DNA from: an uncultured Pelagibacteraceae bacterium
GTDB lineage: Bacteria > Pseudomonadota > Alphaproteobacteria > Pelagibacterales > AG-422-B15
Direction: 5' to 3'
DNA length: 49,610 bases
NCBI GenBank assembly: GCA_902521655.1
Contig: CABYSM010000007.1
Coordinates: 1 to 49,610, forward strand
Positions within the stretch are counted from its first letter, which is position 1; the number at the start of each line of letters is the position of its first letter. The translations under genes were made by a program, and so were the position numbers. This document shows, in pieces, positions 1 through 49,610 of the stretch. The notes under the pieces are model-generated. The model had not been told where the DNA came from. It made no database searches and saw only the letters and a list, made by a program, of their open reading frames with translations.

Positions 1-3000
1 ATAACTGTCACCGGGATCGGACCACAGGCCGTAAATGATACAGGCGGCGTCAATGAAGATGCAACTCTCACTGTTAATGAAGCATCTGGAGTGATCAGTA
101 ATGATGATGATAACAGTAGCTTTGATAGTGAAAGTTTAGCAATAACAGGCATTAGAACTGGTACTGAGTCTGGAAGCGGTTCGGCTGGAACAGTTGGAGC
201 TGCATTAACAGGCACATACGGTCAATTGACAATCGCTGCAGACGGAAGTTATGAGTACGTTGCTAACCAAGCAGCGGCCGATGCTCTTGACCCAGGCGAT
301 ACTGTTACAGATACATTTACTTACACCGTAAAAGATGATGACAATAAAAATGCTGATACGGGTGAGCTTGTTATCACGGTAACGGGTATTAATGATGATA
401 TTACAGCAGTCAATGATACAGATGCCCTAAATGCAGGTGCAACAATTAATCGAAGTACCTCAGATACGCAGGAATTAGATCATGATGATACCGATGATGA
501 TGCTGATGATGTACCAGGATCATTTACAATTACAGCAATTCGAACCGGAGCAAGTGAAGGTGCTGGAACTGCTAAAACCATCGGGCAAGCTTTCACAACG
601 ACTTATGGTACCATGACAGTGAATGCCGATGGATCATATACTTATGCTGCTGATCAAAATGGTTCAACGAGTTTGAGTAACGGAGCAACTGCAACAGATA
701 GTTTCAACTATACTGTTCAAGACCACAATAGCGGAGATACGGACATTGCGACTCTAGTGATTACCATCACAGGATCAACTAATAATGCTCCAGTAGCATC
801 AAATGATACGGGTGTCATTATTGAGGATGGCACACTTTCTGTTGCAGACGGTGGCTCTGCAGTTACAGGTACTGATAGCAATAACAACAATGAAACTGGC
901 GATACAACAGGGGATGTTTTGGCTGGTGATACAGACGCTGATGGTGATGCCTTAACTGTTTCTGGTATTTCAGGTGGCTCAGTAGGAAGTGCAGTGACAG
1001 GTACATTTGGTACACTGACAATTCAATCAAATGGTAGTTATAGTTATGTAGCGGATCAAGCTGCTGCAGATGCTCTTGATCCAGGTGATACTGGAACTGA
1101 AACATTTACATATACAATAAGTGATGGAAATGGTGGATCGGATACGGCAACACTAACCTTTACAATAATTGGTGCTGACGATGATCCAGTTGGAGTGAAT
1201 GACACAGGATATATTAACGAAGATGCGACTTTAAGTGTTTCAGATGGCGGTTCTGCAGTAACTGGTTCTGATAGCAATAATAATAATGAGAGCGGCGATA
1301 CAACAGGAGATGTTCTTGCGAATGACACGGATGCGGATGGGGATGCAAGTCTTGTAGTTTCTGCGATTTCTGGTGGAACATTAGGCCAAGGAGTAGCGGG
1401 CACTTATGGTACTCTGACTTTAAATGCAAATGGTAGTTATTCATATGTAGCTAATCAAAGCGGCGCAGATGGACTTGCAGCAAATGCAACTGCAACTGAT
1501 GTGTTCACTTATACCGTAAGTGATGGTGCTGGGACAACAGACACAGCAACGCTTACAATTACAGTAAAAGGGGTTGGTCCAGTTGCAAGCAATGATACGG
1601 GCAGTGTGAATGAAGATGCTACGTTATCTGTAAATGCAGGTTCAGGAGTTACGTCAAATGATACTGGCGGTGATACTGAAAGTCTAGCGGTCACAGCAAT
1701 TAGAACAGGCACTGAATCAGGCAGTGGATCTTCGGGTACTGTTGGTCAATCATTAACAGGTACTTATGGTACACTTACCATCAATGCTGATGGATCATAT
1801 ACATACGTTGCTGATCAAGCAGCTGCCGATGCTTTAGATCCAGGGGACTCTGCTACAGATACTTTTACCTATACTGTGGCAGATGATGACGATAAAAATA
1901 CAGATACAGGTGAGATTGTCATAACTGTTAATGGAACAAACGATGATATTGTTGCAGTTAATGACACTGACGCTGTGAATGAAGATGCGACAATCTCCCG
2001 ATCAACCAGTGATACACAGGAGCTTGATCATGATGATACAGATGCTGACGGTGATGATGTTCCAGGATCATTCACAATTACAGCTATTAGAACAGGATCA
2101 GAGAGTGGATCTGGAACGTCCGGAACTATTGGGCAAGCTTTAACAGGCACATACGGCACACTTACGGTTAATGCTGATGGATCATACACATATGTGGCTG
2201 ATCAAAATGCAGCTGACAGTATTGTAACTGGACAGACAGCAACGGATACATTTACTTACACGGTTAGAGATCACAACAGTGGATCCACAGATACAGCAGA
2301 GCTTGTCTTTACAGTAACAGGTATTAATGATGAAAACCCTGTGGCTGTTGATGATACAGACACTGTACCGAAAGGTGAAACAATTACGAGAGCAGCCGAT
2401 ACAACTTTTGCACTTAACGCAGACGACACTGATGCAGATGGGGAGTCGTTAACAATTTCTGCAATTAGAGTAGGACAAACTGAAGGCGGTGGAGATTCAG
2501 GTACACTCGGTTCAGGTCTTGTAGGCACATATGGTACTCTTACTCTTAATGCTGATGGAAGCTATAGTTACGTTGCTGATCAGACTGCAGCAGATAGACT
2601 TAAACGAGGAGAGAGTGCAATTGAATATTTCAATTACACTGTAACAGATGGAACAAATGAGGACATTGGTGTGCTTGCAATTACTGTTACTGGTAAAAGT
2701 GACCCACCCGTACCGGTTGATGATACTCTTGCAATTGATGCTGGTGCAACCGGAATAAAAGATGCAACTAATGGTGTTTTAAATAATGATACGGACCCCG
2801 ACGGTGACAGTTTAACAGTAGACACTATAAGAACTGGTGAAGAGTCAGGTACTGGCACATCCGGTACAATTGGATCACCTCTAACAGGAACGTATGGTGA
2901 CTTAACTATAAATTCTGATGGTGGCTATGAATACAAGGCTAATAATGCGAAGGCATTAAATCCAGGTCAAACAGCAACAGAATACTTTACGTATACCGCA

Positions 3001-4431
3001 ACAGATGGAGAAACGCCTGTAGAAGCTCAGATAGCCATTACTGTGACTGGTATCAATGATCCACCTGAAGTAATTAATCCAATTGAAGTGCCTGTATTAG
3101 TACAAGGGCAAAAGATTACAATCAGACACAAACAAACCTTTGATGATCCAGATACTGGTATTTATGATATTGCTGAATACAAAATTATTGATCCTGAGAC
3201 AGAAGCAGAAACCAGTCTACCAGAAGGTCTTTCATTAAGGGAAAATAAACTTACAGGAAGACTTACTACACCAGGTACATACACTATTACTATTAGAGCA
3301 ATCGATGGTGCAGGACTCTATGCAGATCATACATTCACCATCACTGTTATTCCAAAGGTCATTATTGAGCCAGAGGTCGAACAGGCAGAAGGAGATTCAT
3401 TTTCACTTGAGCCAATTGAACCTATAAAAGTAAAGCCTGCTAAAATGCAGGAAGTCATTAATGAGGTGAATATTATTGATGATGAAGGCTTTACTCTTGA
3501 TACAATTTCAATTGCAGATACCGCATCCCTATCTAAGCCACTTAAGTTTAATGGTGGCCTAAGATTGATGGATGCTGTTGCGAGCGAGGTATCGGGTGAT
3601 GATAATACAGATTTAGCGGTTGGCGTTAAATTAAATGATGATAATCAAAAGAATGTTGAACTTTATTCAGGACAATTATCTGATGGAAAATCATTGCCTG
3701 AATGGATTAAAGTTAATCCTGAAACAGGTGAGACAACTGCAGAAATGCCAGATGGGATTGATCAGGTAGAAGTTCAACTTGTTGCATTAGATAAAGATGG
3801 AAATACTCGTGATATAAACATCGTTTTAGACAAAGCTAAAATCAAGAATGACCAAGACTTCACTCGTGGTACTGTTGGTCAAACTAGAGTGGTTGTTGAT
3901 AATGACGCAAACGTAAACTTGATCAGAGAGAACAACAATGCATCTAATCAAACAGCAAATAATAACTTAAACGCTCAAACAGATTTTGAAGGCACAATGA
4001 AGTTAAGTAGTCTTCAAATGGATGCAGGCCAATACACAGTTGATGTAATTGATGACAATCAATCGAATGTAAAAATGTATAAAGCTGAGCTAAAAGGTGG
4101 TGGTGAACTTCCAGATTGGATTACGATTGATCCTCAAACAGGAAAAATAGCAGCCGACCCATCTAAAGGTCGAACAGGATCAGCTGCTCCCTCATTCTTA
4201 ACAGATAGTCTTCAGGTTCTTGAACTAAAGATTATTGCTGAAGATGAAGACGGAAAAGAAAGAGTTATTGAAGTTGAGATTGATCTTAATGAAATAACGG
4301 GTGCTGAGACAGATGATGAAAATTCAGCATCAGATGACGAAATTTCTTTTATTCCACTTGATGAGCAATTAAAGCTACACGCCAAGAGAGCGGATAGCTA
4401 TGGCGAAAAGATTATATCTCTAGTAAGCTAA
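1..4431 (+). CDS. Giant VCBS-repeat adhesin-like surface protein (5' end outside window)
   Basis: The frame is open from base 1, so the protein starts upstream and only its last 1,476 residues are seen. Most of it is a string of about eight VCBS/cadherin-like repeats of roughly 120-130 residues, each with GTYGTLT, ADGSYTYVADQ and DTFTYTV-type strands and an acidic NDTD linker. After about base 3060 come a putative-Ig/cadherin-like domain and two copies of a motif, LPEWIKVNPETGE and LPDWITIDPQTGK. Composition is rich in Asp, Thr, Gly and Ser with almost no Cys, as in secreted calcium-stabilised adhesins. I see no RTX nonapeptides near the C-terminus, so the secretion signal is unclear. Ten bases separate its stop from the HlyD-like gene, suggesting one operon. 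Likely role is attachment or biofilm matrix (inference). Confidence 0.85.
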   Translation: MTVTGIGPQAVNDTGGVNEDATLTVNEASGVISNDDDNSSFDSESLAITGIRTGTESGSGSAGTVGAALTGTYGQLTIAADGSYEYVANQAAADALDPGDTVTDTFTYTVKDDDNKNADTGELVITVTGINDDITAVNDTDALNAGATINRSTSDTQELDHDDTDDDADDVPGSFTITAIRTGASEGAGTAKTIGQAFTTTYGTMTVNADGSYTYAADQNGSTSLSNGATATDSFNYTVQDHNSGDTDIATLVITITGSTNNAPVASNDTGVIIEDGTLSVADGGSAVTGTDSNNNNETGDTTGDVLAGDTDADGDALTVSGISGGSVGSAVTGTFGTLTIQSNGSYSYVADQAAADALDPGDTGTETFTYTISDGNGGSDTATLTFTIIGADDDPVGVNDTGYINEDATLSVSDGGSAVTGSDSNNNNESGDTTGDVLANDTDADGDASLVVSAISGGTLGQGVAGTYGTLTLNANGSYSYVANQSGADGLAANATATDVFTYTVSDGAGTTDTATLTITVKGVGPVASNDTGSVNEDATLSVNAGSGVTSNDTGGDTESLAVTAIRTGTESGSGSSGTVGQSLTGTYGTLTINADGSYTYVADQAAADALDPGDSATDTFTYTVADDDDKNTDTGEIVITVNGTNDDIVAVNDTDAVNEDATISRSTSDTQELDHDDTDADGDDVPGSFTITAIRTGSESGSGTSGTIGQALTGTYGTLTVNADGSYTYVADQNAADSIVTGQTATDTFTYTVRDHNSGSTDTAELVFTVTGINDENPVAVDDTDTVPKGETITRAADTTFALNADDTDADGESLTISAIRVGQTEGGGDSGTLGSGLVGTYGTLTLNADGSYSYVADQTAADRLKRGESAIEYFNYTVTDGTNEDIGVLAITVTGKSDPPVPVDDTLAIDAGATGIKDATNGVLNNDTDPDGDSLTVDTIRTGEESGTGTSGTIGSPLTGTYGDLTINSDGGYEYKANNAKALNPGQTATEYFTYTATDGETPVEAQIAITVTGINDPPEVINPIEVPVLVQGQKITIRHKQTFDDPDTGIYDIAEYKIIDPETEAETSLPEGLSLRENKLTGRLTTPGTYTITIRAIDGAGLYADHTFTITVIPKVIIEPEVEQAEGDSFSLEPIEPIKVKPAKMQEVINEVNIIDDEGFTLDTISIADTASLSKPLKFNGGLRLMDAVASEVSGDDNTDLAVGVKLNDDNQKNVELYSGQLSDGKSLPEWIKVNPETGETTAEMPDGIDQVEVQLVALDKDGNTRDINIVLDKAKIKNDQDFTRGTVGQTRVVVDNDANVNLIRENNNASNQTANNNLNAQTDFEGTMKLSSLQMDAGQYTVDVIDDNQSNVKMYKAELKGGGELPDWITIDPQTGKIAADPSKGRTGSAAPSFLTDSLQVLELKIIAEDEDGKERVIEVEIDLNEITGAETDDENSASDDEISFIPLDEQLKLHAKRADSYGEKIISLVS
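100..3060 (+). repeat. Coding VCBS repeat array with higher-order duplication
   Basis: About eight in-frame repeats of 360-400 bp. They are not a simple tandem series. The first two units in the window match the fifth and sixth better than their neighbours: the QELDHDD...DDVPGSFTITAIRTG segment starts near 475 and again near 2023, an offset of about 1,548 bp. The third and fourth units form another pair, each carrying a DSNNNNE(T/S)GDTTGDVLA insert. Such coding repeats are prone to recombination and assembly collapse. Confidence 0.75.
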
Positions 4432-4441
4432 GAAAAACCAT

Positions 4442-5161
4442 ATGAACAATATTGTAACATTTGCAGTTATTGCTTGCTGTATCTTTTTTCCATTTAATTT
4501 ACTAGCTGAAGAATATTCAACACGTGTTTTGGTAACGGCAACTGAAGAGGCAACAATATCAAGTGAACTTGCCTCAAAAGTTGAGTCTATTCCATTTGCA
4601 GAAGGTACAAATTTTAAAAAATCAGATGTATTAATTAAGTTGGACTGTTCTTTTTTTGAAGCCCAAAAAGATGTAGTACAAGCGGAGTTAGAAAGTGCCA
4701 TCGTAACCTTGAAGAGCAATCAAGAACTTGCAAAGATGAGGTCCATTGGTGAGTATGAAGTTCAATTGTCACAAATAGCAGTAGATAGGGCTAAGTCAGA
4801 GTTGAAAATTGCTCAGCTTAATACAGATCGTTGCATTATACGTGCTCCCTATGATGGAACAATGTCCAAAGTGTTTGTAAATGAATATGAAAGCATTGAA
4901 AGGCAACAACCGATGATTCAAATTATTGGGTCTGGAATATTGGAAGCAAAACTTATGATCTCAAGTAAATGGTTGTCATGGTTGTCTGAGGGCCATCCAT
5001 TAACCATTTTAATTGATGAAAATGGTTTAAAATATAGTGCTACAGTGAATACCTTGGGGGCGAATATTGATCCAGTAAGTCAAACTATTGACGCTACCGC
5101 AAAATTTGATGAAAATTATGAAACATTACTTTCAGGAATGAGTGGGACGGCAACATTTTGA
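4442..5161 (+). CDS. Small periplasmic adaptor protein, HlyD/RND-MFP-like
   Basis: 239 residues. A signal peptide covers about residues 1-22 and ends in FNLLA. It is followed by a split biotinyl-lipoyl-like domain (ISSELASKVESIPFAEGTNF, then CIIRAPYDGTMSKVFVNEYE) with a helical hairpin between, and a short beta-barrel region ending in SGMSGTATF. This is the layout of membrane fusion proteins linking an inner-membrane pump to an outer-membrane TolC-type channel. It is shorter than usual (commonly 350 or more residues) and lacks a membrane-proximal tail. It lies 10 bp after the adhesin gene and its stop overlaps the TTG start of the next gene (TTGA), so translation is probably coupled. Exact pump partner unknown; none is visible in the window. 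Confidence 0.8.
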   Translation: MNNIVTFAVIACCIFFPFNLLAEEYSTRVLVTATEEATISSELASKVESIPFAEGTNFKKSDVLIKLDCSFFEAQKDVVQAELESAIVTLKSNQELAKMRSIGEYEVQLSQIAVDRAKSELKIAQLNTDRCIIRAPYDGTMSKVFVNEYESIERQQPMIQIIGSGILEAKLMISSKWLSWLSEGHPLTILIDENGLKYSATVNTLGANIDPVSQTIDATAKFDENYETLLSGMSGTATF

Positions 5162-6501
5162 ATGATAATTCCTCTATAAAAATTGCGCGACTAATAACAC
5201 TTGAGAAAAAGTTTCGTAATGCAGAAACTGAAACTGAGCTTGCTTTTATTTGTGCCAATGAACTGCGAAGCATAGTTGATTATAATTTTTTATTCCTTCT
5301 CAACAGATCAAATATAAATCGATTAAAAGTACATACTATTTCTGATCTATCAATTATCGATAGAACAGCACCAACTGTTACTTTTGTTGAAACATTAATA
5401 AATACAAAAGATCTGGTCAGTTTTGAGGATATTTCGGAATTTAATCTCAACGATACTTCAATAAAAGACTTAAATCTTATTACTCCTGATAATTTTCCAA
5501 AACAACTAATATTTATTCCTCTACGTTCGCGGATTGAAAAAAATATTGGGTATCTAGTCATGGTTAGATCAGAAGTTATCAGCAACTCTGAAAAAGATCT
5601 TTTACTTCATATTTCAGAAACTTTTAGTCATGCACTCAACTCGTTTAGGTCAAAAAATACAATCATCTCAAATATCAACCGTTTATTTACTGGATGGATT
5701 AAATGGACAGTGATTGCTTCTGTAACGGCAGTAATGTTTTTTCCAATTAGTATGACAGCTTTAGCGCCCGTTGAAGTAGTTGCAAAAGATCCAACCATTG
5801 TGACTTCACCTGTAAATGGAGTGGTAAAAGAAGTTTTAATTAAGACAAATGAAAACGTAAAGCTAGGGACAGAACTTGTCAAATTAGATGATTTAAATTT
5901 TAAAAATCAGTATGAAATTGCGCTTCAAGAGCTTGAAGTGGCAGAAGCAGAGCTTTTACGCATCAAGCAGTCATCATTTACAAATTCAGATGACAAAGCT
6001 CGTTTAGTTGAGCTGTCAACTGAAGTAGGTTTGAGAAAAAAAGAAGCAGCATATGCTGAAGAACAATTGAAATACTCAATCATCTCTGCAGACAGAGAAG
6101 GTATAGCTGTTGTTGAAGACTTTACTGATTGGCAAGGTAGGCCAGTAAACATTGGTGAAAAAATATTAACCATAGCTGATCCAGAACAAATTGTATTTCA
6201 AATCTTCTTGCCCACTAAAGACTCTCTTTTAATTAAAAAAGAAGCCAGAGTAAAAGTTTTTTTAGATAGTGATCCTCTCAATTCTTTAGACGGCAAGGTA
6301 TTGCGTACTTCATATAAACCCGCACTTACATCTGAGAATATTTTAGCTTATAAGATCGTTGCAAATTATCATGATAGTCAAGGTGAGGTTCCAAGGATAG
6401 GTTTGCGTGGTACCGCTAAAATTTATGGCGAAAAAACTAGTATTTTTTACTACATATTCCGTGTTCCTATAAATCTCACGAGACAGTTTTTAGGATTTTA
6501 A
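5158..6501 (+). CDS. GAF domain fused to HlyD-like adaptor
   Basis: 447 residues from a TTG start that overlaps the upstream stop; the nearby ATG at 5162 is out of frame. Residues ~10-165 look like a GAF sensor domain (FICANELRSIVDYNFLFLL, later IPLRSRIEKNIGYLVMVRSE). A membrane helix follows at ~182-204. Then comes an HlyD-like periplasmic part: lipoyl half (VTSPVNGVVKEVLIKTNENV), coiled coil at ~250-300, second lipoyl half (ISADREGIAVVEDF) and beta-barrel. The layout implies a cytoplasmic ligand-binding domain tied directly to an export adaptor across the inner membrane. Its stop abuts the ATG of the M50 gene. Substrate and ligand unknown; the fusion is read from sequence, the sensing role is inference. 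Confidence 0.8.
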   Translation: MNDNSSIKIARLITLEKKFRNAETETELAFICANELRSIVDYNFLFLLNRSNINRLKVHTISDLSIIDRTAPTVTFVETLINTKDLVSFEDISEFNLNDTSIKDLNLITPDNFPKQLIFIPLRSRIEKNIGYLVMVRSEVISNSEKDLLLHISETFSHALNSFRSKNTIISNINRLFTGWIKWTVIASVTAVMFFPISMTALAPVEVVAKDPTIVTSPVNGVVKEVLIKTNENVKLGTELVKLDDLNFKNQYEIALQELEVAEAELLRIKQSSFTNSDDKARLVELSTEVGLRKKEAAYAEEQLKYSIISADREGIAVVEDFTDWQGRPVNIGEKILTIADPEQIVFQIFLPTKDSLLIKKEARVKVFLDSDPLNSLDGKVLRTSYKPALTSENILAYKIVANYHDSQGEVPRIGLRGTAKIYGEKTSIFYYIFRVPINLTRQFLGF

Positions 6502-8607
6502 ATGATCGTTCCATATCTTAGACAAGATTTAAAATTGAGTGAGGGCCCCAAAAAAGAGGACGGCTCTTCGTCATGGCTTCTATATGACTCTTTAAGAAAT
6601 AAATATTTTTCGATAAACAAAAATGCTTTTGATCTCTTAAATAATTGGTCAAGTGGATTTCAATTAGAAGATTTTATAAAAAAAATTAATGAAACTAAAT
6701 TATTAGTAACTAAAGAAGAAATAAGTGAGTTCATAAATTTTCTTGATCAAAATAATTTAACAATCAAAAAAACAAGTGAAGAAGTTAAATCTTTAGTAGT
6801 TCAAAAAAATAAAACCAATAAACATTGGTTGCTCAAACTTATTCACAATTATCTATTTTTCAAAATACCGTTAGTAAGACCTGGTACTTGGCTTCAAAGA
6901 AGTTTACCCATTGCCTTATTCTTGAGCTCATTAACAATCAGACGTATTATTTATGGATTAGGTTTAATCGGAATATTTTTGACAATAACTAATTATGAGA
7001 AATTCCTCTCAACCTTTTCATATTTCTACAACGTTAATGGTCTGATCTTATTTGGAATTACAATTGTTTTTGTAAAAGCATTGCATGAGTTGGGTCATGC
7101 ATATGTAGCTACATACTATAAGTGTAAAGTTTCATCAATTGGCTTAGCCATGTTGGTTTTCTTTCCATTCTTGTATACGGATACATCCGATGCCTGGAAA
7201 CTCACTGATCACAGAAAGCGTTTACTGATAAATTTTGCAGGCATGTTAACTGAACTGCACCTAGCCTTAATTGCTACATTTGCATGGGCTGTATTTCCTG
7301 AGGGCATCATGAAAAGTGCAGCATTTTTCATTGCTACATCAAGCTGGATCTCATCTTTATTGATCAATATAAGTCCTTTTATGAGGTTTGATGGCTATTA
7401 TGTGCTATCAGACTTTCTTAAAGCTGAAAATTTGCAACCACGTTCATTTGCTTTAGGTCGATGGCAGATAAGAGAGTGGCTTTTTGGTTTTAAATTTCAA
7501 CCACCTGAACAGTTGATCGCTAACAGAAGGTGGACTTTTATAATTTACGCATGGGCTACGTGGATTTATCGTTTCTTCATTTTTATTGGTATTGCATTAT
7601 TGGTTTACTATTTAACATTTAAAATATTAGGAATTATTTTATTTGTAATAGAAATTGTATGGTTCATTTTATTGCCGATTGCTAGAGAAGTCATACAATG
7701 GTGGAAGCTTAGAAAATCTATGAAATTCAATAGATCTTCTATGAGGTCAATCGTCTTGTTCACAGTATTTATGTTTGCCATGCTTGTTCCATGGCGCGCA
7801 TCCCTAAGTTTGCCAGCTGTTATTGAAGAAGGTGTTGTTCTTGATATTTTTGCCTCTGAAGATTCAAAGATAAGAAAGGTCAATGTTTCACATAATCAGT
7901 ATGTAGCTGAGGGAGACTTGTTAGTTGTTATGACCAGTCCCTTGATCTCTAATAAAGTTGAAAAAGCAATAGATCGCGTTAAAATGATACAGCAAAAACT
8001 TGATCGTAGAGTGGGATCAAAGCTTGATCTTAGTAATCTATTAATACTTGAGAATGAGTTACAAAAAGAGATTGAAATTTTGAATTCATTGAAAGAAGAA
8101 AATAAAGCTTTATCAATTTATGCACCATCAGATGGCATAATAAAAGATTTGATAAGTCTCAACGCTAATCAATGGGTAAATAAAAAAGATAAGCTATTTT
8201 CAATTGTTCAGTCAGAAGAAGTGCAAGTGATAGCTTTTGTTAGCGAGACGGATCTTGATAAAATAAAAAAAGTTTCAAGCGGTTATTTTCATGCAAAAAA
8301 TAATGAATTTGCGAAAGTCAAAGTCGAATTAGTATCATCAAATGAAACTTCAACCGAAGAGTTACCGTATTTGGCTTTGACCTCAACTTATGGAGGCACA
8401 ATTGCATCAAGAGAAATACTTGGAAAGAAAAAAGTTCAGAGACCTGAAAATGCTCTTTATCAATTAAATTTCACTTCTTCAGAGAGTCCAAAAAATTTAC
8501 AATGGCAGACAGCTGGCTCTGTTAAAATAGATTCAGAAAATTATAATATTTTTCAAAATATATTTAATGCTACAACCTCATTGCTTATTCAGGAAAGTGG
8601 ATTTTAG
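6502..8607 (+). CDS. PqqD-like / M50 (site-2) protease / HlyD-like fusion protein
   Basis: 701 residues. Residues ~1-90 resemble a PqqD-like winged-helix domain ([27 protein letters not shown]). The middle is a polytopic M50 intramembrane metalloprotease with zinc motif HELGH at 195-199 and a second motif RFDGYY with Asp297. After a helix ending in MLVPWRA (~425-431) comes an HlyD-like periplasmic segment ([20 protein letters not shown], then [20 protein letters not shown]) with a coiled coil between the two lipoyl halves. The catalytic residues look intact. It is the third adaptor-like gene after the adhesin and is probably the last gene of the operon; it overlaps convergent ureG by 4 bp. 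It may anchor, process or release the adhesin (inference). Confidence 0.82.
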
Positions 8608-9224
8608 TTTATTTCAAGACCGCCCTCAGTTTTGAGAAACTCAGCAACATTTTCTATACCCTTATTATTCTTCATTTCACCAAATATATAAGGCATGCCT
8701 GATCGGGCAGTTTCAACATCTAATTTCATTTGATCTAAATCAACATTTACGTGATTTGCTAAATCGGTTTTATTGATGATTAGTAAATCAGATTTTTTTA
8801 TGGCTGGTCCACCTTTACGAGGAATATCACCTCCCATTCCAACATCAATCACATAGATTGATAAATCTACCAACTCCGGACTAAACGTTGCTGCCAAATT
8901 ATCTCCACCTGACTCAATTAATAGCAATTGTAAATCAGGAAATTTTTGTTTCATTTCCTCTACAGCTAAGAGGTTAATCGAAGCATCCTCTCGAATTGCG
9001 GTATGAGGGCATCCACCTGTTTCAACCCCTTTAATTCTCTCTATTGGCAAAACTTGAGCTCTCATTAAATACTCGGCGTCTTCGATGGTGTAAATATCAT
9101 TTGATATAACTGCCATTGAAATATTTTTAGATAAATTTTTGCACAAAGCCTCAGTAAGACTTGTTTTACCAGCACCTACTGGACCGCCGATACCAATTTT
9201 TAAAGGACCTCGAAAATTATTCAT
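8604..9224 (-). CDS. ureG: Urease accessory GTPase UreG
   Basis: 206 residues, the usual UreG length. P-loop GPVGAGKT at 14-21, the nickel-binding C72-P73-H74 motif, ESGGDN, and NKTDL for guanine recognition. UreG couples GTP hydrolysis to nickel delivery into the urease active site, working with UreE, UreF and UreD in the cytoplasm. It is the last gene of ureDABCEFG; its ATG overlaps the ureF stop (ATGA), and its own stop overlaps the convergent M50 gene by 4 bp. The N-terminus lacks the His-rich leader seen in some species, so nickel storage would fall on UreE. Confidence 0.97.
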
Positions 9225-9880
9225 GTGACATAAATTCTGGATGTAAGATTTTCATGTTTCATACTGTAAATATCCGCACAAAACATGGAACTGCGTAAAT
9301 CATCTAAGCTATAGTCTTTCATCGTATTATGGAAACTTTTCATCATTCCGAGAAATGACACCATACAATCTTGGCCATCTTTCTGGCTTAAAGGTATATG
9401 TTTAACGCACATATTAATTAAGTTTGAGATGAATGATTGAATATAAAAGTCAACCAAATCATCAAAGACAATATGAAATTTAATTCCTGCTTGAGCAATA
9501 CAGACTGGAAAAGCGGTTTCATTATTTATTGTATAGCCCCAACTCTCAGACATGATTTTTCTGAAGGCATCACCCATTTTGAGTGTTTCAAGTTGACGTT
9601 CCTTGGATGAGCAACTTGCAAGCACTAAATCATTTACTTTAATTCCTTCATAGGTAGCCTTGATAAATATATATTCATTTCTGCATGTTCCCTCAAAGAG
9701 AATACTCTTGATGAATTCCAATATGTCATTTTTATTTTTGATTAGCTTATCATCAATTAAAGCCTCGAGACCATGCGAATATGCGTATGAACCAATAGGA
9801 AATGAAGACGAAAACCAAAGATGTAAAATTTGATGAGATTTTAAATCCAATGAGTTTTTATCTTTAATGCTTGTGACCAT
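9221..9880 (-). CDS. ureF: Urease accessory protein UreF
   Basis: 219 residues from the ATG at 9880. I prefer this start to in-frame upstream codons because GGGGAG sits six bases before it and the alternatives lie deep inside ureE. The family signature near the N-terminus reads [17 protein letters not shown], equivalent to the usual LASPALPVGAFSYSQGLE. UreF is an all-helical chaperone that bridges UreD on apo-urease and UreG and gates GTP hydrolysis. The gene overlaps the end of ureE by 17 bp and ends in an ATGA overlap with ureG. Confidence 0.92.
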
Positions 9881-10307
9881 GCGTTCTCCCCAAACCATAA
9901 GCCCCTCCTTCAGGATTAAATTGTTCAATCACAGATTTTGTCTGCCCCCCAAGTCTTCTCACCATATCCTCAATGATATGGTCACTTTGTATTAGAATTC
10001 TTGTAGCTTCAATCTGACAGGGGATATGTCTATTCCCAATATGCCATATTAATTTATTTAAATCTTTTGACTTGATCTCAATTAAATTTTCTTTTTTTGA
10101 TTTTATAGTAATTAATTTTCCACTCTCAAGTTTGAACACTTGATTACTCAAGACTGATTTCATCTCTTCAAGATCAACAAGAAATTCATGACCTTTGTCA
10201 GAAACTAATTTTTTGCGTCGCATGAGTCTCTCCTCATAAGAAAGCGAAATTGTATCAACCTCTTCAGAGGAATCGCAGTTACTTAATATTGAATTACAAA
10301 TTTCCAT
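9864..10307 (-). CDS. ureE: Urease nickel chaperone UreE
   Basis: 147 residues. The N-terminal peptide-binding-like domain is divergent. The C-terminal metal-binding domain has the conserved core WHIGNRHIPCQIEATRILIQ followed by DHIIEDMVRRLGG. The tail GRTHGHKH gives a short His cluster that probably binds Ni(II), much shorter than the His-rich tail of some enterobacterial UreE. UreE hands nickel to UreG. It starts two bases after the ureC stop and overlaps ureF. Confidence 0.93.
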   Translation of the reverse strand: MEICNSILSNCDSSEEVDTISLSYEERLMRRKKLVSDKGHEFLVDLEEMKSVLSNQVFKLESGKLITIKSKKENLIEIKSKDLNKLIWHIGNRHIPCQIEATRILIQSDHIIEDMVRRLGGQTKSVIEQFNPEGGAYGLGRTHGHKH

Positions 10308-10309
10308 AA

Positions 10310-12016
10310 TCAGTACATAAAATATCTTTGAGCCATTGGCAGTTCTTCTGCTGGTTCACATGTTATAATTTCTCCATTTGCTCTAACCTCATATGTTTCA
10401 GGATTTACATCTATAGTCGGGCAAACATCGTTTAAAACCATATCTTTTTTTGAAATTGACCTTGTATTACTTACCGGCAGCATACTTTTTTGTATATTGA
10501 GATGATTAAGGCTGCCTGCCTCCAGTGAACTCTTACTGACAAAAGTTACCGATGAATTTTCAAGCGATCTTCCATAACTTCCAAACATTGGGCGCGTATA
10601 CACTGGTTGGGGAGTTGGAATCGATGCGTTTGGATCGCCCATTTGAGCACAGGCAATACTTCCACCCATTATTATAATCTCAGGCTTAACACCAAAAAAA
10701 GCTGGGTCCCAAATAACAATATCGGCTCTTTTATTTTTTTCGAGACTGCCAACATAGGAAGAAATTCCATGAGCAATTGACGGATTAATTGTATATTTTG
10801 CAATATATCGTTTGACTCTTATATTATCATTATCTCCTTGCTCTTCAGATAGTCTTCCTCGTTGCACCTTCATTTTATGTGCGGTTTGCCATGTCCTAAT
10901 AATAACCTCACCAACGCGTCCCATAGCTTGACTGTCAGATGCAATGATTGAGAAAGCACCCATATCGTGCAAAATGTCTTCCGCGGCCATCGTCTCTCTG
11001 CGTATTCTACTTTCGGCAAATGCTACGTCTTCAGGTATTGATTTATCAAGGTGATGGCAAACCATCAGCATATCCAAATGCTCCTCAACAGTGTTTACAG
11101 TAAATGGTCGTGTTGGATTAGTTGAAGAAGGCAAAACATAGGGTTCACCACAAATTTTTATTATATCAGGGGCGTGTCCACCACCTGCACCTTCAGTGTG
11201 AAATGTATGAATGGTTCTTTTATTAATTGCATTAATTGTATTTTCTACAAAGCCACTTTCATTGAGCGTATCAGTATGTATCATGACCTGAACGTCAAAT
11301 TGATCAGCAACATTTAAACAATTATCAATTGCACCCGGAGTAGAGCCCCAGTCCTCATGAAGTTTAAGGGCAGCAGCTCCACCAAGAACTTGTTCCTCTA
11401 AACCAGAAGGCAACGATGAATTTCCTTTGCCTGCATAAGCTAAATTCATTGAGAAAGCATCAGATGATTGAAGCATTCTGCCGATGTGCCATGGACCTGG
11501 TGTGCAAGTAGTTGCTAATGTTCCATGTGCTGGTCCAGTACCTCCACCCAGCATCGTAGTAATGCCAGAATGTAAGGCGTCATCAATTTGCTGAGGACAT
11601 ATGAAATGTATATGACTGTCAAAGCCACCTGCTGTTACAATTTTACCTTCACCTGCAATAACTTCAGTTCCTGGACCAATTATAATATCCACACCAGGTT
11701 GTGTATCAGGGTTACCAGCTTTTCCAATATGATCAATATTTCCCTTCTTTAGTCCAATATCTGCTTTATATATCCCGGTGACATCTAGAATTAGAGCATT
11801 TGTAATAACTGTGTCTACAGCTCCGTCACTTCTTGAAACCTGAGACTGTCCCATGCCATCGCGAATAACTTTGCCGCCACCAAACTTGACTTCCTCACCG
11901 TAGACTGTGAGGTCTTTTTCAACCTCTACGAAAAGTTCAGTATCAGCTAACCTTATTTTATCGCCTGTTGTGGGCCCATACATAGCTGCATAAGATTGTC
12001 TTGGAATTTTTTTCAT
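10310..12016 (-). CDS. ureC: Urease alpha subunit (catalytic)
   Basis: 568 residues, the usual length. All active-site residues are present by motif: H135 and H137 (SHIHF), K218 for carbamylation (ALKLHEDWG), H247 (VMIHTDT), H273 ([12 protein letters not shown]), flap C320-H321 (MVCHHLD) and D361 (IASDSQ). These match the classical bacterial numbering shifted by one. The enzyme hydrolyses urea to ammonia and carbamate with two nickel ions, in a complex with UreA and UreB. The ATG overlaps the ureB stop (ATGA). Confidence 0.99.
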
Positions 12017-12321
12017 TTAATTTTTCCCATGACTTTTTTATTAAACCCAAATAATTTTTTTAGTCCCTGTATTTCGATAAGTTCAATATCCCTTGATTGA
12101 CCTGGTTCAAACCTTACTGCAGTTCCAGATGAAATGTTTAGTCTCATGCCTAAAGATTTCTTTCTATCAAATTCAAGACTTTCATTTACTTCAGCGAAAT
12201 GATAGTGGCTACCGACTTGAATTGGACGATCACCAGTGTTGGAGACTTTCATTGTCAAGCTCACTAAATCTTTATTTAAAATTATTTCACCGTCACTTGT
12301 AATTATTTCTCCTGGAATCAT
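12013..12321 (-). CDS. ureB: Urease beta subunit
   Basis: 102 residues, typical of a separate bacterial UreB. It opens with [13 protein letters not shown] and carries [19 protein letters not shown] and [19 protein letters not shown], the core of this structural subunit. It packs on UreC and lends surface for accessory-protein docking. It lies seven bases after ureA and overlaps ureC by four. Confidence 0.98.
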
Positions 12322-12328
12322 ATAATTT

Positions 12329-12631
12329 TTACCTTATGGGTTTATGTACTGTGACTAACTTTGTTCCATCCGGAAAAGTTGCTTCTGTCTGTACTTCGGC
12401 AATCATTTCAGCAACTCCTTCCATACAGTCATCTTTTTTTAATACATGTGCTGCACTTTCCATTAGTTCAGCTACAGATTTGCCATCCCTTGCACCTTCA
12501 ACAACATAATCAGAAATAATTGATACGGCTTCAGGGTAATTTAATTTAACACCACGGTCTAACCTCTTTCGAGCGACTATTGCGGCCATGCTGACCATCA
12601 TTTTATCAATCTCTCTTGGAGAAAGCTTCAC
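12329..12631 (-). CDS. ureA: Urease gamma subunit
   Basis: 100 residues from a GTG start at 12631. That codon forms a GTGA overlap with the ureD stop and gives the family's usual N-terminus [10 protein letters not shown] and usual length. An in-frame GTG four codons earlier (12643) is possible but would add MGCC and overlap ureD further. Conserved segments include [20 protein letters not shown] and [20 protein letters not shown]. Structural subunit of the urease trimer. Confidence 0.97.
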
Positions 12632-13425
12632 GCAGCACCCCACATGTAAGGAATTTTATCATTCATCATGATCGACACGATATTTTTTGTAAATTTTTTT
12701 AAATAATAGTTATTAGATGAAATACTCCTTATTACTATCTTACCATCCCACTCTGAAATACCAGCAGTTACACTTTTTTCATCATGTATATTATCCTTTA
12801 ATACAGTATAAAATTTATTCATCTCTGAACCGAGTATTATTATTGTATTGACTGCAATATTATCATTAAGCATAAATTTATTTTCCCGCATTCTTTTTAT
12901 ATTATCTTCAAAGCCATTGATTTCAAGATGAGCAATTTTATTATCATTAAACATTTTCCATCGATCAGAGTAATAACCTTTTTCAATCGTTTCATTCATA
13001 GCTGATCTTCCATAAACAACTGTTTCACAAAAAAATAAATTTGAATTATTTAAAAGATTGATATCAATTTGACGTCTTAGGTTGCAGTTATCATAGAGGA
13101 TTGTTTCATTGGGTATCCAAAAAAGAGTACTGTTATCAATACTAATCGTATATTTAAGTTCAGCCGCGTCTCCAGATCCACTATATACCTTCTCAGCAGC
13201 CTGACTTGTAGTGAGCATATGTGTATTGTGTAAGTCTATATTGGTATTAAACTTATCCCCACTTGTTACGCCTCCAGATGTATTAACTAAAACTAGTTGA
13301 GACAAAGTAGAGTAGGATTGAGGCAGTAAGGCTTTAAGACACCCTTGCTGATACAATTTTTTAACATCATTATTTATAAACTTTAAATCAATTGTACCTA
13401 AAGATTTCTGAAGATTTACTTTCAT
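12628..13425 (-). CDS. ureD: Urease accessory protein UreD (UreH)
   Basis: 265 residues from the ATG at 13425 (an in-frame TTG at 13452 would add nine). Family motifs: [44 protein letters not shown] and [13 protein letters not shown]. UreD docks on apo-urease and guides nickel from UreG/UreF. It is the first gene of ureDABCEFG. No Shine-Dalgarno precedes the ATG, and a well-formed promoter places the predicted transcription start on the ATG itself, so the message may be leaderless. Sequence is divergent apart from the motifs. Confidence 0.92.
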
Positions 13426-13460
13426 GAAATTATCATAGTGTTTTAATTTCAAGTTGACAA
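13425..13460 (-). promoter_or_regulatory. Predicted sigma70 promoter of ureDABCEFG, apparently leaderless
   Basis: On the minus strand a -35 box TTGTCA (plus-strand 13455-13460), a 17-bp spacer and a -10 box TATGAT (13437-13432) each differ from consensus by one base. Six bases then separate the -10 box from the A of the ureD ATG, which is where transcription should begin. The -35 box lies inside the dyad at 13455-13470, so a protein bound there would block this promoter. Confidence 0.6.
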
Positions 13461-13484
13461 ATAATTGTCATTTATTTTTATCAT
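13454..13484 (+). promoter_or_regulatory. Possible urtA promoter overlapping the dyad
   Basis: A perfect -35 TTGACA (13454-13459) is followed by TATCAT (13479-13484), one base from the -10 consensus, but at a long 19-bp spacing. That would give a leader of about 135 bases before urtA. The spacing makes it uncertain; a promoter closer to urtA cannot be excluded in the AT-rich stretch 13485-13620. Confidence 0.3.
13455..13470. promoter_or_regulatory. Perfect dyad TGACAA-N4-TTGTCA between ureD and urtA, candidate operator
   Basis: A 16-bp sequence with 6-bp perfect arms and an ATAA centre lies between the divergent urease and urea-transporter operons. One arm is the -35 box for ureD. The plus-strand TTGACA overlapping it could serve urtA. 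It does not match the NtrC consensus (TGCAC-type arms) or the FNR consensus (TTGAT-N4-ATCAA). Regulator unknown. Confidence 0.5.
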
Positions 13485-13626
13485 TAAAATTAAAGATACT
13501 ATTTTGTAATATAAAAATTATGTTTAATTTTTTTTTTTGATGATGTCATTTTGGCAAGTGTAAAGATTCGTATCCTTAATTTTTTTAAGAAAATATGCAG
13601 CAGTAAAAAAAATGAAAGGACGAATA

Positions 13627-14892
13627 ATGATCAAGAAAATTTTAGTTGTATTGTCATTTTTCTTTTTTAGTATTACTGCGTATGCAGATACTATAAAAGT
13701 TGGCATATTACACTCGCTATCGGGTACGATGGCAATCTCAGAGACGACATTAAAAGATACAATGTTAATGTTGATCGAAGAACAGAATGAAAAGGGAGGT
13801 ATTCTCGGAAAAAAACTAGAGGCCGTTGTTGTTGACCCTGCTTCAGATTGGCCACTTTTTGCTGAAAAAGCTCGAGAACTAATAACTGTCAATGATGTTG
13901 ATGTAATGTTTGGTTGCTGGACTTCTGTGTCTAGAAAGTCTGTATTACCCGTAATTGAAGAACTTAACGGATTACTTTTTTATCCAGTTCAATATGAAGG
14001 TGAAGAAAGCTCAAAAAACGTATTTTATACTGGAGCTGCTCCAAACCAACAAGCGATACCAGCTACTGATTACTATCTAGAAGAACTAGGTATTGAGAAG
14101 TTTGCATTACTTGGAACTGACTATGTCTATCCTAGAACAACAAACAAAATTCTAAATCAATATTTAATTGATAAAGGAATTCCCGAATCTGATATTTTTG
14201 TAAATTATACACCTTTTGGTCACTCGGATTGGTCGAAAATTGTTGCTGATGTTGTAGCACTTGGGGCTGATGGAAAGAAGGTAGGTGTTATTTCAACTAT
14301 TAACGGTGATGCAAACATTGGATTTTATAAAGAACTTGCAGCCGCAGGTGTGAACGCTGAAGATATACCAGTTGTCGCATTCTCAGTTGGTGAAGAGGAA
14401 TTATCCGGACTTGATACAACAAATTTGGTTGGCCACCTAGCTGCATGGAATTATTTTCAATCAGCTGAGTCCGACTTAAATACAGCATTTATCAAAAACT
14501 GGAAAAGCACTATGGGATCAGAAAGAGTTACCAATGACCCGATGGAAGCACACGTGATTGGATTTAATATGTATGTTAAAGCAGTGGAAAAAGCTGGAAC
14601 TACTGATGTAGATGCAGTCAGAGAAGCTATGTACGGAATTACAGTTCCAAACCTTACTGGTGGAACCGCTGAAATGCTCCCAAATCACCATCTCTCTAAA
14701 CCTGTATTAATAGGTGAAATCCTTGAAGACGGTCAGTTTGATATAATTAGCCAAACAACCGAGGTTCCAGGAGATGCGTGGACAGATCACTTGGTAGAGT
14801 CAGCTGTTTTAACATCAGATTGGCAAAGCTTAGGTTGTGGGATGTATAATACTTCGACTAGCAGTTGTGTTCAGTTAAAGTCTAATTACTAA
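13627..14892 (+). CDS. urtA: Urea ABC transporter substrate-binding protein UrtA
   Basis: 421 residues from the ATG at 13627, chosen because AAAGGA lies seven bases upstream and it directly begins a signal peptide (MIKKILVVLSFFFFSITAYA). The mature protein starts DTIKVGILHSLSGTMAISE and has FGCWTSVSRKSVLPVIEE and LLFYPVQYEGEESSKNVFYT, hallmarks of the UrtA branch of type I periplasmic binding proteins. It captures urea in the periplasm for UrtBC. Its position opposite the urease operon supports the substrate. A strong hairpin follows, which may reduce read-through into urtB and keep the binding protein in excess. Confidence 0.96.
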   Translation: MIKKILVVLSFFFFSITAYADTIKVGILHSLSGTMAISETTLKDTMLMLIEEQNEKGGILGKKLEAVVVDPASDWPLFAEKARELITVNDVDVMFGCWTSVSRKSVLPVIEELNGLLFYPVQYEGEESSKNVFYTGAAPNQQAIPATDYYLEELGIEKFALLGTDYVYPRTTNKILNQYLIDKGIPESDIFVNYTPFGHSDWSKIVADVVALGADGKKVGVISTINGDANIGFYKELAAAGVNAEDIPVVAFSVGEEELSGLDTTNLVGHLAAWNYFQSAESDLNTAFIKNWKSTMGSERVTNDPMEAHVIGFNMYVKAVEKAGTTDVDAVREAMYGITVPNLTGGTAEMLPNHHLSKPVLIGEILEDGQFDIISQTTEVPGDAWTDHLVESAVLTSDWQSLGCGMYNTSTSSCVQLKSNY

Positions 14893-14905
14893 TTTTAACC
14901 CAAAT

Positions 14906-14947
14906 AAAACGCTGTAAAGAATAGTTTATATTCTTTATGGCGTTTTT
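14906..14947 (+). terminator. Hairpin plus T-run between urtA and urtB
   Basis: An 18-bp stem (AAAACGC at 14906-14912 pairs with GCGTTTT at 14940-14946; the inner arm 14913-14923 pairs with 14929-14939, including two G-T pairs) with a five-base loop GTTTA, followed by T and A residues. It has the form of an intrinsic terminator. Since urtB starts at 14953 with no other room for a promoter, it is best read as a partial terminator or mRNA 3'-end stabiliser. Confidence 0.75.
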
Positions 14948-14952
14948 AAATT

Positions 14953-16965
14953 ATGAAAATAAAATTTTATATAATTCTTCTGTATGCTTTTTTTATAAAT
15001 CTACCAGCAGTTGCTCACCATGATGAATTCAACATATTCTTAATAGAAAATTCAGAAAATATAATTAAGAGTTCAGCAAAAACAGTTGACCCTATACTAA
15101 GAGACATACAAAGCTTTGATGATGAAATTGTTTCAAGATTTTTAGAACTGTGGAAATCAAAGAGTCTCTTCTATATAAAAGACACTAAACAAGTAATTAT
15201 AGTTAATGAAAATAATGAGTCATTTGATGCCTTAGAAATAGATGGTCTTACTAGGATCGGCAATTACAGCAAAAAAGAAATTAAAAAAATTAAACCCAAT
15301 AGTGGAGTAAGAGCAAAAATAGACTCTCTTTTAGTAAAGTACCAAATTTCTAATTCAGATATTAATTTAAGAAGAAAAAGCTTAGATAGTTTAAAAAGAA
15401 ACATCCAGCCTGAACATTTGGCAGTATTACAAGATGCTTACATAAATGAGTCAGATGCAGAACTAAAAACTGCTATTGATCGATTGCTAAAATTTGCAAT
15501 TATTAAGTACTCTGACTCGAATGATAAAAAATTAGAAATAATTGAGTCTTTTAAAGGCGATACTGCGATCGAGATAAGGGCCTCTCTAAATCAACTCCTC
15601 AATTCTTCTGAAGTGAAAGTCGGCCTCTCTCTTCCTGATAATAAAAACATTGCCAGGATAATTGTGCCTGGTTTTACCATCAAAAATAGCAATGGAACAT
15701 CGGGTACAACTAATTTTTTTAATGAGGACGTTGAGATATCAATTAATGATGCATATGACAGATTATATGCTGATAATCTTGTTTTTAAAAAAAGAATCAC
15801 CCCAGAAGAATTAAAGAAAATATTAGAACAAAATATCATCGGCAATACCGTTGGAGGATATTCTATAAGTTCACTAGACAATGAACAATCTCGGATTGCT
15901 GCGTATAATAAATTAGTTGTAAATAACTTAGCACCTCCTTTTATTTCTGAAAATCAAATTAATGAAGAAGTAAACAAATTTATATTTTATTCGGTTTATA
16001 ATGATACTTCTTCTGAAGTAACAAATGCCGCCTTAAATACTCTAGCTAGTATAAATTTTAGAGTTCAGATCTACAAATATATTGATTTATTTATTGACGG
16101 TTTAAGTCTTGCGTCAATCTATTTTCTTGGAGCAATTGGTTTAGCGATCACTTTTGGTGTAATGAGAGTAATTAATATGGCTCATGGTGAATTTATCATG
16201 ATGGGAGCCTATACGGGGTATGTTGTTCAACAATTTATAAGTAACCATACACTATCACTTTTAGTTGCACTTCCTCTCGCATTTATAATTACATTTATTG
16301 CTGGAGTGATCATGGAAAGACTCGTTATACGTCATTTGTATCGTAAACCACTTGATACATTGCTGGCCACTTTCGGGATCAGTATTGCATTACAACAAAT
16401 TGCAAAGAATATTTTTGGAACACAAGCAAGACCACTTACATCTCCATCGTGGCTTGATGGATCGCTCAGTCTCAGTGACGATCTATCGATCAGTTATATA
16501 AGAATTGCCATATTTATTTTGAGTCTAATATTTCTGGGTTTGTTGCTCTTTGTAATGAATCGTACCAGACTTGGATTGGAGACTCGTGCAGTGACCCAAA
16601 ATCCAGTGATGGCCTCCAATATGGGAATTAATCCTGAAAGAATAAATATGTTAACTTTTGGCTTTGGTTCAGGAATTGCAGGAATTGCAGGAATTGCTAT
16701 TGGACTTTTTTCTAAAGTTACATCTGAGCTTGGGTCTGAATATATAGTTCAGAGTTTTATGACAGTGGTTGTTGGAGGAGTGGGCAACATATGGGGCACA
16801 TTAGCGGGAGCCTCACTAATCGGGTTCCTTCAAAAATTTATAGAATGGTTCAATCCATCTAATACTCTCGCAGCGCAAACTTATATGATCATCTTTATTA
16901 TTTTATTTATACAATTTAGACCAAAAGGGATAGTAGCCCTTAAAGGAAGAGCAGCTGATGACTAA
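14953..16965 (+). CDS. urtB: Urea ABC transporter permease UrtB
   Basis: 670 residues. A signal-like leader (to about residue 22) is followed by a long extracytoplasmic region (~23-370) found in long UrtB proteins. The C-terminal branched-chain-amino-acid-type permease domain (~375-665) includes GVMRVINMAHGEFIMMGAY, RLGLETRAVTQNPVMASNMG and VVGGVGNIWGTLAGA. It forms the channel with UrtC. The stop overlaps the urtC start by eight bases. Confidence 0.95.
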   Translation: MKIKFYIILLYAFFINLPAVAHHDEFNIFLIENSENIIKSSAKTVDPILRDIQSFDDEIVSRFLELWKSKSLFYIKDTKQVIIVNENNESFDALEIDGLTRIGNYSKKEIKKIKPNSGVRAKIDSLLVKYQISNSDINLRRKSLDSLKRNIQPEHLAVLQDAYINESDAELKTAIDRLLKFAIIKYSDSNDKKLEIIESFKGDTAIEIRASLNQLLNSSEVKVGLSLPDNKNIARIIVPGFTIKNSNGTSGTTNFFNEDVEISINDAYDRLYADNLVFKKRITPEELKKILEQNIIGNTVGGYSISSLDNEQSRIAAYNKLVVNNLAPPFISENQINEEVNKFIFYSVYNDTSSEVTNAALNTLASINFRVQIYKYIDLFIDGLSLASIYFLGAIGLAITFGVMRVINMAHGEFIMMGAYTGYVVQQFISNHTLSLLVALPLAFIITFIAGVIMERLVIRHLYRKPLDTLLATFGISIALQQIAKNIFGTQARPLTSPSWLDGSLSLSDDLSISYIRIAIFILSLIFLGLLLFVMNRTRLGLETRAVTQNPVMASNMGINPERINMLTFGFGSGIAGIAGIAIGLFSKVTSELGSEYIVQSFMTVVVGGVGNIWGTLAGASLIGFLQKFIEWFNPSNTLAAQTYMIIFIILFIQFRPKGIVALKGRAADD

Positions 16966-18127
16966 TTCAATAAATGATTTACTAGCTCGACACACATTAA
17001 TTTTTACAATAGTTGTTGTTATATTTTCTCTGTTCATAACTTTTTTTAGTGAACCTTACGGAAACGGATTAATATCTACTAGCTTTGTCAAAACTTTAGG
17101 CAAAACTGTTTGTCTATGCATAATTGCTTTGGCGATGGATGTGGTATGGGGTTATTGCGGAATTCTTTCTCTTGGGCATTTCGCCTTTTTTGGACTTGGT
17201 GGCTACATGATTGGAATGTGGCTAATGTATGAGCGAACAGCCATTATTGTTCAGGAAGCTGCCACTAATGAGTTGCTTCCATTAACCGAAACTGAATTAT
17301 CAAACGCGATTGGAAACCAGATTTTTGGAGTTGTAGGTGGCTATGACATACCATCCATATGGATGTTTGCAGATAGCCTTGGCTTACAATTAATTTTGGT
17401 TATTACAGTACCGGGTATTCTTGCATTTATATTTGGTTGGCTTGCATTCAGGTCGAGAGTAACTGGAGTTTATCTCTCAATTTTAACTCAAGCATTAACT
17501 TTAGCTCTGTCACTATATTTATTTCAAAATGACAGTGGCCTAAGGGGTAATAACGGCCTCTCCGGTTTGCAGAACATTCCTGGCATTGAGTATTTAGGGC
17601 AAGAAGTCATATCTATAGGGTTTTTTTGGGCAAGTTGTGTTTTTCTAATATCTATTTTTTTACTTTTTCATTCACTCATGAAAAGCAAGTTTGGATTAAT
17701 TATTACATCAATAAGAGATAATGAAACACGAGTAAGGTTCTTAGGGTACAATGTCGAAATATATAAATTATTTATATTTGTGTTAACCGCTATAATCTCA
17801 AGCATTGCTGGTGCTCTTTATTACCCTCAAGCAGGTATAATTAATCCTGCAGAGCTTGCGCCTATTGCATCGATCTATCTCGCTGTATGGGTTGCAATTG
17901 GAGGAAGAGGAAAATTGTATGGAGCAATCATTGGTGCCGCTTTTGTTTCATTATTTTCGTCATGGTTTACTGGTGGACAGGCACCCAATATTCCTTTGGG
18001 CATATTTACTATAGAATGGGTGAATTGGTGGACAGTTTTGTTAGGCTTTGGATTTGTAATAATCACAATTTTTAGTGAAAATGGAATAATTGGTTTTTTA
18101 AGAAATATATTTGTTAAGGAAAAATGA
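16958..18127 (+). CDS. urtC: Urea ABC transporter permease UrtC
   Basis: 389 residues, mostly membrane helices. Typical segments are DVVWGYCGILSLGHFAFFGL, the MIGMWLMY helix, IRDNETRVRFLGYNVEIYKL and GALYYPQAGIINPAELAP. This is the LivM-like second permease of the urea importer. It overlaps urtB by eight bases and urtD by four (ATGA). Confidence 0.95.
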   Translation: MTNSINDLLARHTLIFTIVVVIFSLFITFFSEPYGNGLISTSFVKTLGKTVCLCIIALAMDVVWGYCGILSLGHFAFFGLGGYMIGMWLMYERTAIIVQEAATNELLPLTETELSNAIGNQIFGVVGGYDIPSIWMFADSLGLQLILVITVPGILAFIFGWLAFRSRVTGVYLSILTQALTLALSLYLFQNDSGLRGNNGLSGLQNIPGIEYLGQEVISIGFFWASCVFLISIFLLFHSLMKSKFGLIITSIRDNETRVRFLGYNVEIYKLFIFVLTAIISSIAGALYYPQAGIINPAELAPIASIYLAVWVAIGGRGKLYGAIIGAAFVSLFSSWFTGGQAPNIPLGIFTIEWVNWWTVLLGFGFVIITIFSENGIIGFLRNIFVKEK

Positions 18128-18906
18128 ATACTTTATTGAAAGTTGAAAAAATTTCGGTTTCATTTGATGGCTTTAAAGCTATTAATAGTTTGAGTTACAG
18201 CATTGGTAAAAATGAACTCAAAGCGATTATTGGACCTAATGGAGCTGGAAAAACTACCTTTATGGATATAATTACGGGCCAAACTAAACCAGATGAAGGT
18301 AAAGTATTATTTGGTGAACGAAGCGTATGGCTTGAAAGTGATCAAAAATATCAAGTCGTTTGGGATGAAAATCTTCTAATGAAAAGTGAGTCTCAAATAG
18401 CATTACTGGGTATAGGAAGAAAATTTCAACGTCCTACTGTATTTGAGCTAAAAACAGTATTTGAAAATTTATTTATATCCATGAAGAAAAATAGAAATCC
18501 TTTTAGTGTTTTATTTCAAAAATTAAATAGAGATGAAAAAAATCTGATAGAAAAAATACTAGGTGAAATTAGCCTTAAAAATGAACAAGATAGAATTGCT
18601 GGTGAGTTATCACACGGTCAAAAGCAGTGGCTAGAAATAGGAATGCTATTAACTCAAGAACCAAAGCTATTATTAATTGATGAACCAGCAGCTGGAATGA
18701 CTTCTAACGAAAGAAGACAGACAGTTGAGATCCTTAAAAAATTATCTGCAGATAAGTCAGTTATTGTTGTTGAGCATGATATGGAATTTGTAAAAGATCT
18801 TGAATGTGAGGTTACTGTATTGCATGAGGGTTCAATTCTTTCAGAGGGTTCTATAGAACACGTATCCTCTAATAATGAAGTAATTGAAGTATATCTGGGA
18901 AGATAG
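18124..18906 (+). CDS. urtD: Urea ABC transporter ATPase UrtD
   Basis: 260 residues. Walker A GPNGAGKT near residue 37, signature variant ELSHGQKQWLEIGMLL, Walker B LLLIDEPAAGM and switch His in VVEHDMEF. The SHGQ signature and the GIGRKFQRPTVFE Q-loop region are typical of the LivG/UrtD type. It powers urea import with UrtE. Two bases separate it from urtE. Confidence 0.95.
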   Translation: MNTLLKVEKISVSFDGFKAINSLSYSIGKNELKAIIGPNGAGKTTFMDIITGQTKPDEGKVLFGERSVWLESDQKYQVVWDENLLMKSESQIALLGIGRKFQRPTVFELKTVFENLFISMKKNRNPFSVLFQKLNRDEKNLIEKILGEISLKNEQDRIAGELSHGQKQWLEIGMLLTQEPKLLLIDEPAAGMTSNERRQTVEILKKLSADKSVIVVEHDMEFVKDLECEVTVLHEGSILSEGSIEHVSSNNEVIEVYLGR

Positions 18907-18908
18907 TC

Positions 18909-19604
18909 ATGATTGATATAAGTAATTTGAATTTTTACTATGGTTCTTCTCAGATATTATTTGACGTTTCACTCAAAGCGAAAAATAAAGAAATTACTTG
19001 TTTAATGGGTTCAAATGGAGTTGGTAAAACATCTTTATTAAAGTTTTTATCAGGAATTTACCCTTCAAAGTCAGGAAATTATCTTTTTGAAGGGGATAAT
19101 GTAACTAACTTTAGCTCGCACCAACTTGCTAAAAGAGGAGTTGGGTATGTTCCTCAAGGCCGTTTTATATTTCCATTATTATCTGTAAAAGAAAATCTAG
19201 AAACTGGTTTTGCATGTTTAAAAAGTGATGAACATTTCATACCTGATGAAATTTTTGACCTTTTTCCAGTATTGAAACAGATGATAAATAGAAGAGGTGG
19301 AGATTTATCAGGAGGTCAACAACAGCAATTAGCAATCGCAAGAGCAATGATTTCAAAACCAAAACTACTACTTATGGATGAACCAACCGAGGGGATACAG
19401 CCAAACATCATCCAGCAAATTGGAGAAGTCATAAAATATTTAAAAGATGAGCAGGGAATGACCATATTATTGGTTGAGCAATATTTTGATTTTGCATTTG
19501 ATTTAGCAGATTATATCTATGTCATGAAAAGAGGAAAAATTATTACTGAATCAAAGAAAGAGAGCCTGGATAAAGTGTCGTTTAAAAATGAAGTATCAAT
19601 TTGA
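18909..19604 (+). CDS. urtE: Urea ABC transporter ATPase UrtE
   Basis: 231 residues, LivF-like. Walker A GSNGVGKTS, signature LSGGQQQQLAIARAM, Walker B LLLMDEPTEGIQPNII, the last being typical of UrtE. It is the last gene of urtABCDE and overlaps the end of the convergent oligopeptidase gene by nine bases, leaving no room for a separate terminator. Confidence 0.95.
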   Translation: MIDISNLNFYYGSSQILFDVSLKAKNKEITCLMGSNGVGKTSLLKFLSGIYPSKSGNYLFEGDNVTNFSSHQLAKRGVGYVPQGRFIFPLLSVKENLETGFACLKSDEHFIPDEIFDLFPVLKQMINRRGGDLSGGQQQQLAIARAMISKPKLLLMDEPTEGIQPNIIQQIGEVIKYLKDEQGMTILLVEQYFDFAFDLADYIYVMKRGKIITESKKESLDKVSFKNEVSI

Positions 19605-21635
19605 ATTTTTAGTCAAGCAAAGTAAAAAGGCATTATCGAGAGCACTTTCTTCCATAGCATTCAATCGTCCACTTTTACCAGCATGACCACCTACCAAATT
19701 CATCTTCATTAATATTGGATTACCTGAAGTACTATTTTCTCTGAGTTTTGGTACATATTTTGCTGGTTCGTAATACTGAACTTGAGAGTCATAAAGACTG
19801 GATGTGACTAAGACAGCGGGATAATTTGAAGGCTTAATGTTATCGTAGGGCGAGTAACTCTTAATATATTTATACTCATCTTCAATTGCTGGATTGCCCC
19901 ATTCTTTATATTCGAAAGTAGTTAATGGAATTGTTTCATCCGACATTGTAGTTACAACATCCACAAAAGGAACTGCTGATATAATACCTCTATATAATTC
20001 TGGCTCCATATTAATGATTGCTCCCATTAAAAGACCACCAGCACTTCCACCCATCGCATATACATTTTTAGTATTGCCATACCCCTGTTTGATTAGGGAT
20101 TTAGTTGCATCAATAAAATCATAAAATGTATTCTTTTTTTTGAAAATTTTACCATCATCATACCACTGTCGCCCCATTTCAGAGCCACCTCGTATATTGG
20201 CTATAGCAAAAATAAATCCTCGATTAAGTAAGGGCAAGATGGATGTCCTAAAAGCTGCATCGATAATAATGCCGTATGAACCATAACCATAAAGAAGAAT
20301 AGGAGCTTGAGATAAGTCAGTTCCTTTTTTATATACTAGTGATACAGGAACTTTTGTGTCATCACGGGCAGTAATTTTAAGTCTTTCAACCTTATATAAA
20401 TTTTCATCATAATTACTTATAGGCTGCTGCCATACTAATTCACTCTTACCAGATTCGATATCTTCTTTAAATATTGAATTAGGTTTCTTTGGACTTGAAT
20501 AGCCATAGTAAAATTGAGTATCAAGATATTCATTATTGGTTGCTAGATAACAAGAAAAGGCAGGATCATTAAATTCAATATACTTTCTATCCAATGTTTC
20601 TCTGTTAATTTTTACTATTTTGGGCAGTCCGTCTTCGCGTACCTCTAAATAAAGATATTTAGGGAAAGTAACAAAATCTTCTATTAAAATAGCGTCATCA
20701 TGTTCAACAACAGTTTCCCATTTATCAAAATCATTAATTTGATTGACCGTGAATTTTAAAATTGAGAAGTTTTTTTTATTTTCTGCATTACTGCTGACAT
20801 AAAAATTTTCCGGAGTATCTTCAATTGAATAAAGATGTTTATCGGATCTTTTGAGTACACAAAATGGTAGACTGAGTTCTTCATCTAAATCAAGCAGCCA
20901 CGTCTCTGAAGACTCAGTTTTACTGGTATAAATATTTAAATATTTCTTTGTCCGCGATTCATAAATGTGAAGATGAAATTCTGAGTCATTTTCCTCATAG
21001 ATTAGAACATCTTCTTTAGGATCAGTTCCAATTTTGTGTTTAAAAACCTTATTTTCTATCAAAGTAACTGGATCTTTTTGGGCATAATAAAATGAGGTAT
21101 TTTTCTTGTCCCAAACAATGCTCCCAGAGCTCCTCTCAACTTTGCTGTCTAAAATTTTGCCAGTCGCTAGATCTTTAACTTTTATGTTATACTCACGTCG
21201 TCCAGATAAATCTTCCGCGTAAGCAACTAAAAGATTGTTTGGCGATGGAGTTATTGATGTAACATTTATATAATTTAAACCCTCAGCTAGCGCGTTTACA
21301 TCAATAACTAACTCTTTATTACCATTGAGCTCTCGATAGTATGTTTTATATTGTTGTTCAGAGTTAATTTCAGAATAATATTGGTAATCTCCGTATTTAA
21401 TTTTTATTGAAATCTCTTTTGGTGGTATGAAATTAACTAATTCATTGTAAATTTCTTTACGGCAATCATTATTTTTTTCAAACCAATCTTCTAAGTACTG
21501 ATTTTCTTCCTCTAAATAAGAAATAATTTCTGGATCTTTACGCGTATCATCTCTGAGCCAGAAATAATCATCAACACGTTCATCGTCATGTGCAATATGA
21601 ATTTTAGGAACTTTTTTTGGCTGAGGAGGTTTCAT
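19596..21635 (-). CDS. ptrB: Oligopeptidase B-like serine peptidase (S9A)
   Basis: 679 residues, normal length. The N-terminus has the family's DDYFWLRDDTRKDPEIISYL, then a seven-bladed propeller region, then the alpha/beta-hydrolase domain with nucleophile motif GGSAGG, catalytic Asp in SSLYDSQVQYYEPAKY and His in VGGHAGKSGR. It cleaves short peptides after basic residues; no signal peptide is visible, so it is cytoplasmic. It follows tRNA-Thr by 37 bases on the same strand. Symbol assigned by family likeness. Confidence 0.93.
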   Translation of the reverse strand: MKPPQPKKVPKIHIAHDDERVDDYFWLRDDTRKDPEIISYLEEENQYLEDWFEKNNDCRKEIYNELVNFIPPKEISIKIKYGDYQYYSEINSEQQYKTYYRELNGNKELVIDVNALAEGLNYINVTSITPSPNNLLVAYAEDLSGRREYNIKVKDLATGKILDSKVERSSGSIVWDKKNTSFYYAQKDPVTLIENKVFKHKIGTDPKEDVLIYEENDSEFHLHIYESRTKKYLNIYTSKTESSETWLLDLDEELSLPFCVLKRSDKHLYSIEDTPENFYVSSNAENKKNFSILKFTVNQINDFDKWETVVEHDDAILIEDFVTFPKYLYLEVREDGLPKIVKINRETLDRKYIEFNDPAFSCYLATNNEYLDTQFYYGYSSPKKPNSIFKEDIESGKSELVWQQPISNYDENLYKVERLKITARDDTKVPVSLVYKKGTDLSQAPILLYGYGSYGIIIDAAFRTSILPLLNRGFIFAIANIRGGSEMGRQWYDDGKIFKKKNTFYDFIDATKSLIKQGYGNTKNVYAMGGSAGGLLMGAIINMEPELYRGIISAVPFVDVVTTMSDETIPLTTFEYKEWGNPAIEDEYKYIKSYSPYDNIKPSNYPAVLVTSSLYDSQVQYYEPAKYVPKLRENSTSGNPILMKMNLVGGHAGKSGRLNAMEESALDNAFLLCLTKNSN

Positions 21636-21672
21636 TATTTTCTAATATATTACTAACATTTTTTCAATTTTA

Positions 21673-21746
21673 TGGTGCCCCCAACCTGTACTGACCAGGT
21701 ATCTACGCATTACCAATGCGTTGCACTACCATTGTGCTATGGGGGC
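21673..21746 (-). tRNA. tRNA-Thr (anticodon GGT) with atypical T-loop
   Basis: A 74-base cloverleaf with fully paired arms: acceptor GCCCCCA/TGGGGGC, D stem GCAC/GTGC, anticodon stem ACGCA/TGCGT with loop TTGGTAA, and T stem ACCTG/CAGGT. CCA is encoded. The T-loop reads GTCAGTA instead of the usual TTCRANY, so T54 and A58 are both replaced by G. The variable loop is four bases. It lies between sucD and the oligopeptidase gene, all on the minus strand. Confidence 0.8.
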
Positions 21747-21762
21747 TAAGTGATTTAGTTAA

Positions 21763-22653
21763 TCAGATATATCCTTTTAAAACAGACTTTATGGTATCCC
21801 CAATTACTGATGGGTTTTTTGATATAGTAACACCGGATTCTTTTAAGAGTTCGACTTTTTCAACTGCACTTTCCCCATATGCCGAAACAATGGCACCTGC
21901 GTGACCCATCACTCTACCTTTTGGGGCAGTTAGTCCTGCAATATACGCGACTACTGGTTTTTTCATGTTTTCTTTTGCAAATTTGCCTGCATCCACTTCT
22001 TGAGGTCCACCAATTTCACCAATCATCAATATAATATCGGTATCAGGATCTTCTTCAAACCGAGCTAGTACATCCCTGAAAGAACTTCCATTAATCGGAT
22101 CTCCGCCAATGCCTACGCTAGTTGAAACACCAATATCTAGCTCTTTCATTTGTGATGCGGCTTCATAGCCTAGTGTTCCTGATCGGCCAACAATGCCAAC
22201 ATTTCCTTTTTTATAAATATGTCCTGGCATTATGCCCAGCATTGATTTGCCAGGGCTAATTATACCTGCGCAGTTAGGACCAATCATCGTCATTTTTTCA
22301 GATTTTGCATATCTTCGCATATACCTTTTCACTTTAATCATGTCGTGAGAAGGTATTCCGTCAGTTATCGCAACACACACTTTGATACCTGCATCAGCTG
22401 CTTCCATTGCAGAATCCGCAGCATAACTTGGTGGAACAAATAAGATACTTGCTTCAGCATCCGTTTCTTTTACTGCATCTTTAACGGTATTGAAAACGGG
22501 AAAGCCAAGATGTGTGGACCCCCCTTTGCCAGGAGTAACACCTCCAACAACGTTAGATCCGTAATCAATCATTTCTTGTGCATGAAAACTTCCTATTTTA
22601 CCAGTGAAGCCCTGGACAATTATTTTAGTATTTTCATCAATCAATATAGACAT
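21763..22653 (-). CDS. sucD: Succinyl-CoA ligase (ADP/GDP-forming) subunit alpha
   Basis: 296 residues, normal length. [18 protein letters not shown] is the CoA-binding start, [19 protein letters not shown] the ligase motif, and [11 protein letters not shown] holds the phosphorylated His. It makes succinate and nucleoside triphosphate from succinyl-CoA in the TCA cycle with SucC. The ATG overlaps the sucC stop by one base (TAATG). Confidence 0.98.
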
Positions 22654-23829
22654 TATTTTACTTCAACCTTTTTTAACGCCTCAACCGCCTTAGCAGCAGC
22701 TTCTTTAAGAGAATGAGCTTCAATGTAATTAATATTACTCTCTTTCAAAATCTTATTGCCCTTTTCAACATTTGTGCCAGCCAACCTAATTATAAGGGGC
22801 ATGTCTATTTTTATTGTTTGAAGTGCTTGAACTATTCCCTCAGCAACCCAATCACATCTGTTAATGCCAGCGAATATATTTACTAAAATAACTTTTACTT
22901 TTTCATCAGATGAAACAAGCTTGAAAGCTTTTACAATTTTTTCTGGCGTTGCTCCCCCCCCCAATATCAAGGAAGTTTGCAGGCTCTCCTCCAGCAGACT
23001 TAATCATATCCATTGACGCCATTGCCAATCCTGCGCCGTTAATAATATTTCCTATATTTCCATCAAGTCCTACGTAATTTAAACCTCTATCACTTGCATA
23101 TACCTCACTTGGGTTTTCTTGAGATTTATCTCTTAATTCAGAAACATCATTTCTTCTAAACAATGCATTATTATCAAAACTCATTTTGCAATCTAAAGCT
23201 AAGACATGTTTATCTTTTGTAATTACTAAAGGGTTAACTTCTACCATAGTTGCATCTAGTTCACTGAAAGCTCTATAACAACCCTCAATAACCTCAGCGG
23301 TTCTTGAGATAAGACCTGTTTCAATACCAAGGTTAAATGCGATCTCCCTTGCTTGAAATTCCTGAATCCCAACAGCAGCTTCTATTTTTGATCTGATTAT
23401 TGTTTCAGGTTTTTTATTTGATATTTCTTCAACACTCATTCCACCTTCAGTAGAAGCCACAACCATAATACATTCAGAGCCTCTATCAAAAACAAGACCT
23501 AAATAAAGTTCTCTTTCTATATCAGAGGCTTCCTCGATATAAACTCTATTGATAATTTTTCCTGATGGGCCTGTTTGATTGGTGACCAGTTTTTTTCCAA
23601 GTAGCTTATCTGCAGCACGTGCAACTTCTAAAGCATCGTTGCAAATGATTATCCCGCCAGCTTTACCTCTCGCACCAGAGTGAACTTGTGCTTTTACAAC
23701 CCAACGAGAACCGCCAATTTCTTTTGCCTTATATTCTGCATTTTCTGGGCTGTAAGCAATCCCTCCCCTTGGAATTCCAATTCCAAAGTCAGATAAAATT
23801 TTTTTTGCCTGGTACTCATGTATATCCAT
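22653..23829 (-). CDS. sucC: Succinyl-CoA ligase subunit beta, split by a +1 frameshift
   Basis: Two overlapping frames together make a full SucC. The ATP-grasp N-terminal part starts at the ATG 23829 ([12 protein letters not shown], with GAGGG six bases upstream) and runs in frame to FLDIGGG, then goes off into SNARKN. The correct continuation, [13 protein letters not shown] through [19 protein letters not shown], is in the next frame. The break is a run of nine G (plus-strand C at 22954-22962); eight would restore the frame. Because the rest is intact and sucD follows at once, a sequencing or assembly error, or transcriptional slippage, is more likely than a dead gene. Confidence 0.93.
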
Positions 23830-23925
23830 CTTAACCCTCAAAAAATTCTACTATAATAAAAAAATAATGTCCTGAGATTAATATTATTTTATTTATTACC
23901 CTACAATTGCAACTTCCTATTTTTG

Positions 23926-24291
23926 TTAGATATTTTGATCTTGATAAGTAATGCCAGACAAAAAAATGATTTGCCATTCATTCCCTTTTTTGTGCAAAGC
24001 ATAAAATCCTGTTACAGACTCAACATACTCTCCACTTTTATTATATCTCTTTGCATCTCTTAGAATTATGTGGGCTTGATCTTCTGTCTCTTTGATGACT
24101 TCTACTTCAATATCTTCAGTTTTACCCAAATCAGAAGATTTTTTCATCTGTTCCATTGGCGATTCATTAACAGTGATGATATTCCCATTAACGTTCATAT
24201 ATAATGGATATGCAAAAAAGCTCTTTAATGAGTCAAAATCATCATTGTTAAAATGTTCTAGATAAAGATTGATAAATTCTAATGCCTTCAT
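23926..24291 (-). CDS. Small NTF2/SnoaL-like protein
   Basis: 121 residues, cytoplasmic, no signal peptide. The pattern fits the cone-shaped NTF2-like fold: an N-terminal helix pair (ALEFINLYLEHFNNDDFDSL), FFAYPLYMNVNGNII, and closing strands ending in ALHKKGNEWQIIFLSGITY. The fold serves as enzyme or ligand pocket in many unrelated proteins, so no function is assigned. It sits between sucC and the gamma-glutamyltransferase gene, all minus strand, 32 bases after the latter's stop. Confidence 0.6.
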   Translation of the reverse strand: MKALEFINLYLEHFNNDDFDSLKSFFAYPLYMNVNGNIITVNESPMEQMKKSSDLGKTEDIEVEVIKETEDQAHIILRDAKRYNKSGEYVESVTGFYALHKKGNEWQIIFLSGITYQDQNI

Positions 24292-24323
24292 GTTTATTTT
24301 TAAATCATACCCTTCTATTTAAG

Positions 24324-26123
24324 TTATTGTCCACTTAAAGCTATTCCTTCCCGTCGTGGATCAGATCCACCCTCTAAATTATCTCCAATATAAATGGTAT
24401 TTAAACCTGAGAAATATTTCTTTATCTTGGTATCATAACCCATAGATGACAAACTCTCTTTAAGCATCTGAGCATTGTTTGATTCTTCAATATCGTATGT
24501 TCCCCAACGATTAATTGCGTGAGGCAAAGATACAGATTGTTGTACATTCATATCCCAATCAATAAGGGAAATAATGTGGCTTACAACGAACCCAATAATG
24601 TTACTCCCTCCTGGAGATCCGGTAATGTATATTGGCTTTCCTTTCTTCAGAACAATTGTAGGCGACATAGAAGATCGCGGACGTTTACCCGGTTCTAGTC
24701 TATTGGAAATTAATTTCCCATCAATTTCATCGCGAAAAGAAAAATCTGTAAGTTGGTTGTTTAATAGAAACCCACTTTCTGTTAACAATCTTGATCCAAA
24801 AGCATTTTCTATTGAAGAAGTCATAGACAATGCGTTCCCATATTTATCATAAATTGATATATGAGTTGTTGATTGTAGCTCAAGTGAATTATCATCTCCA
24901 TAATCGTATGTAACTTCTTGAGAAGGGTTTCCAGCCTCAATATTTTCTGTTCTTGTTCCTAATTCTATTTTCTTAGATCTTTTTTTTAAATATTCATGAT
25001 CAAGTAAACCTTTCATGGGAACATCAACAAAATCACTATCTGCTAAATATCTATCTCGATCAGCAAATGCTAACCGGCTTGCATCACCAATCACCTGCCA
25101 TGATATAGGATCTTCATAGCCAAGTGATTTTAAGTTAAATTCCTCAAGGATTTTTAAAATTTGTGCTACTGCGACACCCCCTGATGAGGGCGGCCCCATA
25201 CCACAAACACTATGTTCTCTATAACTTATACAGACTGGATCGCGTTCAATTACGTTATAATTTTCTAAATCACTTTTCTCTAGAAACCCAGGATTTTCAG
25301 AATAGTTTTGAACTGTATTCACAATGTCATCAGCAATTTCTCCCTTATAGAAATCTTCAATGCCATCTGTAGAAATTTTTTTTAGTGTTTCAGCATAAGC
25401 TCTATTCGTTACTATCTGTTTATATTTAAGATTATTTCCATCAGGTAAAAAGTATTTATATGTTTGACTACTTTTTTTTAATCTATCCGAGTCTCTTTCA
25501 ATTGATGATGCTAACTTCTTAGACACGGGGAAGCCATTTTCCCCAAGATTTATTGCAGTGGTAAATAGATTTGACCACTTAATTTTTCCCCATTTTTCAT
25601 GTGCTTTAAACATTAATGCAGGCGTACCTGGTGTTCCTACAGATAGACCACCAATTACAGCATCAAAAAATTTCTTAGTCTCTCCACTTTCGTTTTGAAA
25701 CTGAGTTGTATATGAAGTTCTTGGTGCAGTTTCTCGTCCATCTAATGTGGTAACTTTATTAGTTTTATTGTCGTACCAAATTAAGAAACTTCCACCACCA
25801 AGGCCAGAAGACTCTGGCTCTACTAACCCTAAAACCGTTTGTGCAGCAATCATTGCATCTGCGGCTGTTCCGCCTTCCTCAAGAATTTTAGCTCCTGCCG
25901 CAGAAGCGTAAGAATTTGCCGTCACAATCATCCAGTCTTTCCCTAAAACTGGAACCACATCTTTTTTGGCCTGCATGGAAGCATTTATTTGTTCAGTATT
26001 TAAATCCTCATAATCAATAATAAACGTTTCTGGGCTAATTAGATCAGAGAGATCCTCAGCGTGAGAATTTTGGACTAGTAAGAAAGTTAATAAAATAAGA
26101 GAAAGTAGTTTCTTCATTTTCAT
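24324..26123 (-). CDS. ggt: Gamma-glutamyltransferase (periplasmic)
   Basis: About 599 residues from the ATG at 26123; the ATGs at 26117 and 26150 are alternatives and none has a clear ribosome site. A signal peptide ends in LLVQNSHA. Family segments: GGTAADAMIAAQTVLGLVEP, GLGGGSFLIWYD and GRETAPRTSY. The autocleavage site and nucleophile is the first Thr of TTHISIYDKYGNA, followed by GSPGGSNIIGFVVSHI. The enzyme cuts gamma-glutamyl bonds such as in glutathione, releasing amino acids for uptake. Alternative substrate: gamma-glutamyl drug precursors (cephalosporin-acylase type). Confidence 0.95.
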   Translation of the reverse strand: MKMKKLLSLILLTFLLVQNSHAEDLSDLISPETFIIDYEDLNTEQINASMQAKKDVVPVLGKDWMIVTANSYASAAGAKILEEGGTAADAMIAAQTVLGLVEPESSGLGGGSFLIWYDNKTNKVTTLDGRETAPRTSYTTQFQNESGETKKFFDAVIGGLSVGTPGTPALMFKAHEKWGKIKWSNLFTTAINLGENGFPVSKKLASSIERDSDRLKKSSQTYKYFLPDGNNLKYKQIVTNRAYAETLKKISTDGIEDFYKGEIADDIVNTVQNYSENPGFLEKSDLENYNVIERDPVCISYREHSVCGMGPPSSGGVAVAQILKILEEFNLKSLGYEDPISWQVIGDASRLAFADRDRYLADSDFVDVPMKGLLDHEYLKKRSKKIELGTRTENIEAGNPSQEVTYDYGDDNSLELQSTTHISIYDKYGNALSMTSSIENAFGSRLLTESGFLLNNQLTDFSFRDEIDGKLISNRLEPGKRPRSSMSPTIVLKKGKPIYITGSPGGSNIIGFVVSHIISLIDWDMNVQQSVSLPHAINRWGTYDIEESNNAQMLKESLSSMGYDTKIKKYFSGLNTIYIGDNLEGGSDPRREGIALSGQ

Positions 26124-26300
26124 TCTATGTAGCTTAAAGATTTTCGTCATTTCATAAATCTTTAATTAAATAAATTTTTTTAGGTTTTGAACTTAAATTA
26201 CTTCTATCGATGATTGTTAACTGAAAAAGCATTAATATTAACTCTAAGAATGAATAAAACTTGATGAAAAACATTTTTAGAACATATTTCAAACTAATTT

Positions 26301-26329
26301 TTGACTTGCTTTTTCGCTATTGTTTAAAT
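26301..26329 (+). promoter_or_regulatory. Candidate promoter TTGACT-N17-TTAAAT
   Basis: TTGACT (26301-26306) is one base from the -35 consensus. TTAAAT (26324-26329) matches four of six -10 positions at the ideal 17-bp spacing. Transcription would start near 26336, two bases inside the possible ORF at 26334, so it more likely serves the gene at 26545. Confidence 0.35.
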
Positions 26330-26333
26330 CAAC

Positions 26334-26519
26334 ATGAAGAAGTCTAAGTTTAAGTCACAGTACATTAAACGGCAGTTACAAAGCAAAGAACTTCAAGAGG
26401 CCGCAAAATTTGAAGATACTTTGTTATCAATTCTGACATTCTTGGGCTTATATTTTTCCCCTAACAATCAAAGCAAACCCGTCAGTTATGAATGTACTGA
26501 TACTGCGGGTTTGAGATGA
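26334..26519 (+). CDS. Doubtful 61-residue ORF
   Basis: MKKSKFKSQYIKRQLQSKEL opens a basic N-terminus, then a short hydrophobic patch (LLSILTFLGLYF) and a polar tail. No ribosome site precedes the ATG, and the predicted transcription start lies just inside it. The last 45 bases form a hairpin. It could be a small protein, or the leader of the next gene with no coding role. No family recognised. Confidence 0.25.
   Translation: MKKSKFKSQYIKRQLQSKELQEAAKFEDTLLSILTFLGLYFSPNNQSKPVSYECTDTAGLR
26475..26512 (+). other. Inverted repeat in leader of the gene at 26545
   Basis: AAACCCG (26475-26481) pairs with CGGGTTT (26506-26512), and CAGT (26483-26486) with ACTG (26502-26505), with one bulged T and a loop of 15 bases. 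No T-run follows, so it is not a standard terminator. It lies 20 bases before the AAAGGAGC ribosome site of the next gene and could affect its translation. Confidence 0.4.
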
Positions 26520-26544
26520 AAAAGAGCTTTTGAAAGGAGCTTTG

Positions 26545-27255
26545 ATGAATAAAAAAAATTATATAAATCCTAGATCATATGTGCATGAGGCAACACTATT
26601 TATTAATCCGTCCAAGAAAGATCATAAGAATTTTGAAAGAAGATCAAAGAAACCAAGTTTTTTTTTAAGCTTTTTTTTCGTAGTATTATTTTTTGCGTCA
26701 GTTTTAAGCTATTCATTTCTGGCAAGTGCCAGCAATACTGAATGGGAAATTGATTATAACGGAGAGGAAGATTGGATAATGATAGATGCCTATGGCATCG
26801 TTTCTGCAAATATGTTTGCAATTTCAATGAATAAAGAAAAATGTAATGAATTAGACGTAGATTTTTACTTCAGTAGCTTTGGAACCAATAAAGCTGACAA
26901 TGGTTTTAAATTTATTAGTGAAATAGTAGAAAAACCTCATAATGGTAACGAATATAGGAATTATGAAAACGAACTATTTGTGAAATATTCTGAACAGCAT
27001 GGTGATCATATAGTATATTTGCTGGATGATGGATATTTGTATCAAACTGAGGAGTGGATTGAATCATTGAGTAGTTTCAGTCCATTTTCATATAAAATGA
27101 CTCTTAGAAAACACCATGATCCTGAATATGATATTGATACAACATATATATTATCAGACACAGATGAAGTTTGGGATATGACTGAATTAGGAAATGTTTT
27201 AAGTGAAGAATATCGCAAATGTCGCTTCAAAAATTATAATCAATTAGAACTTTAA
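26545..27255 (+). CDS. Unknown single-pass membrane or exported protein
   Basis: 236 residues from the ATG at 26545, preceded by AAAGGAGC at ideal distance. Residues ~1-37 are basic and polar, ~38-62 form one membrane helix (SFFFVVLFFASVLSYSFLA), and the remainder is acidic and aromatic, probably periplasmic, with two Cys (EKCNEL and YRKCRF) that could pair. A periplasmic beta-rich domain is likely from alternating residues (EWEIDYNGEEDWIMIDA). I do not recognise a family. It precedes another small membrane protein and the TerB-like operon on the same strand. Confidence 0.65.
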   Translation: MNKKNYINPRSYVHEATLFINPSKKDHKNFERRSKKPSFFLSFFFVVLFFASVLSYSFLASASNTEWEIDYNGEEDWIMIDAYGIVSANMFAISMNKEKCNELDVDFYFSSFGTNKADNGFKFISEIVEKPHNGNEYRNYENELFVKYSEQHGDHIVYLLDDGYLYQTEEWIESLSSFSPFSYKMTLRKHHDPEYDIDTTYILSDTDEVWDMTELGNVLSEEYRKCRFKNYNQLEL

Positions 27256-27324
27256 TGGATATTGATATTTACCCTAGTATTATAAATATTTCTTATTTAC
27301 CCAAATTCTTGATAAAATTTTTTT

Positions 27325-27630
27325 ATGAAACAATTTATTTTTAATCATCCGTATATAGCAGGAATATTTGCTCCGCCATTCTTATATTGCATAGGCTTAC
27401 TTTTTTCAATATCCATGATGGGTGTAACAAGTATTGACTTGTTATTTGTAGTTCCCATTATAACATTTCTTTTAATAACAGTATTCCATATTTATGTAGT
27501 CATCACAGTTGATAAGAGTAAAGTACTCATATTATTTTTTCTTTTTACTTATGTTTGCTTTATTTTGTTACTCTACTTTGTTGCATTCAAAGCGATCTTA
27601 ATGCCAGTAAATTTTGGTGCTGGAGATTAG
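27325..27630 (+). CDS. Small polytopic membrane protein, unknown
   Basis: 101 residues with three hydrophobic helices, about 10-30, 37-60 and 67-93 (PPFLYCIGLLFSISMMG, LLFVVPIITFLLITVFHIYV, LILFFLFTYVCFILLLYFVA). The N-terminus MKQFIFNHPYIAG is short. No charged or catalytic residues stand out inside the helices, and no family is recognised. It lies 69 bases after the preceding unknown gene and 174 before the TerB-like gene; the latter gap shows only AT-rich sequence. Confidence 0.55.
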   Translation: MKQFIFNHPYIAGIFAPPFLYCIGLLFSISMMGVTSIDLLFVVPIITFLLITVFHIYVVITVDKSKVLILFFLFTYVCFILLLYFVAFKAILMPVNFGAGD

Positions 27631-27804
27631 GTCATAAAAAAATATGCGACTGGTTAAATACATGATTTGTAATTACTAAATAATGTAGTCAATTTTTGAT
27701 AGCAATTTATTATATTTCCCAGAATTACTCCTCTTTTTAAGACTCTGGTAATTTAGGGATAAATAAATATCTATTGCTTATATTGTGTGCTTAAATTTAC
27801 TCAT

Positions 27805-28287
27805 ATGACAGACATATGGGACAAATATAGGCATTCTTCTCCGCAAACTATCAACATGATAGGTATTATAATTTTGTCATCAAAGATGGCAATGGCAGAT
27901 GGAGATTTTAGTCCGATCGAAAAAGAAGAAATACTAAAAATTATTCCTCATAACCCTGAACAGAAATCATTATTGAGTAGGCTAATAAATGAAGCAGTTG
28001 AGGACCCGAATGATATTTATTATCATGCGCGTAGAGTAAAGAAATTGCTTGATGGAGAAAACTATGAATTTCTTGAATTTCTAATTGCAATTTTATATCG
28101 AGTAGCACACGCAGATCATATCTTTGATGAAAGAGAAGAAAAACAAATAAGGCGTATAGCAGAAATATTTGAAATTAAAGAAAGTTATTTCAAGCGTATT
28201 GTTGAGACTCTCACAATGATTCCTGGAAAAATTAAAAATATTTTTTTAAAAATTCAATTAATTATTTTGAGAAAAAATAATGCCTAA
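27805..28287 (+). CDS. TerB-like (tellurite-resistance/DjlA N-domain family) protein
   Basis: 160 residues from the ATG at 27805 (an in-frame GTG six codons earlier is possible). It has the two-half helical TerB pattern: a first half ILSSKMAMADGDFSPIEKEE and a second half YRVAHADHIFDEREEKQIRR followed by IAEIFEI. The acidic ADG and ADH turns match the metal-binding loops of the family. TerB domains act in stress and membrane-associated complexes, often with bivalent metal. It is soluble, with a basic C-terminal tail. Its stop overlaps the next gene by eight bases, making it the first gene of a four-gene operon ending in an ion channel. Confidence 0.75.
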   Translation: MTDIWDKYRHSSPQTINMIGIIILSSKMAMADGDFSPIEKEEILKIIPHNPEQKSLLSRLINEAVEDPNDIYYHARRVKKLLDGENYEFLEFLIAILYRVAHADHIFDEREEKQIRRIAEIFEIKESYFKRIVETLTMIPGKIKNIFLKIQLIILRKNNA

Positions 28288-30106
28288 TCTAGATAACATA
28301 CACGATAAATTTTTCCCTAAAGCAAAAACAGTCACAACTGGTAAAACTCTGATAAAGTTTGCGTGGGCAATTGAAATATTTGTTGCATCCACTGCTTTAG
28401 CAATCGCACTTTTAATGCTTCTCGCTCAAGGACAATCAGGCGCTGCAATAAGTACAGTACAAAATGCTTTTGGTGATTTTAAAGTTGACAACTTAATTTT
28501 ATCAATTGCTTTCCTCGTCGTTGCAATAATGGAGTTAACTAAAATACCATTGGCCACTGCTTATTATTATTCAGTGAGGCTTACTTGGAAAATAATATTT
28601 TTACTTGCACTTCTAGCAGTAAATTTCTCCACTTTTGAAACAATGGTTACTGCTTTTGAGCTTCGATATCACAGCATGTCAACAGTTGTAGATGATATTC
28701 GAAATGATATTGAAAAAGTTCAGATTAACTTAGAAACACTTGGTGAAAATGCAGATGATGCTGAAATAAAAAATAATATAAAAATCTTTCGTGAAGATAT
28801 AGCAAAAATGGATGAAAAGAAAAATGAGGTTCTTGATAATTTTAACAAGAGTCTTAAGGATATTGAGGACAGGAGAATTGCAGCTATTAAACTTGCGGGT
28901 GATAAATATAATCAAACAGTACAAGCCCTCACGGATAAAGCAGATAGGGGCGCACCTCAAATTGAACAAAATAACAGAAAGATTGATGACTTAAATAATA
29001 ATATTTCAGATTTAAAAAAAGAAAATGATCAAAAAGCTACCAGAATTGACCAAAAAAGAATTGATATACGGAATGTGCCGAATAATATTTTTAGTAATAA
29101 TGATGAATTGGAAAAGTCACGTATTCAAGATGAAATTGATGATTTGAAAGAAGAGATTAAAGACAATAAAAACCAAATTGCCTCGAATCAAGATCAAATT
29201 GACGAACTTTTTAACCAAAATCAGGGTCTTGTTGGGCAGAACTCTAATACAGCTCAGAAACAAATAGATAATGCAAAAAAACAATATGATGATGAAGTTA
29301 ATATTGCAAACGATACTGCACGAAATTCTATAAATCTCATTACACAGCAAAAAGACAATGAAATTGAGAGTATTGAGGCAGAAAAAAATAGCTTTAGAGA
29401 AAACACTCTTCAACCCGAACAAGATCGTTTAAATAAATTACAGAGTGATAAAGAGAATGTAGATGAGAGAAGGAAGGATTTATTAAATGAAAAAGCTTTG
29501 TTAGAGGATGAATTAAATAAAGCAGCAAAAAATAATCAAATCTATAGAATGGCGGAAAAAATCAATGTTGTAGCAGATTGGTTTACAGGAAATGAACGTG
29601 CAAAGGGTCAAATAATTACCCAAGGAGAGTTAGATAGAGCTTTCTGGATTTGGTTTGGTGGATTATCTATTGTCTTATCTATAATAGGAACACTTGTCGC
29701 ATTTGCAGGTCTTCATCTTCAAGATGAAAGAGCTCATCAAATGAGAAATAAGTCTAAGGGCCCAAACAGAGTTTTAAGAAGCTTAAAAGCAACTCCGATG
29801 TATTTTAACAAGTTTTTGAAAGCCGGTAGAAAGAGATTATTAAGTCCAGTAAAAGTTATAGAGAAGGTCGAAATTGAAGTCGAAAAAATAATTGAAAAGA
29901 TTGTAGAAAAACCAATTGAGGTTGAAAAGGTAATTGAAAAAATTGTGGAAAAACCCATTGAGCACGAAAAAATTGTTTTTCAAAAAGTAGAAGTGCCCAG
30001 AGAAATTATTAGAAAAGAAATTGTATACGTACCTCTGCCAACTGATGATCCAGAGCTCCTTAAAAAAGGGCCCTTCACTCATAAAACTGATAAAAAAGAA
30101 GATTAA
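28280..30106 (+). CDS. Large coiled-coil membrane protein with VEKP-repeat tail
   Basis: 608 residues. Three membrane helices lie at ~27-50, ~70-86 and ~100-117. A long charged coiled coil follows at ~130-440 (many DIEKVQ, KEEIKDNKNQI, RLNKLQSDKE-type heptads), then a fourth helix at ~455-480 (FWIWFGGLSIVLSIIGTLVA). The tail at ~527-595 repeats an EK(I/V)VEKPIE(V/H)EK unit. The even helix count puts both ends on one side, so the coil faces the same side as the N- or C-terminus depending on topology. No enzyme motif is seen. Neighbours suggest it is a scaffold for the TerB-like protein and the channel (inference). Resemblance to phage tape-measure proteins is only compositional. Confidence 0.7.
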   Translation: MPNLDNIHDKFFPKAKTVTTGKTLIKFAWAIEIFVASTALAIALLMLLAQGQSGAAISTVQNAFGDFKVDNLILSIAFLVVAIMELTKIPLATAYYYSVRLTWKIIFLLALLAVNFSTFETMVTAFELRYHSMSTVVDDIRNDIEKVQINLETLGENADDAEIKNNIKIFREDIAKMDEKKNEVLDNFNKSLKDIEDRRIAAIKLAGDKYNQTVQALTDKADRGAPQIEQNNRKIDDLNNNISDLKKENDQKATRIDQKRIDIRNVPNNIFSNNDELEKSRIQDEIDDLKEEIKDNKNQIASNQDQIDELFNQNQGLVGQNSNTAQKQIDNAKKQYDDEVNIANDTARNSINLITQQKDNEIESIEAEKNSFRENTLQPEQDRLNKLQSDKENVDERRKDLLNEKALLEDELNKAAKNNQIYRMAEKINVVADWFTGNERAKGQIITQGELDRAFWIWFGGLSIVLSIIGTLVAFAGLHLQDERAHQMRNKSKGPNRVLRSLKATPMYFNKFLKAGRKRLLSPVKVIEKVEIEVEKIIEKIVEKPIEVEKVIEKIVEKPIEHEKIVFQKVEVPREIIRKEIVYVPLPTDDPELLKKGPFTHKTDKKED

Positions 30107-30111
30107 ACATT

Positions 30112-30996
30112 ATGGGTGATGAGCAGCCAATTTACTCAATAAATGAATATGCACCGATTAATAAATACATTGATGAACAGTCAAAATTTAGACAAACAAG
30201 AACTTTCTGGGCATATGGTAAGATTTTTGCTCTTACATTACTTGCTGTGGGAGTATTTGCGATTCTTATTGCGATTGCATATTGGTGGTTTAATAAACCA
30301 CACCCAGAAATCGTTAAACATACTGTAGAAGTTCAACCAAGTTTTGATAATCAGTACTTCAACTCTGAAGGAAAGATGGTTTACGACAGTACAAATCAAA
30401 ATAATGGAGATGTTTTTTTTGATATAATTAAACAAAAAGAGGAAATAATCTCCCAAACGCAAAGCAAAACTGTTGAATTGGAAAGTAAAATTGAGCAATT
30501 AGAAAATGAATTAAAAAACCCTCAAATTAATCAAGAGCAAAAAGATGAATATGAGGAAATTTTAATTCAATATCAGATAGAAATGTCACAAATGGCAAAT
30601 GATATAGCAAAATATAAAGAACAACTTCAAGCTGCAGAAAAGGCTATAGCTGAATTAGAGAACCCAATCACATCACCACCAGAGCCAAAAGTTGATGATC
30701 AAGGAAATGCAATCACCACCTATCAAGAATATACTGTTTTTGAATATAATAACATAGGAGACAACTTTACGGTAACGACAGGTTTTGCATGGGATTCAAA
30801 ACTACGTATGGATGAGGGAAAAAGTTACAGCTACAAATGGTGTTACATTGATCAGTTAGATCCAGTAGCAAAATTTGGTTATGATGATGATCGAGATCAA
30901 AGTGAACAAATTAAACTTTTCGAGATATCACAATCAGAAATTATGGAGTACAAAAAATATTGTTCTTCAAACCCTTCTTCTCAAATTTCAAATTAG
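30112..30996 (+). CDS. Single-pass coiled-coil membrane protein, unknown
   Basis: 294 residues. A short N-terminal tail is followed by one membrane helix at ~37-60 (FALTLLAVGVFAILIAIAYW). A coiled coil at ~105-185 (TVELESKIEQLENELKN) and a proline-rich linker (ITSPPEPKVDDQG) lead to a compact domain at ~205-290 with two Cys (YKWCYID, KKYCSSN) and many aromatic residues. It is probably anchored in the inner membrane with the C-terminal domain in the periplasm. Five bases separate it from the gene before and three from the channel gene after, so the products likely work together. No family recognised. Confidence 0.65.
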   Translation: MGDEQPIYSINEYAPINKYIDEQSKFRQTRTFWAYGKIFALTLLAVGVFAILIAIAYWWFNKPHPEIVKHTVEVQPSFDNQYFNSEGKMVYDSTNQNNGDVFFDIIKQKEEIISQTQSKTVELESKIEQLENELKNPQINQEQKDEYEEILIQYQIEMSQMANDIAKYKEQLQAAEKAIAELENPITSPPEPKVDDQGNAITTYQEYTVFEYNNIGDNFTVTTGFAWDSKLRMDEGKSYSYKWCYIDQLDPVAKFGYDDDRDQSEQIKLFEISQSEIMEYKKYCSSNPSSQISN

Positions 30997-30999
30997 GCA

Positions 31000-32541
31000 A
31001 TGAGAATTAAATGTACATATTTATTATTGTTAATATGGATATTATTCCCCAACAGTGGATTTGCTACCGACGATACATTTTGTAGTACTTTAGAAAATGA
31101 AATAAGAAAAAATCAAATTGATTTAAGGCTAGATCTTCAACCCCAAACCTATACTTGGGGAGCGGATTATGGAATTGATTTAGATTGGGATTCCAATATG
31201 AGTTATATAAGAAATGAAGATGGGTCAATTAATGTTTTCAATGTTCGTAATAATAATTTTGACGAAGAAGTATTTCCATCATCCAAAACTATAGGTCCTA
31301 AAGACAAGATCATGTTTATAAACAAAGTTAGTGTATCCGAATTATCTGATAACGAAATTGATACTTATTTTTATCCGGATATTGACGAAAGCATTGAAAG
31401 TACTGCTGAATTGAATGAAAGCTTAACACTTGAGTTGGGCGTTAGAAGGCAATCATCTAATGAAATAAAAACAATCAAAGTTAACCCACTTTATAATATA
31501 GAGAATTGGATTTACCCTGAAGTAAATATTCATAATTTTAGATATATTGACTCAAAAAAAGGAATATATAATTTAAACCTGACTCTTTATTATTTTTGGG
31601 AAATACCTGAATTAATTCCTTTATACGAAAGACTACTAGGAAACTATAATATTATAGAAGATCAGTACGATATAGCTTATTGTCAAATTAAACCCGATAT
31701 TTTTGAGTCATTACAGATCTGGCATCCTCTTCTTGATTTTAAAAATATCATAGAAGAGTCAATCGATGACTCAAGGGAGGACTATATATTTGAGTATGTG
31801 CCCTCTACAAATGAAGAGGACGCATCTGCTTATATTTCTTATCAATGGGATGGTAACACGACTCTTAGTTCAGATTTTAATTTTCTAGCTTTTCCATTTG
31901 ATACTCAAATTTTATCACTTGACTTAATGAATGCAAGGCAAGCATCTCCTATAGGATACAAATGGTTAAAGTATTCATTCATTGAGAGTGAATTTGAAAA
32001 AAAACTAAAAATACCTGATTGGCAAGTGGTTTCAAAAGATATTGTGCCAAGAGTTGAAATGAGTGACTATCATAGAGAAAATAGACAAATTTATTCTTTA
32101 CAAATGAGGATTGAGAGAAACTATTCTTATTACATTTACAAAATAATAGTTCCAATAATGATAATATTAGTTGTCGCTTGGTCAGCTTTATGGGTTGAAC
32201 CAAAGCAACTAGAGTCAAGATTAACGATTACGATAATATGTTTACTCTCTTTAATTGCTTATAACTTTATTGTTGATAAAGATTTGCCAAAGTTAGAATA
32301 TCTAACGCTTCTAGATTACTGGATATTACTGTCTTATTTGTTTGCAGCAGTGCCTACAATTATTTCAGTAATTTCATTTAAAATGTTATTAAATACAAAT
32401 GAGAAAACTTTAGAAAGCTTTGATAAAAATGTAAGGTTTTATGGACCTATTTTATTCATAATTCTCGTAGTAAGTACTTTTTTAGCACTTACTTTCAATA
32501 ATGAAAATACTGCTTTATTTATTAGAAATACGATTTTTTAG
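31000..32541 (+). CDS. Pentameric ligand-gated ion channel (Cys-loop receptor family)
   Basis: 513 residues. Signal peptide ~1-22 (WILFPNSGFA). Residues ~45-168 form an extra domain that looks PDZ-like (IGPKDKIMFINKVSVSEL). The ligand-binding domain at ~183-370 has WHPLLDF and the hallmark FPFDTQ at 298-303 without the animal Cys pair, as in bacteria. Then M1 (~376-396, IYKIIVPIMIILVVAW), M2 (~405-428), M3 (~436-462) and M4 (~479-500). Aligning YNFIVDKDLPK of M2-M3 with GLIC puts Glu405 at -2', Thr409 at 2', Ile413 at 6' and Leu416 at 9'. Glu at -2' suggests cation selectivity. Last gene of a tight operon; ligand unknown. Confidence 0.9.
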   Translation: MRIKCTYLLLLIWILFPNSGFATDDTFCSTLENEIRKNQIDLRLDLQPQTYTWGADYGIDLDWDSNMSYIRNEDGSINVFNVRNNNFDEEVFPSSKTIGPKDKIMFINKVSVSELSDNEIDTYFYPDIDESIESTAELNESLTLELGVRRQSSNEIKTIKVNPLYNIENWIYPEVNIHNFRYIDSKKGIYNLNLTLYYFWEIPELIPLYERLLGNYNIIEDQYDIAYCQIKPDIFESLQIWHPLLDFKNIIEESIDDSREDYIFEYVPSTNEEDASAYISYQWDGNTTLSSDFNFLAFPFDTQILSLDLMNARQASPIGYKWLKYSFIESEFEKKLKIPDWQVVSKDIVPRVEMSDYHRENRQIYSLQMRIERNYSYYIYKIIVPIMIILVVAWSALWVEPKQLESRLTITIICLLSLIAYNFIVDKDLPKLEYLTLLDYWILLSYLFAAVPTIISVISFKMLLNTNEKTLESFDKNVRFYGPILFIILVVSTFLALTFNNENTALFIRNTIF

Positions 32542-32562
32542 AATTGAGCTCAGGCATGATAG

Positions 32563-33381
32563 TTATGTATTCAAAATGATTACAGCAAGTGTCAGCAAGA
32601 CCAATGTTATGGCAATTGTTGATAAAATATAACTTTTAGAGATAGTGCCATGTTTATTTTCTACCTCAAAATATTTTTTATCCTGCCTTAAGCGTTCTTT
32701 CCTGAAAATGTAAATGACCGCAAATATAAATACGATAAGCAACGGATATATTAATATCGCGTCTATATTTGGTGAAATTAAAATATAATTATAGGTTCCG
32801 TGCAATGAAACAGGGAAGAGTAGCGACAATACGACATAAACTAAATGATTTGATTTTCCAAATATTGCCCTGATTAAAAACAATCCCATGAATACCCCAG
32901 CTGTAGCATGTAGAGGCACAGCAGTGAATGATCTTAAAATTGCAATTGAAGTTGCTAATTCAAGATCATTTTCATAAATGGGGTAAAGCACATAGTCCCA
33001 ATTTTCATATGCTGCAAATCCAAGGGATACTGCAACACCATAAACAAGTGCATCCATTGGCTCATTAAATTCATTGGCTTTGATGCAAAATAAAAGAAGG
33101 ATAGTCCACTTCGCAGTTTCTTCTAGAAACGCAGCTCTTACAAAAGCTTCATAAAAGTAAGGTGCCTCACCAGACAAGTAGAGAGTTTCTTCAAACCCTT
33201 CAACAACAGGAATTAACAAACTGATTGGAAAAATAGTGGCAACTCCAAGAAGAAAAGTTATAGATACAATTCTTACTGGTTCAGGAAAGCGATCTCTTCG
33301 GTAAACATAAAGCATTATAAGCGCAACTGGTATCAATGCATAAATAGAATAGATGACAATATTTGATTGTGATCCAAACAT
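32563..33381 (-). CDS. PrsW-like intramembrane metalloprotease (M82)
   Basis: 272 residues with about eight membrane helices. Family residues are present: E87-E88-x-x-K91 (FLEETAKW), E126-N127 (GFAAYENWDY), H158 (AVPLHATAGV) and H194 (VSLHGTYNY). PrsW-type proteases cleave membrane-anchored regulators such as anti-sigma factors. It ends 21 bases from the convergent channel gene and starts two bases after the lipoprotein gene, so it is probably the last gene of a nuclease-lipoprotein-protease operon. Substrate unknown. Confidence 0.88.
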   Translation of the reverse strand: MFGSQSNIVIYSIYALIPVALIMLYVYRRDRFPEPVRIVSITFLLGVATIFPISLLIPVVEGFEETLYLSGEAPYFYEAFVRAAFLEETAKWTILLLFCIKANEFNEPMDALVYGVAVSLGFAAYENWDYVLYPIYENDLELATSIAILRSFTAVPLHATAGVFMGLFLIRAIFGKSNHLVYVVLSLLFPVSLHGTYNYILISPNIDAILIYPLLIVFIFAVIYIFRKERLRQDKKYFEVENKHGTISKSYILSTIAITLVLLTLAVIILNT

Positions 33382-33383
33382 AA

Positions 33384-33797
33384 CTAATTGCAGATAATCT
33401 GATACATTTGCATGTACTCATTCCAAAATTCATAACAGTAGGTACTTCCAGTGCTCGGGGTTCCTGTTGATTTTGCACCTCCTAGCATAGCCCACCCGAT
33501 ACCAATCAATTTCTTATCTTCAAAAATATAGGGAGTAACCTCGTCATCTGTCAGTTTATTATCGCTTATCCAATTAGATCGAATATATATTATCTCCCTT
33601 ACTTTGTTGTTATGCATATAGGACTCGGTTTTTTCTGGAGTAGGCAGTATTCTCATTGCCTGATACATGTCCATCCCCAGGCTCACATTTTGTTTTACAG
33701 CATTATAGTTATTAACTTGTTCCTGATAGGGTGAGACGCAAGATACAAGTAATAAAAATAGCATAATATTAGAAACTAAATGTAATTTTATTCTCAT
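33384..33797 (-). CDS. Small lipoprotein, BamE/SmpA- or DUF3192-like
   Basis: 137 residues. A signal peptide ends in a lipobox LLLVSC with Cys20 as the lipidated residue. The mature part has SLGMDMYQAMRILPTPE, which resembles the G-M-x-x-x-x-V/A helix turn of SmpA/BamE-fold lipoproteins, and a strand pair YIFEDKKLIGIGWAMLGG. The tail holds two Cys (TYCYEF, IICN). It probably resides in the outer membrane. It lies 15 bases after the nuclease gene. Function not assigned. Confidence 0.6.
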   Translation of the reverse strand: MRIKLHLVSNIMLFLLLVSCVSPYQEQVNNYNAVKQNVSLGMDMYQAMRILPTPEKTESYMHNNKVREIIYIRSNWISDNKLTDDEVTPYIFEDKKLIGIGWAMLGGAKSTGTPSTGSTYCYEFWNEYMQMYQIICN

Positions 33798-33812
33798 AAA
33801 AAAAATATTTTT

Positions 33813-34217
33813 TTAGTTAGAGCACCAATCTTTTTTATTATTTCGTTTATATACTACTCCGAGATTGTTGTTTACTATCTTTTTTGATACATCCTCACCA
33901 TCAATAATTAAAAATGACAAGACTCTACCAAAATAATCTTCAACATAATCAGTCTTAAACTCAATGGTAGATGCATTTTCTATCAGACTATTTAAATAAT
34001 CTCTTGCTTCTATCCCAAGTCTTTTTTCAGCATCGCATTTAGGCTTAGAGATTTCTGGAGTATCCAATTCAAGTAATCTTATTTTCGTATTTTTACCATC
34101 TATAATTACATAACAAGTATCTCCATCATAACAATATCGATCATTTTGCTTTCGCAAAATAATTTCAGCTTCAACAACTGTAATCATGCTAAAAAAGAAG
34201 ATCAGTAAGTACCTCAT
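33813..34217 (-). CDS. Secreted thermonuclease-family (SNase-like) protein
   Basis: 134 residues. A signal peptide covers ~1-17 (LLIFFFSMITVVEA). Residues aligned with the staphylococcal nuclease active site are all there: D33 (YDGDTC), R47, D52, T53 and E55 (IRLLELDTPE), and R98 (DYFGRVLSF). It should be a Ca-dependent phosphodiesterase acting on DNA or RNA in the periplasm or outside. Three Cys (C29, C35, C61) and C132 could form disulfides. First gene of the three-gene minus-strand group. Confidence 0.87.
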   Translation of the reverse strand: MRYLLIFFFSMITVVEAEIILRKQNDRYCYDGDTCYVIIDGKNTKIRLLELDTPEISKPKCDAEKRLGIEARDYLNSLIENASTIEFKTDYVEDYFGRVLSFLIIDGEDVSKKIVNNNLGVVYKRNNKKDWCSN

Positions 34218-34291
34218 ATTAGTAAACTATAAGTATTGTTTTTATTTGGTAAAGCAATTAGAAGACTTTCAACAATATATAGAATCCCAGA

Positions 34292-36112
34292 ATGACTTTA
34301 AAATTAAGAAATATCGCAATTATTGCTCACGTGGATCATGGCAAAACCACTTTGATTGACTCTTTAATGAAACAAACAGGTATGTTTCGTGAAAATCAGA
34401 ACGTAGATGAACGTTTAATGGACTCCGGTGATCTCGAAAAGGAAAGAGGGATTACAATTTTAGCCAAACCAACTTCTATTGTTTGGAAAGATGTCTGTAT
34501 TAACATTATTGACACTCCTGGGCATGCTGATTTTGGAGGTGAAGTGGAACGAGTTCTTGGAATGGCTGATGGCGTTATAATATTAGCAGATGCTGCCGAA
34601 GGACCAATGCCACAAACAAAGTTTGTTTTAGGTAAAGCCCTTGCCCAGAATTTAAGACCAATTGTTGTGATTAATAAAGTTGATAGACATGATGCTAGAT
34701 CTGAAGAGGTTGTAAATGAGGTTTTTGATTTATTTGTTGCATTAGACGCAAGTGAAGAACAGTTGGATTTTCCAATTTTGTATGCAGCAGGAAGAGAAGG
34801 CTGGTGCGTTGAAAATTTAGAAGATCCTCGAGAAAATTTACATCCATTATTAGATCTAATATTAAACCACGTTGAAGAACCACAAGTAGACTTATTAAAA
34901 CCTTTTGCAATGTTAGCAACTTTACTTGATGCAGATCCTTACTTGGGCCGGTGTCTTATTGGACGAGTAATAAATGGATCAGCAAAAGTAAATGACCAAG
35001 TAAAATCTATTAATCTTAGTGGATCTCAAATAGAAACGGGACGATTAACAAAACTATTTACCTTTAGAGGAGCTGATAGGGTGCCAGTTGATCAGGTAAC
35101 AGCTGGAGATATAATTTGTATAGCTGGTTTAGCTGTAACATCAGTTGCAGATACAATATGTAATCCTGAAGTTACAGAACCACTTATTTCAACACCTATT
35201 GATCCTCCCACAATGTCAGTAACTATTACAGTTAATGACTCTCCATTTGCCGGTACAGATGGAAATAGAGTAACCTCAACTTTAATTCGTGAAAGACTCT
35301 TAGCTGAAGCTGAAACCAACGTTGCGATTACTTTTGAAGAGAATGATCAGAAAGATGCTTTTGAAATCGGTGGGCGAGGTGAGCTACAAATTGGCGTCTT
35401 AATAGAACAAATGAGAAGAGAAGGATTTGAACTATCAGTCTCACGTCCACGTGTTCTTTATAAAGTTAGTGAAAGTGGGGCAAGAACTGAGCCTATTGAA
35501 GAAGTTATCATTGATGTTGATGATGAATATACAAGTACCGTAGTTGATGGAATGAATCAGAGAAAAGCTGAAATGCAAGACATGCGATCATCTGGAGCAG
35601 GCAAGACGAGACTAACTTTCTTAGCTCCATCAAGGGGCTTAATAGGATACCAAAATAAATTTTTAACAGATACTAAAGGAACAGGAGTTATAAACAGACT
35701 CTTCAATAAATATGATAATTACAAAGGAAGTATTGTTGGAAGAAAATATGGCGCGTTAATATCTACTGATATTGGCAGTGCCGCAGCTTATGCAATTTTC
35801 AATCTTCAAGATCGTGGGACAATGTTTATTGGTCACCAATCGAAAGTATATGGTGGAATGGTTGTTGGTGAGCACAGTCGAGATAATGATCTTGAAATAA
35901 ATGTTTTGAAAGGAAAGCAGCTTACAAATGTAAGAGCCTCTGGAACAGATGAAGCGGTAAAATTAACACCGCCACGACGAATGTCTCTTGAAGAAATGAT
36001 GGCTTATATAAATGAAGATGAATTATTGGAGGTTACCCCAAGTAATTTAAGACTCAGAAAACGTTATCTTTCAGCTATTGACCGAAAAAAATATCGGAAA
36101 TCAAAATCTTAA
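34292..36112 (+). CDS. typA: Ribosome-associated GTPase TypA/BipA
   Basis: 606 residues, normal length. G1 AHVDHGKT at 12-19, G2 region ERGITILAK, G3 DTPGHADFGGEV, G4 NKVDR. The C-terminal part has the BipA-specific SRGLIGYQNKFLTDTKGTG and VKLTPPRRMSLEEMMAYI. It binds the ribosome and aids growth at low temperature and stress and late 50S assembly. It stands alone between divergent and unrelated neighbours; no clear ribosome site is seen before the ATG. Confidence 0.98.
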   Translation: MTLKLRNIAIIAHVDHGKTTLIDSLMKQTGMFRENQNVDERLMDSGDLEKERGITILAKPTSIVWKDVCINIIDTPGHADFGGEVERVLGMADGVIILADAAEGPMPQTKFVLGKALAQNLRPIVVINKVDRHDARSEEVVNEVFDLFVALDASEEQLDFPILYAAGREGWCVENLEDPRENLHPLLDLILNHVEEPQVDLLKPFAMLATLLDADPYLGRCLIGRVINGSAKVNDQVKSINLSGSQIETGRLTKLFTFRGADRVPVDQVTAGDIICIAGLAVTSVADTICNPEVTEPLISTPIDPPTMSVTITVNDSPFAGTDGNRVTSTLIRERLLAEAETNVAITFEENDQKDAFEIGGRGELQIGVLIEQMRREGFELSVSRPRVLYKVSESGARTEPIEEVIIDVDDEYTSTVVDGMNQRKAEMQDMRSSGAGKTRLTFLAPSRGLIGYQNKFLTDTKGTGVINRLFNKYDNYKGSIVGRKYGALISTDIGSAAAYAIFNLQDRGTMFIGHQSKVYGGMVVGEHSRDNDLEINVLKGKQLTNVRASGTDEAVKLTPPRRMSLEEMMAYINEDELLEVTPSNLRLRKRYLSAIDRKKYRKSKS

Positions 36113-36117
36113 TTAAT

Positions 36118-36138
36118 AGCTTTTTATGAGGAAAAGCT
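36118..36138 (+). terminator. Weak hairpin after typA
   Basis: AGCTTTT (36118-36124) and AAAAGCT (36132-36138) form a 7-bp stem with a seven-base loop, six bases after the typA stop. No T-run follows, so termination strength is doubtful. Confidence 0.3.
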
Positions 36139-36236
36139 CAGTATCATTTATTATTTGCATTTTTTAGCGCAATTCTTATTCTTTACTAATTAATATTAAA
36201 TTCAGCAAAAGCTATTGTACGTAAGGGTTAAAATAT

Positions 36237-38186
36237 ATGAGTAGAGTAAATTGGTTAATCTTGATAGCAGTAACTTTGTCTTTAATTTTCATTGGAGGAT
36301 ATATTTACTTAAAGCCATTGTTAAAGCCGCTCTTGGTAATGACAGATCAGCCATTGATGACGAAAGAGGATGTAGAAAAAGCTAGAGCTTTGGCGGCTCA
36401 ACAAAATGAAGATGCTTTTTTACAATGGGAGTTTCAAAAAGAGAAATATAAGAAAAAGAATGAGTTAAAGAATGTGTACTTTGGGGATTTGCATGTTCAC
36501 TCTAGCCTTTCCTTTGATGCTTATATATTCAATACACGGCTTGATGTTGATGAATCCTATGAGTTCGCGAAAGGCATGCCATTTAAAAATATGTATGGTG
36601 AAACAATGCAAATATCAAGACCACTGGATTTTGCAGCAGTAACTGATCATGCTGAGACCTTTGGAATACATGAGAGTTGTAGTGACCCTGATATCACAGA
36701 AGAGTCGGTTTATACGTGTCAGAGATTAGAAACTCCAAGTTTTAAATTCTTTGCTGAGCTGCGGGAAACTGCAGTAAAAAGACCTCCTGTCAGTTTTTTA
36801 ACTGAGGCAATCAATGATAAAGAGAAAGAAGAAAAATTTATAAAGTCTACTTGGAATAAAATTATTAATGCAGCTGAAAGACATAACGATCCTGGAAAAT
36901 TTACAACATTTATTGCATATGAATATTCACCAGTTTTACCAGATGGGGGCTACAATCATCGGAATGTTATTTTTAAAAATAATACAGTGCCTGATAGGGT
37001 ATTTTCACTTTTTGATGCTCACACAGCCATAGATTTATGGGAAAAACTATTGGCAAATTGCAATTATCCATGTGAGTTCATGACCATACCTCATAATAGT
37101 AATAGATCTTGGGGCGTTACTTTTGCCGATAAGACGATTGATGGTGCTGAATATACTGAAGCAAACTGGGCAATGAGAGATAAAGTTGAACCACTTGTTG
37201 AAATGTTTCAAATCAAAGGAAATTCAGAATGCAGTACTTTCTTTGGAAGCACAGATGAAGAATGTAATATTGAACAAATTTATCCTAAATGCGAAAAAGA
37301 AGGAGATACTCTATGTATTCAACCTACTTCAATGGTAAGAGATGCCTTAAAACGAGGTATAGAACTTGAGACAGATTTAGGTTTTAACCCATTAGATTTA
37401 GGAGTGATTGGAAGTTCAGATACTCATAATGCAAATCCTGGAGATACGGAAGAATGGGATTTTAAAGGTGAAAGCAGCGTTGTTGGCCCTGCGTTTGCAC
37501 GGACTGATGCGCATGCATTTATTCCTCGATTTGTAAATAATCCTGGAGGACTTGCAGCAATCTGGGCTAAAGAAAATAATCGTGATGAACTTTTTGAAGC
37601 CATGCAAAATAAAGAAGTATATGCAACTACGGGGACACGAATTGAGCTAAGATTTTTTGGAGGGTTCAATTACAACGAAAGTATTCTGTCAGCATCTGAT
37701 CCTTTAACTTCTGCTTACAGTGATGGCAATCCTATGGGGAGTACAATAAAGCATAATGAAGATAAAAATATTTCATTCTATATTACTGCAAAAAAGGATC
37801 CAATTGATGCGCCTTTAGATAAAATACAGGTGATCAAGGGTTGGATTGAAAACGGTGAAGCAATGGAAGAAGTGATGGACGTTGTTTGCAGTGAAAATAG
37901 AAAAATTAATAACAAATCTATGCGATGTGAAACTTTAAAAGTAGATGTTGATTTAACAACATGCAAGATTGACCAAGACCGGGGTGCAGACGAGCTTAAA
38001 GTTTTGTGGACAGATCCAAATTATAAGCCGGAACAAAATGCCTTCTACTATGCTCGAGTATTGCAAAACCCGACTTGTAGGTGGACCACATATGACAATA
38101 TCAGAGCAGGTCGCAAACCCCCTAAAGAGTATAGTGCTACCATGACTGAAATGGCATGGTCATCTCCTATTTGGATTCGTGATTAA
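36237..38186 (+). CDS. DUF3604 family protein (PHP-like metal hydrolase fold)
   Basis: 649 residues. One N-terminal membrane helix (~6-25) probably anchors it facing the periplasm. Metal-site motifs resemble the PHP fold: YFGDLHVHSSLSFDAY, AAVTDHAETFG, MTIPHNSNRSWG and GVIGSSDTHNANPGD. It ends with a C-terminal beta-domain (NKEVYATTGTRIELRFFGG). Members are common in marine bacteria and are annotated only by domain; a phosphodiesterase- or phosphatase-like hydrolase is plausible. About 124 bases separate it from typA, with no obvious promoter. Six Cys in the mature part may form disulfides. Confidence 0.85.
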   Translation: MSRVNWLILIAVTLSLIFIGGYIYLKPLLKPLLVMTDQPLMTKEDVEKARALAAQQNEDAFLQWEFQKEKYKKKNELKNVYFGDLHVHSSLSFDAYIFNTRLDVDESYEFAKGMPFKNMYGETMQISRPLDFAAVTDHAETFGIHESCSDPDITEESVYTCQRLETPSFKFFAELRETAVKRPPVSFLTEAINDKEKEEKFIKSTWNKIINAAERHNDPGKFTTFIAYEYSPVLPDGGYNHRNVIFKNNTVPDRVFSLFDAHTAIDLWEKLLANCNYPCEFMTIPHNSNRSWGVTFADKTIDGAEYTEANWAMRDKVEPLVEMFQIKGNSECSTFFGSTDEECNIEQIYPKCEKEGDTLCIQPTSMVRDALKRGIELETDLGFNPLDLGVIGSSDTHNANPGDTEEWDFKGESSVVGPAFARTDAHAFIPRFVNNPGGLAAIWAKENNRDELFEAMQNKEVYATTGTRIELRFFGGFNYNESILSASDPLTSAYSDGNPMGSTIKHNEDKNISFYITAKKDPIDAPLDKIQVIKGWIENGEAMEEVMDVVCSENRKINNKSMRCETLKVDVDLTTCKIDQDRGADELKVLWTDPNYKPEQNAFYYARVLQNPTCRWTTYDNIRAGRKPPKEYSATMTEMAWSSPIWIRD

Positions 38187-38212
38187 AAAGATAGAAGTTG
38201 AGATGTAGTCGT

Positions 38213-38974
38213 CTACGTTTTTGTACCATAGCCCTTGGATATCACTATTGCTACGCCAACGATGCATGCAATTAAAAACCCCACAAGAGACACTATGCTT
38301 ATAAAAATATTAATGTCAGATGCACCATAAAATGACCATCGCATCCCATTAATAAGGTACACGACAGGGTTAAAATACGAAACTTTCTGCCAAAACTCAG
38401 GCAACATCTCAATCGTATATAAACTACCTCCCAAAAAGACTAATGGAGTAATAATTATTAAAGGCACAACTTGGAGTTGTTCAAAGTTATTGCTGAGCAG
38501 TCCAATTAAAAAACCGAACAAACTAAATGTAAGACAAGTTAAAATTAGGAGAAAAAGCATCAACAAGGGATATTGAATTTTTAGTTCAACAAAAAAACTT
38601 GCAGTAATTAAAATTATTACACCAACGATTAAAGACTTTGTTGCACTGGCTCCAACAAATCCAATTATGATTTCCAAAGATGATACCGGCGCAGCCAACA
38701 CCTCATAAATAGAACCTGTGAATTTTGGGAAAAATATTCCAAATGCTGAGTTTGAAATACTTTGCGTCAAAAGAGTAAGCATAAGTAAGCCAGGCACTAT
38801 AAATGATCCATAACTCACACCATCAAGCTCTGGTATCATGCTTCCTATTACGGATCCGAATACAATAAAATATAAAGAAGTTGAAATTACTGGTGAAAGT
38901 ATGCTTTGACCTATTGTTCTTCGCATTCTATCCATCTCATGGAAATATATTGCTCTTATAGCGTAAAAATTCAT
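38213..38974 (-). CDS. ABC-2 type exporter permease (YadH-like)
   Basis: 253 residues with six membrane helices. The family segment SLYFIVFGSVIG near the start, FPKFTGSIYEVLAAPVSSLE in the middle and TPLVFLGGSLYTIEMLPEFW followed by NPVVYLINGMRWSFYG near the end are typical of YadH/NodJ-like permeases. It pairs with the ATPase just upstream (TAATG one-base overlap). Substrate not predictable; lipid, polysaccharide or drug export are usual for the class. Confidence 0.9.
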   Translation of the reverse strand: MNFYAIRAIYFHEMDRMRRTIGQSILSPVISTSLYFIVFGSVIGSMIPELDGVSYGSFIVPGLLMLTLLTQSISNSAFGIFFPKFTGSIYEVLAAPVSSLEIIIGFVGASATKSLIVGVIILITASFFVELKIQYPLLMLFLLILTCLTFSLFGFLIGLLSNNFEQLQVVPLIIITPLVFLGGSLYTIEMLPEFWQKVSYFNPVVYLINGMRWSFYGASDINIFISIVSLVGFLIACIVGVAIVISKGYGTKT

Positions 38975-39897
38975 TAATTTTCCCTTACTAATTCGACAAA
39001 AATATTTTCTAAAGAGCTTTGTTCAGTTTTTAAATCTTTCAACTTCAATCCAGTTTCTTTCATATCTTGTAACAGTGATGTAATTCCTGTTTGTTTACTT
39101 GACAAGTCATAATTGTAGCTGATTGATAATCCATTGTTTAAGACTGTTAGATTGTACCTTTCTAATTTAGAGGGAAGCGCTTGAATAGCTTCCTGTAATT
39201 CAATAACAAGTGTTTTCTGACCCATACTCTTTACTAGGTCAGACGTGTTATCAACTACCAGAAGTTCTCCTTTATTAATAACAGCAACTCGGTCAGCGAT
39301 TGCCTCTGCTTCTTCAATGTAATGGGTTGTAAGAATAATAGTGACACCGCTATTTCTAAGATCCTTAATTACTTGCCACATTTCTTGCCTTAATTCAACG
39401 TCTACGCCAGCACTGGGCTCATCAAGGAATAATACAGAAGGTTCATGTGAAAGAGCTTTTGCTATTAATACCCTTCTTTTCATGCCACCAGATAATTCAT
39501 TAATTCTAGAGTTTCTTTTATCCCACAAGCTTAAATCTTTTAAAATTTTTTCAATTAAAGATGGATTGGGAGCCTTTCCATATAACCCGCGTGTATAAGA
39601 AACATTGTTAAATACATACTCAAATTGTTCTAATGATAATTCTTGTGGAACTAAACCAATTAGCGACCTAGTACGTCTATAGTCTTTTATAATATCAAAA
39701 TTATCGACCGTTACTGAGCCAGATGTTGGAATAACAATTCCACATATAATGCTAATCATCGTTGTTTTTCCAGCACCATTTGGACCCAACAAAGCAATTA
39801 TTTCATTTTTCTTTATGTCCAGGGTGATATTTTTGAGTGCCTGAAAATCATTATCATAAATTTTTGAAAGTTTTTTAATTGAGACGACATTTTGCAT
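38974..39897 (-). CDS. ABC exporter ATPase (YadG-like)
   Basis: 307 residues. Walker A GPNGAGKT at 38-45, Q-loop LVPQELSLEQFE, signature LSGGMKRRVLIAKAL, Walker B VLFLDEPSAGVD, switch His LTTHYIEEAEA. A C-terminal extension of about 80 residues follows the nucleotide-binding domain, as in CcmA/YadG-type exporters. Forms a two-gene exporter with the permease. Confidence 0.93.
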   Translation of the reverse strand: MQNVVSIKKLSKIYDNDFQALKNITLDIKKNEIIALLGPNGAGKTTMISIICGIVIPTSGSVTVDNFDIIKDYRRTRSLIGLVPQELSLEQFEYVFNNVSYTRGLYGKAPNPSLIEKILKDLSLWDKRNSRINELSGGMKRRVLIAKALSHEPSVLFLDEPSAGVDVELRQEMWQVIKDLRNSGVTIILTTHYIEEAEAIADRVAVINKGELLVVDNTSDLVKSMGQKTLVIELQEAIQALPSKLERYNLTVLNNGLSISYNYDLSSKQTGITSLLQDMKETGLKLKDLKTEQSSLENIFVELVREN

Positions 39898-39957
39898 CGC
39901 TACTTTATATCACTAAAAATAAAGATGTCTTTTATTCTTTTAAATAAGTTATTCTAA

Positions 39958-40581
39958 CTAAATTGGCTTAAAGATACTTGATTCAAAATCAAGTACATGA
40001 ATTTTACCCGGTCCAATATCTATCCACGAGCCATAAATATTGATTTCCTTACTATCTAATTTTTCCTGAATAAAGGGATAGCTTTTTAAATTTTCAATAG
40101 ATGTTTTAATACTTACTTTCTCCAAATCTTCTATTGATTCATCTTCGTTCATGTTAGTGAGTTTGTTAAACGAGGGCTTAAGAAGATTTAACCAGTTTGA
40201 AATTGATGAGTTGGTATTGAAGGAATTTTCTTTACACATACTGTAGCCATTTTTAATGCCACCACAGCCTGAATGACCCATGACAATTATATTTTCAACC
40301 TTTAAGACAGTTACGCCAAACTCAATAGCTGCAATTGTTCCGCTATGTTCCGTTATATAATTATAGGGCGGTACTATATTTGCAATATTTCTATGAACTA
40401 AAAATTCACCTGGCTCTGATTTGAATATTGAATTTGGATCAACTCTTGAGTCAACACAGGAAATAATAATATACTTTGGAGATTGTCCCTCTCTAGCGAG
40501 TCTTTCAAATTGAGCTTTCTTTTTTATAAAGGTATCGTTTTGCCAATTTTTGTACTTTTCTGTAAGATCATTTGGAAACAT
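39958..40581 (-). CDS. can: Beta-class carbonic anhydrase
   Basis: 207 residues. Zinc ligands C42 (SCVDSRVDP), H103 and C106 (MGHSGCGGIK), with the D44/R46 dyad. HRNIANIVPP and GTIAAIEFGVTVL are conserved. It interconverts CO2 and bicarbonate in the cytoplasm. In this genome it could also help manage the bicarbonate made by urease. It is divergent from the Rieske gene across a 110-base gap. Symbol given by family likeness. Confidence 0.95.
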   Translation of the reverse strand: MFPNDLTEKYKNWQNDTFIKKKAQFERLAREGQSPKYIIISCVDSRVDPNSIFKSEPGEFLVHRNIANIVPPYNYITEHSGTIAAIEFGVTVLKVENIIVMGHSGCGGIKNGYSMCKENSFNTNSSISNWLNLLKPSFNKLTNMNEDESIEDLEKVSIKTSIENLKSYPFIQEKLDSKEINIYGSWIDIGPGKIHVLDFESSIFKPI

Positions 40582-40617
40582 GTTTTCAATTATTTTTTTG
40601 TTAAGATAGATAATAAC

Positions 40618-40646
40618 TTGACCATCTTATGCATTATTTTTCTCAT
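40618..40646 (+). promoter_or_regulatory. Weak candidate promoter for the Rieske operon
   Basis: TTGACC (40618-40623), 17 bases, then TCTCAT (40641-40646). The -35 differs from consensus by one base and the -10 by two. It would give a leader of about 40 bases. No ribosome site is visible before the Rieske ATG. Confidence 0.25.
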
Positions 40647-40691
40647 AATATCTAGCAATAGACAATATAAGGGTATAAAATTTTTACAAGC

Positions 40692-41834
40692 ATGAGTGAG
40701 GGATATATTTTAAAAAAAACTGAAAAATCTTTACCATTAAATTGGTATTTCAATCAAAATCAATTTGATAGAGAAATAAAGAAAGTTTTATCAAAGGAAT
40801 GGCTATACATTTGTCATGAAGATGCTTTATCTCAACCCTTATCTTTTCATACTGTTGAAATAAGTAAATTTAATATTCTTCTTGTGCGCGACAAAGAGGG
40901 AAATATAAATGCTTATTATAATTCCTGTAGTCATCGAGGATCTATTTTAAAAAAAGAAAAAAAAGGTAAGCTAAAATCCAATTTATTAATTTGTCCATAT
41001 CACCAGTGGTCTTATAACGCAAGTAATGGAAATCTTGTTAAAACTTCCTCAATTATTGATCCAAAAAATTTTAAAAAAGATAAAAATTGCTTAATAAAAG
41101 TAAAATTTAAAATTTGGAACGGCCTAATTTTTATTAACTTTGACAATAATGCTAAATGGAATTCTAAAAAAGTTTTTCCGGATTATAGTGATGCTTTTTC
41201 ACAATTAAATGTGAGTAATTATAAAATAGGTTACACATGGAAAAAGCAAATAAAATGCAATTGGAAAATTTTTTGGGAAAATTATAGTGAGTGTCTACAT
41301 TGTCCGAATCTTCATCCAGAACTATCTAATCTTGTTCCTATTTATGGTCGGAGACTTGTAGACATTAAAGATGACCCTAATTGGAAAAGGTTTATCAATC
41401 ATGATGATCCAAAGTATAAAGGAGGTATGAAAAAAGGAACTGAAACGTGGTCAATGGATGGCAGCGCGCAAGGGCATCGTGTAGAATACTTAGAAAAGCA
41501 GACAGACTTCCCTGGATATATTTATATGACAAGCTGGCCATCTATGTTTTTAGCAATTTTTACTGACCATATCAGAATGGTTCGTATCCTTCCTTTATCG
41601 AATGAACTCACAGAAGTAACGGCAGAGTGGGTTTTTCGAAAAGAAACACTTAAAGATAAAAAATATTCAATGAAAAATGTTGTTGATTTTGCAGTGCTCG
41701 TAATGAAACAGGACGCAGAAGCTTGTGAACTTAATCAAAAAGGCATACATAATCCTATACGTAAAAATGGAACCTTAATGCCTGAAGAGTATGAAATAAA
41801 AAGGTTTCATAATTGGCTTAGAAAGAAATTATAA
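40692..41834 (+). CDS. Rieske non-heme iron oxygenase, alpha subunit
   Basis: 380 residues. Rieske 2Fe-2S ligands C79-x-H81 (SCSHRGS) and C101-x2-H104 (ICPYHQWSY). The mononuclear iron site is at ECLHCPNLHPEL (H203 and H208), with the third ligand probably Asp in MKQDAEACELNQKG. The sequence around ENYSECLHCPNLHPEL is like the glycine-betaine/stachydrine demethylase and choline monooxygenase branch rather than classical aromatic-ring dioxygenases, but I cannot name the substrate. No reductase gene is adjacent. It lies ten bases before the M20D gene and likely shares an operon with it. Confidence 0.88.
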   Translation: MSEGYILKKTEKSLPLNWYFNQNQFDREIKKVLSKEWLYICHEDALSQPLSFHTVEISKFNILLVRDKEGNINAYYNSCSHRGSILKKEKKGKLKSNLLICPYHQWSYNASNGNLVKTSSIIDPKNFKKDKNCLIKVKFKIWNGLIFINFDNNAKWNSKKVFPDYSDAFSQLNVSNYKIGYTWKKQIKCNWKIFWENYSECLHCPNLHPELSNLVPIYGRRLVDIKDDPNWKRFINHDDPKYKGGMKKGTETWSMDGSAQGHRVEYLEKQTDFPGYIYMTSWPSMFLAIFTDHIRMVRILPLSNELTEVTAEWVFRKETLKDKKYSMKNVVDFAVLVMKQDAEACELNQKGIHNPIRKNGTLMPEEYEIKRFHNWLRKKL

Positions 41835-41844
41835 ATATTAAAAG

Positions 41845-43005
41845 ATGAATGTAGTTACAGAAAATTTTGAAAATGAAATGATTGCTTGGAGGCATGACTT
41901 TCATACCCACCCAGAACTAAATTTTGATTTAGATATCACTTCAGCAAAAGTTGCAGAGATTTTAAAAAGCTTTGGATTGGAAGTTTTTGAGGGAATTGGA
42001 AAAAAAGGCATTGTTGCAGTCCTTAAAAATGGCAATAGTAATAAGAGTATAGGTATACGTGCTGACATGGATGCTTTACCAGTAAAAGAAGAGAGTGACT
42101 GCGCATATAAATCCACTCATGAAGGAAAAATGCATGCGTGTGGTCATGATGGTCATACGGTAATGGCTCTCGGTGCTGCTAAATATCTTTCTGAAACAAA
42201 AAATTTTAATGGCACGGTTTATTTTATTTTCCAACCTGATGAAGAAAAAACGCAAGGTGCACAAGCAATGATTGATGACGGTTTGTTTGAAAAATTCTCG
42301 ATAGATGAAGTTTATGCATTTCATAATTTACCAGGAATGGAAGTCGGCTCTTTTGCTACACGTTCAGGCACAATAACAGCAAGTGAAAGTCTTTTTAATA
42401 TCAAGCTTTGGGGTCAAGGTGGACATTCTGCATTGCCGCACATGGGAGTTGATACGATAACAGTAGGAACACAAATTATAACTTCATTACAATCAATAGT
42501 TTCAAGAAAATTAAACCCAGCAATGAATGGTGTTGTATCTGTTACCAAATTTGAGTCTGATGGAAATGAAAATATTTTACCCGGTCATTCTATAATCTCT
42601 GGAGATGCTCGAGCACTATCGCCTGAGGCCAATAAAATTATTGAAGATAGTATGCGAAATATTGTTGAAGGCATTGCCAACGCTCACGGTATAAAATTCG
42701 AATTTACATACGATACTCGAACAAACATGACAATTAATACAACTGATCAAGCAGCTTTTGCTTCAAAGGTCGCTGAAGATCTTGTTGGCACTGATAATGT
42801 TGATGGAAATTGTGATCCAAAATTATTTTCTGAGGATTTTGCTCAAATGTTAATGGTTAAACCAGGTTGCTACATACTTATTGGCAACGGAACAGAGGGA
42901 ACACACGGTCAGTCATTACATTCTTCTACATACGATTTTAATGACAAACTTCTTGTGATCGGGTCCTCTTTCTGGACCAAACTTGTTTGTGAACGACTAT
43001 CCTAG
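41845..43005 (+). CDS. M20D amidohydrolase (hippurate / N-acyl-amino-acid hydrolase type)
   Basis: 386 residues. The start RHDFHTHPELNF and metal-site motifs GIRADMDALPV, HACGHDGHTVMALGAA, FQPDEEKTQGAQAMIDDGLF and YAFHNLPGM are those of the HipO-like subgroup, with Cys and His metal ligands. It removes an acyl group from an amino acid or related compound in the cytoplasm. It precedes the DoeA-like gene by four bases, so the two may act on one pathway. Not DoeB: that enzyme belongs to the aspartoacylase family. Confidence 0.92.
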   Translation: MNVVTENFENEMIAWRHDFHTHPELNFDLDITSAKVAEILKSFGLEVFEGIGKKGIVAVLKNGNSNKSIGIRADMDALPVKEESDCAYKSTHEGKMHACGHDGHTVMALGAAKYLSETKNFNGTVYFIFQPDEEKTQGAQAMIDDGLFEKFSIDEVYAFHNLPGMEVGSFATRSGTITASESLFNIKLWGQGGHSALPHMGVDTITVGTQIITSLQSIVSRKLNPAMNGVVSVTKFESDGNENILPGHSIISGDARALSPEANKIIEDSMRNIVEGIANAHGIKFEFTYDTRTNMTINTTDQAAFASKVAEDLVGTDNVDGNCDPKLFSEDFAQMLMVKPGCYILIGNGTEGTHGQSLHSSTYDFNDKLLVIGSSFWTKLVCERLS

Positions 43006-43009
43006 ATTT

Positions 43010-44179
43010 ATGAATTTTCCTAAAAGCGAATATAGTGACAGACTTGCTAAAGTTAAGAAGTCGATGCAAGAAAAAGGAATAGATCTGTTAATATCACAAG
43101 ATACAGCAAATATGAATTATCTAACAGGATATGATGCATGGTCATTTTACTATGCACAATGTGTTTTGGTTCATGTTGATTTAGATGAGCCATTTTTGTT
43201 TGTAAGAGATCAAGACGCTGGAGGTGCATTTTTGCAGAGCTGTTGGTCACAAGAAAATATTATTGTATATGCAGAAAAATATATCCATACATGGCCCAAC
43301 CATCCCTACGATTATTTAATCGAGATCATTAAAAATAAAAAGTGGGATAATCAATCAATTGGTCTTGAAATGGATAGTCATTATTTTACAGCTTTTTGTT
43401 ATCAGAAACTCATTGACGGATTGCCAAATGCATCACTTAAAGACTCTGAAAGGCTTGTGAATTGGGTGAGATATATAAAATCAGATAATGAAATTGAACT
43501 AATGAAAAATGCAGCATTGATTACCGATCAAGCCATGCAAACTGCAATTGACACAATAAATCCAGGAATTAGACAATGTGATGCAGTTGGAGAAATTCAA
43601 AAAGCAATGTTTTATGGTACACCTGAAATTGGTGGGGAGTATTCAAGTATCGCCACCTTATTACCCACTGGCGCAGGGACATCTGCGTCTCATTTAACTG
43701 CAACACAAGAGAAGTTTGTTAAGGGCGAAGCTACAATCGTTGAACTAGCTGGTGTTCATAAGAGATATCACGCTCCACTAGCGAGAACAGTGTTGCTTGG
43801 TAAGGCAGAGCAAAAAAAAATTGACGCTATTAAAGCTACCAATGAAGCCTTAGACGAAGGCATTTCAGCAATAAAACCTGGAAATACAGCTGATGATGTG
43901 GCACAAAAATTTTGGGCTGTTCTTGACAAGCATGACATTAAAAAAGAATCTCGAACGGGATATTCAATTGGCATAGGATATCCTCCAGATTGGGGTGAGC
44001 ATACAATAAATATCTCTAAAGGAGACCAAACTATTCTTCATCCAAACGTCACATTCCACATGATTGCAGTAATGCAATTCGGTAGTTGGGGTGTTGAAGC
44101 GAGTCACTCATTGAGAGTTACAGAAAATGGTTCAGAAAAGTTTTCTGATTTTTCAAGCGATCTGTTCATTAAAGACTAG
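43010..44179 (+). CDS. M24-family hydrolase resembling ectoine hydrolase DoeA
   Basis: 389 residues from ATG 43010, preferred over in-frame TTG 42983 and GTG 42989 because it starts just after the M20D stop and gives the usual N-terminus (MNFPKSEYSDRLAKVKKSM). ANMNYLTGYDAWSFYYAQC and GYPPDWGEHTINISKGDQ recall DoeA/EutD and creatinase-type enzymes. The usual metal-ligand Asp pair of M24 aminopeptidases is replaced (VELAGVHKRYHAPLARTV), suggesting metal-independent catalysis as in creatinase. DoeA opens the ectoine ring, but no ectoine transporter, DoeB or DoeD is nearby, so the substrate is open. Confidence 0.8.
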   Translation: MNFPKSEYSDRLAKVKKSMQEKGIDLLISQDTANMNYLTGYDAWSFYYAQCVLVHVDLDEPFLFVRDQDAGGAFLQSCWSQENIIVYAEKYIHTWPNHPYDYLIEIIKNKKWDNQSIGLEMDSHYFTAFCYQKLIDGLPNASLKDSERLVNWVRYIKSDNEIELMKNAALITDQAMQTAIDTINPGIRQCDAVGEIQKAMFYGTPEIGGEYSSIATLLPTGAGTSASHLTATQEKFVKGEATIVELAGVHKRYHAPLARTVLLGKAEQKKIDAIKATNEALDEGISAIKPGNTADDVAQKFWAVLDKHDIKKESRTGYSIGIGYPPDWGEHTINISKGDQTILHPNVTFHMIAVMQFGSWGVEASHSLRVTENGSEKFSDFSSDLFIKD

Positions 44180-44278
44180 CAATAAGCTTAGAAAATAATC
44201 CTTCAATAGCACTCCTTGTTTTTACTAGAGAATCCTATAAAAAAATTGTATAAGGTAGCGCAATTCACGGAGATAATT

Positions 44279-44467
44279 ATGGGCATTCATCACGATTACA
44301 AGTCTAAACGCGGAGAGCGAGCGATGGCAAAACAACAGAAAAGAGAGTCCAAACAAGCTGATAATACAGATAAAAAAGAAGAAGAAAAACTTGTTAAAGA
44401 GCTTAAAAAGGCAGGGTTGAATAAAGATGAAATCAAACAGTTCCTCGAAGGAAGAGCAAAAGAATAA
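44279..44467 (+). CDS. Small charged protein, unknown
   Basis: 62 residues from the ATG at 44279, chosen for GGAG seven bases upstream and its compact start MGIHHDYKSKRGERAMAKQQ. The rest is almost wholly Lys/Glu/Gln helix ending in a short hydrophobic turn [20 protein letters not shown]. No membrane segment or Cys. A longer in-frame start at 44216 is possible but weaker. It overlaps the next small ORF by 41 bases in another frame. Confidence 0.5.
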   Translation: MGIHHDYKSKRGERAMAKQQKRESKQADNTDKKEEEKLVKELKKAGLNKDEIKQFLEGRAKE

Positions 44468-44558
44468 AAAGCTTAATGATACTGAACGACTATCTGAGGC
44501 TTTGAGACAGAATTTAAGAAAAAGAAAAGAATATCAACGAAAGAAAGAAGAAAAATAA
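44427..44558 (+). CDS. 43-residue protein overlapping the preceding gene
   Basis: An ATG at 44427 opens a 43-codon frame ending with TAA at 44556-44558, one base before the dcd start. Its core, [20 protein letters not shown], matches the pattern of tiny Arg/Lys-rich proteins annotated in many Alphaproteobacteria (as I recall, of the form [15 protein letters not shown]), so it is probably real despite overlapping the previous gene by 41 bases. Function unknown; basic helix could bind nucleic acid or membrane. Confidence 0.55.
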
Positions 44559-44559
44559 G

Positions 44560-45114
44560 ATGACCATCATGTCTGATAACTGGATTAAAAAAATGTCTTT
44601 AGAACAAGGCATGATTGAACCCTTTGTAGATGGACAAAAAAAAGATGGGACTATTTCCTTTGGATTGTCATCTTACGGATATGACGCAAGAGTATCTGAA
44701 GATTTTAAAATATTTACAAATGTTGACTCAGCCTTAGTTGATCCTAAAAATTTTGATGACAAAGGCTTTGTTGATAGACCAGGCAAAGAATGCATCATAC
44801 CACCTAATTCATTTGCACTGGCACGCACCGTAGAATATTTCAGAATTCCAAGAGATGTATTAGTAGTTTGTTTAGGTAAATCAACGTATGCAAGATGTGG
44901 AATAATAGTTAATGTAACTCCTTTGGAGCCCGAGTGGGAAGGACATGTAACTTTAGAGTTTTCAAATACAACACCACTGCCAGCAAAAATATATGCAAAT
45001 GAAGGAGGCTGTCAGTTCCTATTCTATAAAGGAGAGGCTCCGCCTGAAATTTCCTACAAGGATAGAAAAGGGAAATACATGAAACAAACTGGCGTTACTC
45101 TTCCCAAGCTATAA
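44560..45114 (+). CDS. dcd: dCTP deaminase
   Basis: 184 residues (an ATG at 44569 gives 181 and the usual MSDNWI start). [29 protein letters not shown] and [20 protein letters not shown] form the nucleotide site, with catalytic Glu in VTLEFSN. It deaminates dCTP to dUTP for thymidylate synthesis. Whether it also cleaves dUTP cannot be told. It directly precedes murA by six bases. Confidence 0.98.
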
Positions 45115-45120
45115 AATTCA

Positions 45121-46380
45121 ATGCAGAAAATTGTTATAAATGGAGGACAACCTCTAAGGGGTGTGATTCCTGTTAGTGGTTCAAAGAATGCTGCTCTACC
45201 CATTATGGCTGCTAGTATTTTAACTAATGAAAAATTAGAACTTTCAAATGTTCCGGATCTTGTTGATGTAAAAACAATGAGTTTGGTTTTATCATCTCTT
45301 GGAGTTAATGTCGCAAAAAGTGAAAGTAATAAAAATTCTATTACACTTCAATATTCAGATACGGAAAAAACTATTGCTGAATACGATTTAGTGAGAAAGA
45401 TGCGAGCAAGTATATTAGTGCTAGGACCTTTACTTGCAAGAAAGCGTGAGGCGAGCGTATCACTTCCTGGAGGTTGCGCTATAGGTGCTCGACCAATCGA
45501 TATTCATATAGACGCACTCACAAAACTCGGCGCAACTTTTGAATTGGAAAAAGGATATATTCAATGTAGCGCACCTAAAGGACTGACTGGAAATAAGATC
45601 GAACTTCCTAAAGTATCTGTTGGCGCTACTGAAAATATTGTTATGGCAGCGTCATTAGCAAGTGGTGAAACTGAAATTTTCAATATCGCTTTAGAGCCTG
45701 AGGTGATTGATTTAATTAATTGTTTAAATGCTATGGGAGCAAAAATTGAACTTGGTGACAATAGGTCTGTCTTGATTCAAGGGGTAACAACTTTGAATGG
45801 CACAAATTATTCTATTATTCCTGATCGTATCGAGGCAGTTACTTATATCATAGCTGGAGCACTAGCAGGAGATGGGCTTAAGATAGAAAATTTAAACATT
45901 GAACACATTAGTAATGTTTTAGAGACTTTAAAAACATTACTAGTTGATATAATTTTTGATGAAAATAGTGTAACAGTAAATAAATCTAAGATTAGTGAAG
46001 GTATTGAAATTCAAACAAAGGAATATCCTGGCTTCCCAACAGACGTTCAAGCTCAAATGATGGTTTTAATGTCTATGGCTAAAACTAAGTCAGTCATAGA
46101 CGAGAACATATTTGAAAATAGATTCATGCATGTACCTGAATTGAATAGAATGGGAGCAAATATTGAAATTAATGGCAAAAGAGCAATTATTAATCCCTGC
46201 TCAGGATTTAGAGGAGCTCCAGTTATGGCAACTGATCTAAGAGCTTCTGTAAGTTTAATTTTAGCGGGATTAGCAGCTGAAGGTGAAACAACCCTAAATC
46301 GTATCTATCACTTGGATAGAGGGTATGAACAAATTGAGGTAAAATTAGAAGCATGTGGAGCAGAGATTAAGCGGGTTTAA
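45121..46380 (+). CDS. murA: UDP-N-acetylglucosamine 1-carboxyvinyltransferase
   Basis: 419 residues, normal length. Substrate Lys22-Asn23 (GSKNAALPIMA), catalytic Cys119 in PGGCAIGARP, and YPGFPTDVQAQMM, TDLRASVSLILAGLAAEG and YHLDRGYE. Catalyses the first committed step of peptidoglycan synthesis in the cytoplasm. Cys119 is the residue fosfomycin attacks, so the enzyme is predicted to be sensitive. Confidence 0.98.
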   Translation: MQKIVINGGQPLRGVIPVSGSKNAALPIMAASILTNEKLELSNVPDLVDVKTMSLVLSSLGVNVAKSESNKNSITLQYSDTEKTIAEYDLVRKMRASILVLGPLLARKREASVSLPGGCAIGARPIDIHIDALTKLGATFELEKGYIQCSAPKGLTGNKIELPKVSVGATENIVMAASLASGETEIFNIALEPEVIDLINCLNAMGAKIELGDNRSVLIQGVTTLNGTNYSIIPDRIEAVTYIIAGALAGDGLKIENLNIEHISNVLETLKTLLVDIIFDENSVTVNKSKISEGIEIQTKEYPGFPTDVQAQMMVLMSMAKTKSVIDENIFENRFMHVPELNRMGANIEINGKRAIINPCSGFRGAPVMATDLRASVSLILAGLAAEGETTLNRIYHLDRGYEQIEVKLEACGAEIKRV

Positions 46381-46385
46381 AAAAT

Positions 46386-46808
46386 ATGAATTTGAATGCA
46401 ATCGATACTGATGAATTAAAAATTATTGGGACAATATTGCAGGACGGACTCATTGAAGTAAGTGATATTAAATACCTGCCTTCAATAAGATCATTTTTTC
46501 TAATGATTACACGATTTATGTGGGAAGAAAAAATTGTAAATAAAGTCAATCAGCGTATTAAGGCTGTTCTTTGCTTTGAGGATGTCATATCAGTTTATTC
46601 AAAAAATATCGATCAATTGAATAAATCAAAGAAATTAGAACTTTTGACTTTTAACTATTATCCCAATAATTCAAAAAATATTGAAATTGAATTGCTTTTC
46701 AAAAATGATGCAATTATAAAACTCGAAACTGAAATTATTCGGTGTAAATTAGATGATCAAGGAAACCCTTGGGGCACAGAAAAACAAGTAAATGAAAAAA
46801 ATAATTAA
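46386..46808 (+). CDS. DUF2948 family protein
   Basis: 140 residues, soluble. LNAIDTDELKIIGTILQDGL, then VSDIKYLPSIRSFFLMITRF and a closing segment CKLDDQGNPWGTEKQV. Its place between murA and hisD is that of the alphaproteobacterial DUF2948 family, which has no known role. It overlaps the hisD start by 17 bases. Confidence 0.82.
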   Translation: MNLNAIDTDELKIIGTILQDGLIEVSDIKYLPSIRSFFLMITRFMWEEKIVNKVNQRIKAVLCFEDVISVYSKNIDQLNKSKKLELLTFNYYPNNSKNIEIELLFKNDAIIKLETEIIRCKLDDQGNPWGTEKQVNEKNN

Positions 46809-48087
46809 TACAAGCAATTCAGGCTTTCCACAGGAATTTGAAGATTTATTGAATACCAATAGGTCAGATGACAAAGATGTAAAAGATGTTGTAGCTAAAA
46901 TAATTAATGATGTAAGAACCAAAGGTGATGATGCTTTAATAGAGTATACCAATCAACTTGATCGCAATGAACTTTCAAAATCAAACTTTATTTTAGATGA
47001 AACTGTAATCAACAATCAGACAGATAAATTGCCTGAAAAGATATGTAAGGCAATTCAAACAGCAGCAGATCGAGTTAGGGCATACCATGAAAAACAATTA
47101 CCACAGGATCTAAGTTTTAATGACGATCTAAAATCTACTCTTGGATATATGTGGAAACCTTTGGAAACAGCAGGGATTTATGTACCGGGTGGAACAGCAA
47201 GCTACCCCAGTACAGTTATTATGAATGCAATACCTGCTATGGTTGCAGGCGTAAAAGACATAGTAATGACCACGCCATTAACTGACGGACAGATTAATCC
47301 ATCAGTTTTATATACTGCAAAAATTGTTGGTATTAAAAAAATATATTGCATGGGTGGCTCTCAAGCAGTCGCAGCAATGGCATATGGAACTGAAAGCGTG
47401 GCACCTGTAAATAAAATCGTTGGACCTGGTAATATTTACGTCGCTGAAGCAAAACGGCAAGTCTCAGGATTTGTCGGAATTGATATGTTTGCAGGACCTT
47501 CTGAAATAGTCGTAATTTCTGACCAGAATAGTGACCCAAAAATTATTTCTGCTGATCTGATCGCCCAATCTGAACATGATAAAAGTGCTCAAAGCATTCT
47601 AATTACCACTGATCAGGCATTAGCTGAAGCGGTTGAAAAAGAAGTGCCTAGTCAATTAGAGTCTCTTCCAAGAAAAGAAATTGCGTCAGCAAGCTGGGAT
47701 TCAAACGGTAAAATCATAGTTGTACGTGATCTTAAAGAGGCTTTTGATATCTCAAACCAATTAGCCCCTGAACACCTCGAGCTTGCTATTGATAATGCAA
47801 GAGATTTTCTTAAATATATTGTTAATGCAGGTGCAGTATTCCTCGGTAGGAATACACCCGAAGCATTAGGTGACTATGTTGCTGGTCCAAGCCATGTATT
47901 GCCTACATCAAGGAGTGCAAAATTTTCATCAGGACTGTCAGTATTTGACTTTCTAAAGAAAATATCGCTTGTTGAATTTACAAAAGAAGGTATTGAAGAA
48001 ATTGGAAATAGTGCTATGACAATCGCTGATAATGAAGGTCTTGACGGACATTCAAGGTCAATAGAATATAGGCTTACAAAAAAATAA
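46792..48087 (+). CDS. hisD: Histidinol dehydrogenase
   Basis: 431 residues, normal length. PLETAGIYVPGGTASYPSTV, VGPGNIYVAEAKRQVSGFVG and DMFAGPSEIVV bind NAD and substrate. Zinc and catalytic residues lie in SEHDKSAQS, APEHLELA and GPSHVLPTS. Catalyses the last two steps of histidine synthesis. Start set by the ATG at 46792 that overlaps DUF2948. Confidence 0.98.
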   Translation: MKKIINTSNSGFPQEFEDLLNTNRSDDKDVKDVVAKIINDVRTKGDDALIEYTNQLDRNELSKSNFILDETVINNQTDKLPEKICKAIQTAADRVRAYHEKQLPQDLSFNDDLKSTLGYMWKPLETAGIYVPGGTASYPSTVIMNAIPAMVAGVKDIVMTTPLTDGQINPSVLYTAKIVGIKKIYCMGGSQAVAAMAYGTESVAPVNKIVGPGNIYVAEAKRQVSGFVGIDMFAGPSEIVVISDQNSDPKIISADLIAQSEHDKSAQSILITTDQALAEAVEKEVPSQLESLPRKEIASASWDSNGKIIVVRDLKEAFDISNQLAPEHLELAIDNARDFLKYIVNAGAVFLGRNTPEALGDYVAGPSHVLPTSRSAKFSSGLSVFDFLKKISLVEFTKEGIEEIGNSAMTIADNEGLDGHSRSIEYRLTKK

Positions 48088-48090
48088 TTT

Positions 48091-48309
48091 ATGTCAAAAG
48101 AAGAGATTTTAGAATTTAAAGGTAAAGTTACTGATATACTTCCAAATGCAATGTTTAAAGTTGCACTTGAAAATGGGCATGAAGTTCTGGCGCATACAGC
48201 TGGTAGAATGAGAAAAAATAGAATTAGAGTCTTAGCAGGTGACGAAGTTCTTGTTCAGATCACACCTTACGACCTTACTAAAGGTAGAATAATATTTAGA
48301 TATAAATAA
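48091..48309 (+). CDS. infA: Translation initiation factor IF-1
   Basis: 72 residues, the exact family length, one S1/OB fold: [20 protein letters not shown], then [20 protein letters not shown] and [13 protein letters not shown]. It binds the ribosomal A site during initiation. Three bases after hisD. Typical infA-maf order for Alphaproteobacteria. Confidence 0.99.
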
Positions 48310-48322
48310 CCAAGAGAATATA

Positions 48323-48895
48323 TTGAAATTTATTTTAGGCAGCTCATCTCCTAGAAGATTAGAATTGCTATCAATTCTTGGGATTAAACCCGATGAAATA
48401 ATCTCACCAAATATTGACGAGACGATCAACAAAAAGGAATTGCCCTTAGATTACTGTAAACGAATAGCTACTCAAAAGATGAAGCACTTTGATGGGAAGC
48501 ATGAAAATGCTTTGATTCTTACGGCAGATACTATTGCCTATAGTGGAAGAAGGATAATTGATAAAACAAATGATGAAGTTATTGCTAGGAAAAATCTCAA
48601 TAAATTATCGGGTCGGAGACATCGCGTTTCAACCGTATTGTGCCTACGAGATACTAAGAATAAAGTTATAAGTAGGAGCGTCACAACCACAGTCAATTTT
48701 AAACTACTTAATAAAAAAGATATTGATAATTACATCAAAACAAATGAATGGAAAAATGTTGCAGGATCATACAAAATTCAGGGCTTTGCTGAAGTTTTTA
48801 TCAAGTCAATAAACGGCTCGTATTCAAATGTAGTTGGATTACCATTGTTTCAAACTAATAACTTATTGGGTTCGGTTGGTTTAATTAAATCATGA
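48323..48895 (+). CDS. maf: Maf-like nucleotide pyrophosphatase
   Basis: 190 residues from a TTG start, the only start that includes the essential N-terminal strand MKFILGSSSPRRLELLSILG. Also ILTADTIAY, LNKLSGRRHRVSTVLCLRD and AGSYKIQGFAEVFIKSINGS. Maf proteins hydrolyse modified or canonical NTPs (dTTP/UTP group or m7GTP group); subgroup not settled. It overlaps the next gene by four bases (ATGA). Confidence 0.93.
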   Translation: MKFILGSSSPRRLELLSILGIKPDEIISPNIDETINKKELPLDYCKRIATQKMKHFDGKHENALILTADTIAYSGRRIIDKTNDEVIARKNLNKLSGRRHRVSTVLCLRDTKNKVISRSVTTTVNFKLLNKKDIDNYIKTNEWKNVAGSYKIQGFAEVFIKSINGSYSNVVGLPLFQTNNLLGSVGLIKS

Positions 48896-49248
48896 GAGAA
48901 TTAATTTTTATTTACAATGCAAAAAGTGGCATTTTCAATGCCCTCATAGATTGGGGTCATAAAATAATTTCACCAAGTACGTATGAATGTCATTTGTGCT
49001 CTATCACATATAACAATCGAGGTAAGGAAAAGATTTGGGGCAATTATCTTAAGTCGCTAAAAATAAATAGCAGATTTTATTACATTGACCATCTCGAAGA
49101 CTTAGAGTTTGTACCTAAGCAAATCAATCTACCATGCATTTATATTAAAAATGATGATAATTATCAGCTTATGATTGATGCTGATGAATTAAATTCATTA
49201 AAAAGTGTGCAGGATTTGATAAGCAGACTAAATGAAAAGCTTAATTAA
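48892..49248 (+). CDS. Conserved unknown protein with C-x2-C motif
   Basis: 118 residues, soluble. The start RELIFIYNAKSGIFNALIDW is followed by PSTYECHLCSITYNN, the two Cys being suited to metal or disulfide. Later PCIYIKNDDNYQLMIDADEL. I recognise this pattern from unassigned proteins in several phyla but know no function. Most Alphaproteobacteria have rng and yacG here, between maf and tRNA-Phe; they are absent. It may be part of the infA-maf operon by its ATGA overlap. Confidence 0.65.
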   Translation: MRELIFIYNAKSGIFNALIDWGHKIISPSTYECHLCSITYNNRGKEKIWGNYLKSLKINSRFYYIDHLEDLEFVPKQINLPCIYIKNDDNYQLMIDADELNSLKSVQDLISRLNEKLN

Positions 49249-49317
49249 TTAGCAATAAGAATATTTTCTTTGCACGAATACTTCTTATAGAATAAAAGAC
49301 TTACATTACTAACATGA

Positions 49318-49393
49318 GGCTCGATAGCTCAGTTGGTAGAGCAAAGGACTGAAAATCCTTGTGTCGGTGGTTCAAATCCACCTCGAGCCACCA
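49318..49393 (+). tRNA. tRNA-Phe (anticodon GAA)
   Basis: 76 bases with full cloverleaf: acceptor GGCTCGA/TCGAGCC, anticodon stem AAGGA/TCCTT with loop CTGAAAA, T-arm GGTGG-TTCAAAT-CCACC, encoded CCA. The 69 bases upstream show no convincing promoter. Five bases separate it from tRNA-His. Confidence 0.97.
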
Positions 49394-49398
49394 CTTAT

Positions 49399-49475
49399 GC
49401 AGCTGTAGCTCAGTTGGTTAGAGCGCCTGGTTGTGGACCAGGAGGTCGGTAGTTCAAGTCTACCCAGCTGTACCA
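49399..49475 (+). tRNA. tRNA-His (anticodon GTG), no G-1, A73
   Basis: 77 bases: acceptor GCAGCTG/CAGCTGT (first pair G-T), anticodon stem CCTGG/CCAGG with loop TTGTGGA, T-arm GGTAG-TTCAAGT-CTACC, encoded CCA. The base before the acceptor is T, and position 73 is A, so there is no encoded G-1:C73 pair. This is the form known from most Alphaproteobacteria, with a matching histidyl-tRNA synthetase. Confidence 0.95.
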
Positions 49476-49609
49476 AATAATGATTTTTTTACGGGAAGAG
49501 TGAGTACGATCAAAAAGAGCAGGATCATTACAAATCCGAAAAGTAAATAAAGAAATCCAAACTCACCGCTTATTTCATAGCTTCTAGAAATTAGGATTAG
49601 GGCTATTGG
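49460..49609 (-). CDS. 3' end of a membrane transporter gene, possibly MFS (5' end outside window)
   Basis: On the minus strand a frame open from the window edge encodes about 49 residues: a linker SRSYEISGEFGF, one long hydrophobic helix (LYLLFGFVMILLFLIVLTLP) and a short basic tail KKSLFGTAG. A closing helix plus short tail is usual for MFS transporters, but the piece is too short to prove it. The TAG stop is inside the 3' part of tRNA-His on the other strand, a 16-base overlap. Confidence 0.45.
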   Translation of the reverse strand, partial: PIALILISRSYEISGEFGFLYLLFGFVMILLFLIVLTLPVKKSLFGTAG

Positions 49610-49610
49610 C

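Follow-up and report, generated by a model that had tools for sequence, protein, structure and literature searches.

A possible envelope-sensing cluster in an uncultured Pelagibacteraceae bacterium pairs a PDZ-fused pentameric ligand-gated ion channel with a TerB-containing module

The window, meaning the whole stretch of 49,610 nucleotides analysed here (contig CABYSM010000007.1 of an uncultured Pelagibacteraceae bacterium), carries four verified open reading frames (ORFs) in the order terB, 4-TM, 1-TM and channel (Table 1), separated by an 8-nt overlap, a 5-nt gap and a 3-nt gap, respectively. An earlier sequence-only reading had described a head-to-tail array of a TerB-like gene, two coiled-coil membrane proteins, one of them with four transmembrane (TM) segments, and a pentameric ligand-gated ion channel (pLGIC), and both the array and the four identities have been borne out. 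The same reading missed an operon on the opposite strand, SNase-DUF3192-PrsW, which converges on the channel gene and begins 22 bp beyond it. The PrsW protein scores 116 bits against a cut-off of 23.5 for PF13367 and is the only PrsW above that cut-off in this genome assembly, while the SNase-like protein has a shorter C-terminus than its relatives. Upstream of terB lie a gene of the c11 family, likewise overlooked by that reading, and a small 3-TM ORF, for which no Pfam match and no relative among the compared neighbours was found, and whose place in the cluster is doubtful. Promoter and terminator scans returned site counts no higher than those in shuffled sequences.

Table 1. Features of the locus, in window coordinates.
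Feature	Position	Strand	Length (aa)	Remarks
c11-family periplasmic protein	26545..27255	+	236	N-terminal TM; no Pfam family
3-TM ORF	27325..27630	+	101	between c11 and terB; predicted from sequence only
TerB-domain protein	27805..28287	+	160	cytoplasmic, no TM; PF05099, 4e-17
4-TM protein	28280..30106	+	608	predicted periplasmic coiled coil
1-TM protein	30112..30996	+	294	periplasmic coiled coil; C-terminal domain with conserved (W)CY...C pair
PDZ-fused pLGIC	31000..32541	+	513	signal peptide
PDZ domain of channel	31072..31494	+		residues about 25-165
Ligand-binding beta-sandwich domain of channel	31495..32124	+		boundaries approximate
Four-TM channel domain	32125..32514	+		
PrsW-family intramembrane metalloprotease	32563..33381	-		PF13367, 1.7e-33
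DUF3192 lipoprotein-like protein	33384..33797	-		PF11399, 2.4e-9; in operon with PrsW
Secreted thermonuclease (SNase)-like protein	33813..34217	-		PF00565, 5e-9

The first gene product resembles the TerB domain proteins of tellurite resistance and stress, in that its PF05099 match (63 bits, against a curated cut-off of 24.4) is near whole-length and it carries the acidic motif ADG-x-F-S-x-x-E-x-x-E-I, which is conserved in 12 homologs together with a second D/E cluster. It differs from known TerB proteins in that no other ter gene was seen among the nearby window genes scanned, and in that its operon partners belong to two families without Pfam names. For the 4-TM protein there was no match in Pfam or the PDB; its 15 homologs share the invariant intramembrane residues W29, E32, E85, T87, K88, T118, E120 and T121, as well as a conserved cytoplasmic tail. 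A structure model of this protein is confident only for a helical stretch at about residues 130-415, between TM3 and TM4. Alignment of the 1-TM family revealed conserved N-terminal and C-terminal motifs, and the positive-inside rule predicts a periplasmic location for the coiled coils of both proteins, a topology that holds in nearly all homologs. No relative of the 4-TM protein was found on viral contigs or in phage records, and a single one was found on a plasmid (Microvirga).

ZorA and ZorB of Zorya likewise combine a multi-TM protein that has a long coiled coil with a 1-TM partner. The match of the 4-TM protein to ZorA is weak (0.008) and limited to the coiled coil, which in the window protein is predicted to be periplasmic, and the TM segment of the 1-TM protein lacks an acidic residue. 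No ZorB model matched the 1-TM protein and no ZorC, ZorD or ZorE was recognised, so that the locus lacks the set of MotA/ExbB-type ZorA, ZorB and ZorC/D/E by which Zorya is defined. The weak Pfam, NCBIfam and PADLOC matches of the coiled-coil proteins (SMC, Rad50, NDC80, LmuB, ZorA) were all put down to generic coiled-coil similarity and rejected.

GLIC, ELIC and DeCLIC are bacterial pLGICs that serve as central models for neurotransmitter receptors, and the window channel is like them in having a signal peptide, a beta-sandwich ligand-binding domain, a Pro-loop (FPFD) and four TM helices. It matches the ligand-gated ion channel model NF033918 (LGIC_1) at 1.2e-23, TIGR00860 at 3e-18, and the solved DeCLIC and GLIC chains in the PDB at 1e-16 to 1e-15, and both its ligand-binding domain and its channel domain are homologous to those of pLGICs; the Pfam ligand-binding model PF02931 matched neither the channel nor the controls, and its silence on the channel therefore carries no weight. 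Across 14 members of the family, F298, P299 and D301 of the Pro-loop and P385, the M1 proline, are invariant and F300 is nearly so, and the M2 motif is likewise invariant or nearly so. From a hand alignment to GLIC, we take E405 in M2 to be the -2' position, for which reason the pore is predicted to be probably cation-selective. The structure model of the channel, whose input was two near-identical sequences, reached a pLDDT of 33. No relative of the channel was found on viral contigs or plasmids.

It was reported in 2025 that the N-terminal domains of prokaryotic pLGICs are little known and that DeCLIC's alone has been partly characterised (PMC12664993). By profile comparison, the N-terminal domain of the window channel is a PDZ domain, which the sequence-only reading had missed. 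Searched against the PDB, the family profile of this domain listed only PDZ proteins, the best being a homolog of RseP (7e-11), and PF00595 was matched individually by 11 of 19 relatives. The window domain itself is divergent, with KDKI in place of GDxI (loop D-Y-G-I plus K-D-K-I-M-F-I-N) and no individual Pfam PDZ match; it is recovered by a leave-clade-out HMM at 1.6e-6 and by hhalign at 98%. The carboxylate-binding Phi-G-Phi loop reads DYGI in the window and DFGF, DLGF, DIGI or similar in nearly all members, and the window copy may have lost peptide binding. The domain resembles the PDZ domains of the bacterial proteases RseP, DegS and DegP, the kind that its family profile matches best and also periplasmic, but is fused to an ion channel where theirs are fused to a protease. 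It also sets the channel apart from DeCLIC, which has a double jelly roll at this position (PMC12664993), and from pLGICs with PBP-I, Cache or MCP-N domains (PMC549065). A further difference from GLIC, ELIC and DeCLIC is the operon shared with TerB and coiled-coil genes. No description of PDZ-pLGICs or of the TerB-4TM-1TM module was found in the literature.

Judged by comparison of loci, TerB-4TM-1TM is a conserved, tightly spaced module: 11 complete loci from two families have all three genes in the same order, two further loci are cut by contig ends, and diverged forms exist elsewhere in the class. Among the 397 genomes of the order, the module is present in 14 and the channel in 46. The contiguous operon of module and channel is shared by the window and a sister genome (L019); in G075 (L020) the channel is divergent from terB at a distance of 252 bp, in G228 it lies about 5 kb from the module, and in G635 (L062), which belongs to a different family of the class, 42 bp separate it from a TerB-like gene and the coiled-coil pair adjoins it. 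Linkage therefore extends beyond this genome (L019, L020, L062), and adjacency in this genome alone, the finding that would have refuted the sequence-only reading, does not apply. The linked channels fall into three lineages or more: window/L019/L020, L053 and L062. A further channel, about 6 kb off in L055, is of a short pLGIC type that lacks PDZ and usually stands alone (L031, L032, L114-L117), and that linkage is thus given little weight. A pLGIC is found in 6 of the 14 module genomes and in 40 of the 383 genomes without the module (Fisher p=0.0026, or p=0.0098 without the sister genome; these counts ignore relatedness), and the tendency of accessory genes to cluster in hotspots is a caveat on such co-occurrence. 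The tie between the channel and the TerB and coiled-coil proteins claimed in the sequence-only reading is accordingly recurrent but not fixed: 8 of the 14 module genomes, some of them 97-98% complete, have no detectable pLGIC, so the channel is not essential to the module and, on these gene neighbourhoods, is a recurrent, optional partner of it.

That each occurs without the other, and that insertion sites are reused among related genomes, for example beside tuf/rlmB or gatB, would also fit a pair of envelope modules, TerB-4TM-1TM and PrsW/PDZ-pLGIC, that are independent of each other and repeatedly land in the same flexible regions with no joint function. This we consider unlikely given the 3-nt spacing in the window, the close divergent pair in G075 and the adjacency in G635, as well as the chance, about 1% per genome, that a pLGIC would lie no more than 5 kb from the module. 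The c11 family also bridges both, with members near the channel alone (L021, L126), the module alone (L051, L052, L060) and the two combined (window, L020, L055).

The claim that bacterial pLGICs are usually found alone did not hold for the order's PDZ-type channels, most of which have one or more of PrsW, a CII-like regulator, HtrA and a caspase in the same cluster. PrsW is clustered with the channel in 19 of 28 PDZ-pLGIC loci, a CII-like regulator is often nearby, and HtrA and a secreted caspase are sometimes present; HtrA/caspase/CII clusters occur in L029, L030, L053, L098 and L110-L112. No anti-sigma factor or other substrate of PrsW was identified. Ter genes have long been tied to phage inhibition, and with the patchy spread of module and channel in the order, the secreted SNase found directly next to the module at 8 of 14 loci and the caspase and HtrA-like neighbours resembling PADLOC models, they would fit an anti-phage or conflict system, in which the module would detect envelope damage at phage entry, the secreted nuclease would attack DNA in the periplasm, the channel would depolarise the cell, and PrsW, HtrA or caspase would act as the trigger. 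Such a role also seems improbable on balance, as the PADLOC matches of the window proteins are coiled-coil or generic rather than to a specific system, a non-systematic look at the neighbourhoods recognised no genes for restriction, CRISPR or any other defence, and signal peptides, which most abortive-infection effectors lack, are present on the caspase, HtrA and SNase.

While the anatomy of the cluster and its recurrence are solid, we infer its ligand, complex formation and output. The reading we prefer, with a probability of roughly 0.4, is that the two convergent operons, (c11)-terB-4TM-1TM-PDZ/pLGIC and SNase-DUF3192-PrsW, form an inner-membrane envelope-sensing cluster whose PDZ domains present the C-termini of peptides to a channel that is probably selective for cations. 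In this scheme, five PDZ domains atop the pentamer would recognise peptides, or envelope proteins that are misfolded or cleaved, by their exposed C-termini, as those of DegS and RseP do, and binding would favour opening of the cation pore. The coiled coils of the 4-TM and 1-TM proteins may build a stalk in the periplasm by which the same stress is sensed or tethered and a signal is passed through the membrane to TerB, while PrsW, or elsewhere HtrA or caspase, would make or remove the peptide signal or process partner proteins. The output would be local depolarisation or cation entry, together with a TerB-mediated cytoplasmic response. Small-molecule gating was proposed for bacterial pLGICs in 2005 (PMC549065), and a classical chemoreceptor whose PDZ merely anchors the channel to its partners would suit the retained canonical ligand-binding domain, but it is very unlikely, since no gene for a transporter, a PBP or chemotaxis recurs beside the channel and the proteases among its partners suggest that the signal is a protein or peptide.

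The PDZ domain suggests the C-termini of peptides as a concrete class of ligand, and the linked proteases hint at where that ligand could come from. To our knowledge, the stimuli of bacterial pLGICs in the cell are largely unknown, and envelope peptides could be the missing signal for such channels. A bolder and unlikely version is that of a peptide-gated Cys-loop-type channel whose five PDZ domains sense free C-termini left in the periplasm by proteolysis or misfolding and which thereby links envelope proteostasis to ion flux, with TerB-4TM-1TM as a novel complex for signalling across the membrane, reading or setting this signal. The module, with its invariant charged intramembrane residues, is a conserved system that occurs in a single lineage of marine bacteria with small genomes and in scattered relatives.

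The four ORFs proposed by the sequence-only reading were confirmed, with an 8-nt overlap followed by gaps of 5 and 3 nt. Protein 1, claimed to be TerB-like, is TerB (PF05099, 63 bits against a cut-off of 24.4), and protein 4 (513 aa) is a pentameric ligand-gated ion channel (pLGIC) by LGIC_1 (1.2e-23) and TIGR00860 (3e-18); protein 4 also matched DeCLIC and GLIC chains in the PDB (1e-16 to 1e-15). The two expected coiled-coil membrane proteins are proteins 2 (608 aa) and 3 (294 aa), where hydropathy gives four transmembrane (TM) segments and one, respectively. Family-model scans found no named family for either, and their weak family matches were rejected as generic coiled coil. Charge distribution predicts that both coiled coils are periplasmic and that the basic tail of protein 2 is cytoplasmic, a topology predicted for protein 2 in nearly all homologs. 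Elsewhere in the window, sucC is split, while the sister contig (L019) has a single 391-aa ORF; this is either a frameshift or an assembly error.

Features with coordinates
Feature	Location	Strand
terB, 4-TM, 1-TM and pLGIC genes	window 27805-32541	+
sucC (succinyl-CoA ligase beta), two overlapping ORFs	window 22653-23829	
Second 4-TM protein (family c39)	L029:3377-4876	
MORN-like repeat protein fused to small TM domain (family c4)	L028:6629-8164	

The first three genes form a conserved, previously undescribed module. A profile of protein 2 residues 1-135 found relatives in 14 of the 397 genomes searched in the host's order (a 15th match, 3.8e-4, interrupted by stops, was excluded), in a few more elsewhere in the class, and on a Microvirga plasmid. 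At 11 loci terB is followed by the 4-TM gene and then the 1-TM gene, with neighbours overlapping or separated by a few bases; two further module loci are truncated at contig ends and one lacks terB. Residues invariant in 15 homologs of protein 2 include W29, E32, E85, T87, K88, T118, E120 and T121, described as charged or polar and lying within predicted TM helices. The C-terminal part of the 1-TM protein is a periplasmic domain in which two cysteines are conserved as (W)CY...C; the pair is present in Microvirga too, there followed by a PAN domain. On that plasmid (Microvirga sp. VF16, pMVF16-5), a diverged 4-TM coiled-coil gene precedes the gene for the 1-TM WCY...C-PAN protein, and no gene within the surrounding 20 kb is annotated as TerB. 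An SNase-like secreted nuclease directly adjoins the module in 8/14 loci.

The window channel is a PDZ-pLGIC, a variant of known pLGICs joined to this conserved module. When the N-terminal domains of 19 channel relatives were aligned and their profile compared with the PDB, the matches listed were PDZ proteins, with an RseP homolog best (6.7e-11) and Do/DegP-type proteases next. PF00595 was matched individually by 11 of the 19 (E <= 0.5; best 1.7e-6); the window domain on its own gave no PF00595 match, and was detected at 1.6e-6 by an HMM from which its own clade had been left out, where the best value among 1,500 shuffles was 0.15, and by hhalign at 98%. The carboxylate-binding Phi-G-Phi loop is retained as DYGI, and the GDxI motif of relatives reads KDKI. 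The N-terminal domain of DeCLIC is a double jelly roll (PMC12664993), and nothing relevant was found in the open-access literature on a pLGIC with PDZ, PrsW or TerB. A cation pore is predicted from E405, which terminates M2 on its inner side and was aligned by hand with the GLIC -2' Glu. Outside the order, a channel in genome G653 has a similar PDZ-like N-terminus, with a CII-like gene immediately upstream and two genes of the periplasmic c11 family downstream.

The pLGIC profile matched 46/397 order genomes, including one match (G321) that covers the N-terminal PDZ-like part only and may be another PDZ protein. Channels are either short (~415 aa) and mostly standalone, or longer, with an N-terminal domain, and mostly clustered as CII-like regulator-PrsW-pLGIC or caspase-HtrA-CII-like-pLGIC. 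PrsW shares a cluster with a longer channel in 19 of 28 loci counted, and the channel-adjacent PrsW is the only one above cut-off in the window's genome assembly (~76% complete). The CII-like family matches Phage_CP76 below threshold.

Genes for a caspase-like (C14) secreted protein, a secreted HtrA-like protease, a CII-like regulator and a PDZ-pLGIC cluster at L029, L030, L053, L098, L110, L111 and L112, except that the caspase-like protein is absent from the stretch seen of L111; arrays of a secreted 190-200 aa family often flank these clusters, with seven in tandem at L053. At L029, L030, L098 and L111, the second 4-TM protein, c39, which has flanking charged helical stretches and is apparently unrelated to the module's 4-TM protein, lies with the secreted protein c38 near PrsW in a PDZ-pLGIC-containing cluster, and the pair may be analogous to the TerB module. 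In L025, L101, L102, L103, L106 and L108, a PDZ-pLGIC shares its cluster with a short pLGIC that lacks PDZ and is adjoined by a Tat-type FAD amine-oxidase-like gene; heteropentamers of the two channels are possible. The c4-family TM domain recurs next to PDZ-pLGICs, and ~1 kb separates its MORN-like fusion from the gene of a short pLGIC.

The sequence-only reading had joined channel, TerB and coiled-coil proteins in one unit, an interpretation borne out in part and extended here: the linkage recurs in other genomes, but the channel is not a constituent. Channel and module share an operon in the window and its sister, are divergent and 252 bp apart in another genus (L020), and lie ~5 kb apart at L053. 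In another family of the class (L062), a channel truncated at the contig end, its N-terminus beyond the contig, is separated by 42 bp from a gene for a TerB-like protein (PF05099 9.6e-5, slightly below cut-off), and this gene is convergent with 1-TM and 4-TM genes. Module-linked channels belong to at least three lineages in a TMD tree whose deep branches are weakly supported, and a pLGIC occurs in 6/14 module genomes versus 40/383 others (p=0.0026, from counts that ignore relatedness). No pLGIC was detectable in nine module genomes, eight of them from the order and the ninth being G545; some of the nine are 97-99% complete. The channel is therefore a recurrent partner of the module.

An anti-phage role, chance co-location of the two envelope modules in hotspots, and a small-molecule chemoreceptor are rival explanations. 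Beyond the domains, gene order, recurrence and predicted topology documented here, we propose for the PDZ-pLGIC and its partner module that peptides binding the PDZ domain would gate the channel, that the coiled coils of the 4-TM and 1-TM proteins would form a stalk, and that TerB would give a cytoplasmic readout.
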